64,000 bases of DNA, taken from Bacteroides neonati. GTDB taxonomy: Bacteria; Bacteroidota; Bacteroidia; Bacteroidales; Bacteroidaceae. The first letter of the stretch is position 1. Every line of letters starts with the position of its first letter. The stretch lies in assembly GCF_000499785.1 (NCBI RefSeq), contig NZ_HG726020.1:62001-126000 (forward strand), written 5' to 3'. Shown in pieces: positions 1 to 64,000 of the stretch. The translations under genes were made by a program, and so were the position numbers. The notes beneath the pieces were generated by a model. The model ran no database searches and was not told the DNA's origin. It saw only the letters and a list, made by a program, of their open reading frames with translations.

Positions 1-116
1 TCGCGGGCTGTCATCCTGCCGCTGAGGTGCTGCTTTTCGATTCTCTCTGTGCCACCACCCAACGAGGCGAGGCGATCTAACTCTTCCAATGATTGGTATC
101 TCTTTTCTATTTCCAT
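1..116 (-). CDS. acyl-CoA carboxylase carboxyltransferase subunit, N-terminal fragment
   Basis: The 38 codons present begin MEIEKRYQSLEELDRLAS and continue through a GGG..R..KQH..GRMTAR stretch. This is the usual start of the decarboxylase/propionyl-CoA carboxylase beta family, in which the subunit transfers carboxyl between biotin and an acyl-CoA. The ATG lies only 3 nt after the stop of the biotin carrier gene, so it is the third gene of the biotin carboxylase operon. The gene runs off the left edge of the window, so the acyl-CoA specificity (propionyl, methylmalonyl or acetyl) cannot be read. Family assignment rests on a short N-terminus plus operon context. Confidence 0.8.
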   Translation of the reverse strand, partial: MEIEKRYQSLEELDRLASLGGGTERIEKQHLSGRMTAR

Positions 117-119
117 CTT

Positions 120-635
120 CTACGATTCTTTGATTATATCTAGCAACAACAACACTTGATTGCCGGCAACCGAATCTCCTTCGGCTACTGTTATCTCTTT
201 GACCACGCACGGGGAGCTCACCTTGAAATTGCTTTGCATCTTCATGGCTTCGATCACCATAACGATCTCTCCTGCTTGTAGCCGATCGCCTACCTTGACC
301 GGTATGCTGATTACTTTGCCGGGCATGGGCGAAATGATCTTGTCGTCCTGCCGCTCTTCGCCCCCCTTGCGCATACGCAAATAGCGTGCTTGGGAATCGA
401 CCAGGTTGATGTTGTACGAACGAAAGTGCGTATTCACCCGGTAACTCTTTCCATCCTCGCCACGAAGCAGTTCGGCATTGTAAGAGCGGTTGCGGTGTAG
501 TATGGAGCAACTTCCGTTTTCGGCCATCGTAACATCGGCTTCGTAAACCACTCCGTCGATACTGACCTTTACCTTATTACCTTCTTTTTCGAGCAAAGAG
601 ACCTCCGCCACTCTGTTTCCTATATGTATTTCCAT
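120..635 (-). CDS. biotin carboxyl carrier protein of acyl-CoA carboxylase
   Basis: A 171-aa protein whose last ~75 residues form a biotinyl/lipoyl domain, with the biotin-accepting lysine in VIEAMKMQ. It carries carboxybiotin between the biotin carboxylase (upstream gene) and the carboxyltransferase (downstream gene). The start MEIHIGN at 635 is preferred: it leaves 16 nt after the biotin carboxylase stop, while the longer frame back to 689 would overlap that gene and adds 18 residues unlike the family. The N-terminal ~90 residues are a beta-rich region typical of the carrier subunit of propionyl-CoA-type carboxylases. Cotranscribed under the cobalamin riboswitch. Confidence 0.92.
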   Translation of the reverse strand: MEIHIGNRVAEVSLLEKEGNKVKVSIDGVVYEADVTMAENGSCSILHRNRSYNAELLRGEDGKSYRVNTHFRSYNINLVDSQARYLRMRKGGEERQDDKIISPMPGKVISIPVKVGDRLQAGEIVMVIEAMKMQSNFKVSSPCVVKEITVAEGDSVAGNQVLLLLDIIKES

Positions 636-651
636 GAGTCGTTTTGTTTGT

Positions 652-2379
652 TTAAATTCGTAATACCCCTTTTTGCAGACCGAAAGCACGCCAACGGCTG
701 ATGGGGCGGTTGTCCGACAATTGGTTCAGGGATTTATTCTCTTCCAGATTCATGAGGTAGTCCATATACGCGGCAATCAAGGCAATGTTTTCCGTTTCCT
801 CTTCCGGAACGGTCATGGCTACGTTGAGTGCTTCCTGATGTTTCTCTATAAAAAGTGTATCGTACTCACCCTTGACAAAATCGGTCGTATCCATGATGCG
901 GCGCAGGTAGCCGATGTTGGTCTTGATACCGGCAATCTTGTACTCATAGAGTACACGCCTCATCCGCTCAATGGCATACTCACGGGTAGTAGCCCAGACG
1001 ATGAGTTTACCGATCATCGGGTCGTAAAACAGGGGGATTTCGTACCCTTCATATACGTAGCTGTCTACCCGCACTCCGATACCGTTGGGTTCGCGCAGCA
1101 GACTGATTACTCCGGGGGCGGGCATAAAGTTATTTTCGGTATCTTCGGCACAGATACGGCATTCGATGGCGTGTCCGCGTTGCCTCAACTCTTCTTGCCA
1201 GAAGTGGAGCTTGTCGCCATTGGCTACGCAAATCTGCTCCTTCACCAAATCGACCCCGACCACCTCTTCGGTAATGGGATGTTCTACTTGCAAACGCGTA
1301 TTCATCTCGAGAAAATAGAAGTTTCGCTCTTTGTCTACCAGAAACTCAATGGTTCCTGCTCCGATATAACCCACTGCCTTAGCAGCTGCCACGGCCTTCT
1401 CTCCCATCTTTTGTCTGAGCTGCGGGGTCAGGAAGGGCGAAGGGCTCTCTTCGATGATCTTCTGATTGCGACGCTGAACAGAACACTCGCGGTCGAAAAG
1501 ATGCACCACATTGCCATGCATATCGCCCAGAATCTGAAACTCGATGTGATGGGGTTCTTCTACAAACTTCTCCAGATATACGGTATCGTCGCCAAAGGAG
1601 GACATGGATTCGGAACGGGCGGTTGTAAACGACTCTTCGACCTCCTCTTCGCAGCGAATGAGCCGCATACCTTTGCCTCCTCCACCCATAGAGGCTTTCA
1701 GCATCACGGGAAAGCCGATCTCGCGACACTTATCAATGGCTTCTTGTACGTTCGATAAGGGATGCTCAGTGCCCGGTACTACGGGAACACCGGCAGCAAT
1801 CATCCGTTTTCGGGCAGCTATTTTATCGCCCATCGCCTCCATTGTCTCGGGGTCGGGACCAATAAAGAGAATGCCTTCGTTGCGACAGCAGTGGGCAAAG
1901 ACAGCATTCTCGGACAGAAAGCCATAACCGGGATGTATGGCATCGGCGCGACTTATGCGGGCTACTTCGATTATCTTTTCGATATTCAAGTAGCTCTCTT
2001 TCGAAGCAGCCGGGCCAATCGGGTAGGCTTCGTCGGCATACATCACATGCTGAGCCGTACGGTCGGCTTCGGAAAAGACAGCAACCGTGCGTATGCCCAT
2101 TTCACGACACGAACGCATAACACGCAGGGCTATTTCGCCCCGATTGGCAATCAATACTTTACGAATCTTCTTTTTTCGTTTAAAACCGGGATTTACTTCA
2201 TGCACATAGAAGTATTTCTGAATAGTTTCCAAACAGTCGTGGCACAGACAGTTGGAAAAGTTGTCTTGCAAATAAGCACGTTGAAGTGCATCCATATGGA
2301 TGGTTGCACACTGGCAAGATGCCATGGCATCGTGGTGGCAATCAAAGATTGCACTACAACGTGGACATACCTTTTTCAT
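652..2379 (-). CDS. biotin carboxylase subunit with N-terminal Cys-rich (CWC-like) domain
   Basis: 575 aa. Residues ~72 to ~520 are a canonical biotin carboxylase: VLIANRGEIALRVMRS start, the ATP-grasp glycine loop KASMGGGGKGMR, and EMNTRLQVEHPITE. It carboxylates biotin on the carrier protein using ATP and bicarbonate. Unusually, residues 1-52 carry eight cysteines (C5, C8, C14, C22, C24, C44, C46, C49) arranged like the small Cys-rich CWC family, with no in-frame Met before the carboxylase begins. The start at 2379 is chosen because an AGAGG ribosome site (2388-2392) lies 8 nt upstream; an ATG at 2385 would leave only 2 nt. First gene of the operon, downstream of a cobalamin riboswitch. The fusion is seen directly; the role of the Cys domain (metal binding or redox sensing) is unknown. 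Confidence 0.9.
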   Translation of the reverse strand: MKKVCPRCSAIFDCHHDAMASCQCATIHMDALQRAYLQDNFSNCLCHDCLETIQKYFYVHEVNPGFKRKKKIRKVLIANRGEIALRVMRSCREMGIRTVAVFSEADRTAQHVMYADEAYPIGPAASKESYLNIEKIIEVARISRADAIHPGYGFLSENAVFAHCCRNEGILFIGPDPETMEAMGDKIAARKRMIAAGVPVVPGTEHPLSNVQEAIDKCREIGFPVMLKASMGGGGKGMRLIRCEEEVEESFTTARSESMSSFGDDTVYLEKFVEEPHHIEFQILGDMHGNVVHLFDRECSVQRRNQKIIEESPSPFLTPQLRQKMGEKAVAAAKAVGYIGAGTIEFLVDKERNFYFLEMNTRLQVEHPITEEVVGVDLVKEQICVANGDKLHFWQEELRQRGHAIECRICAEDTENNFMPAPGVISLLREPNGIGVRVDSYVYEGYEIPLFYDPMIGKLIVWATTREYAIERMRRVLYEYKIAGIKTNIGYLRRIMDTTDFVKGEYDTLFIEKHQEALNVAMTVPEEETENIALIAAYMDYLMNLEENKSLNQLSDNRPISRWRAFGLQKGVLRI

Positions 2380-2459
2380 AGGCATTTCCTCTCATACATA
2401 ATTAGTAGTTACTTTTTTCGTACTGCCTCCCTAACCCACGAGTAGAAACAGCCTTTGAT

Positions 2460-2634
2460 GAATGGCAGGTCTTCTGACTAACTCCTCTCCCGAAGCCTTC
2501 CCGGTCTGTATACGACCAGTGGCAAAAGTGTGTTTCAGGATATTGAATGGAGCTTCACAGCAGCGGGACTGTTCGGGATTTACACCCGATTCCCTTTTAA
2601 TCCGAATAACCGGAATGGATATACGGAACCAATT
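2460..2634 (-). ncRNA. cobalamin (B12) riboswitch
   Basis: On the minus strand the leader has the core signatures of the cobalamin aptamer in order: GGGAATCGGGTGTAAATCCC, CAGTCCCGCTGCTGTGA (the B12 box region, 2550-2600), then GTCAGAAGACCTGCC near 2464-2478. It lies between a good Bacteroidota promoter (2641-2670) and the biotin carboxylase gene, so it should control the whole carboxylase operon. Cobalamin riboswitches usually lower expression when B12 is plentiful. That logic is surprising here if the operon works together with the B12-dependent methylmalonyl-CoA mutase. Exact ends are estimated. Confidence 0.92.
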
Positions 2635-2640
2635 CGGGGG

Positions 2641-2670
2641 CAAAGATAAAGAAAAACTAATAGCCACCAA
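2641..2670 (-). promoter_or_regulatory. Bacteroidota promoter of the riboswitch-carboxylase operon
   Basis: A perfect TAnnTTTG -7 box (TATCTTTG, 2641-2648) with a TTG -33 element 19 nt upstream (2668-2670). The predicted start, about 7 nt downstream, coincides with the 5' edge of the cobalamin aptamer. Confidence 0.65.
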
Positions 2671-2680
2671 CAGAAGAAAC

Positions 2681-2729
2681 AAAAAAAAGCGGGAGCAACC
2701 ATGATTCTACACACATGGTCGCTCCCGCT
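2681..2729 (-). terminator. intrinsic terminator of the ATP synthase operon
   Basis: A 16-bp GC-rich inverted repeat (arms 2688-2703 and 2714-2729, one mismatch) followed on the minus strand by a run of eight T. It sits just downstream of the atpG stop and upstream of the riboswitch promoter. Confidence 0.9.
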
Positions 2730-2748
2730 CTTCGCAGGGTGATACGAA

Positions 2749-3621
2749 CTACTTCATCGAACCACCCATTATATCGAGCAATTCATTGGTAATGGTTTGC
2801 TGACGGGTTTTGTTGTATTGCTTCGTTAGCTCCTGAATCAGCTCGTTGGCATTGTCGGTAGCTATTTGCATAGCCATCACGCGCGCCGCATGCTCCGAGG
2901 CATTCGAATCTACAGCAGCCGTAAATATCTGCTGACACAGCACAGTGGGGATCAAATCGGCAATCACTCGCTCGGCCGAAGGCTCGATGATGTAATCGTT
3001 GACCAGCTCCCGGTCTGTATGCTCTTTCGGAATACGAGTCAGGTCGATAGGCAGGTATCGTTCGCAAAGAAGCAGTTGCACACCCGACGATTTGAAGTGA
3101 TGATAAATCAAATCTACCCGGTCAATTTCTTTATCTAGATACATAGCCATGAGCTTTTCGGCCAAGGCAGACGCTTCGGCATAAGAGGGTTTTTCGGCTA
3201 ATATCTGGTAACTTCCTTGCGGCACAAAGCCCATCTTCTTCGATGCATCCTCTATCTTACGACCAATGGGAAAGATCAGTATATTGTCCTGCCCCAACTT
3301 CCGGTATTCGCCTACGGTTTGCAGCAGCATACGATGCACATTGGCATTGTAAGCACCACACAACGAGCTATTCGACGAAAAGGCCACAATAGCTACCCGC
3401 TTCACCTCCCGCTCAACGATAAAGGGCGACTCGACAGGCAGATCGGCACTAAGGAAATTAGTCATGATTTGATTCAATTTCTGCTGATAAGGCAACATAT
3501 TCTCGATGGCTCCCTGCGCTTTATGCAATTTGGCAGAAGCCACCATCTTCATTGCTGAAGTGATTTTTCGGGTATTTTGTACCGAAGTTATTCTGGTTTT
3601 TACTTCTTTGAGTGAAGCCAT
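2749..3621 (-). CDS. atpG: F-type ATP synthase gamma subunit
   Basis: 290 aa, normal length. The N-terminal helix (MASLKEVKTRITSVQNTRKI) and the C-terminal helix (QELTKQYNKTRQQTITNELL) are the coiled-coil rotor shaft that turns inside the alpha3beta3 head and couples proton flow to catalysis. Last gene of the nine-gene atp operon, followed directly by a strong terminator. Confidence 0.97.
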   Translation of the reverse strand: MASLKEVKTRITSVQNTRKITSAMKMVASAKLHKAQGAIENMLPYQQKLNQIMTNFLSADLPVESPFIVEREVKRVAIVAFSSNSSLCGAYNANVHRMLLQTVGEYRKLGQDNILIFPIGRKIEDASKKMGFVPQGSYQILAEKPSYAEASALAEKLMAMYLDKEIDRVDLIYHHFKSSGVQLLLCERYLPIDLTRIPKEHTDRELVNDYIIEPSAERVIADLIPTVLCQQIFTAAVDSNASEHAARVMAMQIATDNANELIQELTKQYNKTRQQTITNELLDIMGGSMK

Positions 3622-3642
3622 GATACATTAAGGATTAAGACA

Positions 3643-5229
3643 TTAGCCATTGACCGTTTTGGCTGCCATTACGGCGGTCTCTTCGATCAATCGCTCTACA
3701 TCGGGATTAATAACACCTGTTTTCAGCACATCGAGTACATCGTTCTGATGATTCAAGGCGAGAATCTCCTGAAAATTCCGTTCGAAATCTTCGACCTTAT
3801 CGAGCGGTACATTGCGAAGCAAACCGTGTGTGCCACAGTAAAGAATAGCAATCTGTTTCTCGACAGGCACAGGGCTGTATTGCGGCTGTACCAACAAGCG
3901 GGCATTCTTTTGTCCTTTATCGATGGTCAGTGCTGTAACCGGATCCATATCGCCGCTAAACTTCGAGAAGGCTTCGAGCTCGCGGAACTGAGCCTGATCT
4001 ATCTTCAGCGTTCCGGCTACGGTTTTCATGGCTTTGATTTGCGCATTACCACCCACACGAGACACAGAGATACCCACATTAATAGCCGGACGGTTGCCTT
4101 GATTGAACAGGTCTGTATCCAAGAAAATCTGTCCGTCGGTAATCGAAATTACGTTGGTAGGAATATAAGCCGATACGTCGCCTGCCTGCGTTTCGATGAT
4201 GGGAAGTGCGGTAAGCGATCCTCCTCCTTTCACCAAGTGACGGATGCTTTCGGGCAAATCGTTCATCTCGCGGGCTACCTCTTCTTGATTGATAATCTTG
4301 GCTGCACGCTCCAACAAACGGGAATGTAGGTAGAAGATATCGCCCGGGTAGGCTTCGCGCCCCGAGGGACGACGAAGAATCAACGAAACCTCGCGATAAG
4401 AAACGGCTTGCTTGGAAAGGTCGTCGTAGACCACCAATGCATCGCGACCGGTATCGCGGAAGAACTCGCCAATGGCTGCTCCGGCAAAGGGAGAAAAGTA
4501 TTGCAAAGCAGCCGGATCGCCTGCCGTAGCAGCTACTACTACCGTATAATCCATGGCTCCGTATTGACGCAGGGTGTTGACGATAGAGGCTACCGTAGAA
4601 CCTTTCTGACCCGTGGCTACATAGATACAGTAAACCGGCTTGCCTGCTTCGTAGTTGGCTCGCTGATTGATAATGGTATCGATGGCAATGGCTGTCTTTC
4701 CGGTTTGACGGTCGCCGATAATCAACTCGCGCTGTCCGCGGCCGATCGGAATCATGGCGTCGATCGCCTTCAATCCTGTTTGCAAAGGTTGGTTTACCGG
4801 CTGCCTGAAGATGACTCCCGGTGCCTTGCGTTCGAGAGGCATCTCATAGAGTTTACCACCAATGGCTCCTTTGCCGTCGAGTGGTTCGCCCAATGGGTCG
4901 ATTACACGTCCGAGCATCCCCTCGCCTACATGAATCGAAGCGATTCGTTTGGTACGCTTTACCACAAAGCCCTCTTTGATTTTATCGGTCGGTCCCAGCA
5001 ATACGGCACCCACATTGTCTTCTTCGAGGTTCATCACAATGGCTTTGATGCCGTTGTCGAATTCGAGCAATTCATTTGCTTCGGCATTTCGCAGTCCGTA
5101 GATACGTGCTACGCCATCGCTGACTTGCAATACCGTACCTATCTCATCGAGCTGTATGCGGGTGTCGATACCCTCAAGCTGCCGACGCAAAATGTCGGAT
5201 ACTTCGCTTACTTTTATATTTTCTGACAT
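3643..5229 (-). CDS. atpA: F-type ATP synthase alpha subunit
   Basis: 528 aa. It has the regulatory nucleotide-site P-loop GDRQTGKTA and the alpha signature around [14 protein letters not shown]. Alpha subunits alternate with beta in the soluble F1 head and carry the non-catalytic nucleotide sites. Ends 21 nt before atpG and starts 2 nt after atpH, consistent with one transcript. Confidence 0.98.
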
Positions 5230-5231
5230 GA

Positions 5232-5792
5232 CTATACAATTCTTTTGTTCTTATCAATAAATTGTTGTTTCACTCGCTTCAATTGCGTAGCAATGCTGGC
5301 ATCGAGCCGGAAATCGTTAATATCAAAGATAAATCCACCTTCGATAGAGGGATCGACCACCGTACTCAGCTCCATCCGAACATGGAGCGCATGAGCGGCT
5401 GTTTCGCGAATACGCTCTTCGGTCTCTTTGTTGACCGGCACAGCAGTGGTTAGTTTGCCCACACCGATATGCTTCAGCTTGCGATACAGGTCGATGTACA
5501 TCAGGCACATGAACTGAAGATAGCCTTCGCGCTTTTGCCGAAGCACCAAACTGACGAAGCGGGTAAACTCCCGGCACGACGGCTGATCGCCATCGGCAGC
5601 CGTACAGATAAGCGAAAATTTCTCCTTCAGCTCAAGGATAGGACTATCGAGTGCCTCGCGCAAACCGGGTTCCAGCAGAAAGGAATAACTCAGCACCTGG
5701 CATTCGTCATAGATCCTGTCTTCGACCTTTTTCTCTTTGGCATACTCCATAAGAGCCTTTGCATAACGCATTGAGATGATTCCTACTTCCAT
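5232..5792 (-). CDS. atpH: F-type ATP synthase delta subunit
   Basis: 186 aa, matching the OSCP/delta family: an N-terminal helical bundle ([16 protein letters not shown]) and a C-terminal segment with [20 protein letters not shown]. It holds the F1 head to the peripheral stalk. Lies between atpF (5 nt gap) and atpA (2 nt gap). An internal ATG seven codons in (MRYAKAL) is an alternative start. Confidence 0.95.
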
Positions 5793-5797
5793 ATTCG

Positions 5798-6295
5798 TTA
5801 GTTCTTATTCATCACTTCGTCGAGCATCCGATCAATCATATCCATCTGCTCGTCTGTTTCGTTCAAATTCTTGCGAATTACCTTCTCTGCAATATCCACC
5901 GATAGAACGGCTACCTGACGACGTATGTCACGAATGGCATCCTCCTTCTCCTTCTGAATCTGCAACTTGGCTTCATCCAGTTCTTTCTGTCCGGCTATCG
6001 TCGCTTGCGAGCGAGCTTCGTGAATAATTTTATCACGCTCCTGCATGGCCTCTTTCATAATCCGTCCCTGCTCCTTGTTAGCGGCAGCTATGATCGCATT
6101 GCCTTCTGCTTTGAGTTGCAGTAGCTGTGCGTTGGCTTGGCGGGCAACTTCCAATGACTGATCGATGTATGTCTTACGCCCTTCTACCATCTTGACAATG
6201 ACAGGAAAGCCATACTTCGCCAATATAATGAACACAATGCCGAATACGAGAAGCGTCCAGAATATCAAACCGGTATCGGGTAGTAACAATGACAT
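5798..6295 (-). CDS. atpF: F-type ATP synthase b subunit
   Basis: 165 aa with one N-terminal membrane helix ([20 protein letters not shown]) followed by a long charged alpha-helix rich in Ala, Lys, Glu and Gln. This is the standard shape of the b subunit, which forms the peripheral stalk as a dimer. It lies in the expected place between atpE and atpH. Confidence 0.96.
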
Positions 6296-6310
6296 AGGCG
6301 TTTTTAATTT

Positions 6311-7698
<1,388 letters not shown>

Positions 7699-7700
7699 AC

Positions 7701-8111
7701 TTATTTCATTTCTTTATTTAACTTCTTGTTTCGCTCGAAAGCGAAAAAGAACCAGCTTTCATAAATCAAATAGCTTACATAGAAGACGGCAAACGTTATC
7801 AAAAACACGATAGCCGTCTGTGGAGCAACCATACAATAAACGATGAGTAGTAGCACGGAGAGAATCAATTTCATCATCTTCATTCCCATAAACAACATCA
7901 CCATCCGGTTAGGAGCCCGACGCCGACAAGCCTCGAATGCGAAAATGAAGAGAAGCCCACACAGATAAAAGTAGGCCGGTATCAACGGATATGCTCCAAA
8001 GTAACGACTGGGAGCGATGTTTTGTAAAACCGCACCTCCTACTCCCCCCAATAACAGTGTAATGACTGTAAGGGAAATAAGAAATCTACGTTTTGTATTA
8101 CTTATACTCAT
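7701..8111 (-). CDS. small membrane protein of the atp operon (AtpI-like position)
   Basis: 136 aa with about four predicted membrane helices (from FLISLTVITLLLGGVGGAVL to VFLITFAVFYVSYLIYESW). It lies between atpC and atpB with a 2-nt gap to atpB, the position at which many atp operons carry atpI. Sequence similarity to AtpI itself is not obvious by eye. A role in c-ring assembly or in ion supply is inferred only from position. Confidence 0.75.
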   Translation of the reverse strand: MSISNTKRRFLISLTVITLLLGGVGGAVLQNIAPSRYFGAYPLIPAYFYLCGLLFIFAFEACRRRAPNRMVMLFMGMKMMKLILSVLLLIVYCMVAPQTAIVFLITFAVFYVSYLIYESWFFFAFERNKKLNKEMK

Positions 8112-8136
8112 GAATGATTATCTCCTTTTGAGTTTC

Positions 8137-8382
8137 TCATGAAATGCAAACAGTTGCCTCTTCATTGCTCATCTCTACAAAGCCGCCATGAATGTCGAGC
8201 GTATGCTCTTCGCCCTCGATGGTAACATAGCTCACCACTCCTGACTGCAAAGACGAAACAATAGGCGCATGGTGAGGCAAGATAGAGAACGTGCCCATCG
8301 TTCCGGGAAGCGTAACACTTTTCACTTCTCCTTCAAACACCTTCTTCTCGGGCGATACAATACTAAGTTCCATACGATGCAT
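8137..8382 (-). CDS. atpC: F-type ATP synthase epsilon subunit, short form
   Basis: 81 aa consisting only of the N-terminal beta-sandwich domain (ELSIVSPEKKVFEGEVKSV, LPGTMGTFSILPHHAP). The C-terminal inhibitory helical hairpin of longer epsilon subunits is absent, which is common in Bacteroidota. It binds the bottom of the gamma shaft. The start could be 8382 (MHRMELS) or 8373 (MELS); family comparison favours the second, while no ribosome site decides. Confidence 0.92.
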   Translation of the reverse strand: MHRMELSIVSPEKKVFEGEVKSVTLPGTMGTFSILPHHAPIVSSLQSGVVSYVTIEGEEHTLDIHGGFVEMSNEEATVCIS

Positions 8383-8406
8383 TTATTAAATCGACACGAA
8401 TTGACA

Positions 8407-9924
<1,518 letters not shown>

Positions 9925-9976
9925 TCAATTTATATATTGTTTTCTAAATTCGTAGTTAGGCAAGTCGCGTTTTTAC

Positions 9977-10009
9977 CAAATATACTGATAACATAACGTT
10001 TGGCGAAAA
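9977..10009 (-). promoter_or_regulatory. promoter of the ATP synthase operon
   Basis: A perfect TAnnTTTG -7 element (TATATTTG at 9977-9984) preceded by a TTTT -33-like element 21 nt upstream (10006-10009). It is the best promoter match in the 390-nt gap between atpD and the clostripain-like gene. Nothing else gene-like was seen in 10010-10230. Confidence 0.55.
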
Positions 10010-10234
10010 GTTTTGTTCATTCAAGCAAATAAAGAGTAAAACCTACCAACGTCGCAAATGTAATCAAAAAGCAGTGCCAATGTTCTGATTTTCTTTTTTT
10101 TCATCTATGCTAACATTCATTAGATCGGAATATTCAACGAAAAAGGTTGTATAAACAACAGATAGATTTGATAATACGAGATAAAAAGAGCCGGAAGTTG
10201 ATTTGTGAAAAGATGTAGTGTGCTGAAAATAAAA

Positions 10235-10292
10235 ATGCTACATATTTTCGGAAAAGACGCAACGCATTTTACCAAAAGATGTAGCATATTTT
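10235..10292 (-). terminator. terminator hairpin after the clostripain-like gene
   Basis: Arms ATGCTACAT (10235-10243) and ATGTAGCAT (10279-10287) are perfect complements, flanked by A/T runs that extend the pairing. It lies about 20 nt downstream of the clostripain-like stop codon. A third related copy of the right arm (GATGTAGT) lies at 10212-10219. Confidence 0.6.
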
Positions 10293-10307
10293 TAGATAAG
10301 AAAAGTA

Positions 10308-11525
10308 TTAGTTCATCATAGCCCTATACCATAAAAGCTTTTTATAATAAGCATCCTGAGACGCTGTACCACTACCCAATATGTAAATAGAAACACCCGT
10401 GTAGCCAGTCATAGAAAACATCTCTCCACGTCCCCAGAAATCAGTAACATAATTCTTGGGAGTCGTTTTTTTGTAGACTACTGCAGCATCATAAGCCGCC
10501 TTCCAATTCTGAAAAGCAGGAGTATTGCCTGTAATAGTCTTCACCACGCCCTCCATATCGAAATAGATTTTCTCACGAAGCGGGTCGTAACACAAAATAC
10601 CGGACTGATTGATGGAGGGTTGCGAGTAGATGGATAAATCACGGGTAGCACTTGCCAGCGCATCCAGCTTACTGCTTTGAAGCACAGCTATAGAAACGCC
10701 GCCTGTCCAGTTAGCATTTGACATCCCCACACCTCCATTGTACTTTTGCTCATAGAAATCATAATAAGCCCCAGCAACTGATAATGCAGGATTAGTAGCA
10801 GCAAAGAGCGCAGGAACTACTGCTTGATAGGGAGCACCCGGACCCGGTATTTCGGTTGGGGAACCGATGAAGTAGTCGGCACAATCTCGTAGCTCGTATG
10901 CCACTTCGACAGACTGCATATAACAAGCATCAAAAAGCAAATAATCCAATCTTGGAACAGATTTTAGCACTGTATGCAAATCATCAATATTAAGTCGCTT
11001 ATCTGCTGAGCCATTATTTGTATCCTGTCCTATCCAGCGTGTATTGATACGCGAACTACTAGTAACAGGAGGGGCAGGAATCCAACCATCACCATGCGAC
11101 CACAAAACAAGTCCATAGCTTTTTGCCGGAAAATTATCGAAAGTATAAGTAAAGACTTCCTCCATTTCGCTTACACCCACCGAGTTTCGGGTTATTGAAT
11201 AAGATTGAATCGTATCTTTTATGATCTGATTATCCGTATTGCGACAAATACGAATAAGCTGGGGGGCAACTCCTTTGCGATCGATATACACAATCAGATT
11301 GTTTAGACTAGTATTGACATCTTTGATCCCGTCGAGCATTTCATTTAGATCGGTTGTAGCAAAGGATGTCAACGAGTTATCACCCAGGACATAAGCCAAT
11401 ACAGTACGATCGGCCACCTCAGGTGGACGGGCGGGTGTAGGAGGTTCCGGAATATCAGAATTGTGCCCACATGCGCAAAACACGCTCATTATACACAGAA
11501 ATACAGCAGTTCTTTTCAGTTTCAT
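10308..11525 (-). CDS. clostripain-like (C11 family) cysteine peptidase, lipoprotein
   Basis: 405 aa. Residues 1-20 are a lipoprotein signal ending in SVFCAC, so the mature protein is lipid-anchored. The catalytic dyad of the C11 fold is visible: histidine in VLWSHGDGW and cysteine in LLFDACYMQ. The family cleaves after basic residues (Arg/Lys). The stretch IGSPTEIPGPGAPYQ is also typical of gut-Bacteroidales members. The start MKLKRTAVF at 11525 is preferred over 11537 because the signal peptide follows directly. A small secreted-protein gene lies upstream on the same strand with a ~30-nt gap, so the two may be cotranscribed. Substrate unknown. Confidence 0.9.
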   Translation of the reverse strand: MKLKRTAVFLCIMSVFCACGHNSDIPEPPTPARPPEVADRTVLAYVLGDNSLTSFATTDLNEMLDGIKDVNTSLNNLIVYIDRKGVAPQLIRICRNTDNQIIKDTIQSYSITRNSVGVSEMEEVFTYTFDNFPAKSYGLVLWSHGDGWIPAPPVTSSSRINTRWIGQDTNNGSADKRLNIDDLHTVLKSVPRLDYLLFDACYMQSVEVAYELRDCADYFIGSPTEIPGPGAPYQAVVPALFAATNPALSVAGAYYDFYEQKYNGGVGMSNANWTGGVSIAVLQSSKLDALASATRDLSIYSQPSINQSGILCYDPLREKIYFDMEGVVKTITGNTPAFQNWKAAYDAAVVYKKTTPKNYVTDFWGRGEMFSMTGYTGVSIYILGSGTASQDAYYKKLLWYRAMMN

Positions 11526-11557
11526 AGGAGCAAGCATAAATTATTATAACGCTTTTA

Positions 11558-11959
11558 TCACTCTTCTGGTTTTGTAAAATGAAATTTTTCGCTATTTACT
11601 TTCTCCAAAACAGCCGTTTTATTCTTCTTATACTTATTCATCATCTTTGAAGCCTCCTTTTCAAGTTTGCTTTTATTCTCTGAGAAGTAAATCATACAGG
11701 TACGATTGGGTTTGTTCATGTCAAGTTCCAGAAAGTTTTTCAGCTGGTAGCTATATAATTCGCGCTGGGGCAAGAAGCCGTTTTTATCTAGGTGAATGCT
11801 ATCGAGTAGTTGAATTGCAGTATAATAAACCACCGTGTCGGTAAAAGAGGCCGATATACCAAAAGCATAAACGGGTTTAGGAGCACCTTTTTTCAAAGAA
11901 AAAGCAGAGCACAGAGTGAATATACATGCAATCGCTACTAGTATTTTTACGTATTTCAT
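11558..11959 (-). CDS. small secreted protein of unknown function
   Basis: 133 aa. An N-terminal signal peptide (YVKILVAIACIFTLCSAFS) is followed by a mixed alpha/beta segment and a Lys-rich C-terminus (NKYKKNKTAVLEKV). I do not recognise the family. It precedes the clostripain-like gene closely on the same strand. A role as partner, inhibitor or substrate of the peptidase is only a guess from position. Confidence 0.75.
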   Translation of the reverse strand: MKYVKILVAIACIFTLCSAFSLKKGAPKPVYAFGISASFTDTVVYYTAIQLLDSIHLDKNGFLPQRELYSYQLKNFLELDMNKPNRTCMIYFSENKSKLEKEASKMMNKYKKNKTAVLEKVNSEKFHFTKPEE

Positions 11960-12004
11960 AATCTAATAAGTTAATATGTTGCGACAAAGGTAGCAAAAAA
12001 AATG

Positions 12005-12075
12005 AATTAAAAAAGAAAATCCGTATAAGTACCTCTTTTTAGCAACGAAGCTAAAAGAAGTTCCTTAAACGGATT
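12005..12075 (-). terminator. terminator of rpoD
   Basis: Nested hairpin 30 nt after the rpoD stop: outer arms AATCCGT/ACGGATT (12018-12024 and 12069-12075) and inner arms TTTTAGC/GCTAAAA around a short loop. On the minus strand it is followed by a T-rich tract. Confidence 0.75.
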
Positions 12076-12105
12076 CCATTCTTTTTCGAAAACTGATATA
12101 TCGAC

Positions 12106-12966
12106 TTATCCCAAGTACGATTTGAGCAATTTACTACGATTACTTTGTCTTAATCTTCTGATTGCTTTTTCTTTAATCTGGCGAACGCGCTCACGTGTGA
12201 GGCCAAACTTATCGCCGATTTCTTCTAATGTCATTTCTTGTTGTCCGATACCGAAAAACATCTGTATGATTTCTTTTTCCCTATCGGTTAACGTAGAAAG
12301 AGCTCTATCAATTTCCCTCGCAAGAGACTCATTAACCAGAGAACGGTCCGCCATAGGCGAATCGTCATTGACTAACACATCCAGCAAACTGTTGTCTTCT
12401 CCCTCTACAAAAGGAGCATCGACCGAAATATGACGGCCCGACACTTTCAATGTATCAGAGATCTTATCAACCGGAATATCTAATTCGTCGGCCAACTCCT
12501 CAGGAGATGGGCGTCGCTCGTTTTCCTGCTCGAATTTAGAGAAGGCTTTGCTGATTTTATTCAACGAACCTACCTGATTCAGCGGAAGGCGGACGATACG
12601 CGACTGTTCTGCAAGAGCTTGCAGAATAGACTGACGAATCCACCACACAGCATAACTGATAAATTTAAATCCACGTGTCTCATCAAACTTTTCGGCAGCC
12701 TTAATCAGTCCTAAATTGCCCTCGTTAATCAAGTCGGGCAGACTCAAACCTTGATTCTGGTACTGTTTGGCTACGGATACGACGAAACGCAGATTGGCAC
12801 GTGTCAATTTTTCTAATGCTACACGGTCTCCTTTGCGAATGCGTTGAGCGAGTTCTACCTCTTCTTCCACAGTAATGAGGTCTTCACGACCGATTTCCTG
12901 TAGATACTTATCAAGAGATGCACTCTCTCTGTTAGTGATACTTTTGGTAATCTTTAGTTGTCTCAT
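12106..12966 (-). CDS. rpoD: primary sigma factor RpoD, short Bacteroidota type
   Basis: 286 aa. Region 1.2 ([15 protein letters not shown]) is followed by region 2 ([20 protein letters not shown], then [18 protein letters not shown] and the WWIRQSI helix), region 3 and region 4 ([20 protein letters not shown]). Region 1.1 is absent, as is usual for the Bacteroidota housekeeping sigma that recognises the TTTG / TAnnTTTG promoters seen throughout this window. It directs RNA polymerase to most growth promoters. Monocistronic: own promoter and terminator. Confidence 0.97.
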
Positions 12967-12989
12967 TCTTATAAAACAGATTTGGAGTG

Positions 12990-13019
12990 CAAAGTTACGA
13001 TAATTTATTCGTTAACGAA
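12990..13019 (-). promoter_or_regulatory. rpoD promoter with overlapping 12-bp palindrome
   Basis: A perfect -7 element TAACTTTG (12990-12997) lies 24 nt before the rpoD start. The spacer/-33 area contains the perfect palindrome TTCGTTAACGAA (13008-13019), which could be an operator. No clear -33 TTTG is present. Confidence 0.5.
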
Positions 13020-13064
13020 CAATCTTGCCATAACTTTCTCACCATTATTTTCACTATAGAAACA

Positions 13065-13103
13065 AAAAAGGACGCCGACTAGTTGATGAACGACGTCCTT
13101 TTT
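13065..13103. terminator. terminator after htrA
   Basis: Perfect 10-bp stem AAAAAGGACG/CGTCCTTTTT (13065-13074 and 13094-13103) with A/T tracts on both sides, so it can act in both directions. It lies 34 nt downstream of the htrA stop. Confidence 0.85.
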
Positions 13104-13136
13104 CACTTTCCTTCGTTCGATTTAGGAGTTCATGTG

Positions 13137-14654
13137 TTATTCCTGACTCAAATCGACAGCATAGTTGGCACGTTTACCCGAAGGGAACATACCGGTAAGG
13201 AACAACACCTGCTCGGGAGACTTCACAGCGGCTTTCAAAACCTCTTCCAAATCGCTCACTTTACGCAAGGGTTGGCCGTTGGCTTTTAAGATAATAAATC
13301 CTTTGCGAATACCTGCTTCGCCCATCTTACCACCGCTTACGCCGGTTACTTCAACACCATAACCCAGGTTGAGTTGCTTCTTAAGATCGGCTGGAACTTC
13401 TCTGAATGCAGCACCGAGAATATCCATGCCTGCATCTTTTACAATTTTGGTCGTACCTTGCTCGTTCTTCAGGGTAATTACTACATCTTTCTCTTTTTTA
13501 TCGCGAACAAGCTTCACGGTTACCTTATCCCCCGGACGGTGTTTAGCCAACGCTTCCTGTAAGTCGGCAAAGGTACGCACCTTCTTGCCGTCAATACCCA
13601 CAATCACATCATCTACCTTCACATCGGCACCGGCTGCAGAACCACCTTCCACTACTTCGGCAATCAACACACCGTCGACAACACCCAGTTCTTTGGCTTT
13701 CTTTTGCAGCTCTTTGGTAAACTCTTCGCCCATATAGCGGTCGTTGGCAAGCGAACTACCTTTGATTCCCAATAGGGCACGCTGCACGGTTCCGAATTGT
13801 TTCAAGTCGGCAACTACCTTGGTCATGATACTGGTAGGAATGGCAAAGCCATATCCTGCATAAGCACCGGTGGGCGACGAAAGCATGGCGTTAATACCTA
13901 CCAGCTCGCCCTTGGCGTTGACCAATGCACCACCACTATTCCCTTGATTAATGGCAGCATCGGTTTGAATAAACGATTCAATACCACCGCTGGCACCCAA
14001 AGAGCGTGCTTTGGCACTTACAATACCGGCTGTTACCGTAGAGGTTAGGTTGAACGGGTTACCTACTGCCAATACCCATTCGCCCACTTTCAAGGCATCC
14101 GAATCGCCCACAGGAACGGTAGGAAGATCGTCTTCTTCAATTTTAATCAAAGCAAGGTCGGTATTGGGGTCTGTACCAATGACACGGCCTTTGAACTCAC
14201 GATTATCGTTCAGCTTTACACTGATCTCGTCGGCACCGTCAATCACATGGTTATTGGTCACGATGTATCCGTCTTTCGAGATAATAACACCCGAACCAAA
14301 ACCCACACGGGGTTGCGCCTGTACCTGTTGGCGTTGTCCGCCACGTCCTCCGAAGAAGAAATCGAAGATATCCATTTCGCCACCTTGCTGTGCCTGCATT
14401 TTGGCTAATTGAGTAGACTTTATATGTACCACCGCATGCAAAGAGTTCTCGGCTGCCTGTGTAAAATCGACCGGTTGAGCCTGCATAGCACTATAGGCAG
14501 CAGCCCGCACATTAGGATTCTGGGCAAACATCTCATTGTAAGACTGCTCATTACTATCCGAGCGTGTGAGGCTATAGGTAGTAAGTCCGGCAACACTTGC
14601 ACTAAGCAGAACAATTGCTCCTACTCCAAGGATTTTCTTTGTTGTTTGTTTCAT
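13137..14654 (-). CDS. degP: periplasmic serine protease/chaperone, HtrA/DegP family
   Basis: 505 aa. An N-terminal membrane/signal segment (ILGVGAIVLLSASVAGLTTY) is followed by a trypsin-like domain with the catalytic triad visible as His in VTNNHVIDG, Asp in DPNTDLALIK and Ser in NQGNSGGAL. Two PDZ domains follow (about residues 285-380 and 400-500). It degrades or refolds misfolded envelope proteins. The glycine-rich linker GGRGGQRQQ before the protease core is typical of the flexible LA loop. Single-gene unit between two terminators; likely induced by envelope stress, but no operator was recognised. Confidence 0.96.
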   Translation of the reverse strand: MKQTTKKILGVGAIVLLSASVAGLTTYSLTRSDSNEQSYNEMFAQNPNVRAAAYSAMQAQPVDFTQAAENSLHAVVHIKSTQLAKMQAQQGGEMDIFDFFFGGRGGQRQQVQAQPRVGFGSGVIISKDGYIVTNNHVIDGADEISVKLNDNREFKGRVIGTDPNTDLALIKIEEDDLPTVPVGDSDALKVGEWVLAVGNPFNLTSTVTAGIVSAKARSLGASGGIESFIQTDAAINQGNSGGALVNAKGELVGINAMLSSPTGAYAGYGFAIPTSIMTKVVADLKQFGTVQRALLGIKGSSLANDRYMGEEFTKELQKKAKELGVVDGVLIAEVVEGGSAAGADVKVDDVIVGIDGKKVRTFADLQEALAKHRPGDKVTVKLVRDKKEKDVVITLKNEQGTTKIVKDAGMDILGAAFREVPADLKKQLNLGYGVEVTGVSGGKMGEAGIRKGFIILKANGQPLRKVSDLEEVLKAAVKSPEQVLFLTGMFPSGKRANYAVDLSQE

Positions 14655-14831
14655 ATTACTTTATTCTTTTTAAATTGTTAATATTCTGTTTTCGTTTAAC
14701 ACTTACGACGTTAAAATAACGACAAAAATCAATCACTTATTCTCCTTGTCATTCTTTTTTGTCCTCTTTTAACAAGGTGTAGCAACTGATTAACAGCGGT
14801 TAACGGCAACGACTGACAAATTAGCATTCGT

Positions 14832-14884
14832 TTCTCTTGTTTGGCGGACTTATTTGCCAATTTAGTCAGCACGTAGCAAGAGAA
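14832..14884. other. two-tier inverted repeat in the 14655-15131 gap
   Basis: Outer arms TTCTCTTG (14832-14839) and CAAGAGAA (14877-14884) enclose a second pair TTGGC/GCCAA. The 477-nt gap also holds the htrA upstream region and the terminator at 14939. I saw no coding potential in it. Confidence 0.35.
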
Positions 14885-14938
14885 AACACATGCTTTATAA
14901 CAATTTTAAGAATACTCATACCTTCTTATATTTGATTC

Positions 14939-14979
14939 AAAAAAAAGAGCGTACACTTAACATCACGCTAAATGTACGC
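14939..14979 (-). terminator. terminator of the hdr-flx operon
   Basis: Arms 14949-14958 and 14970-14979 (GCGTACACTT against AAATGTACGC, one mismatch) are followed on the minus strand by a run of T. It lies about 150 nt after the flxA stop and is the first terminator met by the operon transcript. Confidence 0.75.
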
Positions 14980-15131
14980 CAACAACTAAAAAAAACATAC
15001 TTTATTGAAACAGGGTGAAAGTCATCGAAACCATTATATTAGACACACACATTAAATGCTTTCCCTTATTTCATAAGCAATTAGAATCGCGCTTCACAGC
15101 GAGAAATTAATATCGTAGATCACACTTCCGA

Positions 15132-15974
15132 TCAATACTCGGGAGGCATATCATTAAGCTGGGCTTTGGTGAATACCGGGCCGTCTTTGCAAACATAGAG
15201 TTTACCTACGTTGCAACGACCGCATTTACCCACACCGCATTTCATTCGATTTTCGAGTGTGGTGTAAATGTACTCATCCTCAAACCCCAGTTTCTCGAGT
15301 ACCGGGAAGGTGAATTTTATCATGATCGGTGGGCCACAAACAATGGCAACAGTATGCCGACTATCAAGTGCTACCTTTTCGAGCACAGCGGGCACGAAGC
15401 CGACTTCGCCTGTCCAGTCGGGTGTTTCTCCCCCCGGATCGACGGTAACTACAAGATTTACATCGGGACGTAGCGCCCACTCCCTGAGCTCTTCCTTATA
15501 CACCAAATCAGCCACGGACTTCGCCCCGTACACAATGGTGATGTTGCCAAACTCCTCGCGTCTGTCGAGTGCATTCCAAATAACGCAGCGCATGGGAGGA
15601 AGAGCGATACCTCCGGCCACAAAGAGCAGATTCTTACCCCTCCATTGATCGAGCGGAAAGGTATTGCCAAACGGACCTCGGAAACCCATTGTATCACCCT
15701 CTTCGAGTTTGGAAAGCCCGGTGGTTACGCGTCCTGCCTGCCTGAATGTGCATTCTATCATTCCCTTACGGGTTGGCGAAGAGGCTATGCAAAAGGTAGA
15801 CTCGCCTTCACCAAAGGCAGAATACTCGCCAAACTGTCCGGCTTTGAATTGAAATGCCTCCCCTTCCTGCGGATCCTTGAACCTCAGACGGAAGGTTTTT
15901 ACACCGGGTGCCTCGTGGGTGATTTTCTCTATCACCATAACGTGAGGCGTATAGGTTGTTATTTCGTTATTCAT
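15132..15974 (-). CDS. flxA: FlxA-type FAD/NAD(P)H oxidoreductase subunit
   Basis: 280 aa of the ferredoxin-reductase fold: an FAD domain (FKAGQFGEYSAFG), an NAD(P)H domain (NLLFVAGGIALPPMR and IVCGPPIMIKF) and a C-terminal 2Fe-2S ligand set (CGVGKCGRCNVGKLYVC). Relatives are the sulfhydrogenase gamma and AsrB subunits. In Flx-Hdr complexes this subunit oxidises NADH and feeds electrons through the Fe-S subunits towards HdrA. It is the last gene of the operon, 4 nt after flxB. Confidence 0.85.
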   Translation of the reverse strand: MNNEITTYTPHVMVIEKITHEAPGVKTFRLRFKDPQEGEAFQFKAGQFGEYSAFGEGESTFCIASSPTRKGMIECTFRQAGRVTTGLSKLEEGDTMGFRGPFGNTFPLDQWRGKNLLFVAGGIALPPMRCVIWNALDRREEFGNITIVYGAKSVADLVYKEELREWALRPDVNLVVTVDPGGETPDWTGEVGFVPAVLEKVALDSRHTVAIVCGPPIMIKFTFPVLEKLGFEDEYIYTTLENRMKCGVGKCGRCNVGKLYVCKDGPVFTKAQLNDMPPEY

Positions 15975-15978
15975 GGCA

Positions 15979-16986
15979 TTATTGCGCTATGGCGGTTAAG
16001 TGTTCCAATATATTCATATCGACAGGACAGGCACGCGAGCAACGGCCACAGCCTGTACAACCAGTCTGATTTATACGCTCAGGCATATAAGAAAATTTAT
16101 GTAATATACGCTGACGCCAACGGGCACTTTGCGTTGCACGTGGATTATGCCCCGAAGTGTGCAGTGTAAAGAGCGAAAACCCGCAAGAGTCCCAACAACG
16201 CATGCGTCGTCCATGCGTACCTTTGGCATCTTCTTGTATATCAAAGCAGGCACAAGTGGGACAAACAAACGCACAGGCTCCGCAACCAAGGCAACGCTCA
16301 GATTGCTTCTTCCACACCGGACTATCAAAAGCCGTGGAAAGCTTTTCCCGAATTTGCTCAGGAGTAAAGCGAGGTGCCACAGTGGCAATCAACGCCTTTT
16401 TATCTATCTCTCCAGCCGGAGTAAAGCAGCCCGGAGCCAATGCTACCAACTTTTCGCCTTTGGGTGTCAGCACCTCTACCAGTGCACCACCATCGGGCAG
16501 TGAAGTTAACTGTATGTCGCTTCCTAGAGTATCCCCGGGACCTCCTCCAACCGAGGTGCAGAAGCAGTAGGCATCATGAGTGGAGCAGCTGTAGCTCACA
16601 ATGCTCAAAGCCTCTAAACGCCGATTGTAAGAACGGTCATTCGTATCCCAGTTAAAGATACCGGTTAAGGGTGCCAGTCCCGCGGCATCACAAGGATGAA
16701 CGTGCCAAAGCACTGTTGAGGGCAGTGGTTTATCATCTGCCTCGTGCAGGATTGTTTCGCGTCCTTCCTTCTGGTACGTAAACAGTACTTCGGTTTTAGG
16801 AAACACAACTTTCTTAACAGACTGTACGGTTGGCGTATCGCCCGTAGCCACATCAGCAAGCGAGGACACAAGGGCAAAATCAATCCTTCCGTTGGCTTCA
16901 ACCGGAGCAAGAACGCGTGCAGTGCTCTTAACTATCTGAGCAAACCACTGTTCTAAGCCTGTTTTAGTAATATATAATCTTTCCAT
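15979..16986 (-). CDS. flxB: FlxB-type 4Fe-4S subunit (AsrA/sulfhydrogenase beta-like)
   Basis: 335 aa. The N-terminal two-thirds resemble the AsrA/HydB family, with a cysteine cluster around TYSCSTHD-like SYSCSTHDAYCFC. The C-terminus has two ferredoxin motifs: CLGCGACAFVCPTCACF and CTGCGRCSRACPVDM. It relays electrons between the flavin subunit FlxA and the rest of the complex. Starts 11 nt after flxC. Confidence 0.82.
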   Translation of the reverse strand: MERLYITKTGLEQWFAQIVKSTARVLAPVEANGRIDFALVSSLADVATGDTPTVQSVKKVVFPKTEVLFTYQKEGRETILHEADDKPLPSTVLWHVHPCDAAGLAPLTGIFNWDTNDRSYNRRLEALSIVSYSCSTHDAYCFCTSVGGGPGDTLGSDIQLTSLPDGGALVEVLTPKGEKLVALAPGCFTPAGEIDKKALIATVAPRFTPEQIREKLSTAFDSPVWKKQSERCLGCGACAFVCPTCACFDIQEDAKGTHGRRMRCWDSCGFSLFTLHTSGHNPRATQSARWRQRILHKFSYMPERINQTGCTGCGRCSRACPVDMNILEHLTAIAQ

Positions 16987-16997
16987 GATGTGTATCG

Positions 16998-17798
16998 TTA
17001 CTGAATAAATTCTTCTTTATCGTCGACCCTAAATGTTGACAACACATTGCCTTGCATAGCTGGTCTTCCTGATATTTGAGCAAACTCCCGACCAATATCC
17101 TCCATCATTTTATGGGTAAGCAGATGAATCGGAATGCCGATGGGGCAAGCATCACCACAAGCACCACATCCCGTACAACGGCCTGCCAGATGCATGGCAC
17201 GGTTGATCTGCCATTCCATATTGGACAGCGGACTCGACCACGGCTGTATCCATTGCGGGCAGTTGACCTCGACAATACATCGCGTGCAATAACACAAAGG
17301 ACACGCCGCCCGACAGGCATAACACTTAAAACAGTGCGACAACTCTTGCTGCCAAAACTGCCAGCGCTCCTCACGACTCATGCCTTCGAGGCGATCGATA
17401 ACCTCTTGTTCCTTCTGTCCTATCCGGAAGTCCACACCGGCCAGATAGGTATTTATCTCGTCGAAGTCGGCAAAGCGGTGTACTTCGTCCTCGCGAGGCA
17501 TGGTGAGCACGATGAGTTTATCTGCGTTCAACTGATTTTCGACAGCCAGTTGAGCAATACTCCGTAGTGTGGGCAAAGTGGCTATTATAGCTACACTACT
17601 CGTGCCCAGCAATTCGGGCTTGGTAAGATATACAGCCAGATTGTGTACACAACGACTGTCGTAGATGAGCCGTTGCGCATCTACGACCGATTCGCAAAAG
17701 AGCGGACGAGGTTTGTGACTACCCTCTTCGTATCCGATTATTTTTGTAACTTCGCCCTTCTGCAACAGCAAAACGGCTGCTTCGGTTAGTTCACTCAT
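16998..17798 (-). CDS. flxC: FlxC-type ferredoxin-like subunit
   Basis: 266 aa. After an N-terminal domain without known motif come Cys clusters CFKCYACRAACPLCYCTRC and CTGCGACGDACPIGIP, giving at least two 4Fe-4S clusters. It corresponds by position and composition to FlxC of the NADH-heterodisulfide reductase complex. It overlaps the flxD stop by 8 nt (flxD stops at TGA inside ATGAGTGA), which implies translational coupling. Confidence 0.8.
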   Translation of the reverse strand: MSELTEAAVLLLQKGEVTKIIGYEEGSHKPRPLFCESVVDAQRLIYDSRCVHNLAVYLTKPELLGTSSVAIIATLPTLRSIAQLAVENQLNADKLIVLTMPREDEVHRFADFDEINTYLAGVDFRIGQKEQEVIDRLEGMSREERWQFWQQELSHCFKCYACRAACPLCYCTRCIVEVNCPQWIQPWSSPLSNMEWQINRAMHLAGRCTGCGACGDACPIGIPIHLLTHKMMEDIGREFAQISGRPAMQGNVLSTFRVDDKEEFIQ

Positions 17799-18252
17799 AA
17801 CACTCCTCCTCCAGGTAAGTAGCTACTTTCTGATAATCGGCATAAGGACCCAGTTCTCTGATTCCGGCAACAGTTTCATTCACCACATCGGCCCATTTGG
17901 CGCCTTCGGCTGCCGACACCCAAGCGTAACGTATGCGATGCACATCGATACCCAAAAACTCCAGCAGTCCGCGAAAGACGACCCAACGGCGGCGTGCATG
18001 AAAGTTGCCCGACGTATAATGGCAATCATTCGGATGACAGCCCGACACTATAATACCATCGGCTCCTCCCGCAAAGGCTTTGAGCAACAACATAAAATCG
18101 ATACGACCGGTACAGGGAAATCGTACTATCTCTACGTTCGTAGCGTATTTCAGCCGGCTGGTTCCTGTAAGATCGGCTCCGGCATAGGTACACCAATTGC
18201 ATACGAATGCGATGATGCGAGGTTCAAATGTTGATTGATTATCGTTTATCAT
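17791..18252 (-). CDS. flxD: MvhD/FlxD-type 2Fe-2S electron transfer subunit
   Basis: 153 aa of the methyl-viologen hydrogenase delta family. Conserved cysteines are visible in FVCNWCTYAGAD, VRFPCTGRID and VSGCHPNDCHY. In methanogens MvhD docks on HdrA and delivers electrons to its bifurcating flavin; here it should link FlxABC to HdrA. It ends with a TGA stop and overlaps flxC, direct evidence that the host uses TGA as stop. Confidence 0.9.
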   Translation of the reverse strand: MINDNQSTFEPRIIAFVCNWCTYAGADLTGTSRLKYATNVEIVRFPCTGRIDFMLLLKAFAGGADGIIVSGCHPNDCHYTSGNFHARRRWVVFRGLLEFLGIDVHRIRYAWVSAAEGAKWADVVNETVAGIRELGPYADYQKVATYLEEECYE

Positions 18253-18271
18253 ACGTTTTCTTTATTACCTA

Positions 18272-20272
18272 TTAATTGTTTAACAAAGCCATTACCTGCG
18301 CATACATTTGCTCGTTAGAGTATCCTTGTAGGTCTATCGACTTCGATCGACAAAAGGAAACACACGTACCACATCCCTGACAAAGGCTGGGGTTTACCGC
18401 CGCTACCGTTTTAAGCACCTTGCCGCTTCTATCTTTGATCTCCTCGCGACCGATGGCTTGATAGGGACAAGCCGTTTGGCACATAAAACAGCCCACACAG
18501 GTACTCACCAACGGCAGGGCAGTACGGTTAACTACTGCTACCAAAGGTTCGCGTACCAACTGGTCTTGCGACAACAACCCTACCACCTTAACAGCAGCTC
18601 CCGATGCCATACCCACTGTTTCGGGAATATCTTTGGGTGCCTGACAAGCCCCCGCCAGAAAGATACCCGCCGTATTGGTTTCTACCGGCTTCAATTTGGG
18701 ATGAGCCTCGGCAAAGAAACGATAAGGGTCGTAAGAGATGTGCATCTTTTGTGCCAGTTCCTCGGCTCCTTTGTTGGCAACACCTGCCGTAGCAAGCACC
18801 ACCATATCGGCTTCTATCTCCACGGGTGTAGCACCAAGCAACGTGTCGACACCTTTCACTATCAGCTTACCCTCTTTCTCATACACACGAGCCACCCTGC
18901 CACGAACATAACGAACACCGTCTTCCTCAATCGCCCGGCGCACAAACTCTTCATAATTCTTGCCGCCCGCCCGTATGTCCATATAGAATACATACGACTC
19001 TCCGCCATGTACCTTATGCTGATATAGCATCGCGTGCTTGGCCGTGTACATGCAACATATCTTCGAGCAGTAGGCTATTCCTTTGGCCGGATCGCGCGAA
19101 CCGGCACACGCAATAAACACAATCTTCTGCGGCACTTTGCCATCCGAAGGGCGGCGAATCTCGCCCAAGGTAGGCCCTGAGGCCGATGCCAATCGCTCAA
19201 ACTGCAATCCGGTAATAACATCTTTGTATTTACCGTAGCCATATTCAGGAAAATAAGAAGTGCTCAACACATTGAACCCTGTTGTAACCACCACTGCACC
19301 GACCTCTTCGGTGAGTATCGTATCTTCCTGATCGAACGTAATGGCTCCGGTGGGACACACCTTTTCGCATACCCGGCACTTGCCTTTGGTGTAATAACTG
19401 CAATGATTCTTATCGATAACCGGCTTATTGGGCACTGCCTGTGGAAACGGAACGTAGATAGCCGTACGCAAACCCAATCCCGCATTGAACTCGCTCGGTA
19501 TCTTTTTGGTAGGACACTTAGTGGTACACTGCCCGCAACCGGTACATTTCTTCTCGTCGACACTCTTTGCCTTAAGCCGGATGGTAGCCTTGAAGTTACC
19601 GATAAACCCATCTAAGTGTTCGAGCTCGGCATAAGTATACAGAGTGATATTGGGATGCTGTACCACCTCGACCATACGAGGTGTTAGGATACATTGCGAG
19701 CAATCGAGCGTTGGGAACGTTTCGGATAGCTGCGACATATGCCCGCCAATCGAAGGTTCTTTCTCTATCAATATCACTTGATGCCCGCAGTTGGCTATAT
19801 CCAGACTGGTCTGAATACCGGCGATACCTCCCCCAATCACTAATGCTTTTTTGGTGATGGGCACTTTGATAGAACTCAACGGTTTGCTCTGTTTTACCTT
19901 CTCGACCAACCCCTTGACCAGATCAATAGCCTTTTGCGTGGTAGCCTCTCCTTTTTCGTGCACCCACGAACAATGTTCGCGTATATTGGCAATCTCGCAA
20001 AGATATGGATTCAAACCAGCCTCCGAGCAAGCCCGGCGAAAGGTAGGCTCATGCATACGAGGCGAACAGGCAGCTACCACTACCCCGTCTAACTGATGTT
20101 CCTTGATAGCCTGCTTAATCAGTGTTTGCCCGGGATCGGAACACATATATTTATAATCCATAGCATAAGCTACTCCATCGAGCTTGCCGGCTGCATCAGC
20201 CACTTTCTCACAGTCGACCGTCGCACTAATATTTTCGCCACAATGGCATATAAAAACTCCTATCTTCGACAT
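18272..20272 (-). CDS. hdrA: heterodisulfide reductase-like subunit A (HdrA)
   Basis: 666 aa, the usual HdrA length. FAD-binding GGGIAG lies near residue 150. There is an N-terminal Cys region (FICHCGENISATVDC), two inner ferredoxin motifs (CTGCGQCTTKCPTKK and the CRVCEKVCPTGA group), and a C-terminal pair (CVGCFMCQTACPYQ, CQGCGTCVSFCRSKS). In the family this subunit holds the flavin at which electron bifurcation occurs, splitting electrons between ferredoxin and HdrBC. It lies between hdrB and flxD with 6- and 19-nt gaps. Confidence 0.92.
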   Translation of the reverse strand: MSKIGVFICHCGENISATVDCEKVADAAGKLDGVAYAMDYKYMCSDPGQTLIKQAIKEHQLDGVVVAACSPRMHEPTFRRACSEAGLNPYLCEIANIREHCSWVHEKGEATTQKAIDLVKGLVEKVKQSKPLSSIKVPITKKALVIGGGIAGIQTSLDIANCGHQVILIEKEPSIGGHMSQLSETFPTLDCSQCILTPRMVEVVQHPNITLYTYAELEHLDGFIGNFKATIRLKAKSVDEKKCTGCGQCTTKCPTKKIPSEFNAGLGLRTAIYVPFPQAVPNKPVIDKNHCSYYTKGKCRVCEKVCPTGAITFDQEDTILTEEVGAVVVTTGFNVLSTSYFPEYGYGKYKDVITGLQFERLASASGPTLGEIRRPSDGKVPQKIVFIACAGSRDPAKGIAYCSKICCMYTAKHAMLYQHKVHGGESYVFYMDIRAGGKNYEEFVRRAIEEDGVRYVRGRVARVYEKEGKLIVKGVDTLLGATPVEIEADMVVLATAGVANKGAEELAQKMHISYDPYRFFAEAHPKLKPVETNTAGIFLAGACQAPKDIPETVGMASGAAVKVVGLLSQDQLVREPLVAVVNRTALPLVSTCVGCFMCQTACPYQAIGREEIKDRSGKVLKTVAAVNPSLCQGCGTCVSFCRSKSIDLQGYSNEQMYAQVMALLNN

Positions 20273-20278
20273 GGCATA

Positions 20279-21124
20279 CTAATTAAAAGAAACGGGTATA
20301 AAATGACGCTGCAAGCCCAACTCATTCGGACGCAAACCGATAGACAGACCAATGGCCTGCGTAATATACAACACCGGCGTATGAATTGGTTTTGTCAAAT
20401 AATTATTAATATCCGAACGACGCATATCGAGGTTTGAATGACACATGGGACAAGCCACAATTACGGCTTGCGCTCCGCGGTCATCAGCATCTTTCAATAC
20501 ATGGCCAGACAATTTAGCAACCAGATCGGGACGTGACACAGAGAGTCCCGCTCCACAACATTCTGTTTTGTAAGCCCAGTCAATAGGCTCTGCACCAATC
20601 AAACTCATTAGGGCATCCATGTGTTGTGGGTCTTCCAAACGGTCAAACTGTAACACATGTTGCGGGCGCACCAGCAAGCATCCATAGTAACAAGCCACCT
20701 TGCGGCAAAAGGGTTGAACGATCTTTGCAGATAAATCCTTTTGTATGTATTTCTCAATCATCTGTATCACATTGAGTATACTTACACCACCGAAATAAGG
20801 CATGCCGATAATCTCTATCACTCTATCGCGCAAGGCCTCATCATGAGCTAACTCGTACTGTGCCACACTTAAACGATTGTAGCACGAGGCGCAAGGCACA
20901 ATAATTTCATCAAGCCCTTGCTGTTCGGCCAGTGCCAACACCCGTGCCGGAAGCGAGAGTGCCAATGCTTTGTTCATGGAATGGGCTGCCGTTGCACCGC
21001 AACAATTCCAGTCCTTTATTTCGACCAATTCCAAGCCAAAGGCTGTGGCCAAGGCTACTACAGACTCGTTATATTCGCGCGAAGTGCCCCTGAGTGAGCA
21101 GCCAGGATAAAAACCAACTTTCAT
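20279..21124 (-). CDS. hdrB: heterodisulfide reductase-like subunit B (HdrB)
   Basis: 281 aa with two CCG domains: YPGCSLRG, NCCGATAAH, PCASC in the first and ACYYGC, ECCGAGLS, CPMCHS in the second. In HdrB these bind two unusual noncubane 4Fe-4S clusters that reduce a disulfide. All cysteines of both sets are present, so the subunit looks catalytically competent. The disulfide substrate in this host is unknown: CoM-S-S-CoB is not expected in Bacteroidota. Overlaps hdrC by 4 nt. Confidence 0.92.
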   Translation of the reverse strand: MKVGFYPGCSLRGTSREYNESVVALATAFGLELVEIKDWNCCGATAAHSMNKALALSLPARVLALAEQQGLDEIIVPCASCYNRLSVAQYELAHDEALRDRVIEIIGMPYFGGVSILNVIQMIEKYIQKDLSAKIVQPFCRKVACYYGCLLVRPQHVLQFDRLEDPQHMDALMSLIGAEPIDWAYKTECCGAGLSVSRPDLVAKLSGHVLKDADDRGAQAVIVACPMCHSNLDMRRSDINNYLTKPIHTPVLYITQAIGLSIGLRPNELGLQRHFIPVSFN

Positions 21125-21684
21125 TGATGCTCAGTATTTCGTTGTTGAATTGTTTTTGAAAAAATAGCCTTCATTCGCTTGGGATTTTTAATCTGTTCGG
21201 GCAAGAGATGAAGCTTTCCTTTGACAAACAGAGATGGAGCAATCTTTACATCTTGCATAAAACGACGTGTACGTAGCTTAAATCCAAGTATTAAACCGAC
21301 CTCATACAAGCGTCCCGTTTTCTGTACACAATCCAAAAAGGATTGATGAAACGCAACAACCGGCCGAGCCTGCGGATGAATGCAACCTACCGCAAGCGAT
21401 TCTTCGCGCAGATAGTCCATCACCTTAGGAATATCAACCTCTTGGGGACATCGGGCGATACAATTCTCACAGTTCAGACAAATCCAGATGGCAGCCGAGG
21501 AAAGTACCTTTCGATCATTCTCCAATAGGTTCGTTTGCAACAAACGCATGATATAACTTGGCGGATAATCCATGTCGGACGCTAGCACACAACCGGCCGA
21601 GCATTTTCCACACTGATAGCAATGAGATACACTTACACCCGTTTGACTAACCACACGGGTAGAAAGATATTCTTTGTTTTCCAT
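21121..21684 (-). CDS. hdrC: heterodisulfide reductase-like subunit C (HdrC)
   Basis: 187 aa with two 4Fe-4S motifs: CYQCGKCSAGCVLA and CLNCENCIARCPQEV. It passes electrons from HdrA to HdrB. The start MENKEYLSTRVV at 21684 is chosen; the open frame continues to 21753 but those residues are hydrophobic and unlike the family. It is the first gene of the hdrCBA-flxDCBA operon. Stops at TGA overlapping the hdrB ATG. Confidence 0.9.
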   Translation of the reverse strand: MENKEYLSTRVVSQTGVSVSHCYQCGKCSAGCVLASDMDYPPSYIMRLLQTNLLENDRKVLSSAAIWICLNCENCIARCPQEVDIPKVMDYLREESLAVGCIHPQARPVVAFHQSFLDCVQKTGRLYEVGLILGFKLRTRRFMQDVKIAPSLFVKGKLHLLPEQIKNPKRMKAIFSKTIQQRNTEHQ

Positions 21685-21803
21685 TCTCACAGAAAAATTA
21701 TAAGAATAAATAAATCGGATAACTACACGAGGAGACAGCATACACCAAATCAACGCATATCATGCGATGGATGCAAGCCAAACAAAAAAAAGAGGTAGGG
21801 GTA

Positions 21804-22235
21804 CTAAATTAAAATATGTCGCAACGCATACACATAGTAGCGATTCGTAGGACGAATGAACTGGCCGGGCATATCGCACCATTTATACTCCTCATGTGCC
21901 AATAAAGACGATTGAGTGTGTACATTGCGAATGCTTACATGGGTTTTGAAAAGTTTCAGGAGGTTGCCATTTCCCATCAAGTCGTTGCGTGAAAAAAGGA
22001 TAGAGCTAAAATTATGCTCTGAGGTATCCATGCAATCGTAAACCTTGTTGTGGTTTGAGACCCGATCGGTAATGCCGGAAATGAACGAAGTCGATTCACC
22101 CACAGTAGTGCCATTCATCTCGACACGTGTCTCTTTCGAGTCGTTTTGAGATTCGATGCGGAGCATTTTATCGACTTGGATAGAACCGAGCACGAAAAAA
22201 GCGAACAACAGGATGAGGGTTATACTTCTATTCAT
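21804..22235 (-). CDS. hypothetical membrane-anchored protein
   Basis: 143 aa from the start MNRSITLILLFAFFVLG (22235); a longer frame opens at 22289. One N-terminal hydrophobic segment suggests a signal or anchor, and the rest is soluble with no motif I recognise. Located between the peptidoglycan-peptide operon and hdrC on the same strand, with 119 nt to hdrC. Function unknown. Confidence 0.6.
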   Translation of the reverse strand: MNRSITLILLFAFFVLGSIQVDKMLRIESQNDSKETRVEMNGTTVGESTSFISGITDRVSNHNKVYDCMDTSEHNFSSILFSRNDLMGNGNLLKLFKTHVSIRNVHTQSSLLAHEEYKWCDMPGQFIRPTNRYYVYALRHILI

Positions 22236-22389
22236 GATTTTCGGTACAAACGTACAAATAAAAATGATACAAATGGCATATTTCCTCATTCATTTTATCA
22301 TTATTTGCGCAACAAAAAACAACGAATCGTCTACAGGCCATTGTAGCCCATTTGGGAGCAGTAACGAAACAGGAGTGGAACCTTGTTTA

Positions 22390-23724
22390 TCAGTCGTTCA
22401 CATACTCTATTTGCATGCGGTAACTCCATTGCGGGAAATAAAGATTTCCACCCTCCCACTCTACCTCGCCTCGCTGAAAGTCGACTGTTTCACTGCGAGG
22501 AAACTTCTTTTCGGGAATCAGAGGCATAGAATAGTCGTTATTAACAATCATCCGCCATGAATCGATTCCTCCGCAGAAGAACATACGCTCCTCCGGAGTA
22601 CGGGCAAAAGATGGAACACCAAACGACTGATCAACAGGAACCCAGCCAACCCCTTCGAAGTACACCTCAGCCCAGTCGTGAAGATTCCAACCGTTGGGAT
22701 GCATCATAAAGCCACTTTGAAAGTGTGCAGGAATGCCACTGCAACGACAAAGCGTAATAAAGAGCAGACTCACCTGCCCGCAGTCACCGTGTCGGTTATC
22801 AAGCACGTACTCGGGGATGTTTTCCAGAGTCGAATATTCACGTGCCGAAGCCCAAGGGAAGTGAGAATTCACCCATCGGAAGATGCGTTGAGCCTTTAAG
22901 AGAGGATTGGTTTCTCCTTCGGTTAAGTTGGCTGCCAACCGGCGTATACGGGGAGAGAAGCGAATGTGTGTTTCGCGTTCGGCCGTATAGGTTTGATAGA
23001 GTGTTCCGGTCGTATCATAAGGCAATATCTCTTCGGGAGTCAGTGGATGCCACTCGGCATAGGAGACGTATTCAATGGTTTCGGAAAACGTGGTAGGCTC
23101 TCCCATCACCGCCTTTTTCTCCATATAGAGCGTGCTGTGCGGATGCGAAGCGGGTGATAACTGATAGTCGGCTTCACTGGTATGGAGCAGCTTTACTCCC
23201 TGCTGCCGAGCCTGATCGGTACGTGGATAGGGCAGCCAGCAACGAACGATTTCTCCGGCAGGTACGGCATTGGTATCTACCGTGAGTGTATAGGTTACGC
23301 GCATGCGCTTAGGCTCCACCAACGTGCGACCGGTTTTCTTTACCGCTTCTATCACAAGGGGCAGGTGTGTTTGATTCACCTTTTCGCTTTCGGTCGAGAC
23401 TATCCCCTCTTTGGCTACCTTGATCGTATAACAAGCCGAATCTATGCGGAAGAGATTAGGGCCGGCGTTACGAAAATAACGTTTCTCACCATCGAGTAGC
23501 ATACATTCCAATGCTTTGCTCTCCTCCCAACGGCGCATTTGCTCATCGGTTACATCGGGGATATACTTACGGATGTAGTCCTTCACCCGCGATTCACTCA
23601 GACAGAAGTCGGTCAATAGCCGCTGGTGCAAATCCTCTTCCCAACTATAAGCTCTGGCGGGTTGCCTTGAGGCACAAGCCGACAGTATCACGTATAGCAA
23701 GCTGATGTAGATGAGATTCTTCAT
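22390..23724 (-). CDS. transglutaminase-like lipoprotein
   Basis: 444 aa. A lipoprotein signal (YISLLYVILSACASR) is followed by a ~230-residue N-terminal region and a transglutaminase-like core with catalytic Cys in RHGDCGQVS, His in NLHDWAEVYF and Asp in PVDQSFGV. Such domains in bacteria are usually proteases or amidases. It is the third gene after the NlpC/P60 endopeptidase and the dipeptide epimerase (4-nt gap to the epimerase), so a role in cutting or uptake of peptidoglycan peptides is likely but inferred. Confidence 0.85.
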   Translation of the reverse strand: MKNLIYISLLYVILSACASRQPARAYSWEEDLHQRLLTDFCLSESRVKDYIRKYIPDVTDEQMRRWEESKALECMLLDGEKRYFRNAGPNLFRIDSACYTIKVAKEGIVSTESEKVNQTHLPLVIEAVKKTGRTLVEPKRMRVTYTLTVDTNAVPAGEIVRCWLPYPRTDQARQQGVKLLHTSEADYQLSPASHPHSTLYMEKKAVMGEPTTFSETIEYVSYAEWHPLTPEEILPYDTTGTLYQTYTAERETHIRFSPRIRRLAANLTEGETNPLLKAQRIFRWVNSHFPWASAREYSTLENIPEYVLDNRHGDCGQVSLLFITLCRCSGIPAHFQSGFMMHPNGWNLHDWAEVYFEGVGWVPVDQSFGVPSFARTPEERMFFCGGIDSWRMIVNNDYSMPLIPEKKFPRSETVDFQRGEVEWEGGNLYFPQWSYRMQIEYVND

Positions 23725-23728
23725 GACT

Positions 23729-24880
23729 TTAGATTTTCGTCACACCAATACCCGGTAAGTTCGAAAGGGTTATCTTCCCTTTCACGACCTCCATTCCCCG
23801 AAAGCGATCGTTGGATATCAACAGGTTGCCATCCAGATCGGCAAAGTCGACCGCAGGCGAAAGCTGTGCAGCAGCCGAGCAGGCGCACGAAGTCTCTGTC
23901 ATGCAGCCAATCATCACACGCATATCCAATGCACGTGCCAGCGTAAGCATCTTCCACGCTTCGCGCATGCCGGTACACTTCATTAGTTTAATGTTGATGC
24001 CGTTAAAGGCTCCGCGCAAGGCAGCTACATCACATAAGCGTTGCAACGACTCGTCGGCAAATACCGGCAAGGGGCTTTGTTGGGTTACCCATGCCGTGTC
24101 GTCGAGTTGTTCTTTGGGCATCGGTTGTTCAATCATGACAATGCCCTGATCTTTCAGCCAGTGAATCATATCGAGCGCATGGTGTTTGTCCTTCCATCCT
24201 TGATTGGCATCAATGGCAATCGGCAGGTTACTCACCGAGCGGATCGTCTGGATCATCTCCTTATCATTCTCGCGCCCCAGCTTTACCTTTAATATATTGA
24301 ATTGTCCGGCTACCTCGAGTGTCTTTTCACGCATCACCTCGGGAGTATCGATACCAATGGTAAAGGTAGTCGAAGGAGCCTTCTCTTTCGTCAGCCCCCA
24401 AATCTTATACCAAGGAGCCCCCAGCAGTTTGCCTACCAGATCGTGGAGAGCAATATCTACCGCTGCCTTTGCAGCCGTATCGCTGGGGCTGATACTATCA
24501 ACATAGGTCAGGATATCGTCGAGTTGAAAAGGATCATCGAACTGTTCGAGGTTTACTTTCTTTAGAAACGCCATCACCGTATCGACCGTTTGCCCCAAAT
24601 AGGGAGGCATGGAGGCTTCGCCATATCCGGTTACCCCTTCGTATTCAATCTCTACCTGCACATCGGGCGTAGTCGAGCGCGAGTAGGAAGCCACGGTAAA
24701 GACATGCTTCAACTTCAACTCGTATGGAAAGAACGTCATCTTCATCTTACCTCCTTTGCCCAACCGATTGATGGAGAAAGTAGTAGGAACCGTTTCGGCT
24801 GCCAATGCCTGACGAATGGTAAGCCCCGAGCCAATAGCAGCAAAGGCGGCTGTTTTGAGAAAGTCTCTACGGTTTTGCAT
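23729..24880 (-). CDS. L-Ala-D/L-Glu epimerase (enolase superfamily)
   Basis: 383 aa. A twin-arginine-like signal (MQNRRDFLKTAAFAAIGSG) precedes a mandelate racemase/muconate-lactonising fold. The catalytic KxK lies in ILKVKLGREN, the metal ligands in IDANQGW, MIEQPM and ADESLQ, and the second base in INIKLMKC. It epimerises the D-Glu of L-Ala-D-Glu released from peptidoglycan, producing L-Ala-L-Glu for normal peptidases. The neighbouring YkfC-like endopeptidase that releases this dipeptide supports the substrate. The export signal implies extracytoplasmic action, unlike the cytoplasmic E. coli YcjG. Confidence 0.9.
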   Translation of the reverse strand: MQNRRDFLKTAAFAAIGSGLTIRQALAAETVPTTFSINRLGKGGKMKMTFFPYELKLKHVFTVASYSRSTTPDVQVEIEYEGVTGYGEASMPPYLGQTVDTVMAFLKKVNLEQFDDPFQLDDILTYVDSISPSDTAAKAAVDIALHDLVGKLLGAPWYKIWGLTKEKAPSTTFTIGIDTPEVMREKTLEVAGQFNILKVKLGRENDKEMIQTIRSVSNLPIAIDANQGWKDKHHALDMIHWLKDQGIVMIEQPMPKEQLDDTAWVTQQSPLPVFADESLQRLCDVAALRGAFNGINIKLMKCTGMREAWKMLTLARALDMRVMIGCMTETSCACSAAAQLSPAVDFADLDGNLLISNDRFRGMEVVKGKITLSNLPGIGVTKI

Positions 24881-24898
24881 ATATTTCGGTGTATTAGA

Positions 24899-25861
24899 TC
24901 ATTTATAATAGGAGTTCGTCGCAGTAGTGTTAAGCCCCGTCTGCTTGTCGATAAACGGAAGCACCCGTGAGGCAAACAGCAGACGCCCCAGATTATAGGC
25001 GTCATACTCCTTATCGGAGGGGTTGAAACTACTCACGTGTACATCGCCCTGCGAATGAATAAATTGCTGATTGCCCACGTAGATGCCTACATGCACCACC
25101 CGTTCGGGCTTATCCGCGGTTGCCTTGCGTCCGAAGAAAAGAAGATCGCCGGGTTGCAGGTTACTGCAATCGGAAGCAATATCCATACGCTGGCCTACAC
25201 GAGCCTGTTGCGAAGCATCGCGCGGAATGATGATATCGTGCATAAACAAGGTTGTGCGGACAAAACCGCTACAATCGACTCCTTTCGATGAAGTGCCCGC
25301 CCATAAATATGGAATCCCCATCATTGTATAAGCGGTACGAATGATACTGGCTGCATCTTGTTTCAGCTCTTTACGCCACACGTGTTCGGGCTTCGAGATA
25401 GCCATCGGTATATAGGCTTGTCTACCGCCGGGATAGGTTACTTTGTAGAAGTTTCCCTTTGTTCCCTCCCACTTCAACCGATCGCCTGCCACTACATCAG
25501 ACACGGTCTGAGCGTTTAGGTGTGGTTTCTCATAGGTAAAGCCATAATGTGATGTTACCACTATTTTTTCAGCTTTGTTCCATGCGTCGTATTCGTCTTT
25601 GGTCATGGGCTGAATAGCCGTGCGGTGCACCCAACCCGTATAGTCGTCGGGAGTTTGAATCTGATACCACGACTGAGTTTGCAGGAGCTTGACCGGCATA
25701 CCCAGCAAAGCCTGAGTTGTCATCTCCGATGAGAAGTCGGGTTGCATCCGAAGGTTACATACCGATAGATCGACTACGCCAAACGGTTTATCAACAGCCT
25801 TATCGCCAAAGGAATAAACAGACACGAGTAAGAGCAAAAGTAGGGAAATATATTTCTTCAT
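24899..25861 (-). CDS. NlpC/P60 peptidoglycan endopeptidase with SH3 domains (YkfC-like)
   Basis: 320 aa with an N-terminal signal peptide (ISLLLLLLVSVYSFG), two bacterial SH3 domains (about residues 25-85 and 100-165) and a C-terminal NlpC/P60 domain. The catalytic Cys is in KGVDCSGFVRT, His in RVVHVGIYVG, and a third polar residue follows in FIHSQGD. The family member YkfC cleaves the gamma-D-Glu-diaminopimelate bond of L-Ala-D-Glu-containing muropeptides; the adjacent dipeptide epimerase fits that reaction. First gene of the operon, with a perfect -7 element 33 nt upstream. Confidence 0.92.
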   Translation of the reverse strand: MKKYISLLLLLLVSVYSFGDKAVDKPFGVVDLSVCNLRMQPDFSSEMTTQALLGMPVKLLQTQSWYQIQTPDDYTGWVHRTAIQPMTKDEYDAWNKAEKIVVTSHYGFTYEKPHLNAQTVSDVVAGDRLKWEGTKGNFYKVTYPGGRQAYIPMAISKPEHVWRKELKQDAASIIRTAYTMMGIPYLWAGTSSKGVDCSGFVRTTLFMHDIIIPRDASQQARVGQRMDIASDCSNLQPGDLLFFGRKATADKPERVVHVGIYVGNQQFIHSQGDVHVSSFNPSDKEYDAYNLGRLLFASRVLPFIDKQTGLNTTATNSYYK

Positions 25862-25893
25862 GGAATAAAAGATTTGAGAGATTAATGGAAAAG

Positions 25894-25901
25894 CAAAGAT
25901 A
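25894..25901 (-). promoter_or_regulatory. -7 element for the muropeptide operon
   Basis: TATCTTTG, a perfect match to TAnnTTTG, 33 nt before the start of the NlpC/P60 gene. The upstream 25 nt are A/T-rich with no clear -33 box. Confidence 0.5.
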
Positions 25902-25961
25902 GGAATAGTTTCTATTTTTTAATATATATATTTAATTATTTTAACTAAACATATCTATTAA

Positions 25962-25990
25962 AAAAGTGCAAGCGATATGCTTGCACTTTT
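25962..25990. terminator. terminator of the metal efflux operon
   Basis: Perfect 12-bp stem AAAAGTGCAAGC/GCTTGCACTTTT with a 5-nt loop, 25 nt downstream of the last efflux-operon gene. A/T tracts on both sides allow bidirectional action. Confidence 0.9.
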
Positions 25991-26015
25991 ATTAGTCTAT
26001 CTCAAAGACATCGGT

Positions 26016-26267
26016 CTACTTTTTACCTGAAAAAATAACATAGGGTAAAACCCAGAAAAAAAGAGTCGAGCCGAGCATCTCACCTAAAGGGAAATAATTA
26101 TAAAAACAGTGTTCACCTCCACATCTTGTAACGAAAAACCAAAAGCAAAAACCTGTAATAAGTCCTATGACGATACTTAGAACTACAATCCATTTCGGAG
26201 GTCTTTTCTCATTGTTATTGTTTTGTTTTTTATTCCATTCCAAGATTCGTTTGTATCGCCGTTTCAT
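26016..26267 (-). CDS. small two-helix membrane protein at the end of the efflux operon
   Basis: 83 aa: a basic N-terminus (MKRRYKRILEWNKK), a membrane helix (WIVVLSIVIGLITGFCFWFF), a Cys-containing loop (TRCGGEHCFYNYF) and a second helix. The ATG overlaps the stop of the TolC-like gene (TAATG), so the two are translationally coupled. The CGGEHC loop could bind metal. Function unknown. Confidence 0.7.
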   Translation of the reverse strand: MKRRYKRILEWNKKQNNNNEKRPPKWIVVLSIVIGLITGFCFWFFVTRCGGEHCFYNYFPLGEMLGSTLFFWVLPYVIFSGKK

Positions 26268-27445
26268 TATAATTCAATAGAAGAGAGCTGGGCAAACGCT
26301 TTCTGATAACCAAGTTCTGCTTGCAGTGCCTGGTTAACAGTATTATAGTATAACCCTATTTCTACAATATAATCTAGGATAGATATCTGTCCGGCATCCA
26401 ATGCCTTTTTCAGTAACAGGCTATTGTTTGCATTTGCCAGTGACGCGCGATAGGTTTCCGCTGCTTCCTTAAGTCCCTGTGTACGGGAATATAAAATTTC
26501 AAGTTGGCTATAAAACTGTTGTTTAGTATCCGTCTGTCTGCTTTCAGCGGCACGCAAAGCACTTTTAGCTTGCTTAACTCTGTTTTTATTAGACCACAAT
26601 GGAACAGAGACTCCCACCGAAACACCTTGAAAGCGCTGTCCAACTACATTTTCGCTCATATAACCAGCCGAAAACGTAGGTAAGCCCATCGATCTGCTCA
26701 GAGAAACCTGCTGTTTGCCAAGTTCGATTTCTTGACGAACATAAGATAGCAAAGGATTTTTCCCTTCTGCTGTAGCATACCAATCGTTAAAGTTAAGAGG
26801 CATCTCAATAGCAGTAAACCCGGAATCACTTAACGTTAAAGGCTGACCACCGTTAAGTCTTACCATCTGAGCAATAGCAGCATTTCGCTCAGTTTCAATA
26901 CGAGATACCTCTCCCTGAACAGTCGAAAGATTTAGTTGCACATTATTATATTCCATAACATTCCCTTCGCCGCTCTCAAGACGTTCTTTTTGACTAGCAG
27001 CAATCTTCTCAGCATGTTCTCTGCGTACTGCAAGTTCTTTAAGCAGGGAGTTATAGTAAACCAAATCAAGATAATACAGCTTAGCTTCGAGCAGTATATT
27101 TATTCTGTCGGACTTGTACTGCCATTCAACAAGGATATTCTGCTGATTAGCAACTCTGTTTTTCAACCCGGAGATGGTAGGTATATCAAAATTCTGCTTA
27201 ACGTTGATATCTTTGCGATTTCCAATCGAAGAGGGATTCCCCCAGAGATAATTAAATCCTATCTCCGGGTCGGATAGGTAGATACCTGTCCGATTCTCTA
27301 TCTTTTGAGCATCTGCTGCTTCTCGCAACGCTTTAAGCGTCGTGTTATTCTGCTCAATGGTACTTAGCACCTCATTCATATTATTTTGGGCAAAAAGCGA
27401 ACTCATTGCTAATGTTGCCACTATACTTATTACTATTTTTTTCAT
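26267..27445 (-). CDS. TolC/CusC-like outer-membrane efflux protein
   Basis: 392 aa with a signal peptide (VISIVATLAMSSLFAQ) and the long alpha-helical repeats of the outer membrane efflux family (two halves rich in Ala, Gln, Leu). It forms the exit duct of the tripartite pump with the two upstream genes. Starts 2 nt after the RND pump stop. Slightly shorter than many TolC proteins but consistent with CzcC-type proteins. Confidence 0.9.
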   Translation of the reverse strand: MKKIVISIVATLAMSSLFAQNNMNEVLSTIEQNNTTLKALREAADAQKIENRTGIYLSDPEIGFNYLWGNPSSIGNRKDINVKQNFDIPTISGLKNRVANQQNILVEWQYKSDRINILLEAKLYYLDLVYYNSLLKELAVRREHAEKIAASQKERLESGEGNVMEYNNVQLNLSTVQGEVSRIETERNAAIAQMVRLNGGQPLTLSDSGFTAIEMPLNFNDWYATAEGKNPLLSYVRQEIELGKQQVSLSRSMGLPTFSAGYMSENVVGQRFQGVSVGVSVPLWSNKNRVKQAKSALRAAESRQTDTKQQFYSQLEILYSRTQGLKEAAETYRASLANANNSLLLKKALDAGQISILDYIVEIGLYYNTVNQALQAELGYQKAFAQLSSIEL

Positions 27446-27447
27446 TG

Positions 27448-30400
27448 TTATACTTCTTTAATTTCATCATCTGTTATCACCTCTTCAACAATTTGTTTAT
27501 TGGTCAGAAGATACATAATAGGAATAATAAACGCATTTAGAAATGTTGACGTAAACAATCCTCCCAGAATAACGATTGCCATAGGACTTTGAATCTCATT
27601 TCCGGGTAGATCTCCCCCTATCGCTAACGGGATGAGTGCCAACCCGGTAGTCAACGCCGTCATAAGTATAGGGTTCAGACGGTCTGCCGAACCATGCATC
27701 ACGCTCTCCAAGGGCGAAAATCCTTCGTTTTGCAAATCGTTATAGCGTGATATAAGCAACATACCATTGCGTGTGGCAATACCAAAAAGAGAAATAAATC
27801 CGATAATGGCAGGAATACTCAGTACACCACCCGTAGCCCATATCGCAACCACTCCACCGATAAGTGCCAACGGTAGATTGAGTAGAATAACAGCCGACTG
27901 AGTAGTACTTCTGAACTGATTGAATAGTAGCAGAAAAATGACAAATACTGAAAAAACAGACGCAATCATCAATGTGCGCGAAGCAGCTTGTTCGCTTTCA
28001 AATTGTCCTCCGTATTCAAGATGATATCCTTCAGGCAGCTCTATTTTATCGTCTACAATCTTCTGAATATCATTTACCACACCCAATAAATCTCGTCCTG
28101 CAACATTGGCAGAGATTACTATCTTACGCGCCACATTTTCACGATTAATCGTATTGGGACCTACAGACGAAGTTATATCGGCAATATTATTCAACGGTAT
28201 CTTCCTTCCCTTCGCATCTACGATAAGATTGCGGATTCGGTCTGCAGTTTCACGGCTTGGATCGTTCACTTTCAGGGTGAGATCAAAAGCTTTGTTCCCC
28301 TCATAGACCTGCGAAACAACCTCACCGGCAAGCATTACATTCACTATTTCGGCAAATTCGGGTAACGTGATACCATATTTAGCCAGTATCTCGCGCTTGG
28401 GCTCAATCTTTAACTGAGGACGCTCCACTTGCTGCTCTACATTTAAATCTGCAATTCCTTCGACCTCTTGTATGGAAGACTTTATCTGGTTACCGATAGA
28501 AAACATTTTATTAAGGTCGGTACCAAACAGTTTGATGGCAATACTTGCTCTCGTTCCGGAAAGCATCGCATCGATGCGGTGGGTGATAGGTGCACCAACT
28601 TCTATATTAGCACCCGGAATACCCTTCATCTTCTCACGTATCTCCGACAGTACTTCGTCTTTAGACCGTTTGTCGAGAATGAAGGGTGCCTCAGCCTCCG
28701 AAACATTTACACCAAGTGCATGTTCATCCAGTTCGGCCCGTCCTGTTTTACGACCTACAGTCTGAATTTCAGGAACCGAAAGCAATTTTTCTTCAACCAT
28801 GCGTCCCACGTTGTCGGACTCTTGTAATGAGATACCGGGTAATGTACTAACACTTACCGTAAACGATCCCTCATTGAATGGGGGTAAAAAACTCCGCCCA
28901 AGAGTAGTGAAAATAACAATTGCACCAATCATCATAGCTCCTGTAACAGAAAGTATGATCTTTTTATGCTGTAAAGACCAACTTAACAATTTAGTATAAC
29001 CCGCCTTCAATTTCCGGGTAACAAATGGTTCTTTTTCTAATTCCTCCTCATTCTTCTTTGTTTTCCCCAGCAGATAACTACACAGTACGGGAGTAAGAGT
29101 TAATGCTACCACAGTCGAAGCACACAACGCTATAATAAAAGCTATTCCCAGAGGGGCAAGCATACGCCCTTCCATACCGGAGAGGAAGAAAAGAGGAACA
29201 AAGCTGGCTATAACAATCAACGTTGAGTTTAATATCGGCATACGAACCTCTTTTGAGGCCTCAAAAATAACAGTCATTACCGATTTGCGTTCATCAAGAG
29301 GTTTGTTTCGATTCTCTCGTAATCGTTTGAAAACATTCTCGACATCGACAATAGCATCATCTACCAACGATCCGATGGCAATAGCCATACCTCCCAGACT
29401 CATCGTGTTAATGGTAAGCCCCATTAAGTTGAGAGCAACAATAGAGGTTACCAATGCCAAAGGAATTGTAACCAGCGATATGACCGTAGTCCGGACATTC
29501 ATTAAAAAGATAAACAATACAATAACAACGAATATAGCACCCTCATAAAGAGATTTCTGAACATTGTCAATTGAGCTGTTAATAAATCGCTCCTGCCTAT
29601 AGATATCTGTTGTCATGTTTACGTCTGCCGGTAAGTTTTTCTTCAACTCCTCAAGGGCGTTGTCGAGCTTCTTTGTCAGCTCCAGCGTGCTGGTGTTGGG
29701 CTGTTTAGTAATAGTCAGTAATACAGCAGGTTTGGTACGGGTCGATGCAATACCCATTTTCGGAGCACGATTACCAATCTTTACCTCTGCTATGTTTTCC
29801 ACTAAAATAGGTACATCATCAACTGTCTTAATAACCGCTTTCGACAAAGCAGGCAGCTTCTCGGTAGAGAGTACCCCACGAATAATGTATTCGTTCCCAT
29901 ATTCGTACAAGACACCACCTGCTGCATTTTGATTCATACGCAGCAACGCCGCATTTACCTCGTTGAGTCCGATTCCATAAAATTTCATCTTCTCAGGGTT
30001 AAGGAGTACCTGATACTCTTTTATCTCTCCCCCGAGAACAGTCACCTGAGCCACACCACCAGTTGCAAGCACGCGAGGGCGAATCGTCCAGTCTGCTATA
30101 GTTCGCAGTTCCTGTAGAGAGGTCGTATCGGCAGTGAGAGCCACAAACATCAACTCTCCGAGAATGGATGATTGTGGTCCTAATGTGGGACTGCCCACAT
30201 TAGAGGGTAACCGGTCTTTGACCGCCGCTAATTTTTCAGAAACAATCTGTCGGGCAAGGTATATATTCGTTCCCCAGTTAAATTCCACCCATACGATTGA
30301 GAATCCTGTGGTTGATGAGGAGCGTACGCGACGTACATCGGTTGCTCCGTTTACAGCAGTTTCAAGCGGAAATGTCACCAACCGTTCAACTTCTTCCGGA

Positions 30401-30570
30401 GCCATACCTTTGGCCTCGGTCATTACGACCACGGTTGGAGCATTGAGATCCGGAAATACATCGACCTCCATTTTTGTAGCGGTATATGTTCCGCCAATCA
30501 TCAATAACAGAGATGCCACAAGGACAACAAGACGATTATTGAGTGAAAACTTTATTATCTTATTCAACAT
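27448..30570 (-). CDS. CzcA/CusA-type heavy-metal RND efflux pump
   Basis: 1040 aa, full length. Twelve membrane helices in two blocks flank large periplasmic loops. The transmembrane-4 motif IGSLVDDAIVDVENVFKRL contains the acidic residues that carry protons in metal pumps of this group. The start (KFSLNNRLVVLVASLLLMIG) and MEVDVFPDLNAPTV are typical of CzcA/CusA. Neighbours are the membrane-fusion protein and the outer membrane protein. Exact metal (Zn/Co/Cd or Cu/Ag) cannot be fixed; the His-rich adaptor and the CDF gene nearby favour zinc-type divalent ions. Confidence 0.93.
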   Translation of the reverse strand: MLNKIIKFSLNNRLVVLVASLLLMIGGTYTATKMEVDVFPDLNAPTVVVMTEAKGMAPEEVERLVTFPLETAVNGATDVRRVRSSSTTGFSIVWVEFNWGTNIYLARQIVSEKLAAVKDRLPSNVGSPTLGPQSSILGELMFVALTADTTSLQELRTIADWTIRPRVLATGGVAQVTVLGGEIKEYQVLLNPEKMKFYGIGLNEVNAALLRMNQNAAGGVLYEYGNEYIIRGVLSTEKLPALSKAVIKTVDDVPILVENIAEVKIGNRAPKMGIASTRTKPAVLLTITKQPNTSTLELTKKLDNALEELKKNLPADVNMTTDIYRQERFINSSIDNVQKSLYEGAIFVVIVLFIFLMNVRTTVISLVTIPLALVTSIVALNLMGLTINTMSLGGMAIAIGSLVDDAIVDVENVFKRLRENRNKPLDERKSVMTVIFEASKEVRMPILNSTLIVIASFVPLFFLSGMEGRMLAPLGIAFIIALCASTVVALTLTPVLCSYLLGKTKKNEEELEKEPFVTRKLKAGYTKLLSWSLQHKKIILSVTGAMMIGAIVIFTTLGRSFLPPFNEGSFTVSVSTLPGISLQESDNVGRMVEEKLLSVPEIQTVGRKTGRAELDEHALGVNVSEAEAPFILDKRSKDEVLSEIREKMKGIPGANIEVGAPITHRIDAMLSGTRASIAIKLFGTDLNKMFSIGNQIKSSIQEVEGIADLNVEQQVERPQLKIEPKREILAKYGITLPEFAEIVNVMLAGEVVSQVYEGNKAFDLTLKVNDPSRETADRIRNLIVDAKGRKIPLNNIADITSSVGPNTINRENVARKIVISANVAGRDLLGVVNDIQKIVDDKIELPEGYHLEYGGQFESEQAASRTLMIASVFSVFVIFLLLFNQFRSTTQSAVILLNLPLALIGGVVAIWATGGVLSIPAIIGFISLFGIATRNGMLLISRYNDLQNEGFSPLESVMHGSADRLNPILMTALTTGLALIPLAIGGDLPGNEIQSPMAIVILGGLFTSTFLNAFIIPIMYLLTNKQIVEEVITDDEIKEV

Positions 30571-30588
30571 AATTCAACATTTTTCGGA

Positions 30589-31791
30589 TTAATGATTATG
30601 GCCATCAGGTATAGCAGATGAGGAAGCAGCCAGTTTTACCTGAGTAACACCTCTCGTAACAACCTTCTGCCCGGCATTGAGTCCTTTGACAATCTCTACT
30701 CGCTCGCCATTATTTTGTCCAATGGTCACTTCCTGTTTCTTAAAAGCCTCGGGCTCAATCTGTATATAGACAAAATTCAATCCTTGTTCTTCGCTCAAGG
30801 CTGAAACGGGAACAGATATTACATTCTCCTTTTCCTTAGAAAAGAGATAGACTTCGGTAAAGGATCCCGGGATAATATCGCCCACATTATCGAATTCAAA
30901 AGTAACCGGTATATAGAATGAGTTACTGTTTGACGCTTTACCATAGGAGAGCAATTTACCGTTAAGCTCCGATAATTTATAGGTAACATCCTCATAAGCT
31001 GTTTTAAAGTTTGCAGTTGTCACATATCTCAAATGCTTAAAATAGTTTTCCGAAACTTCAGCACGGAGTTGCAAACGTCTATTTTGCGCCACAGTAGCAA
31101 TAGGCTGGCCAACAGCTACATATTCTCCTTGATTAACCAATCTGTTTTTAAGATACCCATTAATAGGGGATGTAACACGTATACCTGCTGCCGTGATATT
31201 TGCAGCCTGGCCTTGATAGACTGCTTTAGCTGTTTCGTAACGTAAACGAATCTGCTCAAACTCCTTGGCTGATATAATTCGATCAGCAACAAGCCCTTCT
31301 GCTCTGCGGTATTCCTTCTCTGCCGTTTCAAAGGCAATTTTAGATTTAAGTGCAGGATCACCCTCCTGAAGATTTTTAGCAGAGATAGAGACAATTGATT
31401 CTCCGGCGCGCACGGGGGCTCCATCTGTTATAGAGGTATTTGTAAAAGAGACAACACCGGCACTTGTAGCTACAATCGTCTGTTCATTGCCTTGAGGTGC
31501 CTGTATCTGACCACTTGTTTTAATGATGTTTCTAAAAGAGGCAGCAGTGGCAACCTCGGTTTCAAGACCTACCTCTTTGGCTAGCGACTCTGATAAAACG
31601 ATTTCCTCTGCATGATCACCCTCAGAGTCTTCATCGTCTGTATGCTTTTGTTCCGATCCATGTCCATGCCCGTCATCTTCACTATGCTGTTCGGTATGTT
31701 GAGACAGTTCTTTACTTTTACCTTTAGATGAATCGCAACTCACCATAAAGAGTGATATTATAATAAAAAGAGTAAATATATTTGTTTTCAT
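30589..31791 (-). CDS. RND periplasmic adaptor with His/Asp-rich N-terminus (CzcB-like)
   Basis: 400 aa lipoprotein (FTLFIIISLFMVSCDSS). Residues ~28-65 are a His/Asp/Glu-rich stretch (with repeats like DDGHGHGSEQKH and DDEDSEGDH) that probably binds divalent metal before hand-over. Then come the barrel-sandwich/lipoyl halves, a short helical hairpin and a C-terminal beta domain, ending in GHNH. It joins pump and outer membrane duct. Lies 18 nt before the pump gene. Confidence 0.92.
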   Translation of the reverse strand: MKTNIFTLFIIISLFMVSCDSSKGKSKELSQHTEQHSEDDGHGHGSEQKHTDDEDSEGDHAEEIVLSESLAKEVGLETEVATAASFRNIIKTSGQIQAPQGNEQTIVATSAGVVSFTNTSITDGAPVRAGESIVSISAKNLQEGDPALKSKIAFETAEKEYRRAEGLVADRIISAKEFEQIRLRYETAKAVYQGQAANITAAGIRVTSPINGYLKNRLVNQGEYVAVGQPIATVAQNRRLQLRAEVSENYFKHLRYVTTANFKTAYEDVTYKLSELNGKLLSYGKASNSNSFYIPVTFEFDNVGDIIPGSFTEVYLFSKEKENVISVPVSALSEEQGLNFVYIQIEPEAFKKQEVTIGQNNGERVEIVKGLNAGQKVVTRGVTQVKLAASSSAIPDGHNH

Positions 31792-31802
31792 TTTTTATCG
31801 GT

Positions 31803-32585
31803 TTAAAATTGTTTTAATATTGATAATCCTCCTTGTTGTCCATTGTAATAGGGCAAAAAAACAAAGCTATCAAAGCGATTGTTATTTCTTCTTTTTCTAT
31901 CTGACAGTCTATTCTTTATTGTTGGATATAACCAGTATGCTAATTTTGCACTGAGAATACCTACACCGGCACCAAATGCAATATCACCAACCCAATGTTT
32001 GTTGTTATATATTCTTAGCACTCCGGTAGAAGCAGCTACGATGTATCCACCAATACCAATCCATGGCGAAACCCCTTGATATTCCTGCCGCAAAAATTCG
32101 GCTCCCATAAAAGCTACGGCTGTATGCCCCGATGGGAAAGAGTTAAATGCGGATTTATCGGGACGTTCAACCTTAGTAGTGTATTTTAAAGAGTTGACAG
32201 AAGCAGCTGTAAGCAAGCTTGCTATTCCAAGAATTATCGTTCTGTCTTTGAAGTTATTCTTACCCTTAACGCCACTAATATTCAATACATAGACGCTTGC
32301 AGCAGGTAAATACTGCGTTAAATCATCTATTGTAAATTTGGATGGGCGGTGATTTATAACTTCGTGACCTATGGCATAGTTCAACATTTTGTATTTTGGG
32401 GCTAATAATGTTTCAATGGTTCCATACAACATCAATGAACCCGGAACAATAAGTGACTTTGCCGAAATTTTTGGAACTATAGCTTGTAAACTATCAGATT
32501 TATCCCTATCTCTGAAATTATCAGCATATGACAACAATGGAAAGGATAGTGCTATAAGCACCAAAACCTTCTTTGTTGTAATCAT
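31803..32585 (-). CDS. PAP2-family membrane phosphatase
   Basis: 260 aa with a signal/first helix and several membrane helices. The three PAP2 motifs are present: KYTTKVERP, FPSGHTAVAF and RIYNNKHWVGDI. The family dephosphorylates lipid phosphates such as phosphatidic acid, undecaprenyl pyrophosphate or lipid A. It ends 11 nt before the adaptor gene, so it sits in the metal-efflux transcript, an unexpected partner. Substrate unknown. Confidence 0.88.
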   Translation of the reverse strand: MITTKKVLVLIALSFPLLSYADNFRDRDKSDSLQAIVPKISAKSLIVPGSLMLYGTIETLLAPKYKMLNYAIGHEVINHRPSKFTIDDLTQYLPAASVYVLNISGVKGKNNFKDRTIILGIASLLTAASVNSLKYTTKVERPDKSAFNSFPSGHTAVAFMGAEFLRQEYQGVSPWIGIGGYIVAASTGVLRIYNNKHWVGDIAFGAGVGILSAKLAYWLYPTIKNRLSDRKRRNNNRFDSFVFLPYYNGQQGGLSILKQF

Positions 32586-32688
32586 TTAAAGATATTATTA
32601 CATACATCTCTCACAAAAAAGATGTATCGTTATAGAAATAGATGGAATAGTTGTGTACAAGATATGCACACGAAATGATACCTATGTA

Positions 32689-33111
32689 TTAGGCAAGAAT
32701 GTAAGGAGGAGCTCTTAGACCATTAGAACTTATTATCTCAGCAGATTTGTAGATGATAACTTGCTCACCATACATATATTGCCCACTGACATCAAGATCA
32801 GCGTTCAATAAGAGACTGAACTGAGAGATAAGAACTGAAAACAGCAAATTAGGGTGGATATTATCCCTACAAACGCTGTTACTTTGTTTGGTTTTTGAAG
32901 TTAAATACTGAGCATTTTCAACACACAACATACCCGAATCAGCCGATGACTCATTGTGCGTGGTATGCTCGTCATTATAAGCATTGTCTTCCGAGCAACG
33001 TTCTATCATAGCACACGCCACACCTTCATGATGATGGTGCGGAATAAATGGAGCAACCAGCACAATGAGTACCGATATCACCACAAGAGCTATGTTCGTT
33101 TTCTTCTTCAA
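32689..33111 (-). CDS. small His-rich envelope protein in the metal cluster
   Basis: 140 aa. One N-terminal membrane segment (IALVVISVLIVLVAPFIP) is followed by PHHHHEGVACAMIERC and then an acidic/His segment (NDEHTTHNE). The hydrophobic stretch near residue 88 (LLFSVLISQFSLLL) may be a second helix. It resembles small His-cluster proteins seen next to Bacteroidota cation efflux genes, with no known activity. A metal-binding role is inferred. Confidence 0.65.
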   Translation of the reverse strand: MKKKTNIALVVISVLIVLVAPFIPHHHHEGVACAMIERCSEDNAYNDEHTTHNESSADSGMLCVENAQYLTSKTKQSNSVCRDNIHPNLLFSVLISQFSLLLNADLDVSGQYMYGEQVIIYKSAEIISSNGLRAPPYILA

Positions 33112-33185
33112 TACTTTATTAATTTGTATGCAAATATATAGGTTTCATTTTGCAACTTAGTTGCAAAATCGAGAATTCGATTATT

Positions 33186-34058
33186 TCAATCACAATTTGT
33201 TGTACATACAGTGCCAGGTTTTTCAAATTCAATTGTTACATGAGTAATATTAAACTCAGATGCGATCGTTATAATATGACTCTTTATATTCATATTATCA
33301 TCACCGATGCCAACAACATGAAGTGTCATCACATGTGATTCACCGTCCAAGCTCCAAATGTGCAAATCATGTATCGACTGCACACCTTCCAAATCACTTA
33401 TTCTTCTAATAATTTCATCAGAAGATATATTATCAGGCACTGCCTGTAAAAGGACTTTGAATACGCTACGTAAATTCTTATAAACATTACTCAAAACCCA
33501 AAAACTTATTGCAATCGATAAGATCGGATCTAAAATAGGCAAATCGGCAAATATCATTGCGATGCTTACAACTAAAACACCAATCCAGCCCAATACATCT
33601 TCCATAATATGAAGATATACAGACCGCTCATTGAGCGAGGTCCCTTTTTTGACCCTTAAAGCTGCCGCACCATTAATAATCACACCAAATATCGCCATCC
33701 ATAACATTCCTTGTGCACTGACTTCCTGCGGAGATGCAATTCGTTGTACAGCTGCTATCAAAACAAAAATTGAGCTAACGGTTAGAACTCCCGAGAGGAA
33801 TATACTACCCAAAAGAGAGAAGCGTTTATATCCATATGAATATATCCGATCTCTACCTTTGGTAGATTTTTTTTGAAGGAACCAAGCAGTTGCCAATGAA
33901 AGGCAGTCTCCAAAATCGTGTAAAGCATCTGTAAGAATAGCTATACTGTTTGTAAGTATTCCCCCAACAAGTTCTATTATTACAAATATTGCATTCAGAA
34001 AAAACGCTATTGATATGTTTTTTCCCGCATTATTGTGATGAGAATGATTATGCCCCAT
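33186..34058 (-). CDS. cation diffusion facilitator (CzcD/ZitB-like)
   Basis: 290 aa with six predicted membrane helices. The two metal-site motifs of the family are visible: TDALHDFGDCLSLA in helix 2 and HIMEDVLGW in helix 5. The N-terminus is His-rich (MGHNHSHHNN) and the C-terminal cytoplasmic domain contains IHDLHIWSLDGESH. It exports Zn2+, Co2+ or Cd2+ from the cytoplasm to the periplasm, complementing the RND pump that clears the periplasm. Confidence 0.94.
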   Translation of the reverse strand: MGHNHSHHNNAGKNISIAFFLNAIFVIIELVGGILTNSIAILTDALHDFGDCLSLATAWFLQKKSTKGRDRIYSYGYKRFSLLGSIFLSGVLTVSSIFVLIAAVQRIASPQEVSAQGMLWMAIFGVIINGAAALRVKKGTSLNERSVYLHIMEDVLGWIGVLVVSIAMIFADLPILDPILSIAISFWVLSNVYKNLRSVFKVLLQAVPDNISSDEIIRRISDLEGVQSIHDLHIWSLDGESHVMTLHVVGIGDDNMNIKSHIITIASEFNITHVTIEFEKPGTVCTTNCD

Positions 34059-34327
34059 ATAATTAAAGTAAGTCTGATGTTTGTATTCTCGTTTTAACTC
34101 TACAGCCTACAAATAGAATGATTAACAAAATTAGAAATAATTTTGTTTTTTACAAGCAGTTAGATGCTTTTTTTGCAGTTTAAAAGTTGTTTGAATGAGT
34201 ATAAAAGTTTGTGTACATAATTCGAAGCATTGCTATTCATGGGCTATTCATCAGATTATATAAACAGGTATAACGTATAAAAAAAACTCATCGTATCCAC
34301 CATTATAACATTTGGCTTACTTAAATA

Positions 34328-34573
34328 CCTCCGGATATTTACTTTGAAATTCTTGTTGCTTCTTTTGCCAGTACAGCGCAAGATGCTCTACTTCGGTACG
34401 ATACGCATAACTGTGATATTTATCAGTCTTTGCTAAAGTTCTACTACCGGAGATTCAGTGATAATGCAACATTGATCTTCACTGATCAGGAGTTACTTAC
34501 TGACTATCTATTCTGCGAAGCGTATCAGCACTATTTTAGATTAGGTATATCGCGTTTTAATCATAAACTCTAA
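34328..34573 (+). pseudogene. transposase N-terminal remnant
   Basis: The plus strand reads an open stretch through CDIYQSLLKFYYRRFSD, then TLIFTDQELLTDYLFCEA and YQHYF before a stop at 34571. The FTDQELLT..LF motif looks like the start of a Bacteroidota IS transposase. There is no ATG, no catalytic DDE region and the frame ends after about 80 codons, so only a fragment remains. It abuts the wrecked radical-SAM gene and may mark the event that truncated it. The gap 34059-34327 shows nothing else. Confidence 0.45.
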
Positions 34574-34978
34574 TATTGCCCAGAACCACAACATCACTCC
34601 AACAGCGATTCTGAGCGCCAAAGCATTGCTCGAATAGGAAACATGAGGCACATTTACTTTCTGGTTGAATATCTTTTTGTGAAAGATTTTAGTAAAGAAG
34701 CGGTTCTTGCAAAATATCACTAGCAATAACGTCCAATGAAACCTAAATAAGAGAATGAAACCCAATCTCTTTCAAATCAGATAAGCATTTATCTGTAAAA
34801 GACATTTTAGTCGAAATAAACTCGGGCTTAATTTCACTAGCTCAGACATTATTAGTTTCCAATCTTTCGAGCAGCTGCTACCCGAACCTACTTTGGCGAA
34901 CAGCACCACTCGATGGACATCATTTCGCAATTGATAACCCGAATTTAACACATAAACCTGACCTTTAGCCATTTTCAT
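34557..34978 (-). pseudogene. decayed radical-SAM/SPASM peptide maturase
   Basis: The first ~45 codons from 34978 (KGQVYVLNSGYQLRNDVHRV, then VLFAKVGSG) resemble the start of the Bacteroidales GG-peptide radical-SAM maturases. The frame then shifts. In the next frame LSDLKEIGFHSLI is followed by a TAG, VSLDV by further sequence and a TAA, and finally CASCFLFEQC...RCWSDVVV, a SPASM-type C-terminal cysteine signature, before a stop at 34557. The central CxxxCxxC region is missing. So the gene has at least one frameshift, two stops and a large internal deletion. Its ATG lies inside the precursor-peptide gene (14-nt overlap), which ties the two together. Confidence 0.7.
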
Positions 34979-35180
34979 GATTAGTTGGATCCTGCTGAGT
35001 CATTGCACCAGTAAAACAACCCAATCCACAACCTTGTTTTTTTTGATCATCTTCAATCCCCCCTTGTACATCTAGCAATTCATCCAGATTTAACCTTTCA
35101 TCTTCCTCATTCTGCAGATAATTAGCTGTTTCATTCTTCGAATGCGCCAACTTTTCGATATTCGATCTTTCTTTTTTCAT
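34965..35180 (-). CDS. GG-leader peptide natural-product precursor (candidate)
   Basis: 71 aa. A charged leader (LNLDELLDVQGG, double glycine at residues 40-41) is followed by a short core with two cysteines in QGCGLGCFTG. This is the layout of Bacteroidales GG-type precursor peptides processed by radical-SAM maturases and double-glycine peptidases. The next gene, overlapping its end, is the wrecked maturase. With that enzyme lost, the peptide may be unmodified or obsolete. No dedicated exporter is present in the window. Confidence 0.7.
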   Translation of the reverse strand: MKKERSNIEKLAHSKNETANYLQNEEDERLNLDELLDVQGGIEDDQKKQGCGLGCFTGAMTQQDPTNHENG

Positions 35181-35220
35181 ATTTTTATTTTCTTATTCAA
35201 ACGATTTATATATTAGAATT

Positions 35221-37545
35221 TCAGAATCTCTTCATCTCTTCATTAGCTGCTCCTGTACCACGATATTTACTACGGCTCGTATTGAAGCGATAGGTTAACG
35301 AAATTTGCACTCCGCGCGAATTATAAGTATCCTTATAAATATTCGTACAAAAACGGCTATATTGTATTCCTCCCATACGAATCGTATGAAATAAATCCGT
35401 CCCTTTTAGATTGACAAGAAGTTTATCGTCAAAAAAAGATTTTCTCAGTTCGACTCCTACCGAATAACTTGAAATTTGTTGTTCAACACCCACATTTCCT
35501 GCCGTATGATAATCTATATTCACCGAAAAAACATACTTACCTGGTAGCATAAAGTCATTATCGAACGTGAGATAAGCCACCGGATTATTAAGTTTAATCA
35601 TCCCGTCTTTATATTGCGTCTCTAGAAATTGTTGCGTATAAAACAAGCTCAAAGAGGGTTCCCAAAAGTTAAATTTAGGTGAAGCGGAAAGCATTAAGTT
35701 CAATCGTTCGTTTTTTCGAAAGTTTCGCCACATACTTAATGCGATTGACCCTTCATCTCCATAAGGCTCACGCTGATTTACAATAAAATCCTTCACATAT
35801 TGATAAGAAGCCGAAAATTGGATAAACTTATACCCACTCATAAAGGTCAAATCATGAATAGTCTGAGGTTTCAATTCGGGATTTCCTTGCGTATACATGA
35901 AGCGGTTGCTATATTGGACATTACCGTTCAACTGGCTGTAAAGCGGACGAACGGTTTTCGCGGTATAACTCAATGAGCTTTGCAACACCGATAGAGGAAA
36001 AGAAAATGAAAGACTGGGGAATACATTGCTGTATTTCCTGCTTTGATCAACACTCAACTTTTCATTTTCATAATAATCAAATTTTGTAAACTCATATCTC
36101 AACCCAAGATCAAGATAAGTTTTTCCAATAGGTGTTCCATAAGAAGCAAATCCGGCTATTTTTCTCTCTTCCGTTCTACTCTCCGAACTATTTATCACAT
36201 TCTCTTCGTTCGAATAAGAATCCTTTCTGTCTGTTTGATTCATTTCAGTACCTATTTTTAGAGTACCTACGGCAATCGGATAGCTCAGTAATAGCTTACC
36301 GGCTATTAAATGATAGGAAGCTTTACCCAAACTCGTTACAGTTCGGCTTTCCTGTTCCAAACTATTTTCAACAGTATATTGTCCGTTTTTATTAGTTCCA
36401 TAAAGATAATCAAAATTGAAATCGATAGCCAACTTCTCGATTTTACCACCATAGTAAGCATTCACTTTATGAGTAGTAAGTCTCTTCAACATTGAAATGA
36501 ATGAATTCATTTGATCATAAAATAGACCATCCCGATAGACATTATAATCTTGATGTAGATTCATATCATTGCTATAAGGAGAACGAGTTAGATCGTATGT
36601 CATTCCAATCGCATGATTCTCGTTAAAGACAAAATTACTTCCCACCTGCACAGTCAGATTTTTTGCTTTAAGGTCAATGATAGCTTTATCATCTATATTC
36701 CATTGCTTCTCTCCATAAAGCGCCATCTGAATCAACTCATCTTGTTTTTGCATAACAGTTGCATTTCTTACCGTTCCAAATACATCAAATCCAGCTTTAC
36801 GATAGTTCAATTTAACTTGTTGCGAATGTGTCCACCCATCCATATAATTACCAGTACCTCTTGCATATCCACCAATCCCCTCTCCGACAGGCTTTGCGGT
36901 TTTTATTCTTAACACAGCCTTTACTGTAGCATCGTATTCGGCACCTGGGTTTGTGATTAGTTCGACTTTAACTATTTCATTCGAACTTAGCTGTTCCAGT
37001 TCCTGATTATCACGTACCAATCGGTTGTTGATATATACCAATGGAGCACCTTTTCCAAATACTTCCACTGATCTATCTTGACCAACCCTAATACCCGGAA
37101 TTCGCTTTAGTACATCACTTCCCGTCCCGATGTTGCTTAATAATGTATGCTCTACATTTGTTGTCAGACTATTTCCTTTTAAAACATGAGTAGGTCGATG
37201 ACCGATAACTACTGCTTCCTCCAACATGATACTTGCCGGATGCAAAACAAGAGTCCCTAAATCACCTTGTGAACAAGGTAAATTCAGTGTCTCGTAACCC
37301 AAATAAGATATTTGAAGATTTTTTTCATTGTCACCTATATTTTGAAATGAAAAGTTGCCTTTCTCATCGGTTATAGTGCCCTGCAAAAAAGTAGAATCGG
37401 GCAATAAAAGCAGAATAACGTTAGCAAAATCAACAGGTCGTTTATCTGTATCAATGACTCTACCAGTAAGCAACTGAGCGTATCCCACTGTAGATATACT
37501 CAACCAAACAAGAAGGCATTTAACAAACCGAATATTTTTCATCAT
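35221..37545 (-). CDS. TonB-dependent-receptor-like outer membrane beta-barrel protein 1
   Basis: 774 aa. Signal peptide (CLLVWLSISTVGYAQ), a carboxypeptidase-regulatory-like domain (LTGRVIDTDKRPVDFANVIL), a plug domain (NIGTGSDVLKRIPGIRV, then VYINNRLVRD) and a C-terminal barrel of the large OMP_b-brl family. It probably imports or exports a ligand across the outer membrane. It sits between regulator copy 1 and the precursor peptide on the same strand (40 nt to the precursor), so peptide or signal transport is a reasonable inference. The barrel end lacks a typical C-terminal aromatic but is full length. Confidence 0.85.
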   Translation of the reverse strand: MMKNIRFVKCLLVWLSISTVGYAQLLTGRVIDTDKRPVDFANVILLLLPDSTFLQGTITDEKGNFSFQNIGDNEKNLQISYLGYETLNLPCSQGDLGTLVLHPASIMLEEAVVIGHRPTHVLKGNSLTTNVEHTLLSNIGTGSDVLKRIPGIRVGQDRSVEVFGKGAPLVYINNRLVRDNQELEQLSSNEIVKVELITNPGAEYDATVKAVLRIKTAKPVGEGIGGYARGTGNYMDGWTHSQQVKLNYRKAGFDVFGTVRNATVMQKQDELIQMALYGEKQWNIDDKAIIDLKAKNLTVQVGSNFVFNENHAIGMTYDLTRSPYSNDMNLHQDYNVYRDGLFYDQMNSFISMLKRLTTHKVNAYYGGKIEKLAIDFNFDYLYGTNKNGQYTVENSLEQESRTVTSLGKASYHLIAGKLLLSYPIAVGTLKIGTEMNQTDRKDSYSNEENVINSSESRTEERKIAGFASYGTPIGKTYLDLGLRYEFTKFDYYENEKLSVDQSRKYSNVFPSLSFSFPLSVLQSSLSYTAKTVRPLYSQLNGNVQYSNRFMYTQGNPELKPQTIHDLTFMSGYKFIQFSASYQYVKDFIVNQREPYGDEGSIALSMWRNFRKNERLNLMLSASPKFNFWEPSLSLFYTQQFLETQYKDGMIKLNNPVAYLTFDNDFMLPGKYVFSVNIDYHTAGNVGVEQQISSYSVGVELRKSFFDDKLLVNLKGTDLFHTIRMGGIQYSRFCTNIYKDTYNSRGVQISLTYRFNTSRSKYRGTGAANEEMKRF

Positions 37546-37554
37546 TCCATCAAA

Positions 37555-37665
37555 TTAATTGAAACTTTTTACATAATATATCTCAAGGAATTTTTCCAAA
37601 AAGTCACGATATTTATACCATGAATAAGGTTCTACCGCTCCACTCTTTTCATTTGCCATCTTCAT
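37555..37665 (-). CDS. possible 36-aa small peptide gene
   Basis: A short frame starts at ATG 37665 (MKMANEKSGAVEPYSWYKY) and ends at TAA 37555, 10 nt before the outer-membrane protein 1 gene. It lies between that gene and the terminator of regulator 1. The sequence is soluble and aromatic-rich at its middle. It has no equivalent upstream of outer-membrane protein 2. Too short for certainty; it could be a signal peptide for the neighbouring regulator or chance. Confidence 0.35.
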   Translation of the reverse strand: MKMANEKSGAVEPYSWYKYRDFLEKFLEIYYVKSFN

Positions 37666-37757
37666 AATATTTCTTTTTTGAGTTATCAACAAATACAAAA
37701 ATAGTGCTTAGTTTTCAAAATCAAGTAAATAGAAAACGGATTAAAAACGGACAAATA

Positions 37758-37796
37758 AAAAATGTAATATGCTATTTATAAGCATATTACATTTTT
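37758..37796. terminator. terminator after regulator copy 1
   Basis: Perfect 15-bp stem AAAAATGTAATATGC/GCATATTACATTTTT (37758-37772 and 37782-37796) with a 9-nt loop, 30 nt after the regulator stop. Confidence 0.85.
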
Positions 37797-37826
37797 ATAA
37801 TTCTAATAAAACGGACAATCAATGCT

Positions 37827-39686
37827 CTAGAATTCCCAAATAAATAAATCGAGGGTTCGTTTACTCCCTAAATCTTGCCCAAACTCATGAATGATACGAG
37901 CTTTGATTCGCTGCTTACGCTTTGACACAGAATCTGCAGTAATATTCAAGATCGTACCAATCTCTGAATTGGTTAATCGTAACTTAAGTAAACAACACAG
38001 TAGTAAATCATCGTCTGACAGTGGTATTTGCTTACTGAGCCGAACAGTAAAACTGTCGAATAGTTCATTGATCGCCTCTTGAACAGCATATAATTCGCCA
38101 GATTCCAAATACTTAGGTGCCCGCTTCAAGGAGTCTAAAACAGGTGTCTTTCTGATCAACTGATTGCATAAGAATTTTTCACGCTCGAGCGAGCAAGTCT
38201 TTTCGTCGGATAATACCTTCAAGGCGTCTAACTCTTTCGCTTTTTCTAGCAAAGATTCCGAATAATGACCAATGTTCAATTGAAGTTGAGCATTCTCTTC
38301 GTGCAAATCGTTGTTTTGACGTTGTATATCTAATAATGCATTCTGTTGCTCTTCCAATTGTTCCTGCACATCTTGATTTTTTGCAATTTGTAAAGCCAAT
38401 TCCTGCATACGATTTTCGTTCGTATTGATAAGTGACTCATTTTTATGAATTTTCAACAGACATAGACGAATCTGTTCTTCATTTTTTTGAATCGTATGTT
38501 CTTTGCGAATTAACTTGCGCTGATAAATGTAGATAATTACACCAAGTATAGAAATTAATAAAATAAGCAGCAACAAACCATTCCGAACGGTACTATCTTT
38601 TTCCATTTGTAACTGATTCTTTTCATTCAGTAATTTCTCTTTATTATACTGTTCCTGCAGTTCAACCACTTCTTTACTAAGAGCTGATTTCTTTATAGAA
38701 TCTGAATAAATCCAATACTTATCATTATATTCAATCGCCTCTTCGTATTTCTGCTGCTCTTTATTTAAAAGATACAAAGCATGATATGCGGAACGAACTG
38801 TATAAATATTATCAGAAAGTATCGCTTTTTGCAAATAGTAATTTGCAGAATCATTCTTGTTTATAAAACGATAAAGATCGCCTATGCAAAGCAATAATTG
38901 ATCTGTAGCAAGGTATTCTTTTCGATTGACTAACAATGCTTTCTGTATCTGTTCAAGCGCAAATTGATAATTTCCTATTCGAGTATAAATACCTGAGAGT
39001 TCACAATAGCCACAAGTGAGCTCCCGCCCTTTGTTTGCCTTTTTAGCAACCTCTATTGCTTTCTCATAATATTCAATACTCTCATCCCATTTAGCTTGCT
39101 TCGCATATACTCTGGCGATATAAGATAAACTACTGGATATATACTCTGCATTTTCTGATAAACTCGCATGCTCATAAGCTTTTTGAAAGGGAGGAATTGC
39201 ATATTCATTTAATGATCGATACAGATAAATCATTCCTAAATTAGAATAAACCAAGAAAGCTAGCTGATGGTCATCTGTTTTTTCTACTTCAAACGAAGCC
39301 TCTAGAAAATAATGTGTTGCTTTCTCTATATTGCCCATGTCTTCATTTATCCTCCCTTGATAATTGGCCGCAAGTGCTTTTCGTTGCGAATTCTCTTGCT
39401 CTGCAAAATAGTCATAAGCAATGTTTATCAACGAATCAGAAGTATGCTTCTCGTTATTTTTATCTCTTGCTTGCGTCATTAGCAAACACCAGGTGGAATT
39501 CTGATAACGATTGGAGGGAGAAGGAGTTTGCATACGTTCCAGAATCAGCAATGCACTATCCGGATGAGTGTACATAAGAGTCTCAGCTTTCACTAAGTCG
39601 GGCAATAGAGCGCCTGCATCCTTACGATCACAAGAGACGAGCATAAATAGAACGAAGAATGCCCAAAGGTAAAACCTATCAATCAT
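37827..39686 (-). CDS. TPR-transmembrane-HTH regulator, copy 1
   Basis: 619 aa. A lipoprotein-like signal (LWAFFVLFMLVSCDR) leads into about 330 residues of tetratricopeptide repeats, a membrane helix near residues 370-390 (NGLLLLILLISILGVIIYIY), a long coiled coil (~395-520) and a C-terminal LuxR-like helix-turn-helix (~550-600, LTNSEIGTILNITADSVSKR). The layout implies an outside TPR sensor and a DNA-binding domain in the cytoplasm. It is nearly identical to the gene at 42421-44280, but the TPR stretch around residues 224-270 differs strongly. It precedes outer-membrane protein 1 on the same strand and probably controls it. Confidence 0.85.
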   Translation of the reverse strand: MIDRFYLWAFFVLFMLVSCDRKDAGALLPDLVKAETLMYTHPDSALLILERMQTPSPSNRYQNSTWCLLMTQARDKNNEKHTSDSLINIAYDYFAEQENSQRKALAANYQGRINEDMGNIEKATHYFLEASFEVEKTDDHQLAFLVYSNLGMIYLYRSLNEYAIPPFQKAYEHASLSENAEYISSSLSYIARVYAKQAKWDESIEYYEKAIEVAKKANKGRELTCGYCELSGIYTRIGNYQFALEQIQKALLVNRKEYLATDQLLLCIGDLYRFINKNDSANYYLQKAILSDNIYTVRSAYHALYLLNKEQQKYEEAIEYNDKYWIYSDSIKKSALSKEVVELQEQYNKEKLLNEKNQLQMEKDSTVRNGLLLLILLISILGVIIYIYQRKLIRKEHTIQKNEEQIRLCLLKIHKNESLINTNENRMQELALQIAKNQDVQEQLEEQQNALLDIQRQNNDLHEENAQLQLNIGHYSESLLEKAKELDALKVLSDEKTCSLEREKFLCNQLIRKTPVLDSLKRAPKYLESGELYAVQEAINELFDSFTVRLSKQIPLSDDDLLLCCLLKLRLTNSEIGTILNITADSVSKRKQRIKARIIHEFGQDLGSKRTLDLFIWEF

Positions 39687-39704
39687 AGTTTTAGGGTGGT
39701 GTTA

Positions 39705-39726
39705 TAGTATTGTACTAACAAAAATA
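39705..39726 (-). promoter_or_regulatory. promoter and dyad of regulator copy 1
   Basis: A perfect -7 element TATTTTTG (39719-39726) is followed directly by the dyad TAGTATTGTACTA (39705-39717; arms TAGTA/TACTA, 3-nt spacer), close to the expected transcription start. The same arrangement precedes copy 2. The dyad could be the autoregulatory site of the HTH domain. Confidence 0.45.
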
Positions 39727-39818
39727 GCTTTTTTTCAACAAATTAAAAAGAAATACAACAGAAAAGCATCTTCACGATAAAATTCAGCAATAGCAACCAG
39801 CTTTGAACAAACTCTATC

Positions 39819-42095
39819 TTATTCACCTATCACCCTAAATCCTTTGTCACTATTCTTCAGCTTTTCATGCGAGCGACTCGGTTTTCTATTCTGCAATTTA
39901 TATCGCACTCCAATCAAAACTAGGTTTCCTCTATTCGTAAATTGATTATCGTAATAATAAGAATAACCTGGCATATCTGTCCAACGTTCGGCTTGTTTAT
40001 TCGATAAGATAAATCGCATGCCCAACGAAACATCTAAATTGGATGATACCTCATAAGAAAGTTTACACATCGATTCTGGAGAGGAATAACTTCGTTTGTA
40101 CATGCTATAACTATTAGTGGGCAATCCGTATGAACCCGATAAATTGAATTTCTTATAGCGAAGTCCTAGATTAACCATTCCGGTAAGGTAATGATCTTTT
40201 TGAGAAATATCGGGAAAACTAATTGTATTGTATGCCACATTGAATCCCACAAACCCCATGTTCGCTATTGTATATCGAAAACTCAATGCCGTAGACCACC
40301 CATTACAAGATCCCTCATTAGCCAATGACTGAATATACACTCCTTCTACCTCTTTTCCGGAAGCAACAATATCATCATCAATTCTCCGATACCTTACCGA
40401 AGGTTCCACATAAAAACCTTTTTTTGTAAAGGTGTAACTCAATTTCAATTGTTGCATTCTGTAAGGTTTCAAATACGGATTTCCGGTCGACATTGATAAT
40501 GAATCCGAAGAAGTATTATAGGGATTAAGTTGAACCACATCAGGGGCAGTTAGTTGCATATTATAATTCAAAGTGAATGCATGATGGCTATTTATTTTAT
40601 ATCCCAAGTTCAATACTGGCCGAAAGCCTAGATATTGATTTTTATAACCTTCTACATCTCTAAAAATCAAATCAACACCAACAGATGCTGCCAACGACAA
40701 ATTACCCCACAAACGGTTCATCTCCACATAAGCATATTCGTCCCATTCTTTGTGTTTAAACGCAGATTTCGTCTTTGTTCTTTGAACAATTTCATTGGAT
40801 TGAAAATGGCTATTCAGTCCAATCTTCGATTGAAAACCAAGCCACTCAAATTGATAAGAAGGTGCAAATGAAAAACCAATCCGTTGGTTATGAAAATTAA
40901 AATCAGTTATCAAATCGGTTTCACCCCTTTCCAACTGATTGGCAATATTCTTATTCTTGTTAAGGTTTATCTGCAAAAGCAGATCGAGTGCAGAGGCGTC
41001 AAAACGGTGAGTATGATAGAAATTGGCTGAACCGTTCCAAGACCGATCATCGTACGTGCGTGTGTAGGCATACTTGTTCGTCCGATTGGATGCGATGTCG
41101 GTAATCAGTGTCTGACCATTGCCATCGTTACTTTGAGGAACATAATTCAGCATCAAACTAAACGAACTATAATCCGACGAAGACCAGCTCCGATCTCCAC
41201 CTAAAGCAAAATAAGTGTCCGAATAATCGGAATTCCTCTTATAAGTAGCGTTGCGGATGCTCTGCACAGTTTTACTCACTTCCGTCATGTCCGACTTATT
41301 ATCTAGAAAAGCAAAACTTTGTGCCGACAGATAAAAAGAGTATTTGCTATTTCCCCACTCCAAAGAAGCATCTGCTATACCAAACCGAATGAGAGGGTGC
41401 GTATCTAATCCCGCATTGAAGGATGTGTATGATTGCTCCGATTTCTTCACCTTTATGTTAACAACACTTGTATAGCCTTCACGCATAAATTCAGCCGAAG
41501 AGGTCGGAACCACGTCTACCGATAAGATATCTTCAGCACTGATGGCAGATAATCCACCTTCCCGCCTCATACCATTGACAAGGATCAGTGGGTTACTACC
41601 ATCATTCAATGTTATTTTTCGGGTATTAGGGTCAATGGATAAAGACGGTATTTCTTGTAGTGCATCTAGTATATCTTTCTTTTTCAATGCACTACCCGAT
41701 AGCAGAAACGTTTGCCCCATGGCGGACTGCTTCACAACATCGCTTCTATTGGCTTTTACTACCACTTCGTCTAGTGCGTAGGGTTCATCTTCCATAGTGA
41801 ACGAAATTGTTTTATCGGCAACAAGGTTTATCGACTCTATTAGTGACTGATATCCCATAAAACTCAGCGAAAGAAAGTAATTGCCCGGTTTAAGCTGTTT
41901 TAACTGATATCGTCCTTGATCATCACTGATGGTGCCGGTTATTAAAGTAATTGTATCAGAAGCCAGCAAAGCAATGGAAGCATAAGGAATGACGTTATTC
42001 TTTTTATCGAATACGCTACCCTCTAATGTCAATTTCTGAGCACATAAATCACTGATAAATAATGCTACTATAAAAAGTAAGATGTTTCTCTTCAT
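39819..42095 (-). CDS. TonB-dependent-receptor-like outer membrane beta-barrel protein 2
   Basis: 758 aa with signal peptide (LLFIVALFISDLCAQ), carboxypeptidase-regulatory-like domain (LTLEGSVFDKKNNVIPYAS), plug (KKDILDALQEIPSLSID, then ILVNGMRREGG) and a C-terminal barrel. Same family and similar length as outer-membrane protein 1 but only distantly similar in sequence, unlike the near-identical regulators. It lies between the two regulator copies, downstream of copy 2. Ligand unknown. Confidence 0.85.
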   Translation of the reverse strand: MKRNILLFIVALFISDLCAQKLTLEGSVFDKKNNVIPYASIALLASDTITLITGTISDDQGRYQLKQLKPGNYFLSLSFMGYQSLIESINLVADKTISFTMEDEPYALDEVVVKANRSDVVKQSAMGQTFLLSGSALKKKDILDALQEIPSLSIDPNTRKITLNDGSNPLILVNGMRREGGLSAISAEDILSVDVVPTSSAEFMREGYTSVVNIKVKKSEQSYTSFNAGLDTHPLIRFGIADASLEWGNSKYSFYLSAQSFAFLDNKSDMTEVSKTVQSIRNATYKRNSDYSDTYFALGGDRSWSSSDYSSFSLMLNYVPQSNDGNGQTLITDIASNRTNKYAYTRTYDDRSWNGSANFYHTHRFDASALDLLLQINLNKNKNIANQLERGETDLITDFNFHNQRIGFSFAPSYQFEWLGFQSKIGLNSHFQSNEIVQRTKTKSAFKHKEWDEYAYVEMNRLWGNLSLAASVGVDLIFRDVEGYKNQYLGFRPVLNLGYKINSHHAFTLNYNMQLTAPDVVQLNPYNTSSDSLSMSTGNPYLKPYRMQQLKLSYTFTKKGFYVEPSVRYRRIDDDIVASGKEVEGVYIQSLANEGSCNGWSTALSFRYTIANMGFVGFNVAYNTISFPDISQKDHYLTGMVNLGLRYKKFNLSGSYGLPTNSYSMYKRSYSSPESMCKLSYEVSSNLDVSLGMRFILSNKQAERWTDMPGYSYYYDNQFTNRGNLVLIGVRYKLQNRKPSRSHEKLKNSDKGFRVIGE

Positions 42096-42351
42096 TAGCT
42101 TATTCTATTTAATTGTTTTTTTAACCTACACATTCAATAGTACTTCAATGGAATTTCTAACTTTTACAGATGCATATCATCGAGGATTCATGTTCATAAA
42201 TGATTTAACCACTACCCTTCATTATTGCAATAGTAATGTCGTTATCCATAGAAGAGCTTATAACCTCTTATTTCAGTTATTAACTAATACAAAAATAGTG
42301 CTTAGTTTTCAAAATCAAGTAAACAGAAAACGGACTAAAAACGGACAAATG

Positions 42352-42390
42352 AAAAATGTAATATGCTATTTATAAACATATTACATTTTT
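42352..42390. terminator. terminator after regulator copy 2
   Basis: Same hairpin as after copy 1 with one change in the right arm (arms AAAAATGTAATATG and CATATTACATTTTT), 31 nt after the regulator stop. Confidence 0.8.
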
Positions 42391-42420
42391 ATAATTCTAA
42401 TAAAACGGACAATCAATGCT

Positions 42421-44280
42421 CTAGAATTCCCAAACAAATAAATCGAGGGTTCGTTTACTCCCTAAATCTTGCCCAAACTCATGAATGATACGAGCTTTGA
42501 TTCGCTGCTTACGCTTTGACACAGAATCTGCAGTAATATTCAAGATCGTACCAATCTCTGAATTGGTTAATCGTAACTTAAGTAAACAACACAATAGTAA
42601 ATCATCGTCTGACAGTGGTATTTGCTTACTGAGCCGAACAGTAAAACTGTCGAATAATTCATTGATCGCCTCTTGAACAGCATATAATTCGCCAGATTCC
42701 AAATACTTAGGTGACCGCTTCAAGGAGTCTAACACAGGTGTCTTTCTGATCAACTGATTGCATAAGAATTTTTCACGCTCGAGCGAGCAAGTCTTTTCGT
42801 CGGATAATACCTTCAAGGCGTCTAACTCTTTTGCTTTTTCTAGCAAAGACTTCGAATAATGCCCGATACTCAATTGAAGTTGAGCATTCTCTTCGTGCAA
42901 ATCGTTGTTTTGACGTTGTATATCTAATAATGCATTCTGTTGCTCTTCCAACTGTTCCTGCACATCTTGATTCTCTTCAATTTGTAAAGCCAATTCCTGC
43001 ATACGATTTTCGTTCGTATTGATAAGTGACTCGTTTTTATGAATCTTCAACAGACATAGACGAATCTCTTCTTCATTTTTTTGAATCGTATGTTCTTTGC
43101 GAATTAGCTTGCGCTGATAAATGTAGATAATTATACCAAGCATAGAAATTAATAAAATAAACAGCAACAAACCGTTTCGAACGGTACTATCTTTTTCCAT
43201 TTGTAACTGATTCTTTTCATTCTGTAATTTCTCTTTATTATACTTTTCCTGCAGTTCGACCACCTCTCTACTAAGAGCTGTCTTCTGAATGGAATCTGAA
43301 TAAATCAAATATTCATCATTATACTCAATCGCCTCTTTGTATTTCTGCTGCTCTTTATTTAAAAGATATAAAGCATGATAAGCTGAACGGACTGTATAAA
43401 TATTATCAGAAAGTATCGCTTTTTGCAAATAGTAATTTGCAGAATCATTCTTGTTTATAAAACGGTAAAGATCGCCTATACGAAGTAATATTTGATCTGC
43501 AGCAAGATACTCTTTCTTATTATAAATCAACGCTTTGCGAATATTATCGAGTGCTAGTTCATAGTTCTTTTTCCGCGTATAGATACCTGAGAGTTCACAA
43601 TAGCCACGCGTCAGCTCCCGCCCTTCATTTGCCTTTTTAGCAACCTCTATTGCTTTCTCATAATACTTAATACTCTCATCCCATTTGAATTGCTTCGCAT
43701 ATACTCTGGCGATATACGATAAGCTACTGGATATATATTCTGCATTGTTTGATAAACTTGCATGCTCATAAGCTTTTTGAAGGGGAGGCATTGCATATTC
43801 ATTTAATGATCGATACAGATAAATCAGTCCCAAATTAGAATAAACCAAGAAAGCTAGCTGATGGTCATCTGTTTTCTCTACTTCAAACGAAGCCTCTAGA
43901 AAATAATGTGTTGCTTTCTCTATATTGCCCATGTCTTCATTTATCCTCCCTTGATAATTGGCCGCAAGTGCTTTTCGTTGCGAATTCTCTTGCTCTGCAA
44001 AATAGTCATAAGCAGTGTTTATCAACGAATCAGAAGTATGCTTCTCGTTATTTTTATCTCTTGCTTGCGTCATTAGCAAACACCAGGTGGCATTCTGATA
44101 ACGATTGGAGGGAGAAGGAGTTTGCATACGTTCCAGAATCAGCAATGCACTATCCGGATGAGTGTACATAAGAGTCTCAGCTTTCACTAAGTCGGGCAAT
44201 AGAGCGCCTGCATCCTTACGATCGCAAGAAACGAGCATAAATAGAACGAAGAATGCCCAAAGGTAAAACCTATTAATCAT
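42421..44280 (-). CDS. TPR-transmembrane-HTH regulator, copy 2
   Basis: 619 aa, the same architecture as copy 1: lipoprotein-like signal, TPR sensor region, membrane helix, coiled coil and LuxR-like HTH. The HTH is identical to copy 1, so both probably bind the same DNA. The TPR stretch (residues 224-270) reads RGYCELSGIYTRKKNYELAL where copy 1 has CGYCELSGIYTRIGNYQFAL, and differences continue for 25 residues. It precedes outer-membrane protein 2. Confidence 0.85.
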   Translation of the reverse strand: MINRFYLWAFFVLFMLVSCDRKDAGALLPDLVKAETLMYTHPDSALLILERMQTPSPSNRYQNATWCLLMTQARDKNNEKHTSDSLINTAYDYFAEQENSQRKALAANYQGRINEDMGNIEKATHYFLEASFEVEKTDDHQLAFLVYSNLGLIYLYRSLNEYAMPPLQKAYEHASLSNNAEYISSSLSYIARVYAKQFKWDESIKYYEKAIEVAKKANEGRELTRGYCELSGIYTRKKNYELALDNIRKALIYNKKEYLAADQILLRIGDLYRFINKNDSANYYLQKAILSDNIYTVRSAYHALYLLNKEQQKYKEAIEYNDEYLIYSDSIQKTALSREVVELQEKYNKEKLQNEKNQLQMEKDSTVRNGLLLFILLISMLGIIIYIYQRKLIRKEHTIQKNEEEIRLCLLKIHKNESLINTNENRMQELALQIEENQDVQEQLEEQQNALLDIQRQNNDLHEENAQLQLSIGHYSKSLLEKAKELDALKVLSDEKTCSLEREKFLCNQLIRKTPVLDSLKRSPKYLESGELYAVQEAINELFDSFTVRLSKQIPLSDDDLLLCCLLKLRLTNSEIGTILNITADSVSKRKQRIKARIIHEFGQDLGSKRTLDLFVWEF

Positions 44281-44298
44281 AGTTTTAGGGTGGTGTTA

Positions 44299-44320
44299 TA
44301 GTATTGTACTAACAAAAATA
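44299..44320 (-). promoter_or_regulatory. promoter and dyad of regulator copy 2
   Basis: Same -7 element TATTTTTG (44313-44320) and dyad TAGTATTGTACTA (44299-44311) as before copy 1. The rest of the gap up to 44730 is A/T-rich with no gene seen. Confidence 0.45.
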
Positions 44321-44736
44321 GCTTTTTTTCAGCAAATTAAAAGGAAATACAAAAGAAAAGTAACAAAAGCATGTTTCCTTTTAACAATGTTAACCACTTT
44401 ATTCGCTTCAAATTTCTTTCTTTACAAAAGTACGTACTTCTTGCATGAATGACTATAATATCTTTGATAGCAAGAGTACGTATTTAACACAGCGTTAATA
44501 TACGTATGCTACAAACAAAGAAACAGAGCATTGGAAGCGATTAAAATATCGGTCATACAACACTAACATTCAATAACTTAACAAACGAAATAACTTTCTA
44601 TCCAAGCTTTATTTCCTCACCTTTCCTCTTCCATTTATTGCATGATTGGCTTCGCTATTCAAGAATACTTATGTAAGCAACAACTTCGTCAGCCTTCATT
44701 TAAAACAACCCAACAAATATGTCTTTTAAATATTTC

Positions 44737-44768
44737 CTTGCTCATTTGAAATAATTCACGTACTTTTG
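44737..44768 (+). promoter_or_regulatory. rnpB promoter
   Basis: A perfect -7 element TACTTTTG (44761-44768) with a CTTG -33-like element 20 nt upstream (44737-44740). The RNA begins about 7 nt downstream, as expected for a Bacteroidota promoter. Confidence 0.6.
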
Positions 44769-44774
44769 TAGACT

Positions 44775-45140
44775 AAAGCAGTTGGCCGGTTTGTCGCTTG
44801 TGCTTCGGCGCAGGAGGAAAGTCCGGGCAACATAGAGCGTCCCACTTCCTAACAGAAAGCTGTCCGTGAGGGTAGAGTAACGTAGAAGAAAATAACCGCC
44901 ACTCTTCGAAAGAAGAGCGGTAAGGGTGAGAAGGTGGGGTAAGAGCCCACCAGCCATACGGCGACGTATTGGGCTGTGCGTCTTGGGAGTTGTAAGGTCA
45001 TGTATACCGGCGTTATGAGAGTAGCTCGCTCCATGTCGGAGGGTAGACCGCTAAAGTGCCGTGGTGACACGTCACTCAGATAAATGACAGACACCTTATA
45101 TCTATAAGGTACAGAACTCGGCTTATAGGCTGGCTGCTTT
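44775..45140 (+). ncRNA. rnpB: RNase P RNA
   Basis: Class A RNase P RNA. The conserved GAGGAAAGTCCGGGC core lies near 44813, and the 3' conserved ACAGAACTCGGCTTATAGGC ends near 45130. The ends pair as P1 (AAAGCAGTTGGCC at 44775-44787 with GGCTGGCTGCTTT at 45128-45140), and a T-rich tail follows. It is the catalytic RNA that trims tRNA 5' ends. Monocistronic on plus with its own promoter. Confidence 0.95.
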
Positions 45141-45153
45141 TCTTTTTTACTTA

Positions 45154-46488
45154 ATGACAACGAACTCTATGAAGCAAAAAATCTCTGATTTCTGGATATT
45201 CGTTACTTATGATATCTGGCGCATTACCGAAGATGAGGTAACGAAAACAACGTTCTCCTTATATACCATCATAAAAACGGTTTATCTCTGCATCAACCGC
45301 TTTATCAAAGACCGATTGATCAACAACGCATCGGCACTGACTTACAGTACCCTGCTCGCCATTGTGCCCATACTGGCTATCTTGTTTGCCGTAGCGCGCG
45401 GCTTTGGCTTTGCCAACTTAATGGAACACCAGCTTCGTACCGGATTTGGTGGAACAACCGAAACTTCAGAGGCCATTCTATCATTCGTAGACTCTTATTT
45501 GTCGCAAACCAAAGGGGGTATCTTTATCGGAGTGGGTTTGGTTATGTTGCTATGGACGGTTATCAATCTGGTAAGTAGTATTGAGATAACCTTCAACCGC
45601 ATCTGGCAGGTAAAAAAGGCGCGTTCGATGTACCGCAAAATAACAGATTACTTCTCAATGCTGTTGCTGATGCCTATCTTAATTGTTATCTCGGGCGGAC
45701 TTTCGATATTCATGAGCACGATGCTCAAAGAGATGTCGGACTTTGTGCTGCTGGCACCGGTGATGAAATTCCTGATCAGACTCATTCCCTTCGTATTGAC
45801 CTGGGCTATGTTTACAGGGCTTTACGTATATATGCCCAACACGAAAGTAAAACTAAAGCATGCACTTATATCTGCTTTGGTTGCCGGAACAGCCTATCAG
45901 GCATTTCAATTTTTGTATATCAGCAGCCAATTGTGGGTATCGCGCTACAACGCTATCTACGGTAGTTTTGCTGCATTGCCGATGTTTTTGCTGTGGTTGC
46001 AGATTTCGTGGACAATCTGCCTCTTTGGCGCACAACTTACGTATGCGGGGCAGAACATCCGCAACTTCAGTTTCGACAAAGATACACAGAATATCAGTCG
46101 CCGCTACCGCGACTTCATCGCTATCCTGATTATGTCTCTCATTGCTAAACGTTTTGAGAATAACGAGCAGCCCTATACCGCCGAAGAACTATCTGAAGAG
46201 CATCAGATTCCGATCCGGCTGACCAACCAAACGCTCTACCAATTGCAGGAGGTTGATCTGATTCACGAAGTGGCAACCGACCATAAGAGCGATCCGATTG
46301 CTTATCAACCGTCGATAGACATCGGGCAGCTCAATGTAGCTTTATTGCTCGACAGGCTCGACACATACGGGTCGGAAGATTTCAAAGTGGATAAAGAAGA
46401 ACTCTTCAATGGGCAATGGAAAGTATTACTCGACTCACGAGCCGAATATTACAAGAGTGCCAGCCGGGTATTATTGAAAGACTTATAA
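45154..46488 (+). CDS. YihY/BrkB-family membrane protein
   Basis: 444 aa. The first ~310 residues hold about six membrane helices with the family motifs RLINNASALTYSTLLAIVP-like (DRLINNASALTYS) and the AIYGSFAALPMFLLWLQ stretch. The C-terminal ~130 residues form a soluble winged-helix-like domain common in Bacteroidota members. Often misnamed ribonuclease BN; actual function unknown. Starts 14 nt after rnpB; a second ATG at 45169 (MKQKISDFW) is also possible. Confidence 0.88.
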   Translation: MTTNSMKQKISDFWIFVTYDIWRITEDEVTKTTFSLYTIIKTVYLCINRFIKDRLINNASALTYSTLLAIVPILAILFAVARGFGFANLMEHQLRTGFGGTTETSEAILSFVDSYLSQTKGGIFIGVGLVMLLWTVINLVSSIEITFNRIWQVKKARSMYRKITDYFSMLLLMPILIVISGGLSIFMSTMLKEMSDFVLLAPVMKFLIRLIPFVLTWAMFTGLYVYMPNTKVKLKHALISALVAGTAYQAFQFLYISSQLWVSRYNAIYGSFAALPMFLLWLQISWTICLFGAQLTYAGQNIRNFSFDKDTQNISRRYRDFIAILIMSLIAKRFENNEQPYTAEELSEEHQIPIRLTNQTLYQLQEVDLIHEVATDHKSDPIAYQPSIDIGQLNVALLLDRLDTYGSEDFKVDKEELFNGQWKVLLDSRAEYYKSASRVLLKDL

Positions 46489-46492
46489 GCGT

Positions 46493-47035
46493 TCAATAAC
46501 GATTGTAGGATATGATCTTGTCTTTAGGCTTACGGCTTTTCTTGCGTTTGTCTTTGGCGGGATAACCGATCAGAATATCGAGAAGCAAACGTTTCGAGGC
46601 AGGAATACCGGTGAGTGCTTTGATCTCTTTCTCGTCAAACCACCCTAGAATACAAGAGCCAAGGCCTTCGCTCTCGGCCGCCAATACAAGATGGGCAGCA
46701 GCAATCCCCACATCAATCAGTGGGAAGTGCTTGTCTTTTACTTTGCCACCCAATAAGGAAGTGATATTGGCAGATTCTTCCACGACCAAAATATGAACAG
46801 GAGCCGTGCGGGCAAACTTATTCATGCCCATGCCTGCGGCTGCTTTGCCTACCTTCACGGCAAGTTCTTTATCAGTCACCACCACAAATCGCCACGGTTG
46901 CGCATTGCAGGCCGAAGGAGCTAACCACCCTGCCTCAAGTATACGTTCCAACTTCTCGGGCTCTACTGCCCTACTTTCGTCATAAGCCCGGTCGCTTTGA
47001 CGGGCATTGACCAATTGCAAAAAATCATTGTCCAT
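46493..47035 (-). CDS. nitroreductase-family FMN oxidoreductase
   Basis: 180 aa. FMN-binding segments are visible in ARQSDRAYDESR, GWLAPSACNAQPWRFVVV and GLGSCILGWFDEKEI. The family reduces nitro compounds, quinones or flavins using NAD(P)H. It lies downstream of riboflavin synthase on the same strand (41-nt gap), which fits a flavin enzyme. It stops at TGA, showing the host code. Convergent with the YihY gene, 4 nt apart. Confidence 0.9.
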   Translation of the reverse strand: MDNDFLQLVNARQSDRAYDESRAVEPEKLERILEAGWLAPSACNAQPWRFVVVTDKELAVKVGKAAAGMGMNKFARTAPVHILVVEESANITSLLGGKVKDKHFPLIDVGIAAAHLVLAAESEGLGSCILGWFDEKEIKALTGIPASKRLLLDILIGYPAKDKRKKSRKPKDKIISYNRY

Positions 47036-47076
47036 AAACGAAGATATTTGATGGTGATTGATAAAGAATCGTGGGG

Positions 47077-47679
47077 TTAATTCAGTTGAATCATCCGACT
47101 TACATACTTACCGATGATATCGAACTCAAGATTAATCACACTACCAATCTTAAATGTATGAAAGTTAGTATGCTCATAAGTATAAGGAATGATGGCTACC
47201 TGAAACGTGTCTTCGGTGGGGTTACATACGGTAAGGCTCACACCATTGACCGTTACCGAACCTTTATCTACGGTAAAGTAACCGCGCTTGGCCATCTCTT
47301 TGTCAAATGCATAACGAAAGGTAAAATACCAACTGCCGTCGGCATCCTTAATATCGATACAAGTAGCTGTTTGGTCTACGTGCCCTTGAACGATGTGTCC
47401 GTCCAAACGTCCGTTCATCATCATGCTACGCTCCACGTTTACCTTATCTCCTACGGCAAGCAAGCCCAAGTTCGAACGTTCCAGGGTCTCTTTCATAGCG
47501 GTAACGGTATAAGTATCTTCGGTCATACTCACAACGGTTAGACACACTCCATTGTGCGATACACTTTGATCGATCTTTAGCTCATTCACAAACGAACACT
47601 TAAAAGTAAAGTGGATATTCTCCTGGTCTTTGACCAGCGCTACCAAGGTAGCATATTCTTCGACGATTCCAGAAAACAT
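47077..47679 (-). CDS. ribE: riboflavin synthase (alpha)
   Basis: 200 aa made of two lumazine-binding repeats. The first starts MFSGIVEEYATL with NGVCLTVV, the second has GHVDQTATC and VNGVSLTVCN. It dismutates two 6,7-dimethyl-8-ribityllumazine to riboflavin. Good promoter upstream (47732-47739); probably cotranscribed with the nitroreductase. Confidence 0.96.
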   Translation of the reverse strand: MFSGIVEEYATLVALVKDQENIHFTFKCSFVNELKIDQSVSHNGVCLTVVSMTEDTYTVTAMKETLERSNLGLLAVGDKVNVERSMMMNGRLDGHIVQGHVDQTATCIDIKDADGSWYFTFRYAFDKEMAKRGYFTVDKGSVTVNGVSLTVCNPTEDTFQVAIIPYTYEHTNFHTFKIGSVINLEFDIIGKYVSRMIQLN

Positions 47680-47731
47680 AATTATCTACGATTTTATAAT
47701 TGATACTTGATAGAAACACGTTATAATGGGT

Positions 47732-47739
47732 CAAAGATA
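47732..47739 (-). promoter_or_regulatory. -7 element for riboflavin synthase
   Basis: TATCTTTG, a perfect TAnnTTTG match, 53 nt before the ribE start. No FMN-riboswitch signature was seen in the short leader. Confidence 0.5.
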
Positions 47740-48117
47740 CAAAATAGAAGAAGAAGAGAGAAGATAAGGGCATAAAAAAAATGAAGCTTTTATAACCCCC
47801 TATGGCTATCAATCACTTAAGAAAATCGTTATTCATTTTTGCGCTTCTACTGCCTAGCAAGAAAGCTGCAAATATAGGGCTTTATTTATTGAAAACCAAA
47901 CGAATGAGCACAAAATAAAATATCAGATTATAAGGCTTTGATAGAGTCACATCACCGCAAATATCCTTTTTTGATATTTGGAAAATCACCTTTTGCGTGA
48001 AAGAGGGAGGAGTGTGGTTAAAGCCGCCATCTCTCTAAAATATTACCCCATACCCCTTCTTGCATCGGGAAAAAGAAAAGCCAGCTATCATTGTTAATAA
48101 CTGACTCATTTATTAGG
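47740..48117. other. gap between host ribE and the prophage
   Basis: No gene seen. It holds an 8-bp hairpin CAAATATC/GATATTTG (47958-47980) and A/T-rich sequence. The chromosome-prophage junction is probably here or just inside, but no attachment-site repeat can be found because the other end of the prophage is outside the window. No tRNA or tmRNA was recognised. Confidence 0.4.
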
Positions 48118-48459
48118 TTAAAAATCAATATTGATTTGCTTTTTAGGATGAATCTGTAGAAGTCTATCTCCTATGAGCTTCACCAATGCTATATCTATTC
48201 CTCGCTTATAACCAGCAGGCTTTTGCATATACTCATTCACTAGCCCAGCAGCGCATACAAGCCCAGCAACACCTTTCCTATCAAATTGCTGTATCGGCTC
48301 GTTCCACTGATTAGCTGCTTCCTTTATAGCAGCAATATCCACTATCACACTTTCATCATTACCACTGATAATACCTGTATCGGCATATCGTTTGTCCAGT
48401 TCATACCCCAACTCTATTAGATTCCATAGGGCTACAAGGTCTTTTGTTAGGTCTTCCAT
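48118..48459 (-). CDS. hypothetical accessory protein at prophage end
   Basis: 113 aa, soluble, mostly helical, starting MEDLTKDLVALWNLIELGYE and ending at TAA. It has Trp encoded by TGG and no TGA. It follows the 95-aa gene by 4 nt, so the two form one operon behind the promoter at 48791. No recognised family. By position it is a lysogenic cargo gene or the first host gene after the prophage. Confidence 0.6.
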   Translation of the reverse strand: MEDLTKDLVALWNLIELGYELDKRYADTGIISGNDESVIVDIAAIKEAANQWNEPIQQFDRKGVAGLVCAAGLVNEYMQKPAGYKRGIDIALVKLIGDRLLQIHPKKQINIDF

Positions 48460-48463
48460 AATA

Positions 48464-48751
48464 TTACTGATTCAAATTGTTAATAAATAAACATCTTTCT
48501 TCACTGCCCATAGCTGCTAACATAGCTTTGAGTTCATCCTTGTGCTCGTCGGCTTTCTCTACCAGCTTTTGTTGCTTCAACTCCTTTAGGTTAGAGACAT
48601 ACATCTCATAGCTCTTAATACGTTCCTTACACATCTTAATGTACTCTTCGGGAGTAGCAGTACTTTTGAACTGCTTGCCGAATGTTCCACACTGTACCTT
48701 GCGGTCTGTTAGGTCTACTTCTTGACCTTGAATAGTGACTTTGTTAGTCAT
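48464..48751 (-). CDS. hypothetical accessory protein
   Basis: 95 aa: a short N-terminal beta segment (TIQGQEVDLTDRKVQCG) and a long charged coiled-coil-like helix (KMCKERIKSYEMYVSNLKEL). Ends at TAA. It contains no Trp, so it is silent about the code. A perfect -7 element precedes it. Function unknown. Confidence 0.6.
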   Translation of the reverse strand: MTNKVTIQGQEVDLTDRKVQCGTFGKQFKSTATPEEYIKMCKERIKSYEMYVSNLKELKQQKLVEKADEHKDELKAMLAAMGSEERCLFINNLNQ

Positions 48752-48790
48752 ATTAATAAAATTTTAATTCATTGGTTAATTCCAACTCTG

Positions 48791-48798
48791 CAAAGGTA
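48791..48798 (-). promoter_or_regulatory. Bacteroidota promoter before the 48.5-48.7-kb accessory genes
   Basis: TACCTTTG matches TAnnTTTG exactly, 40 nt before the 95-aa gene. It lies downstream of the TGA that ends the 301-aa gene, which supports that TGA being a true stop there. Confidence 0.5.
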
Positions 48799-48873
48799 TA
48801 TGGAATCAATGAGGAAAAATGAAATTAAAATACAGATAAAAAGTAATGAAAAATTTCATACAAATAGTGTAGC

Positions 48874-49779
48874 TCACTTCTTCATAAACTTATTGTACTT
48901 AATCATTTCCTTTCTTACAAAAGTTTGCTTCTCTGCTGTATTGTATGCAGGGTTATATTCTTCATCTATTAATCCTAATATTTCTGCGATGTCATACAGA
49001 AATGCGTATTGCTGACTTGTAAACCATCCTTGCTTTATCTCATAAAGCCCATTGCGCTTAAATTCTACTCCTAATGTATATAATAATGCTCCTAAATAAT
49101 GTTCATTCTTCCTTTTTTGTAAGGTCGTTTCTATTGCAAGTATTGTCTTAACCCCTCTCAAGGTAAACCCAATAGGCTGTATAAATTCACCTTTACTGTT
49201 CTTTGCATAATATGGAGTAACATTTTCTTCAAATAGATAACCAATGTAGAGACGGATATCAATATCGTCATCGTTCTCGAATCCTACAATTCTCTTATAA
49301 TTTTTACTAGCACTGTATTCAAAAAAGCAAGTTCTGGTATCTTTGTTATCAACTGGAGTTATTCTTTCTTCACTCCAAAGTAGTTCGGGGTAAAGGAACT
49401 TATAGAACTGTATCATTTCTTTAGGCGAGTATGCCGTTGCAAGTCTTTTATTGAGGGTATCAAACAATAGTTTTGTAGTTTCCCCATATGGGAAGTCTAA
49501 ATATGTTTTCCCATTGTATTTGATTTGAATTGAATCATTCTTTTGGATTCCATATAAGAGACGAACCAGATTAGCTAAATCGATAACCTCAGTACTCCGG
49601 TATCTTCTAACACGTTTGATAGTGGTAATTATAATTTCTAAAAGTATATCTTGTTGTCCTAATTCTTCCAGTTTAGTTGGTTCTTTATATTTTTGAGCTC
49701 GCTCTATTATTAGTGGCAATAGATTCTTTACCTGTGTAATATCATATCCATTTACTATATTGTTATCAGCAGTATTCAT
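48874..49779 (-). CDS. hypothetical accessory protein ending at TGA
   Basis: 301 aa, soluble, starting MNTADNNIVNGYDITQVKN. Its Trp residues (ELLWSEE, KQGWFTS) use TGG. It stops at TGA (48874-48876). Read as Trp, the frame would run another ~55 codons of unlikely hydrophobic sequence over a promoter into the next gene, so the TGA is most likely a stop. It lies downstream of the late-operon terminator. This makes it a candidate host-code cargo gene in a recoded prophage. Family not recognised. Confidence 0.65.
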   Translation of the reverse strand: MNTADNNIVNGYDITQVKNLLPLIIERAQKYKEPTKLEELGQQDILLEIIITTIKRVRRYRSTEVIDLANLVRLLYGIQKNDSIQIKYNGKTYLDFPYGETTKLLFDTLNKRLATAYSPKEMIQFYKFLYPELLWSEERITPVDNKDTRTCFFEYSASKNYKRIVGFENDDDIDIRLYIGYLFEENVTPYYAKNSKGEFIQPIGFTLRGVKTILAIETTLQKRKNEHYLGALLYTLGVEFKRNGLYEIKQGWFTSQQYAFLYDIAEILGLIDEEYNPAYNTAEKQTFVRKEMIKYNKFMKK

Positions 49780-49817
49780 TTTTCATATTTGTTATTAGTA
49801 ATACCACAAAGGAACAT

Positions 49818-49852
49818 AAAAGCCTGCAATCTCAAAAGGACTACAGGCTTTT
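49818..49852. terminator. terminator of the phage late operon
   Basis: Arms AAAAGCCTG/CAGGCTTTT (49818-49826 and 49844-49852), bidirectional A/T tails, directly after the holin-like gene and before the 301-aa accessory gene. Confidence 0.8.
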
Positions 49853-49856
49853 TTCT

Positions 49857-50051
49857 TTACTTATTTTTATAGTGGTAATCTACTCCAAAAAGCGCACCAG
49901 AAAAGGTTGACAGTTCACCGAAGGCAACCAATACCGAACTATTTATTATACCAGCAGGTGGAACGCAAAAGCCAGCTATGAGCAACCCTACACCTACCAG
50001 ACATAGAAAACAAGCTACTATTAATTGTATATTATTTTTCGTGTTATTCAT
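49857..50051 (-). CDS. holin-like small membrane protein
   Basis: 64 aa with two hydrophobic segments (IQLIVACFLCLVGVGLLIAG and SSVLVAFGELSTFSGALFG) separated by a short polar turn and ending in a basic tail (YHYKNK). Last gene of the late transcript, the position usual for lysis genes. No endolysin is seen beside it. Holin function is inferred from shape and place. Confidence 0.6.
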   Translation of the reverse strand: MNNTKNNIQLIVACFLCLVGVGLLIAGFCVPPAGIINSSVLVAFGELSTFSGALFGVDYHYKNK

Positions 50052-50064
50052 TTTGTTTATTATT

Positions 50065-51312
50065 TTATTTCATTGATTTAGATATTAGTTTCCTATTGCC
50101 AAATGTTCCGCCATCTATTAAATCAAAAGCACTGTAATTCAGCACACACCATTTTCCATTATAAACCAAATCATCTGCACCTGCATCATCACTTAAACTA
50201 TCGGGAATAAAAAGCAGTTCTAAATATGTATGACCGTGCAACTCTACCGTTTGGCATTGAATGATATTATCAATATCACCAGCATTATTTGAATACACAT
50301 CAAAACCACCAGCTATTAAACTTATGTTTCCGATAAATTTAGTCATATTGTATATCTTAAATTTATATGCTTTACCGAATTTCAGATTATTTGTGCTACG
50401 TGATAAAATAAGCATTGTACTAAAATCACCATCACTTGCATTTATAATAATATTGGGATTAGTTGCATCCATCACAAATAAATTATCTACTCCGTTTTCG
50501 TATGTTTTATATTCTTCTTGTATTTTCCCTCTTATATACAAATCATTCATTTCCATATCACCCTCTTTAGTAAATGAGATTTTACCATTTGCAAATTGCC
50601 CAGAACCATCTGCATTAAGTGACCAGTTGCCAGTAACACTTTTAATAGCTCCTGTTAAATGTACATTATCTGAATACAAACCATAGCCCGATATCTCTTC
50701 TGTAAATGTAGGGTCTGATATTCCATCCAAACACCCCAATCGGCTCTTTAAGCATCCAGCAAAGGACTTGCTTTTAATTCCATCGAGCACATCTATACAA
50801 GGAACTCCCGATTCATCAGCCTGCAAATAGATAGCTGCCTGTCTGGTCTTATCCGATACATTCCCAAACTGTACTACTTCATCTCCTATTTCTGGTAAGC
50901 TCTGACCATCAAATTCTATCTGCTTTACATAGAGACTGTCGCCTACCACTTTATCTACCTGTACTCAGTAAGATTTGATGGTACTACCTGTAAATCGTTG
51001 GCATCGGATAAAGTCTCCAGCCATAAAGCTCATATCATCTTCAATAGCCAATATATAAGAAGTACTGTCTGTAGATACTTTCTTAATCTTACCATTACCC
51101 TGTGTAATTGCCATTGCACCCTTTAAGGCTCTTATCTTACTGATTAGTAATTCAAATACGGTCATTGTATTTCTGATTACCAAATCATCTACTTCTAATT
51201 TATACTTGCCATCTTGCCAGTTTCATATCTTCCAACCATTACCCGTAAAACCGTTGGTAAAGGTTGGGCTGCCTACAAAACCATCAATAGAGGTACTTAA
51301 TAATTGTGCCAT
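50065..51312 (-). CDS. phage tail protein with two in-frame TGA (Trp) codons
   Basis: 415 aa if TGA is read as Trp. The start is MAQLLSTSIDGFVGSPTF. The first TGA (51223-51225) falls in NGWKI-W-NWQDGKYKLEVDD and the second (50965-50967) in IKSY-W-VQVDKVVGDS; both contexts suit Trp and reading continues without any other stop to TAA. Related Bacteroidales phage tail proteins share the LEVDDL..RNTMTVFELLI segment. In standard code it would be three pieces of 29, 85 and ~300 codons. Probably a baseplate or tail-fibre component. Confidence 0.85.
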
Positions 51313-51365
51313 ATTTGTTTAATTAAAGCAGGTATGAGCTTCCCCATACCTACTGTATTATTGAT

Positions 51366-54300
51366 TTATATCTTTGTTATCTCTATTAATACAATCGGAG
51401 ATAATCTATCTAATGCTCCTGCAAACGTCACATCGCTATATTGAGAGATTAATAAGAAACCGTCCTCATCCACTATTACATCATTAAATTCATACCAGTA
51501 CTGGTTGTTATTAATGACCTTTGATGAGTCTTCGACTGGAATTTGGATAAGCTGATTCTGTACTCTGATTATATTTGGGTATTTATATGCAGTATGTGTT
51601 TTAGCAGATAACAGAAGTCTCACCTTATAGTTTCCAGCAGGCATTTCGGTTAGATACTTAACTGCCTGTTGTGTCGAATCTGTTCTTATACCACCATATA
51701 ATTGAATCTCTTTTTTACCACTATTTACAATCAAGTTATTAGGATATACTCCATTTTCATCAATAAATGTAGGAGATTCCCAATATGCAGGGGTTATATT
51801 TACCTCTAATGAAATGCCATATTTAGCTCTGAATTTGTCTATAATCGTCTTATTATATTTATAATATTTACCAACCTCTTTACCTATTTGCATACCTTCT
51901 AAATCTAATATCTGCGGAACACCAGCTTCTGCATTTGATACTTTATTAACATAACCAACGCTATCCACTATTCCTGCTGTTGTTACATTTCCAAATAAAA
52001 CAACTCGGTGTTTCCCTGTGAAATTAACATTAACAACCTTTTCTACCACCTCATTCAAATTATTTCGTCCTTGAATTGTGATAATATGAATACCTTTAGC
52101 TAATGGTATATCAACAGAATCTACCATTCTACTCCAGACGGTAAATTCACCTTCATCAACCTTGTATCTGAACTCATTTATATTCTCATAATAAATTGCA
52201 CATTCGATGTGGTCATCATATTTGAACTGTGCATTTGGAGTTAGTTCAATTAAGGGGTCATTGACACCATCCACTCTAATAACTTTAACCGATACTTTCT
52301 CTGTATTAGAGTAGCCATATACATTTCTTAATCTAACAAACACATTCTGAACCACTTCAAATAAAGGTTTAATGTCAACCTCAAATGTATTACTCAAACA
52401 ACTAACATCTAGGGAATCATACCATTTATGTGTTCCAGATGGTATAGAATAAGACTGTACATTAGAGAAGGTTTCCGAATCTGAAACATCAAGAAAGTTA
52501 GCTTCACCAAATTCTTTATTAGCATTTACTGTTGTTAATGAAAGCTTTGCAACAGTAACGGTCTCTGGACAAGACACAGAAGAAATAACAGGCACTTCGT
52601 TAAATACTGGAAGCTGGGAACTATATGGAGTCTGTAGCTCTCCCAATAATCGGGTGAAGTACCAAGCATTATCCAGATTATCATTGGTTGGATTTTCCAA
52701 ATACTTTTGAACATACCTAGAAGCACGCTCGGTTGTATCCGTAGAATAACCAAAATTGATTAATCCCGTTTTCATATTCTTACTAAACGAAGTAACACCT
52801 TTACCTCTTGTTACAATAGCAGTTTCGGGTAAGTTACGAATAATTGCAGAATAAGTTTTATAAGATAGATAATCTGGAATAGTTATATTAATAATAAATT
52901 TACAACCAGTAGAAGTTATCAGCTTACTTATCTTCGCTACACGTTGGTAATACATATACTCAATGGCTTCATCTGCTGAGCAAAACCAAATAGTATCACT
53001 ACCATTAGCTCCTGCTATATCAAATATTTCTTCGAAGAAGCTCAAGTCTTTTCTTAAAAGAGCTGTATTTTCATCACTTATACTACCATTAGGTTCTATA
53101 TTATATCCTAATCCGTGAGTTAATTCAGTAGCCAGCGTTGGTTTTCCCAGCGAAGCAAGTTGGTGCTGCGTACGCCATAAGTTAGACCTAAACGGATGAT
53201 TTTCAGAATAAACATACGATGTATTTAATGTGTTTCGTATTTCTGACAGTGGAACATTCGACAAATTAGAGTCCCAACTAAAAGCGGTACGATGAGCAGG
53301 CAATCCATAGTGAGAAACAGAAGCAGGAAAGCGTTCCCCATAGGTAGTGCCTTTCTCGTTATTAGCAAGAGATTCTGGCGTATAAAATGCTGCACCTCCT
53401 CCAGACATTAATAATGTCTTAGGGTCTTTAATACAAGGTTGTGTATAATAAGGGTCTCCATCTGGATTAGCATAAGTAACAGAAGTATAACCAAATTTAC
53501 TATGCAGAACATTGCGGTCACGCTGTAAAGGATACGTATAATCGTTTTCATATTTCTGCTTAATAGGGTCAGAAGTAAGAAAGTTCATATTATGTAAGAT
53601 GAAGTGTCCACCATAATCTTTATGTTTTAATATATCCTCTCTTTGAACTTCAGTTGCATTACCCGACTCAAATGAAAGCCCTAATTCCGTTTCTACAACT
53701 CCAGCTGTATCAAAAACAAAAGGAATAAGCGTATCACATCCATCTGTATATCCCAATCGTCTCGGTGAACGTCTTTTGTCAGCCATTGACAATAAATTCA
53801 TTTCACCATCTGTACGCTCATAGCGTTTTATCTTTTTAGGAAGATATTCTCTATTACAATATCTAAATGCCATTCTCCATAAAGAAGTTAGGTTATCATC
53901 GTTTCTTAAACAGTAGGTGAACTTCTTATCATATTTATAATAAGGTATCTCCATTGACATAGTTTCTGCCTCTTCCTGTGTACATTGTACATCTACATCA
54001 AAGTTATATGTAATTAGTTCTGGCTCTTTATAGAATATAGGAGCAACAATATCTTCTTGATATGAATTATCTTCGTTTTTAAATTGCCAATTAATATATT
54101 TATAACCAAACTCGGCATAAAGCTCAATATCTACCACTCCATCTGCTGGAATAGGTGTCCAATCTACCGATTGAAGCGTGGACTCCGTACCATTTTCTTT
54201 AATGGTCTCGGTATATTTATAATGTGTGGGTGCTCCTTTTTTAGTTAGTTGCCATTTAGAGAATATAGAACTTACCGAATTATCCGTTTTGTCAATATTG

Positions 54301-55913
54301 GTACAACTCACTTCCATTGCAAAAGGAACGACTGTAACACCCATACTGGTAGTTAGATTATGTTTGGGTTCTTGCAATATCACATTAAATATACCAGACT
54401 GCACCAATGAACGAACCATTCCAGTATCTGAGACAGTAGCCATTGTTGGCTCGGAAACTGACCAGTGTAATGTATCTACATCTGCATCTACAGGAGTTGG
54501 TATATAGGATAATTGATAGTCATATCCTGCCACTATCTTGGCTGCTCCTTGAATTGTCAGGTTAGTAGCAGGTATAATAATACGTATAACATTATCATCC
54601 TTTTTGCCACCTTGTAAAGAGGACAACTGAATCGTGACATCTCCTTTCTTAATAGCTTTCACCAGTCCATTTTCAATGGTCGCCACATCAGTATTGGAAG
54701 AGTCCCATAAAACAGTACGATTGGTTGCGTTGGAAGGAGTTAATGCATATTGGAACTGGTGCGTTTCTCCCACATCCAATGAAATAATCTTATTGGTTAT
54801 GGCAAGGGAACGAACGGGAGTTAATGCAGTCAGTGAAATGGAATCGCTGATATGATTATCAGATGTAGCAGTGATAATTACTTCACCATCCTTCTTATAG
54901 GTAACCATCCCCAAGGGGGTAACGGTAGCAATATCGACATTGCTTGACTCGTAATGAAGTGTTTTATTTTTAGCATTGGCTGGTAAAACTTGGGCGATAA
55001 GCTGCAAGGGTTCATCGGAATTTAATTCGGTTTCCGTATTCATTATTTTCACTGATTTAACTGAGATGGAAACTCTTACCGAAGCCTCTGCTGTCGCACC
55101 ACCCCGAACAGCTTCGACTTTGATAATACAGTCACCGTTTCCCATAGGAGTAACCACACCAGAGCTATTGACCATAGCCACATTAATATCTGAAGAGAGC
55201 CATTTAAGTGTTTTGCTAGTAGCATTATCGGGAAGGAATGTCGCGATAATTCTTTCTTGTGCATCATCCAAGGTAAGTTGATAGCTGGACAGTAGAATAC
55301 TGTCAATTAAAATATCCTCATTGTTGCCACCACCAATAGTGAATAAAAGGTCTCCTATATACACCTTGGGAATTACCTTTTCACTCTCATCAGCGATAAA
55401 ATAAAAGACTTTGCGACTTTTCTGTGCCAATGAATCATATCTATCTTGCGGCAATATCTCAAACAAGAAATTACAATCACCCGTAGCATTAGATAATTCC
55501 ACCAAGCCAGTAGCAACCGCTCCTTCCGTCACCGTTCCTGTTTCTGTGATACTGCTACCGTCCGCCTCAGTAATGGCTGAACTGGTAGCCTGTTTTAGTT
55601 GCAAGACATTCAACGGCGTTTTGGCAATCAATCCTTTATTAAAAGTTATTGTACCCTCAGCCACATCATCAGACTCTTTACTGAGGAACTTATTAGGTAA
55701 ATCATCTATCTGTGTTTGCAGGACTTCCACCTCTGCATCTATTCGGGTGTTTATCTCTTCCACGTCTTTTTTATGCTGATACTCCAGATTCTCTAAAGCC
55801 ATATTAGCACCAGCATTAGAAGAACCACCACCCATAGAACCTGTATAGGTCAGATGGGTAGTGTTATATTTTCCTCTACCTTTTTTAGGTATGTCTCTTT
55901 CTTTAAATTGCAT
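51366..55913 (-). CDS. large tail protein with Ig-like domains, possible receptor-binding/enzyme module
   Basis: 1515 aa. A Gly-rich N-terminus and coiled coil (~40-75) are followed by about four bacterial Ig-like (Big_2) domains (~205-540; repeated ATV...G.V motifs such as NVDIATVTPLGMVT and NTDVATIENGLVKA). Residues ~640-1100 form a possible enzyme-like region with FTYCLRNDDNLTSLW and GGHFILHNMNF, vaguely like a polysaccharide deacetylase, and the C-terminus resembles a carbohydrate-binding or fibre domain. It has about 15 Trp codons, all TGG, and no TGA. Probably recognises the host surface. Stops at TAA, 2 nt before the next gene's upstream neighbour. Confidence 0.75.
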   Translation of the reverse strand: MQFKERDIPKKGRGKYNTTHLTYTGSMGGGSSNAGANMALENLEYQHKKDVEEINTRIDAEVEVLQTQIDDLPNKFLSKESDDVAEGTITFNKGLIAKTPLNVLQLKQATSSAITEADGSSITETGTVTEGAVATGLVELSNATGDCNFLFEILPQDRYDSLAQKSRKVFYFIADESEKVIPKVYIGDLLFTIGGGNNEDILIDSILLSSYQLTLDDAQERIIATFLPDNATSKTLKWLSSDINVAMVNSSGVVTPMGNGDCIIKVEAVRGGATAEASVRVSISVKSVKIMNTETELNSDEPLQLIAQVLPANAKNKTLHYESSNVDIATVTPLGMVTYKKDGEVIITATSDNHISDSISLTALTPVRSLAITNKIISLDVGETHQFQYALTPSNATNRTVLWDSSNTDVATIENGLVKAIKKGDVTIQLSSLQGGKKDDNVIRIIIPATNLTIQGAAKIVAGYDYQLSYIPTPVDADVDTLHWSVSEPTMATVSDTGMVRSLVQSGIFNVILQEPKHNLTTSMGVTVVPFAMEVSCTNIDKTDNSVSSIFSKWQLTKKGAPTHYKYTETIKENGTESTLQSVDWTPIPADGVVDIELYAEFGYKYINWQFKNEDNSYQEDIVAPIFYKEPELITYNFDVDVQCTQEEAETMSMEIPYYKYDKKFTYCLRNDDNLTSLWRMAFRYCNREYLPKKIKRYERTDGEMNLLSMADKRRSPRRLGYTDGCDTLIPFVFDTAGVVETELGLSFESGNATEVQREDILKHKDYGGHFILHNMNFLTSDPIKQKYENDYTYPLQRDRNVLHSKFGYTSVTYANPDGDPYYTQPCIKDPKTLLMSGGGAAFYTPESLANNEKGTTYGERFPASVSHYGLPAHRTAFSWDSNLSNVPLSEIRNTLNTSYVYSENHPFRSNLWRTQHQLASLGKPTLATELTHGLGYNIEPNGSISDENTALLRKDLSFFEEIFDIAGANGSDTIWFCSADEAIEYMYYQRVAKISKLITSTGCKFIINITIPDYLSYKTYSAIIRNLPETAIVTRGKGVTSFSKNMKTGLINFGYSTDTTERASRYVQKYLENPTNDNLDNAWYFTRLLGELQTPYSSQLPVFNEVPVISSVSCPETVTVAKLSLTTVNANKEFGEANFLDVSDSETFSNVQSYSIPSGTHKWYDSLDVSCLSNTFEVDIKPLFEVVQNVFVRLRNVYGYSNTEKVSVKVIRVDGVNDPLIELTPNAQFKYDDHIECAIYYENINEFRYKVDEGEFTVWSRMVDSVDIPLAKGIHIITIQGRNNLNEVVEKVVNVNFTGKHRVVLFGNVTTAGIVDSVGYVNKVSNAEAGVPQILDLEGMQIGKEVGKYYKYNKTIIDKFRAKYGISLEVNITPAYWESPTFIDENGVYPNNLIVNSGKKEIQLYGGIRTDSTQQAVKYLTEMPAGNYKVRLLLSAKTHTAYKYPNIIRVQNQLIQIPVEDSSKVINNNQYWYEFNDVIVDEDGFLLISQYSDVTFAGALDRLSPIVLIEITKI

Positions 55914-55914
55914 A

Positions 55915-57987
55915 TTACTTCTTCTCTATTAATTTAACCTCATTGGTCTGATTGGCATAGTCTATGCTCATTGTATCTATGATAAACTCTTTCTTTAAAT
56001 TATTTTCCTTTACCAAAGTATAAGGTTTCAAATCATCCTTCAAAGTCAACTCTAACATACTCGCTGGTGTACTATATTGGTTCACATATCTATAAACCAA
56101 TGCCTGTTCGGGCTTTAAATATAACTGGTCTAATCCTTTATTGTAAAGGTATCTCCAGTAAGTAGTATAGGCACTATTGGTGGTATCTCCAATACAGGAA
56201 TAGCTAAAGTCCTTGTTATCGTAACTACCTATTTTGGTCTGTATTTCGTCAAACTCACTGACAAATGCCTCATTAATCACATTGGTATAGAGGGTATCCG
56301 TATCATTCCACCGCTCTTTGGTGTTCACCTCTATCTTGATATCCCTTAGCCAAAGTGCATCCACCCGATAAGAGCCATCCACTATTTGAGGACTGTATAA
56401 TATAAATTCTGGTGTACCAGACAATCCATCACTGGCAGCAATAGGAATACCACAACCTGTAGCATTGATGCCCAGTTGCCAGCTAAGTGTATTCTTTATG
56501 TCCGTCCACTTACCGATATAGTGACTGGTATCCGAATCATCAAAGTAGATTTTAAAGGTAGTATCGTCAGTAGTCCACTTCGAACCGTTCCAACACTTAT
56601 TCCCAATCTTTAATTTAGCAGTGATACATAACTTGGCAGGGTCATAATTATCTTTCTTCCTACCGTCTAAAATGGGACATATCCGACCTTCAATATCCGT
56701 CCACATCCCCGAACCGCTAATGACCAGATAACAGTCTGCACCCAGAATCATTGGCTTTACCGCATCAGATTTTAGTTTCAATACAGGCATCGCTTTGTTA
56801 TGTTCATCCGAAGGATGTGCCCATAAATGCCTGCTGAAACAGATGTAGTTATTAAAAGACAGTGTACCCTGTGTACCTCTTCCATTTTCATAACTGGCTA
56901 TCTTTATGAAAGAAGCTCCTATGAAATTCTGTAGGGAAGAGTAATACAAACTCGTTGGATTCACCGTAGACCAACTACCATCTTTCCTATAGTAGGTATG
57001 TTCCCAATTCTTATCCCAATACGTACGGTAGACATAATGGGTATCACCGAAGGTTTGGGTATAGGAGTAGTAAGGAAGTACACTACTCATTGTATTGGTC
57101 AGATTCTCTTCGGCAAAGAGTTCTGGCAGGATGTTCTTAATCGTGTACTTATTATTGGTCACTGATATCTTATTATAGACATTACCCAATGATAAGCTGC
57201 TACCTGTATCCATATAATCACTGGCTGCAATGGTTTTGCCATTGGAACAGGTCTCTATGACTGGAGACTGAAAACCGTCTGCACTGGAATAGACCAAGTA
57301 CTCATTCATCCCCTTCTTTATGGCATCGTAATCTATAAAATAGACACTAGAGCCTACGGCTATCGCTGTCATTCCAAAAATTTGGCATACCTCTTGCAAA
57401 ACTTCTCGATACGTAAAAGTTTCATCCTCATCTTCTCCTATAAAGTTCTGTTCAGATATAATAAGTTTCTTATAGATGTCGGTACTGGTACTGCTCCAAT
57501 CCAACCGATTGGCATTAGTAAGGTATATCTTTTCATACGCATTGCATTTCTTGATACAGGCTATCAGAAGCTCTTCCAATGTGACAATACCCACCCTACC
57601 AGAAAGCGGCTCATATTTAAAATAGTCCAGCGTGGATAAAGCATCTATCGCTTCAAGTTCAAAGCTCTCATATTCCTCTTCATACGATTGGTTATAGATA
57701 TTGGGAGTCAAATATCCAATTCATTCAATCGCTCCCAATTCATTTAGCAAGGAAACTTTAGTACCTTGTGCAGTGGCATTGTAGATATCAAACAGGTAGT
57801 CATTGTGTACTACCGTAATAGTGGCTGAACTTAATTTCAGTGGTTTATATATTGTAGTATCTCCTTCATAACCGACTATAAAGGGAGATTCTCCCAATAG
57901 AATATCGGTAGTAGTGCCTTGTGTTTGTATCTGGACAGTGTATCTTTTTTTGTCATAAATGCTATTGAAGTATCCTCTGTAACTCAT
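55915..57987 (-). CDS. distal tail protein with one in-frame TGA (Trp) codon
   Basis: 690 aa when the TGA at 57721-57723 is read as Trp. The junction reads NELGAIE-W-IGYLTPNIYNQ, a continuous and plausible sequence. Without recoding it splits into an 88-aa piece and a 598-aa piece lacking an ATG (it would have to start at TTG). About 14 other Trp codons are TGG. Position after the tape measure gene suggests a distal-tail or tail-tip role. Confidence 0.85.
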
Positions 57988-57989
57988 TC

Positions 57990-59782
57990 TTATTTAATTT
58001 TAGCTGTTTTCGTATTGTAATTACTTAGTACGCCCTGTAACTCTTTTCCTTTTATCCGAAAGGTAACTTCTCCAGCCATTATAGCAGAATTGTTGCCTTC
58101 TGGCTTAATCAATTTCTTTAGTTTATTCAAGGGAGCTATTATTTCTGGATTGGAGCTCGCTCCGTTATATTCTCCCACATTGACCACTGAATTCCCATAT
58201 ACCACACCACCATCAGCCATTTTAGGGATACTGGCAATAGCAGCAGCCAATCCTACACCTGTGGCAGCCATTGCTATCACATTCATCGGGAATACCAGTT
58301 TACTTTGTTCGGCTATACCCAATGCTGCTTCGATACCAAATAAAGAAGCCAGTGCAGGTAGCATAGCAGCCACACCGCTAATGATATTGGCAGTATAGCC
58401 TAACCAGCCAGCAGTGGCTGAATCAGTTGCAGCAGAGAAAGCCCCCATTATAGTGGCTACCTGCGATAACGATTCCAGATAGTCATTATTGACTTTTACA
58501 TCCTTTTTGGTTAGTACAGGTTTTAACTTGATTCCCGATAAATCAGTTCCTCTGGTCTGGAGCACATTGGTAGGTTTTTCTTTGCTGCCATCCAATCGCT
58601 TTTTATCGACTCTGGCTTCAATTTCAATAAGTAGTTTCTGGTTTTGTAATTCTTGTAATGCTTTATAAATTCCAGCTCTGGTTTCATCGGTGACAGCATT
58701 GGAATAATCCGCTCTGGCTTTGGCAATCTCAGCATCCAATTTAGCCAAACTACCCTCTGCTGGTGCTACTTTGACAGATGTACTATTCGACTTGAAAGAG
58801 CCGTTAATTTTGGCATCCGTATTATTTAATTGTAATTCGGCATCACTGATAGAGCCTAACATCTGATTAGCCTTATTATTAAGCTCTTTAGCCTTCCCAA
58901 TGAAGGATTGCTCATCATCTGCCATCTCATAGAACAGTGACAGGAATTTACCTAACTGCCCTTGCTTGCTGGCTTTGAACGCTTCCAATTCCTTTTGCAA
59001 TGCTTTTGATTCCTTGGTAGCCATCAAATCACCCGTATATGGATTCACCTCTTTGGCATTGTCTATTTTAGTCTGGTAATCAGTGACCTTACCATCATAC
59101 GCCTGCTTCATCTCCAGCCCTTTAGACCGATTGGATTCTTTCATTGCCCAATCTAATGTTCCTCTGGACACATTGCCAGCCAGTCCTTGGTTAGCTAAAC
59201 CCGAATCCAATGTTTTATAAGCGGCTTCCTTTTGAGTAGCAGCCAATCCTTGCTGTAGTTGATTAATCTCTTGCTGTATCTTTCGGGCTTTCTCCAAAGC
59301 AGCATTTCTATCGGCATCAGATTTACTTTTATCTCTGGAGATATTCTCCTGTATCTTCTTTTGTAATAGCAAGGAACTTAATTCTGAATTACTAAAAAGT
59401 TCTTTTGTCGCCAATTCATCTAAGATAGTAGATAGTTCTCCAGCCTTGGAAACTACATTACTTAGATTGGTGAAGAAATTCGTAAAGTCTGCCTGCATTA
59501 CATTGGTAAAAAGGAATCTCAGCCAGCTTTCATCTGGTCTGTTATCTTCACAAAGGCATCTCCAGAGGTCTGCGTACTATTAATTGCTTTATTAAATGCT
59601 TCGCCAGCACTCATTGCAATACCTATTCCACCTGCAAACTTCATAGCCATACTGGTCATTGAACCAAGAGCATTGCCTGCGGTTCTACCTGCTTGCTGGA
59701 AACCTCTAATCTGTCCTGTGCTTCTTTGTATATTGTTATCGAATTGGCTACTGTTAAGTAGTAATCTGGTTACTAAATCCAT
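57990..59782 (-). CDS. tape measure protein with TGA (Trp) codon and a possible 1-nt frame break
   Basis: Starts MDLVTRLLLNSSQFDN, Gly/Ala-rich amphipathic N-terminus (FAGGIGIAMSAGEAF), then a long coiled coil and a hydrophobic C-terminal block (GVAAMLPALASLFGI). A TGA (59519-59521) in QMKAG-W-DSF reads as Trp. Five codons later the frame is lost at a run of five T; one more T would join it to FTNVMQADFTNFF. So the gene either has a real 1-nt deletion, a sequencing error in a homopolymer, or an unusual -1 shift. Joined length about 600 aa, implying a tail of roughly 90 nm by the usual ratio. Sets tail length. Confidence 0.75.
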
Positions 59783-59784
59783 CG

Positions 59785-60392
59785 TTATAGTGTATTAATT
59801 AGTGAATCGGCTTTAGCCTTTAATCTGGCTATATCATCTTTAGTAATAGAGGTATCTTCTTTCTGATTATCCCAACTAAACTTCATTATGTCCTCCATAT
59901 TTAGTTTCTTGGTGCTATTTACTTGTGCAGTGATATATGCCAGCAATCTGGTCTGTTCTCACTGCTCTCTATTCCTTCTATGGATGTTTCCTAGTAGGAC
60001 TGACAGTTCATACATTTGCATCTCATCCAGAAAATAGGCTGGGCTGATACCACCTTCCACTACCAATATAGCATATAACTCACTAATGGTTAATTCTTTT
60101 TTTTTGCATCTTCTGTGGTATCAACCGTAAAGATAGCCTGCTTTGCCATCTCCTTACCGATAAACTCCTTTAGAGTTTTTAATACCTCCACCTCTTCATC
60201 CAGTACATCTATAAACTCATTAAAGGTCAGTTGTATCTCTGGATTATTAGCCAGCAGCAAACAGTAGATAAATACATATTCATCCGTGAGTGTCTGCATC
60301 TTAAATATCTTACCAGTAATCTGTTCATAGATAAAGAAAGCTCTGAGTGTCCACTTTATGCAGTAGTCTGTATCGTTGATTCTAATATTCAT
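59785..60392 (-). CDS. tail assembly chaperone, frameshift fusion product (gpGT-like)
   Basis: A -1 shift at the A-run 60097-60105 carries translation from the short product past AKKK into ELTISELYAILVVEGG. This extension contains a TGA (59959-59961) in NREQ-W-EQTRLLAY and ends at TAA 59785, 2 nt before the tape measure ATG. The full fusion is about 200 aa. The extension has no start codon of its own. This matches the G/GT pair of lambda and many siphoviruses, where the fusion loads the tape measure with tail-tube protein. Confidence 0.8.
60090..60392 (-). CDS. tail assembly chaperone, short product (gpG-like)
   Basis: 100 aa from MNIRINDTDYCIKWTLRAFF (60392); an open frame extends to 60455 but those residues look like leader sequence. 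Soluble, mostly helical, ending ...TEDAKKKN. Located between tail tube and tape measure genes, the conserved place of tail chaperones. The stop follows directly after the slippery run. Confidence 0.8.
   Translation of the reverse strand: MNIRINDTDYCIKWTLRAFFIYEQITGKIFKMQTLTDEYVFIYCLLLANNPEIQLTFNEFIDVLDEEVEVLKTLKEFIGKEMAKQAIFTVDTTEDAKKKN
60097..60105 (-). promoter_or_regulatory. -1 ribosomal slippery site
   Basis: Nine A followed by G give the zero-frame heptamer A_AAA_AAG, the same type as E. coli dnaX, followed by AAT TAA in frame 0 and by a 100-codon open frame in -1. Confidence 0.75.
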
Positions 60393-60456
60393 ATTCCTGT
60401 ATTTAAATAGAAATAGGGCAGCTATTGGCAATAGCCCAGCCACCCTATCCTTCATT

Positions 60457-60915
60457 TTAAGCTTTAGTTATCTTTGTTAATGCGCCAGCACCTTCCAAGG
60501 TCACACTGTAAGTTGCGTTTTCATTGCCTGGAGCATTGGCTGTGATACCTGTGATTACTACTTTGCCCTTATAGCCAGTTCCTTCTTTGGGTGTCCACCC
60601 ATCAGCAGGTACGGATGTACCATCGTTGTTTGCTACTCCAGCATTTCCTTTTATGGTAAATATCACATCAATCGGATTTCTAGCTATCCATAAATCAACC
60701 AGTTTACCATAATCTTCTTCGGTAAACAGGTTATCGGAAGTAATGCTGTAGCTCAATTTACCAATCATCTTACTGGTTCATTCAGCGTGGTCTTTACTAG
60801 AAACCTCTATTGCGTTACCAGATAAGCTGAGTTGGTGATTAGTGGCATAAGCCAAAGACTTTCCATTATAGAAAAGCATAAGGTCTGAACCTCTTACTAT
60901 TGTATTAGTTGCCAT
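60457..60915 (-). CDS. major tail tube protein with in-frame TGA (Trp)
   Basis: 152 aa. Starts MATNTIVRGSDLMLFYNGKS; the TGA (60778-60780) falls in SSKDHAE-W-TSKMIGKLSYS. In this tail-tube family the SSKDHG..W position is normally Trp. Continues to TAA. Without recoding the product would be a 45-residue stub plus a 103-residue piece. It polymerises to form the tail tube. Overlaps the upstream gene by 11 nt. Confidence 0.88.
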
Positions 60916-61297
60916 TCGTTATTATTTTAAATGTAAGTTGTTGTATATATGTATCTTCATTATAATCTTCATCTGCCGAAACCAATCTAATATCATCTAC
61001 TTGGATAGTAGCAAATGTCCCTCTCTTTCCCTCTAGTGTATTCCGTACCAAATCAGCTAGTTCTATAGCCTCATTGTACTTATCGGAAGCAATCACTACA
61101 TCCATCATAAGTGTATCATTTGCAGAGAATCTATCTTTCGTATATGCAGGAATGATATTTGTCCGTTTATAAATGATAAAAGGGAATGAAGTATTATTGG
61201 TAGCTATTAGCGGAAAGATTTTATTACTTATTTTAGCAGCTATATCTGTATTACCAGATAGTAATTCGTAGATAGCTTTGCCTATTTGCAAACTCAT
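60905..61297 (-). CDS. tail terminator/completion protein (DUF3168-like)
   Basis: 130 aa, MSLQIGKAIYELLSGNTDIA, with the family-like IFPLIATNNTSFPFIIYKR and a C-terminal beta segment. Lies between the gp10-like and tail tube genes. Such proteins cap the tail tube and set the head-tail joint. No TGA inside; ends at TAA. Confidence 0.8.
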   Translation of the reverse strand: MSLQIGKAIYELLSGNTDIAAKISNKIFPLIATNNTSFPFIIYKRTNIIPAYTKDRFSANDTLMMDVVIASDKYNEAIELADLVRNTLEGKRGTFATIQVDDIRLVSADEDYNEDTYIQQLTFKIITNGN

Positions 61298-61746
61298 TAT
61301 CGTTGTCTATTTGCTGTTCGTTGTATGGATTCTGTTATCAATCTATCTATATTACTAAAGATTTCCTGCTCCTTAGCTTGCTTGGCATCTCTAAAGAAGT
61401 GGTTAGCACTCATCGAACCTCTGTTAGCTCCATTTCGTCTAAGAGTTCTATTAGATGTTCCTGTTTCAAAGAACTTTAATCTAAAATCTCCTAGGATATG
61501 TACCTTCGCTGCGGTAGCTTCTCTATCCACCGATACCTTGATACCCGAAGCCAATGTTTTGCCATTCCATCTATTCCTGCTGTTCACCTTGCTACCAATA
61601 TGAGTCCGTAATTGACTTTTGGTCTCTTTGGTCAGTATGTTGGCTGCCTTTCTCAAAGCAGATTTATATACCTGCTTCTGCTGCCTGCCAGTTAACTCAG
61701 CGAAGGTGGTCAGTACCTGCCTGCTGTCTATCTCTACATTATTCAT
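61297..61746 (-). CDS. HK97 gp10-like head-tail protein
   Basis: 149 aa, basic, with the family features VYKSALRKAANILTKETKS and FETGTSNRTLRRNGA. Ends at TAA overlapping the ATG of the terminator gene. Proteins of this family complete the neck region. Its single Trp (NRWNGK) is TGG, showing that TGG and TGA coexist for Trp. Confidence 0.82.
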   Translation of the reverse strand: MNNVEIDSRQVLTTFAELTGRQQKQVYKSALRKAANILTKETKSQLRTHIGSKVNSRNRWNGKTLASGIKVSVDREATAAKVHILGDFRLKFFETGTSNRTLRRNGANRGSMSANHFFRDAKQAKEQEIFSNIDRLITESIQRTANRQR

Positions 61747-62056
61747 TGATTAGTTCTGTTAGGATACTAATGGCTTGCTTATAAAGTTCTCGGCTAACGG
61801 ACAGGATTCTATACCGCTTCCCTTTATAAAGAATTCTGTCAGCTTCATCAATCGAATGATAGTAACGAACAATGAAGGTTACATTCGATGTATGAATGAT
61901 TTCATTATTCAGTGCAACCCTGCTACCAGCATTGTATTTAACTTCGGCTCTGGTGGATAGTTTGGCTTCCCAAAGCTCTGTCATAGAACCATAGGAATCT
62001 TTAGTACTGGTTAGTTTCTCAACCGTAATTTCTTCTCTTAGTAATCCAGCTCTCAT
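61739..62056 (-). CDS. head closure / head-tail adaptor protein
   Basis: 105 aa starting MRAGLLREEITVEKLTSTKD, with the SYGSMTELW and YKGKRYRILSVSR motifs of the SPP1 gp16-like adaptor family. Overlaps the gp10-like gene by 8 nt. Seals the portal after packaging. Confidence 0.85.
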   Translation of the reverse strand: MRAGLLREEITVEKLTSTKDSYGSMTELWEAKLSTRAEVKYNAGSRVALNNEIIHTSNVTFIVRYYHSIDEADRILYKGKRYRILSVSRELYKQAISILTELINE

Positions 62057-62058
62057 AC

Positions 62059-62361
62059 TTACTTTATTTCATAGTGTTTATAAAGTCCTATCAGATATTC
62101 ATAAGACAGAGGTAGTTTAGCCACCGTAGTAAAGCTGATAGGTTCTCTATTGGCATAGAAATTACCTATCATCAATAACATAGCGTGAACTATAGCAGGT
62201 GGCAACTTACCACCTGTTTCTAGTTCTTCTAATGCTGCTACATCTAAATGCTGTTTGACAGAATCTTCTGCCACAGCCATCAAGCCCTCTATGTATGAAT
62301 CATCTGATTTAGAGTCCACCAGTAAGTGCTGTTTAGCCTGTTCCAGTGTTAGATAAGCCAT
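62059..62361 (-). CDS. head-tail connector protein (gp6-like)
   Basis: 100 aa starting MAYLTLEQAKQHLLVDSKSD, an all-helical connector family member (DSYIEGLMAVAEDSVKQHL, IVHAMLLMIGNFYANREP). Sits between capsid and head closure genes with 2-3 nt gaps. Binds below the portal. Confidence 0.87.
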   Translation of the reverse strand: MAYLTLEQAKQHLLVDSKSDDSYIEGLMAVAEDSVKQHLDVAALEELETGGKLPPAIVHAMLLMIGNFYANREPISFTTVAKLPLSYEYLIGLYKHYEIK

Positions 62362-62364
62362 CGT

Positions 62365-63552
62365 TTATGACTTTAAGATAGCTTTTTGGAATGAATCTAC
62401 TCTGCGTGGTTTGGCATCAAAGTGAGCATTGATAACCAATCTCACCTTGCCATTGGCAGCTTGTGTATAAGGGTCAACAGTCAAGTCGATTCCGCCCCAT
62501 TGAGCAATGACATAATCTTCGAAGTTACCAAATATAATACCTTTGGCAGGAACAGCTGAGGTACAAAGGACTTTGTATCCGTTTACTTCATTACCTTCCA
62601 TCAGATAAGTTTCACCTGTCTTGGCAGTAGTCTTTAAATCTCCTTTGGCAGATGGAGATACAATAAAACATTTATTGCCTTTCACATTTGCACCTTCCAA
62701 TGCAGTTTCCATATCTACAATATCTTTATAGGTTATAGCAGTAGAACCAGCTACCACACCATTTAAAAGTCCTTTGGGTTGGTTGGTAGAACCTGCTCCA
62801 CTACCCAGAACAGTAGCTTCCAATTTATTGCTAATAGCATTAACGATATCTCTTTTAAGCATCTCTTCGGCACTCAAAGAGTCTTGGATTAAGAATTGCT
62901 TCGATATGTCAATATAGGCAGTCAGCCTTTTAGATTCTAGGGTTACCTCTGTAAATGAACCAGCACCCTCTGTAGCAGTACCTGTTTCATCCGCTCAGCC
63001 GACATTACTGCCAGAATAAGCAGGAATAGAAACATTACCCGTTAAACCTGTCAGGTAATTAGCTCCAGCCTGTACCATCACCAAGTTAGCTCTGAGGGGT
63101 TCTAAGAGACCTAACTTGTCTTCCGCTACAATTTCTTGACCTGCACCCGCTACAGTGGCTTTAATATCTGCTCTCTCTTCTATAGGCAATACAATCTGTC
63201 CAGAGTAATTTACCCCTGCTTTACGCATTTCAGCCTGTCCTTCATTCACAATCTCAATAGCTCGTTCATCTAATTGTCTGTTGTTGGCTACATCATTGAT
63301 AGCTTTTAGTAATGAAAATTTCTCTTTCATCGTTTTGGTTTTATTCGTTGTGTTGTTTAAATTTCGTTTTGCATCTTCTTCAATAGCTTTCATCTCTTGT
63401 TCGATAGCTGCGAGCCTCAAAGTGATTCCATCAAACTCCGTATTCTCACCGTCATTCAATTTTCTCGTTTCTGCCTCCGCTCCAACTATCATTTCCAAAG
63501 CTCTTTTCTTTAGCTGGTCTTTTTCATCCAGCAGTTCCAATGTGTTCTTCAT
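62365..63552 (-). CDS. HK97-type major capsid protein with in-frame TGA (Trp)
   Basis: 395 aa. The N-terminal ~105 residues are the helical delta (scaffold) domain. The TGA (62995-62997) falls in SGSNVG-W-ADETGTATEG, exactly where HK97 folds commonly have a GW.xE motif. Reading continues SFTEVTLESKRLTAYIDI to the C-terminus at TAA without any other stop. In standard code the capsid would be truncated at 185 residues and the rest would lack an ATG near the join. Essential structural protein, so the TGA cannot be a null mutation in a functional phage. Confidence 0.92.
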
Positions 63553-64000
63553 TAATGGAGTCTATTCTTTAGTTCTAAGTAATACCCGGATAAATCTTCC
63601 TGTTTCAAGTCCGCCATCTTTCTTAGTGCAACAGAAGTATCCGGATAGGCTTCTTTATATACCGGTGAAACATCGAACAGCTCTTTAAACTTGGCAATCT
63701 TTCGAAGGTAGCTACCTGCTCTCTTCTCCCATACGTCACTCTCAATGGTAAAGGCAAAGGAAGAGGTACTGATATCGCCTCGCTTTAATCCTTCCAGCAA
63801 CTCATCACCCAATGCAGTGTGGGGAGCATTAAATCTATATTTAAGTCCTGTTTCATCTACCGATAGTTCCAGTGAACCAGTACCAAATTTACTTCTAGCT
63901 AATACACCTCTTTCTTCATTATGATTCAGCAGGCAAAGGATATCGGAAGTACCCAATATACCATCAATGGCAGAGGGTTCTACTATCTCCGTAAAACCGC
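63552..64000 (-). CDS. prohead protease, partial at right edge
   Basis: The visible ~148 codons begin inside ...GFTEIVEPSAIDG and include LLNHNEERGVLAR (His) and RGDISTSSFAF (Ser), the catalytic region of the U35-type prohead protease, then SPVYKEAYPDTSVALR. Ends at TAA overlapping the capsid ATG. The start lies beyond the window. Cleaves the capsid delta domain during maturation. Confidence 0.88.
   Translation of the reverse strand, partial: GFTEIVEPSAIDGILGTSDILCLLNHNEERGVLARSKFGTGSLELSVDETGLKYRFNAPHTALGDELLEGLKRGDISTSSFAFTIESDVWEKRAGSYLRKIAKFKELFDVSPVYKEAYPDTSVALRKMADLKQEDLSGYYLELKNRLH

Follow-up and report, generated by a model that had tools for sequence, protein, structure and literature searches.

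The window, i.e. the whole 64,000-nucleotide stretch of Bacteroides neonati DNA that was analysed, contains the attL side of a prophage whose remaining genes lie beyond its end. The features relevant to this analysis are given below; window position 1 corresponds to C2:62001, and L003 denotes G000:C2:124001-144000.

47761..47791, no strand: attL, a 31-bp direct repeat matching attR exactly
50065..51312, minus strand: tail protein (matches to PHROG 22546 and to a tail fibre family); frame check places TGA at codon 30 (51223-51225) and codon 116 (50965-50967), both on the minus strand
51366..55913, minus strand: 1515-aa tail-region protein with Big_2 and polysaccharide deacetylase domains
55915..57987, minus strand: distal tail protein (name taken from the earlier note), TGA at codon 89 (57721)
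57990..59782, minus strand: tape measure protein in two frames, 59498-59782 (TGA at codon 88, 59519) and 57990-59498
59785..60066, minus strand: tail chaperone extension, TGA at codon 36 (59959; frame check)
60457..60915, minus strand: tail tube protein (Pfam PF06199), TGA at codon 46 (60778)
62365..63552, minus strand: major capsid protein (Pfam PF05065), TGA at codon 186 (62995-62997)
63552..64000, minus strand: head maturation protease (Pfam PF04586), cut by the window end
L003:1552-2106, minus strand: the whole protease gene, TGA at codon 10
Upstream of the protease, beyond the window, minus strand: portal and large terminase
L003:4267-5556: transposase gene within the large terminase gene
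L003:6544-6927, beyond the window, minus strand: small terminase
L003:6951-7043 (G000:C2:130951-131043; window 68951-69043), minus strand: 94-nt tRNA with a UCA anticodon, identified with ARAGORN
L003:14819-14849, beyond the window: attR, the exact 31-bp partner of attL

The attR repeat overlaps the 3′ end of an Rfam match to the Bacteroides sRNA BTnc060 (196.9 bits, under the family threshold of 228.9). The distal tail protein found no match in Pfam or PHROG.

An earlier note on this DNA had reported seven in-frame TGA codons in six late genes. All seven were found, in frame, at the positions listed above, and the set proved to be incomplete: with one further TGA each in the protease (codon 10), portal (codon 9) and terminase (codon 87) genes, all beyond position 64000, the prophage contains ten in-frame TGA codons distributed across nine late genes. 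None of the 20 late reading frames is interrupted by TAA or TAG, and 19 of them end at TAA, as had been claimed for the structural genes; the exception is the terminal, out-of-frame part of the disrupted portal gene, beyond the window. The reported frame break in the tape measure gene is real (its two frames share a single base, 59498), and this gene forms a single open frame in the relative G172. TGG is likewise used for Trp in the late genes. The gene of the 1515-aa tail-region protein contains 15 TGG codons and no TGA, and that of the distal tail protein has 14 Trp codons, the first of which is TGA. The first Trp codon is a TGA in seven of nine genes of this prophage (p 0.008) and in 9 of 12 genes of G172 (p 0.035). 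In the host, TGA serves as a true stop, e.g. at the end of the ORF at 46493-47035, and both tRNA-Trp genes seen there carry a CCA anticodon.

The statement that Trp is the natural residue at every TGA held in part. Among relatives outside the TGA clade, Trp is the commonest residue at six of the ten sites and is not at the other four. Counted in these same relatives, Trp occupies 62 of 63 rows at capsid codon 186, 34 of 35 at chaperone extension codon 36, 30 of 41 at tail tube codon 46 and 13 of 19 at distal tail codon 89, where most relatives have either TGA or Trp. The corresponding counts are 0/7 for tape measure codon 88, 0/3 and 2/6 for tail protein codons 30 and 116, respectively, and at protease codon 10 Trp is not the commonest residue.

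Comparative analysis revealed that the relatives fall into a TGA clade, an adjoining TAG clade and standard-code phages. In the tree, one clade comprises 10 TAG rows and another 11 TGA rows together with one standard row. A grouping of all recoded rows into one clade was rejected (p 0.0017) because the standard rows L109 and L139 sit among the recoded ones, and no single origin is claimed. In 38 comparable TGA columns, defined by TGA relatives other than this prophage, 40% of the residues that standard-code relatives have are Trp (background 1.0%); of the 13 conserved columns in this set, 10 are Trp. The TAG columns of the relatives are enriched in Gln. One relative of the capsid protein (L136) contains a TAA, placed at an alignment gap.

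This copy of the prophage is probably defective, since a transposase gene lies within the large terminase gene and the reading frames of the portal and tape measure genes are broken. The same damage could suggest that the TGA codons are merely nonsense mutations of a decaying prophage. We regard this as highly improbable: TGA positions are shared between this prophage and its relatives, TAG and TAA are absent from its late frames, and the frames of G172 are open except for TGA. Moreover, comparison with G172 downstream of the TGA codons (five genes summed) gave 126, 93 and 359 substitutions at codon positions 1, 2 and 3, with 590 of 739 residues identical, a pattern indicating that these regions are under purifying selection. 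Taken together, the shared TGA positions, the Trp-enriched columns and this selection support the proposal that a lysogen reading TGA as Trp resides in a standard-code chromosome. For the family as a whole, a restriction of TGA to late genes does not hold, since in G172 TGA also occurs in three or more genes that lie elsewhere than in the late cluster.

The earlier note had recommended a search beyond position 64000 for a tRNA with a UCA anticodon, and one such gene, a likely decoder, was found 5 kb beyond the window end, where it precedes the likely ATG of the small terminase gene by 23 nt. It folds into a cloverleaf with a UCA anticodon, as judged by ARAGORN and stem pairing. Its acceptor pairs A1-U72 and C2-G71, as well as G73, are identical to those of the host tRNA-Trp, and the anticodon loops read CUUCAAA and CUCCAAA, respectively. 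The tRNA also bears a long extra arm, with the 7-nt loop GUCCAAA at its tip displaying CCA, the anticodon of tRNA-Trp. A1-U72, G73 and the CCA loop are the only identity elements seen in this molecule. It scored 80.7 bits against a covariance model of our own, whose 29 sequences include this one, and stayed below threshold in Rfam. The minimum free energy fold of the tRNA alone was no better than those of shuffled sequences, and a promoter scan gave no more matches than shuffles did.

ARAGORN labels the gene as tRNA-SeC, and it matches Rfam RF01852 with 41.7 bits, which raises the question of whether TGA encodes selenocysteine. However, this score is under the gathering score of 47, the host Ser-UGA tRNAs reach 42.8 with the same model, no SelA match was detected in the host genome, and the TGA columns are enriched in Trp. 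A selenocysteine reading is therefore very unlikely.

The distribution of the tRNA among relatives was examined by several approaches. ARAGORN found no two-arm UCA tRNA on nine other TGA loci, and none was present at record ends or in the G172 and G006 stretches. A cloverleaf scan of our own over the TGA relatives (L053 and L054 left out), a covariance model search over the TGA relatives and an Rfam search of L134, L135 and L045 also disclosed no hidden tRNA of this kind. Two UCA calls made in L050 with loosened ARAGORN settings, one of them antisense inside the capsid gene, were taken as noise, and a 14.5-bit covariance match in L116 proved on inspection of the sequence not to be a tRNA. A short gapped pattern was uninformative (83, 111 and 64 matches in G000, G172 and G006, compared with 48, 73 and 50 for the backward control). 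Four of ten TAG loci contain a CUA tRNA; in L046, L055 and L107 it is 72 nt long and lacks an extra arm. At the DNA level, the tRNA with its flanks gave four weak records among phages, of which two fall under a tRNA-Ser, and, besides its own genome, short matches only among 399 genomes of the family; the best of the latter mostly covered the AT-rich stretch 3′ of the tRNA. The exact two-arm pattern matched once in these 399 genomes, in this prophage.

Viral contigs were scanned in two forms, with the GTCCAAA loop required or with the extra loop left open. The first form yielded 22 stretches (19 distinct tRNAs, that of this prophage among them), all of which are complete tRNAs with G73 and with fully paired 7-bp acceptor and 5-bp T stems. 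In the second, 20 of 21 stretches were tRNA-like and all 20 of these long-armed UCA tRNAs carried UCCAA, while the scrambled control gave five stretches, none of them tRNA-like. Among distinct arms, UCCAA occurs in 18/18 of the UCA and in none of the CUA type, and YUGA (displaying CUG or UUG, for Gln) in 22/25 long CUA arms and no UCA arm (Fisher test for YUGA, 2e-9); all nine distinct long arms of Ile-UAU tRNAs display GAU (Ile). By comparison, 167 arms of Ser, Leu and Tyr tRNAs contain UCCAA in no case, CUG/UUG in 8 and GAU in 18. Loci with a two-arm UCA tRNA more often look TGA-recoded than others by a rough ORF-coverage test with thresholds set by us (15/30 vs 12/96, p 5e-5); no TAG-recoding enrichment was observed for two-arm CUA loci (7/19 vs 24/87, p 0.42).

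These observations bear on two simpler views of the extra arm. According to the first, the tRNA is a plain UGA suppressor with a neutral class II arm, whose CCA has no role. In the survey, the variable region of six of 34 UCA tRNAs is shorter than 18 bases, so the arm is dispensable in some cases, and no tRNA of this type was found in the TGA relatives. Nevertheless, the loop is constant on a covarying stem (changes on both sides at 4/4 pairs, 87% of cells paired), and in three kinds of tRNA the arm shows the triplet that matches the amino acid each presumably carries, which Ser, Leu and Tyr arms do not; this view appears unlikely. The second is that the arm is not an identity element, but either a decoy that diverts defence nucleases which cut anticodons or a landing site for modification enzymes. 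Phages are known to counter anticodon nucleases with tRNAs of their own, and the loop retains A36-A37 next to its triplet, as certain tRNA-modifying enzymes require. Yet in the survey the arm accompanies an altered anticodon: at the same loci, none of the 36 Trp-CCA, 48 Gln or 25 Ile-GAU tRNAs has a variable region of at least 18 bases. A decoy or landing site is thus a rather improbable explanation.

It is instead probable that the ten TGA codons are read as Trp by the UCA tRNA, with the CCA of its second arm being the signal recognized by the host TrpRS. TrpRS recognizes its tRNA in part through the anticodon base C34, which a UCA anticodon lacks. The two jobs of the anticodon would then be separated, the first arm decoding UGA and the second carrying identity; CUA phage tRNAs with CUG/UUG and Ile-UAU tRNAs with GAU would obey the same rule. 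Since the second arm displays CCA, CUG/UUG or GAU, the host synthetase (for Trp, Gln or Ile, respectively) would still recognize the tRNA; for it to reach the second loop, the two arms may swap places on the D stem. We also lean towards the broader proposal that phages evolved such tRNAs on several scaffolds, one arm reading UGA, UAG or AUA and the other showing the classical anticodon. If co-transcribed with the late genes, the tRNA could act as a gate, with most head, packaging and tail proteins remaining incomplete until it appears. In this prophage, being likely defective, the tRNA is perhaps out of use. A long extra arm and G73 are among the identity elements for Ser in the available parts of PMC7609411 and PMC9976931, and mischarging with serine is therefore possible.

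Recoded phages are common in guts, and the question addressed here is how a stop-reading tRNA is correctly charged by a host enzyme whose recognition depends on the anticodon, to which we found no answer in the literature consulted. An identity-bearing second arm would be a simple and testable one. If true, decoding and identity are split within one molecule, enabling a phage to recode without a synthetase of its own, and the extra arm provides a rule for finding such tRNAs and assigning their amino acid.

Stop-codon-recoded gut phages with codes 4 and 15 were reportedly described by Borges et al. in 2022. The phages analysed here resemble recoded gut phages in the use of TGA for Trp or of TAG for Gln, largely within late genes, in standard-code hosts, with integrated representatives and code switches between close lineages. 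They differ in that the present element is a small temperate prophage with approximately one TGA per affected late gene, whose likely decoder bears a second anticodon-like arm and is encoded immediately before the packaging genes. Stop-codon recoding in crAss-like phages has been reviewed (PMC10136315); the accessible text gives suppressor tRNAs in about 35/40% of genomes. Among pig-gut prophages, 38 of 10,742 are listed with alternative codes in the part of PMC12454387 at hand.

In the theta ribozyme system a phage tRNA is likewise proposed to turn on recoded lysis and structural genes. Its control, however, is a ribozyme beside the tRNA, 99.7% of those suppressors are amber, and the portion of PMC10879173 consulted mentions no extra arm. 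At the L047 locus no Rfam match reached the gathering score of its family, in a database that may not include theta ribozymes. According to the available sections of PMC7609411, tRNA-Sec and allo-tRNAs share the long variable arm, and tRNA-Sec also the UCA anticodon. The acceptor and T stems of the prophage tRNA can be drawn as ordinary 7/5, which may set it apart from the 8/4 or 9/3 stems of allo-tRNAs; A1-U72, the CCA extra loop and the lack of a SelA match in the host are further differences. A parallel in design is the engineered pseudo-anticodon V-arm of an allo-tRNA, in which an anticodon-like variable-arm loop also recruits a synthetase. As presented in the available text of PMC7590224, that system is synthetic and gave a modest gain with a HisRS bearing a fused extra anticodon-binding domain, whereas the arms described here are natural, recurrent and apparently served by host enzymes, and would constitute a natural precedent for a design hitherto synthetic.

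All seven TGA codons that the earlier note had placed in frame in the late genes of the prophage were confirmed, and three further ones lie past window position 64000: codon 10 of the protease, codon 9 of the portal and codon 87 of the large terminase gene. On the integrase side, seven genes (the integrase is one of them) contain 14 Trp codons; every one is TGG, and a single gene of the seven stops at TGA; set against 10 late TGA codons, the 0/14 is too small a number to carry a claim alone. In 7 of the 9 TGA-bearing prophage genes the first Trp codon is TGA (p 0.008), as it is in 9/12 genes of G172, a genome of the same genus carrying a related prophage (p 0.035).

The window covers G000:C2:62001-126000 of a 5.02-Mb host genome, in which the prophage extends for about 29.1 kb from attL to attR. 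Its features (L003 denotes host contig C2:124001-144000) are as follows:

window 47761-47791, attL, 31-bp repeat
L003:4267-5556, DDE transposase gene, inside the large terminase gene
L003:6950-7043, UCA tRNA, labeled SeC by ARAGORN, the sole tRNA it found in the 60 kb from C2:124001
L003:12973-14697, integrase
L003:14819-14849, attR, 31-bp repeat, partner of attL

The 31-bp repeat shares bases with the terminal part of a region resembling the Bacteroides sRNA BTnc060 (RF04184), which scores 196.9 bits, short of the 228.9 that the family requires. Phage integration may therefore take place at the terminus of a conserved sRNA gene. Because of the transposase within the large terminase gene and frame changes in the portal (near L003:2930) and tape measure (window 59498) genes, this copy is probably defective. 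The G172 counterparts of these three genes are open frames once TGA is read through. IMG/VR record L047, identical to the prophage across 21,185 bases, probably represents the same strain. The tail region also encodes a 1515-aa protein (window 51366-55913) with Big_2 repeats and a polysaccharide deacetylase-like domain, and the host genome carries a second capsid gene of the same family (G000:C8:217785-218972; 44% identity) without in-frame stops.

Capsid relatives were identified in 67 loci (63 in viral contigs, 3 in genome contigs and 1 record of 85 among phages), which were surveyed for in-frame stops by tblastn with 20 late-gene pieces. Ten loci, L047 among them, contain mainly TGA in frame and ten mainly TAG, while 47 have no in-frame stop or a stray TAA (the latter in L066, L083 and L102). 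L048 and L055 carry one TGA each beside TAG codons, and L048 and L056 one TAA each. G172 is one additional TGA relative. In TGA relatives other than the prophage itself, 38 TGA columns had four or more standard-code rows for comparison; Trp accounted for 40.1% of standard-row residues there, compared with a background of 1.0%. It was modal in 14 columns and was the conserved residue in 10 of 13 conserved ones. Gln similarly accounted for 20.0% at 119 TAG columns (background 3.3%; modal in 28; 7/12 conserved columns).

The alignment with relatives proposed in the earlier note thus revealed enrichment of Trp, but not at every prophage site. The statement in that note that Trp is the natural residue at each TGA held for capsid codon 186, chaperone extension 36, tail tube 46 and distal tail 89, where residues outside the TGA clade are mostly Trp; it failed at tape measure 88, at tail protein 30 (both without any Trp) and at tail protein 116 (Trp in 2/6 rows). 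Trp is still the commonest residue outside the clade at terminase codon 87 (12/33 rows) and portal codon 9 (5/12), and is absent at protease codon 10. Because changes downstream of TGA between the prophage and G172 (five genes) concentrate at the third codon position (126, 93 and 359 at positions 1, 2 and 3), the segments past TGA are evidently kept as protein.

In a tree of 74 rows (quick method; 16 rows under half filled), the ten TAG rows formed one clade (support 100), and the eleven TGA rows formed another with the standard row L109 (support 99). Both clades and the standard row L139 make up a set of 23 (support 99) whose internal order is unresolved. Three code changes are required, versus a mean of 20 in shuffles; together with the clades, this indicates that code use flips among close kin. 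Phage L109 (MT835917.1), with no in-frame stop across 18 late-gene matches, likely represents a return to the standard code.

The search beyond 64000 for a tRNA with a UCA anticodon, suggested in the earlier note, yielded the single tRNA listed above, located 23 nt ahead of the probable start codon (ATG) of the small terminase gene. Its ARAGORN label would make it a selenocysteine tRNA. However, its score with Rfam RF01852 (41.7 bits) is under the threshold of 47 and is exceeded by that of the host Ser-UGA tRNAs (42.8), and no SelA match was found in the host genome; this assignment was rejected. The acceptor stem opens with the pairs A1-U72 and C2-G71 and is followed by G73, as in host tRNA-Trp, and the anticodon loop (CUUCAAA versus CUCCAAA in the host) differs solely at position 34. 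The long extra arm presents a seven-base loop, GUCCAAA, with CCA in place of an anticodon. Both hairpins are present in the centroid fold, while the minimum-energy fold of this tRNA by itself was not above shuffles (z -1.2). It is likely the decoder of the prophage TGA codons. Elsewhere among the TGA relatives, neither ARAGORN nor our own scan nor a covariance model (150 candidates per genome scored in whole-genome searches) gave a UCA tRNA that was accepted; both Trp tRNAs seen in G172 have a CCA anticodon. In the related prophage of G172 (C1:1867000-1893000), late genes are open except for TGA codons, and no UCA tRNA was found there.

Such two-arm UCA tRNAs also occur in viral contigs. A first loop-open scan gave at least 120 stretches, and ARAGORN detected 7 UCA tRNAs in 80 of these loci, 3 of them long, with GUCCAA in the extra arm of all three. 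A scan demanding a GTCCAAA loop returned 22 stretches, every one a complete tRNA with 7/7 acceptor pairs, 5/5 T pairs and G73; 19 are distinct, including that of the prophage; a scrambled-loop control gave 5 stretches, none tRNA-like. When only a Trp-like anticodon arm and the T loop were fixed (26-46 bases free; only such arms are covered), 20 of 21 stretches were tRNA-like, all with the Trp-type motif UCCAA; the remaining one (L325) has 6/7 acceptor pairs and lacks G73. UCCAA occurred in 18/18 distinct arms (shuffles 0.35) and the Gln-type YUGA (CUGA/UUGA) in none.

The 30 distinct two-arm UCA tRNAs all have G73, with A-U (25) or G-U (5) as pair 1-72, and extra loops GUCCAAA (19), CUCCAAA (8), UUCCAAC (2) or GUCCAAC (1). 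With L249, whose extra stem is poor, omitted, the stem shows changes on both sides at 4/4 pairs and 87% of cells paired, the innermost pair being broken in 9/29 rows; no shuffle reached the whole-structure scores of these 29. The D arms are clearly different in sequence, some Ser-like, which speaks for repeated origin of the two-arm design on several scaffolds. A TGA-recoded look was noted in 15/30 two-arm UCA loci versus 12/96 other loci, and a TAG-recoded look in 2 of the 30.

For CUA tRNAs, a loop-open scan gave at least 120 stretches; among the matches listed, 44 distinct ones were tRNA-like at 6/7 acceptor pairs and 25 at 7/7, and 22 of these 25 carry YUGA in the extra arm (shuffles 4.1; UCCAA 0). 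In a survey of 1,149 distinct ARAGORN tRNAs (loci between L181 and L456), a variable region of at least 18 bases was present in UCA (28/34), CUA (37/42) and Ile-UAU (12/23) tRNAs, and in none of 36 Trp-CCA, 48 Gln or 25 Ile-GAU tRNAs; eight sense tRNAs of other kinds, apart from those scored for motifs, had one too. Distinct long arms contained UCCAA in 26/26 UCA tRNAs (a set that takes in the IMG copy of the prophage tRNA and loci selected through the CCA pattern), YUGA in 24/29 CUA tRNAs (a set independent of loop sequence) and the Ile-type GAU in 9/9 Ile-UAU tRNAs (shuffles 2.5; centered in a 7-base hairpin loop in 8/9). The Ile-UAU set was found incidentally, the motif being first noticed on L188. 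Among 167 Ser/Leu/Tyr arms, UCCAA occurred in 0, YUGA in 8 and GAU in 18. By sequence, amber and Ile-UAU tRNAs follow the same second-anticodon rule as UCA tRNAs, the Ile-UAU phage tRNAs applying it in a sense tRNA. Counting L188:11311-11401 and 11 other long-arm Ile-UAU tRNAs (L242 to L422), GAU is centered in a 7-base extra loop in 11/12. The CUA tRNAs of L378, L407 and L430 have the extra-arm loop UUAACC or UUAGCC instead of YUGA and possibly insert a different amino acid. Within the TAG clade, a two-arm CUA tRNA (extra loop CCCUGAA) is present in L051 and plain 72-nt ones in L046, L055 and L107, and ARAGORN found none in the other six loci; two-arm CUA loci were not enriched in TAG recoding (7/19 versus 24/87).

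The main Trp identity elements are the discriminator base, the anticodon and the first pair, according to the available text of PMC9976931. The UCA anticodon would give up C34, and the extra arm would restore CCA elsewhere in the tRNA; TrpRS may reach the extra loop, or the two arms may exchange on the D stem. Placement of the tRNA directly in front of the packaging genes, together with TGA as first Trp codon, would fit a late-gene gate, with predicted co-transcription of the tRNA and the late genes. Promoter-like sites near the tRNA and packaging genes were no more frequent than in shuffles, and in G172 TGA also occurs beyond the late cluster, in three or more genes.

Code flips between close kin are also reported for crAss-like phages in the accessible part of PMC10136315. 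A literature search, mostly outside subscription journals and in partial texts, returned no naturally occurring tRNA bearing two anticodon arms. The nearest engineered counterpart is a pseudo-anticodon arm, whose effect, in the portion of PMC7590224 consulted, was modest and observed with an added binding domain.
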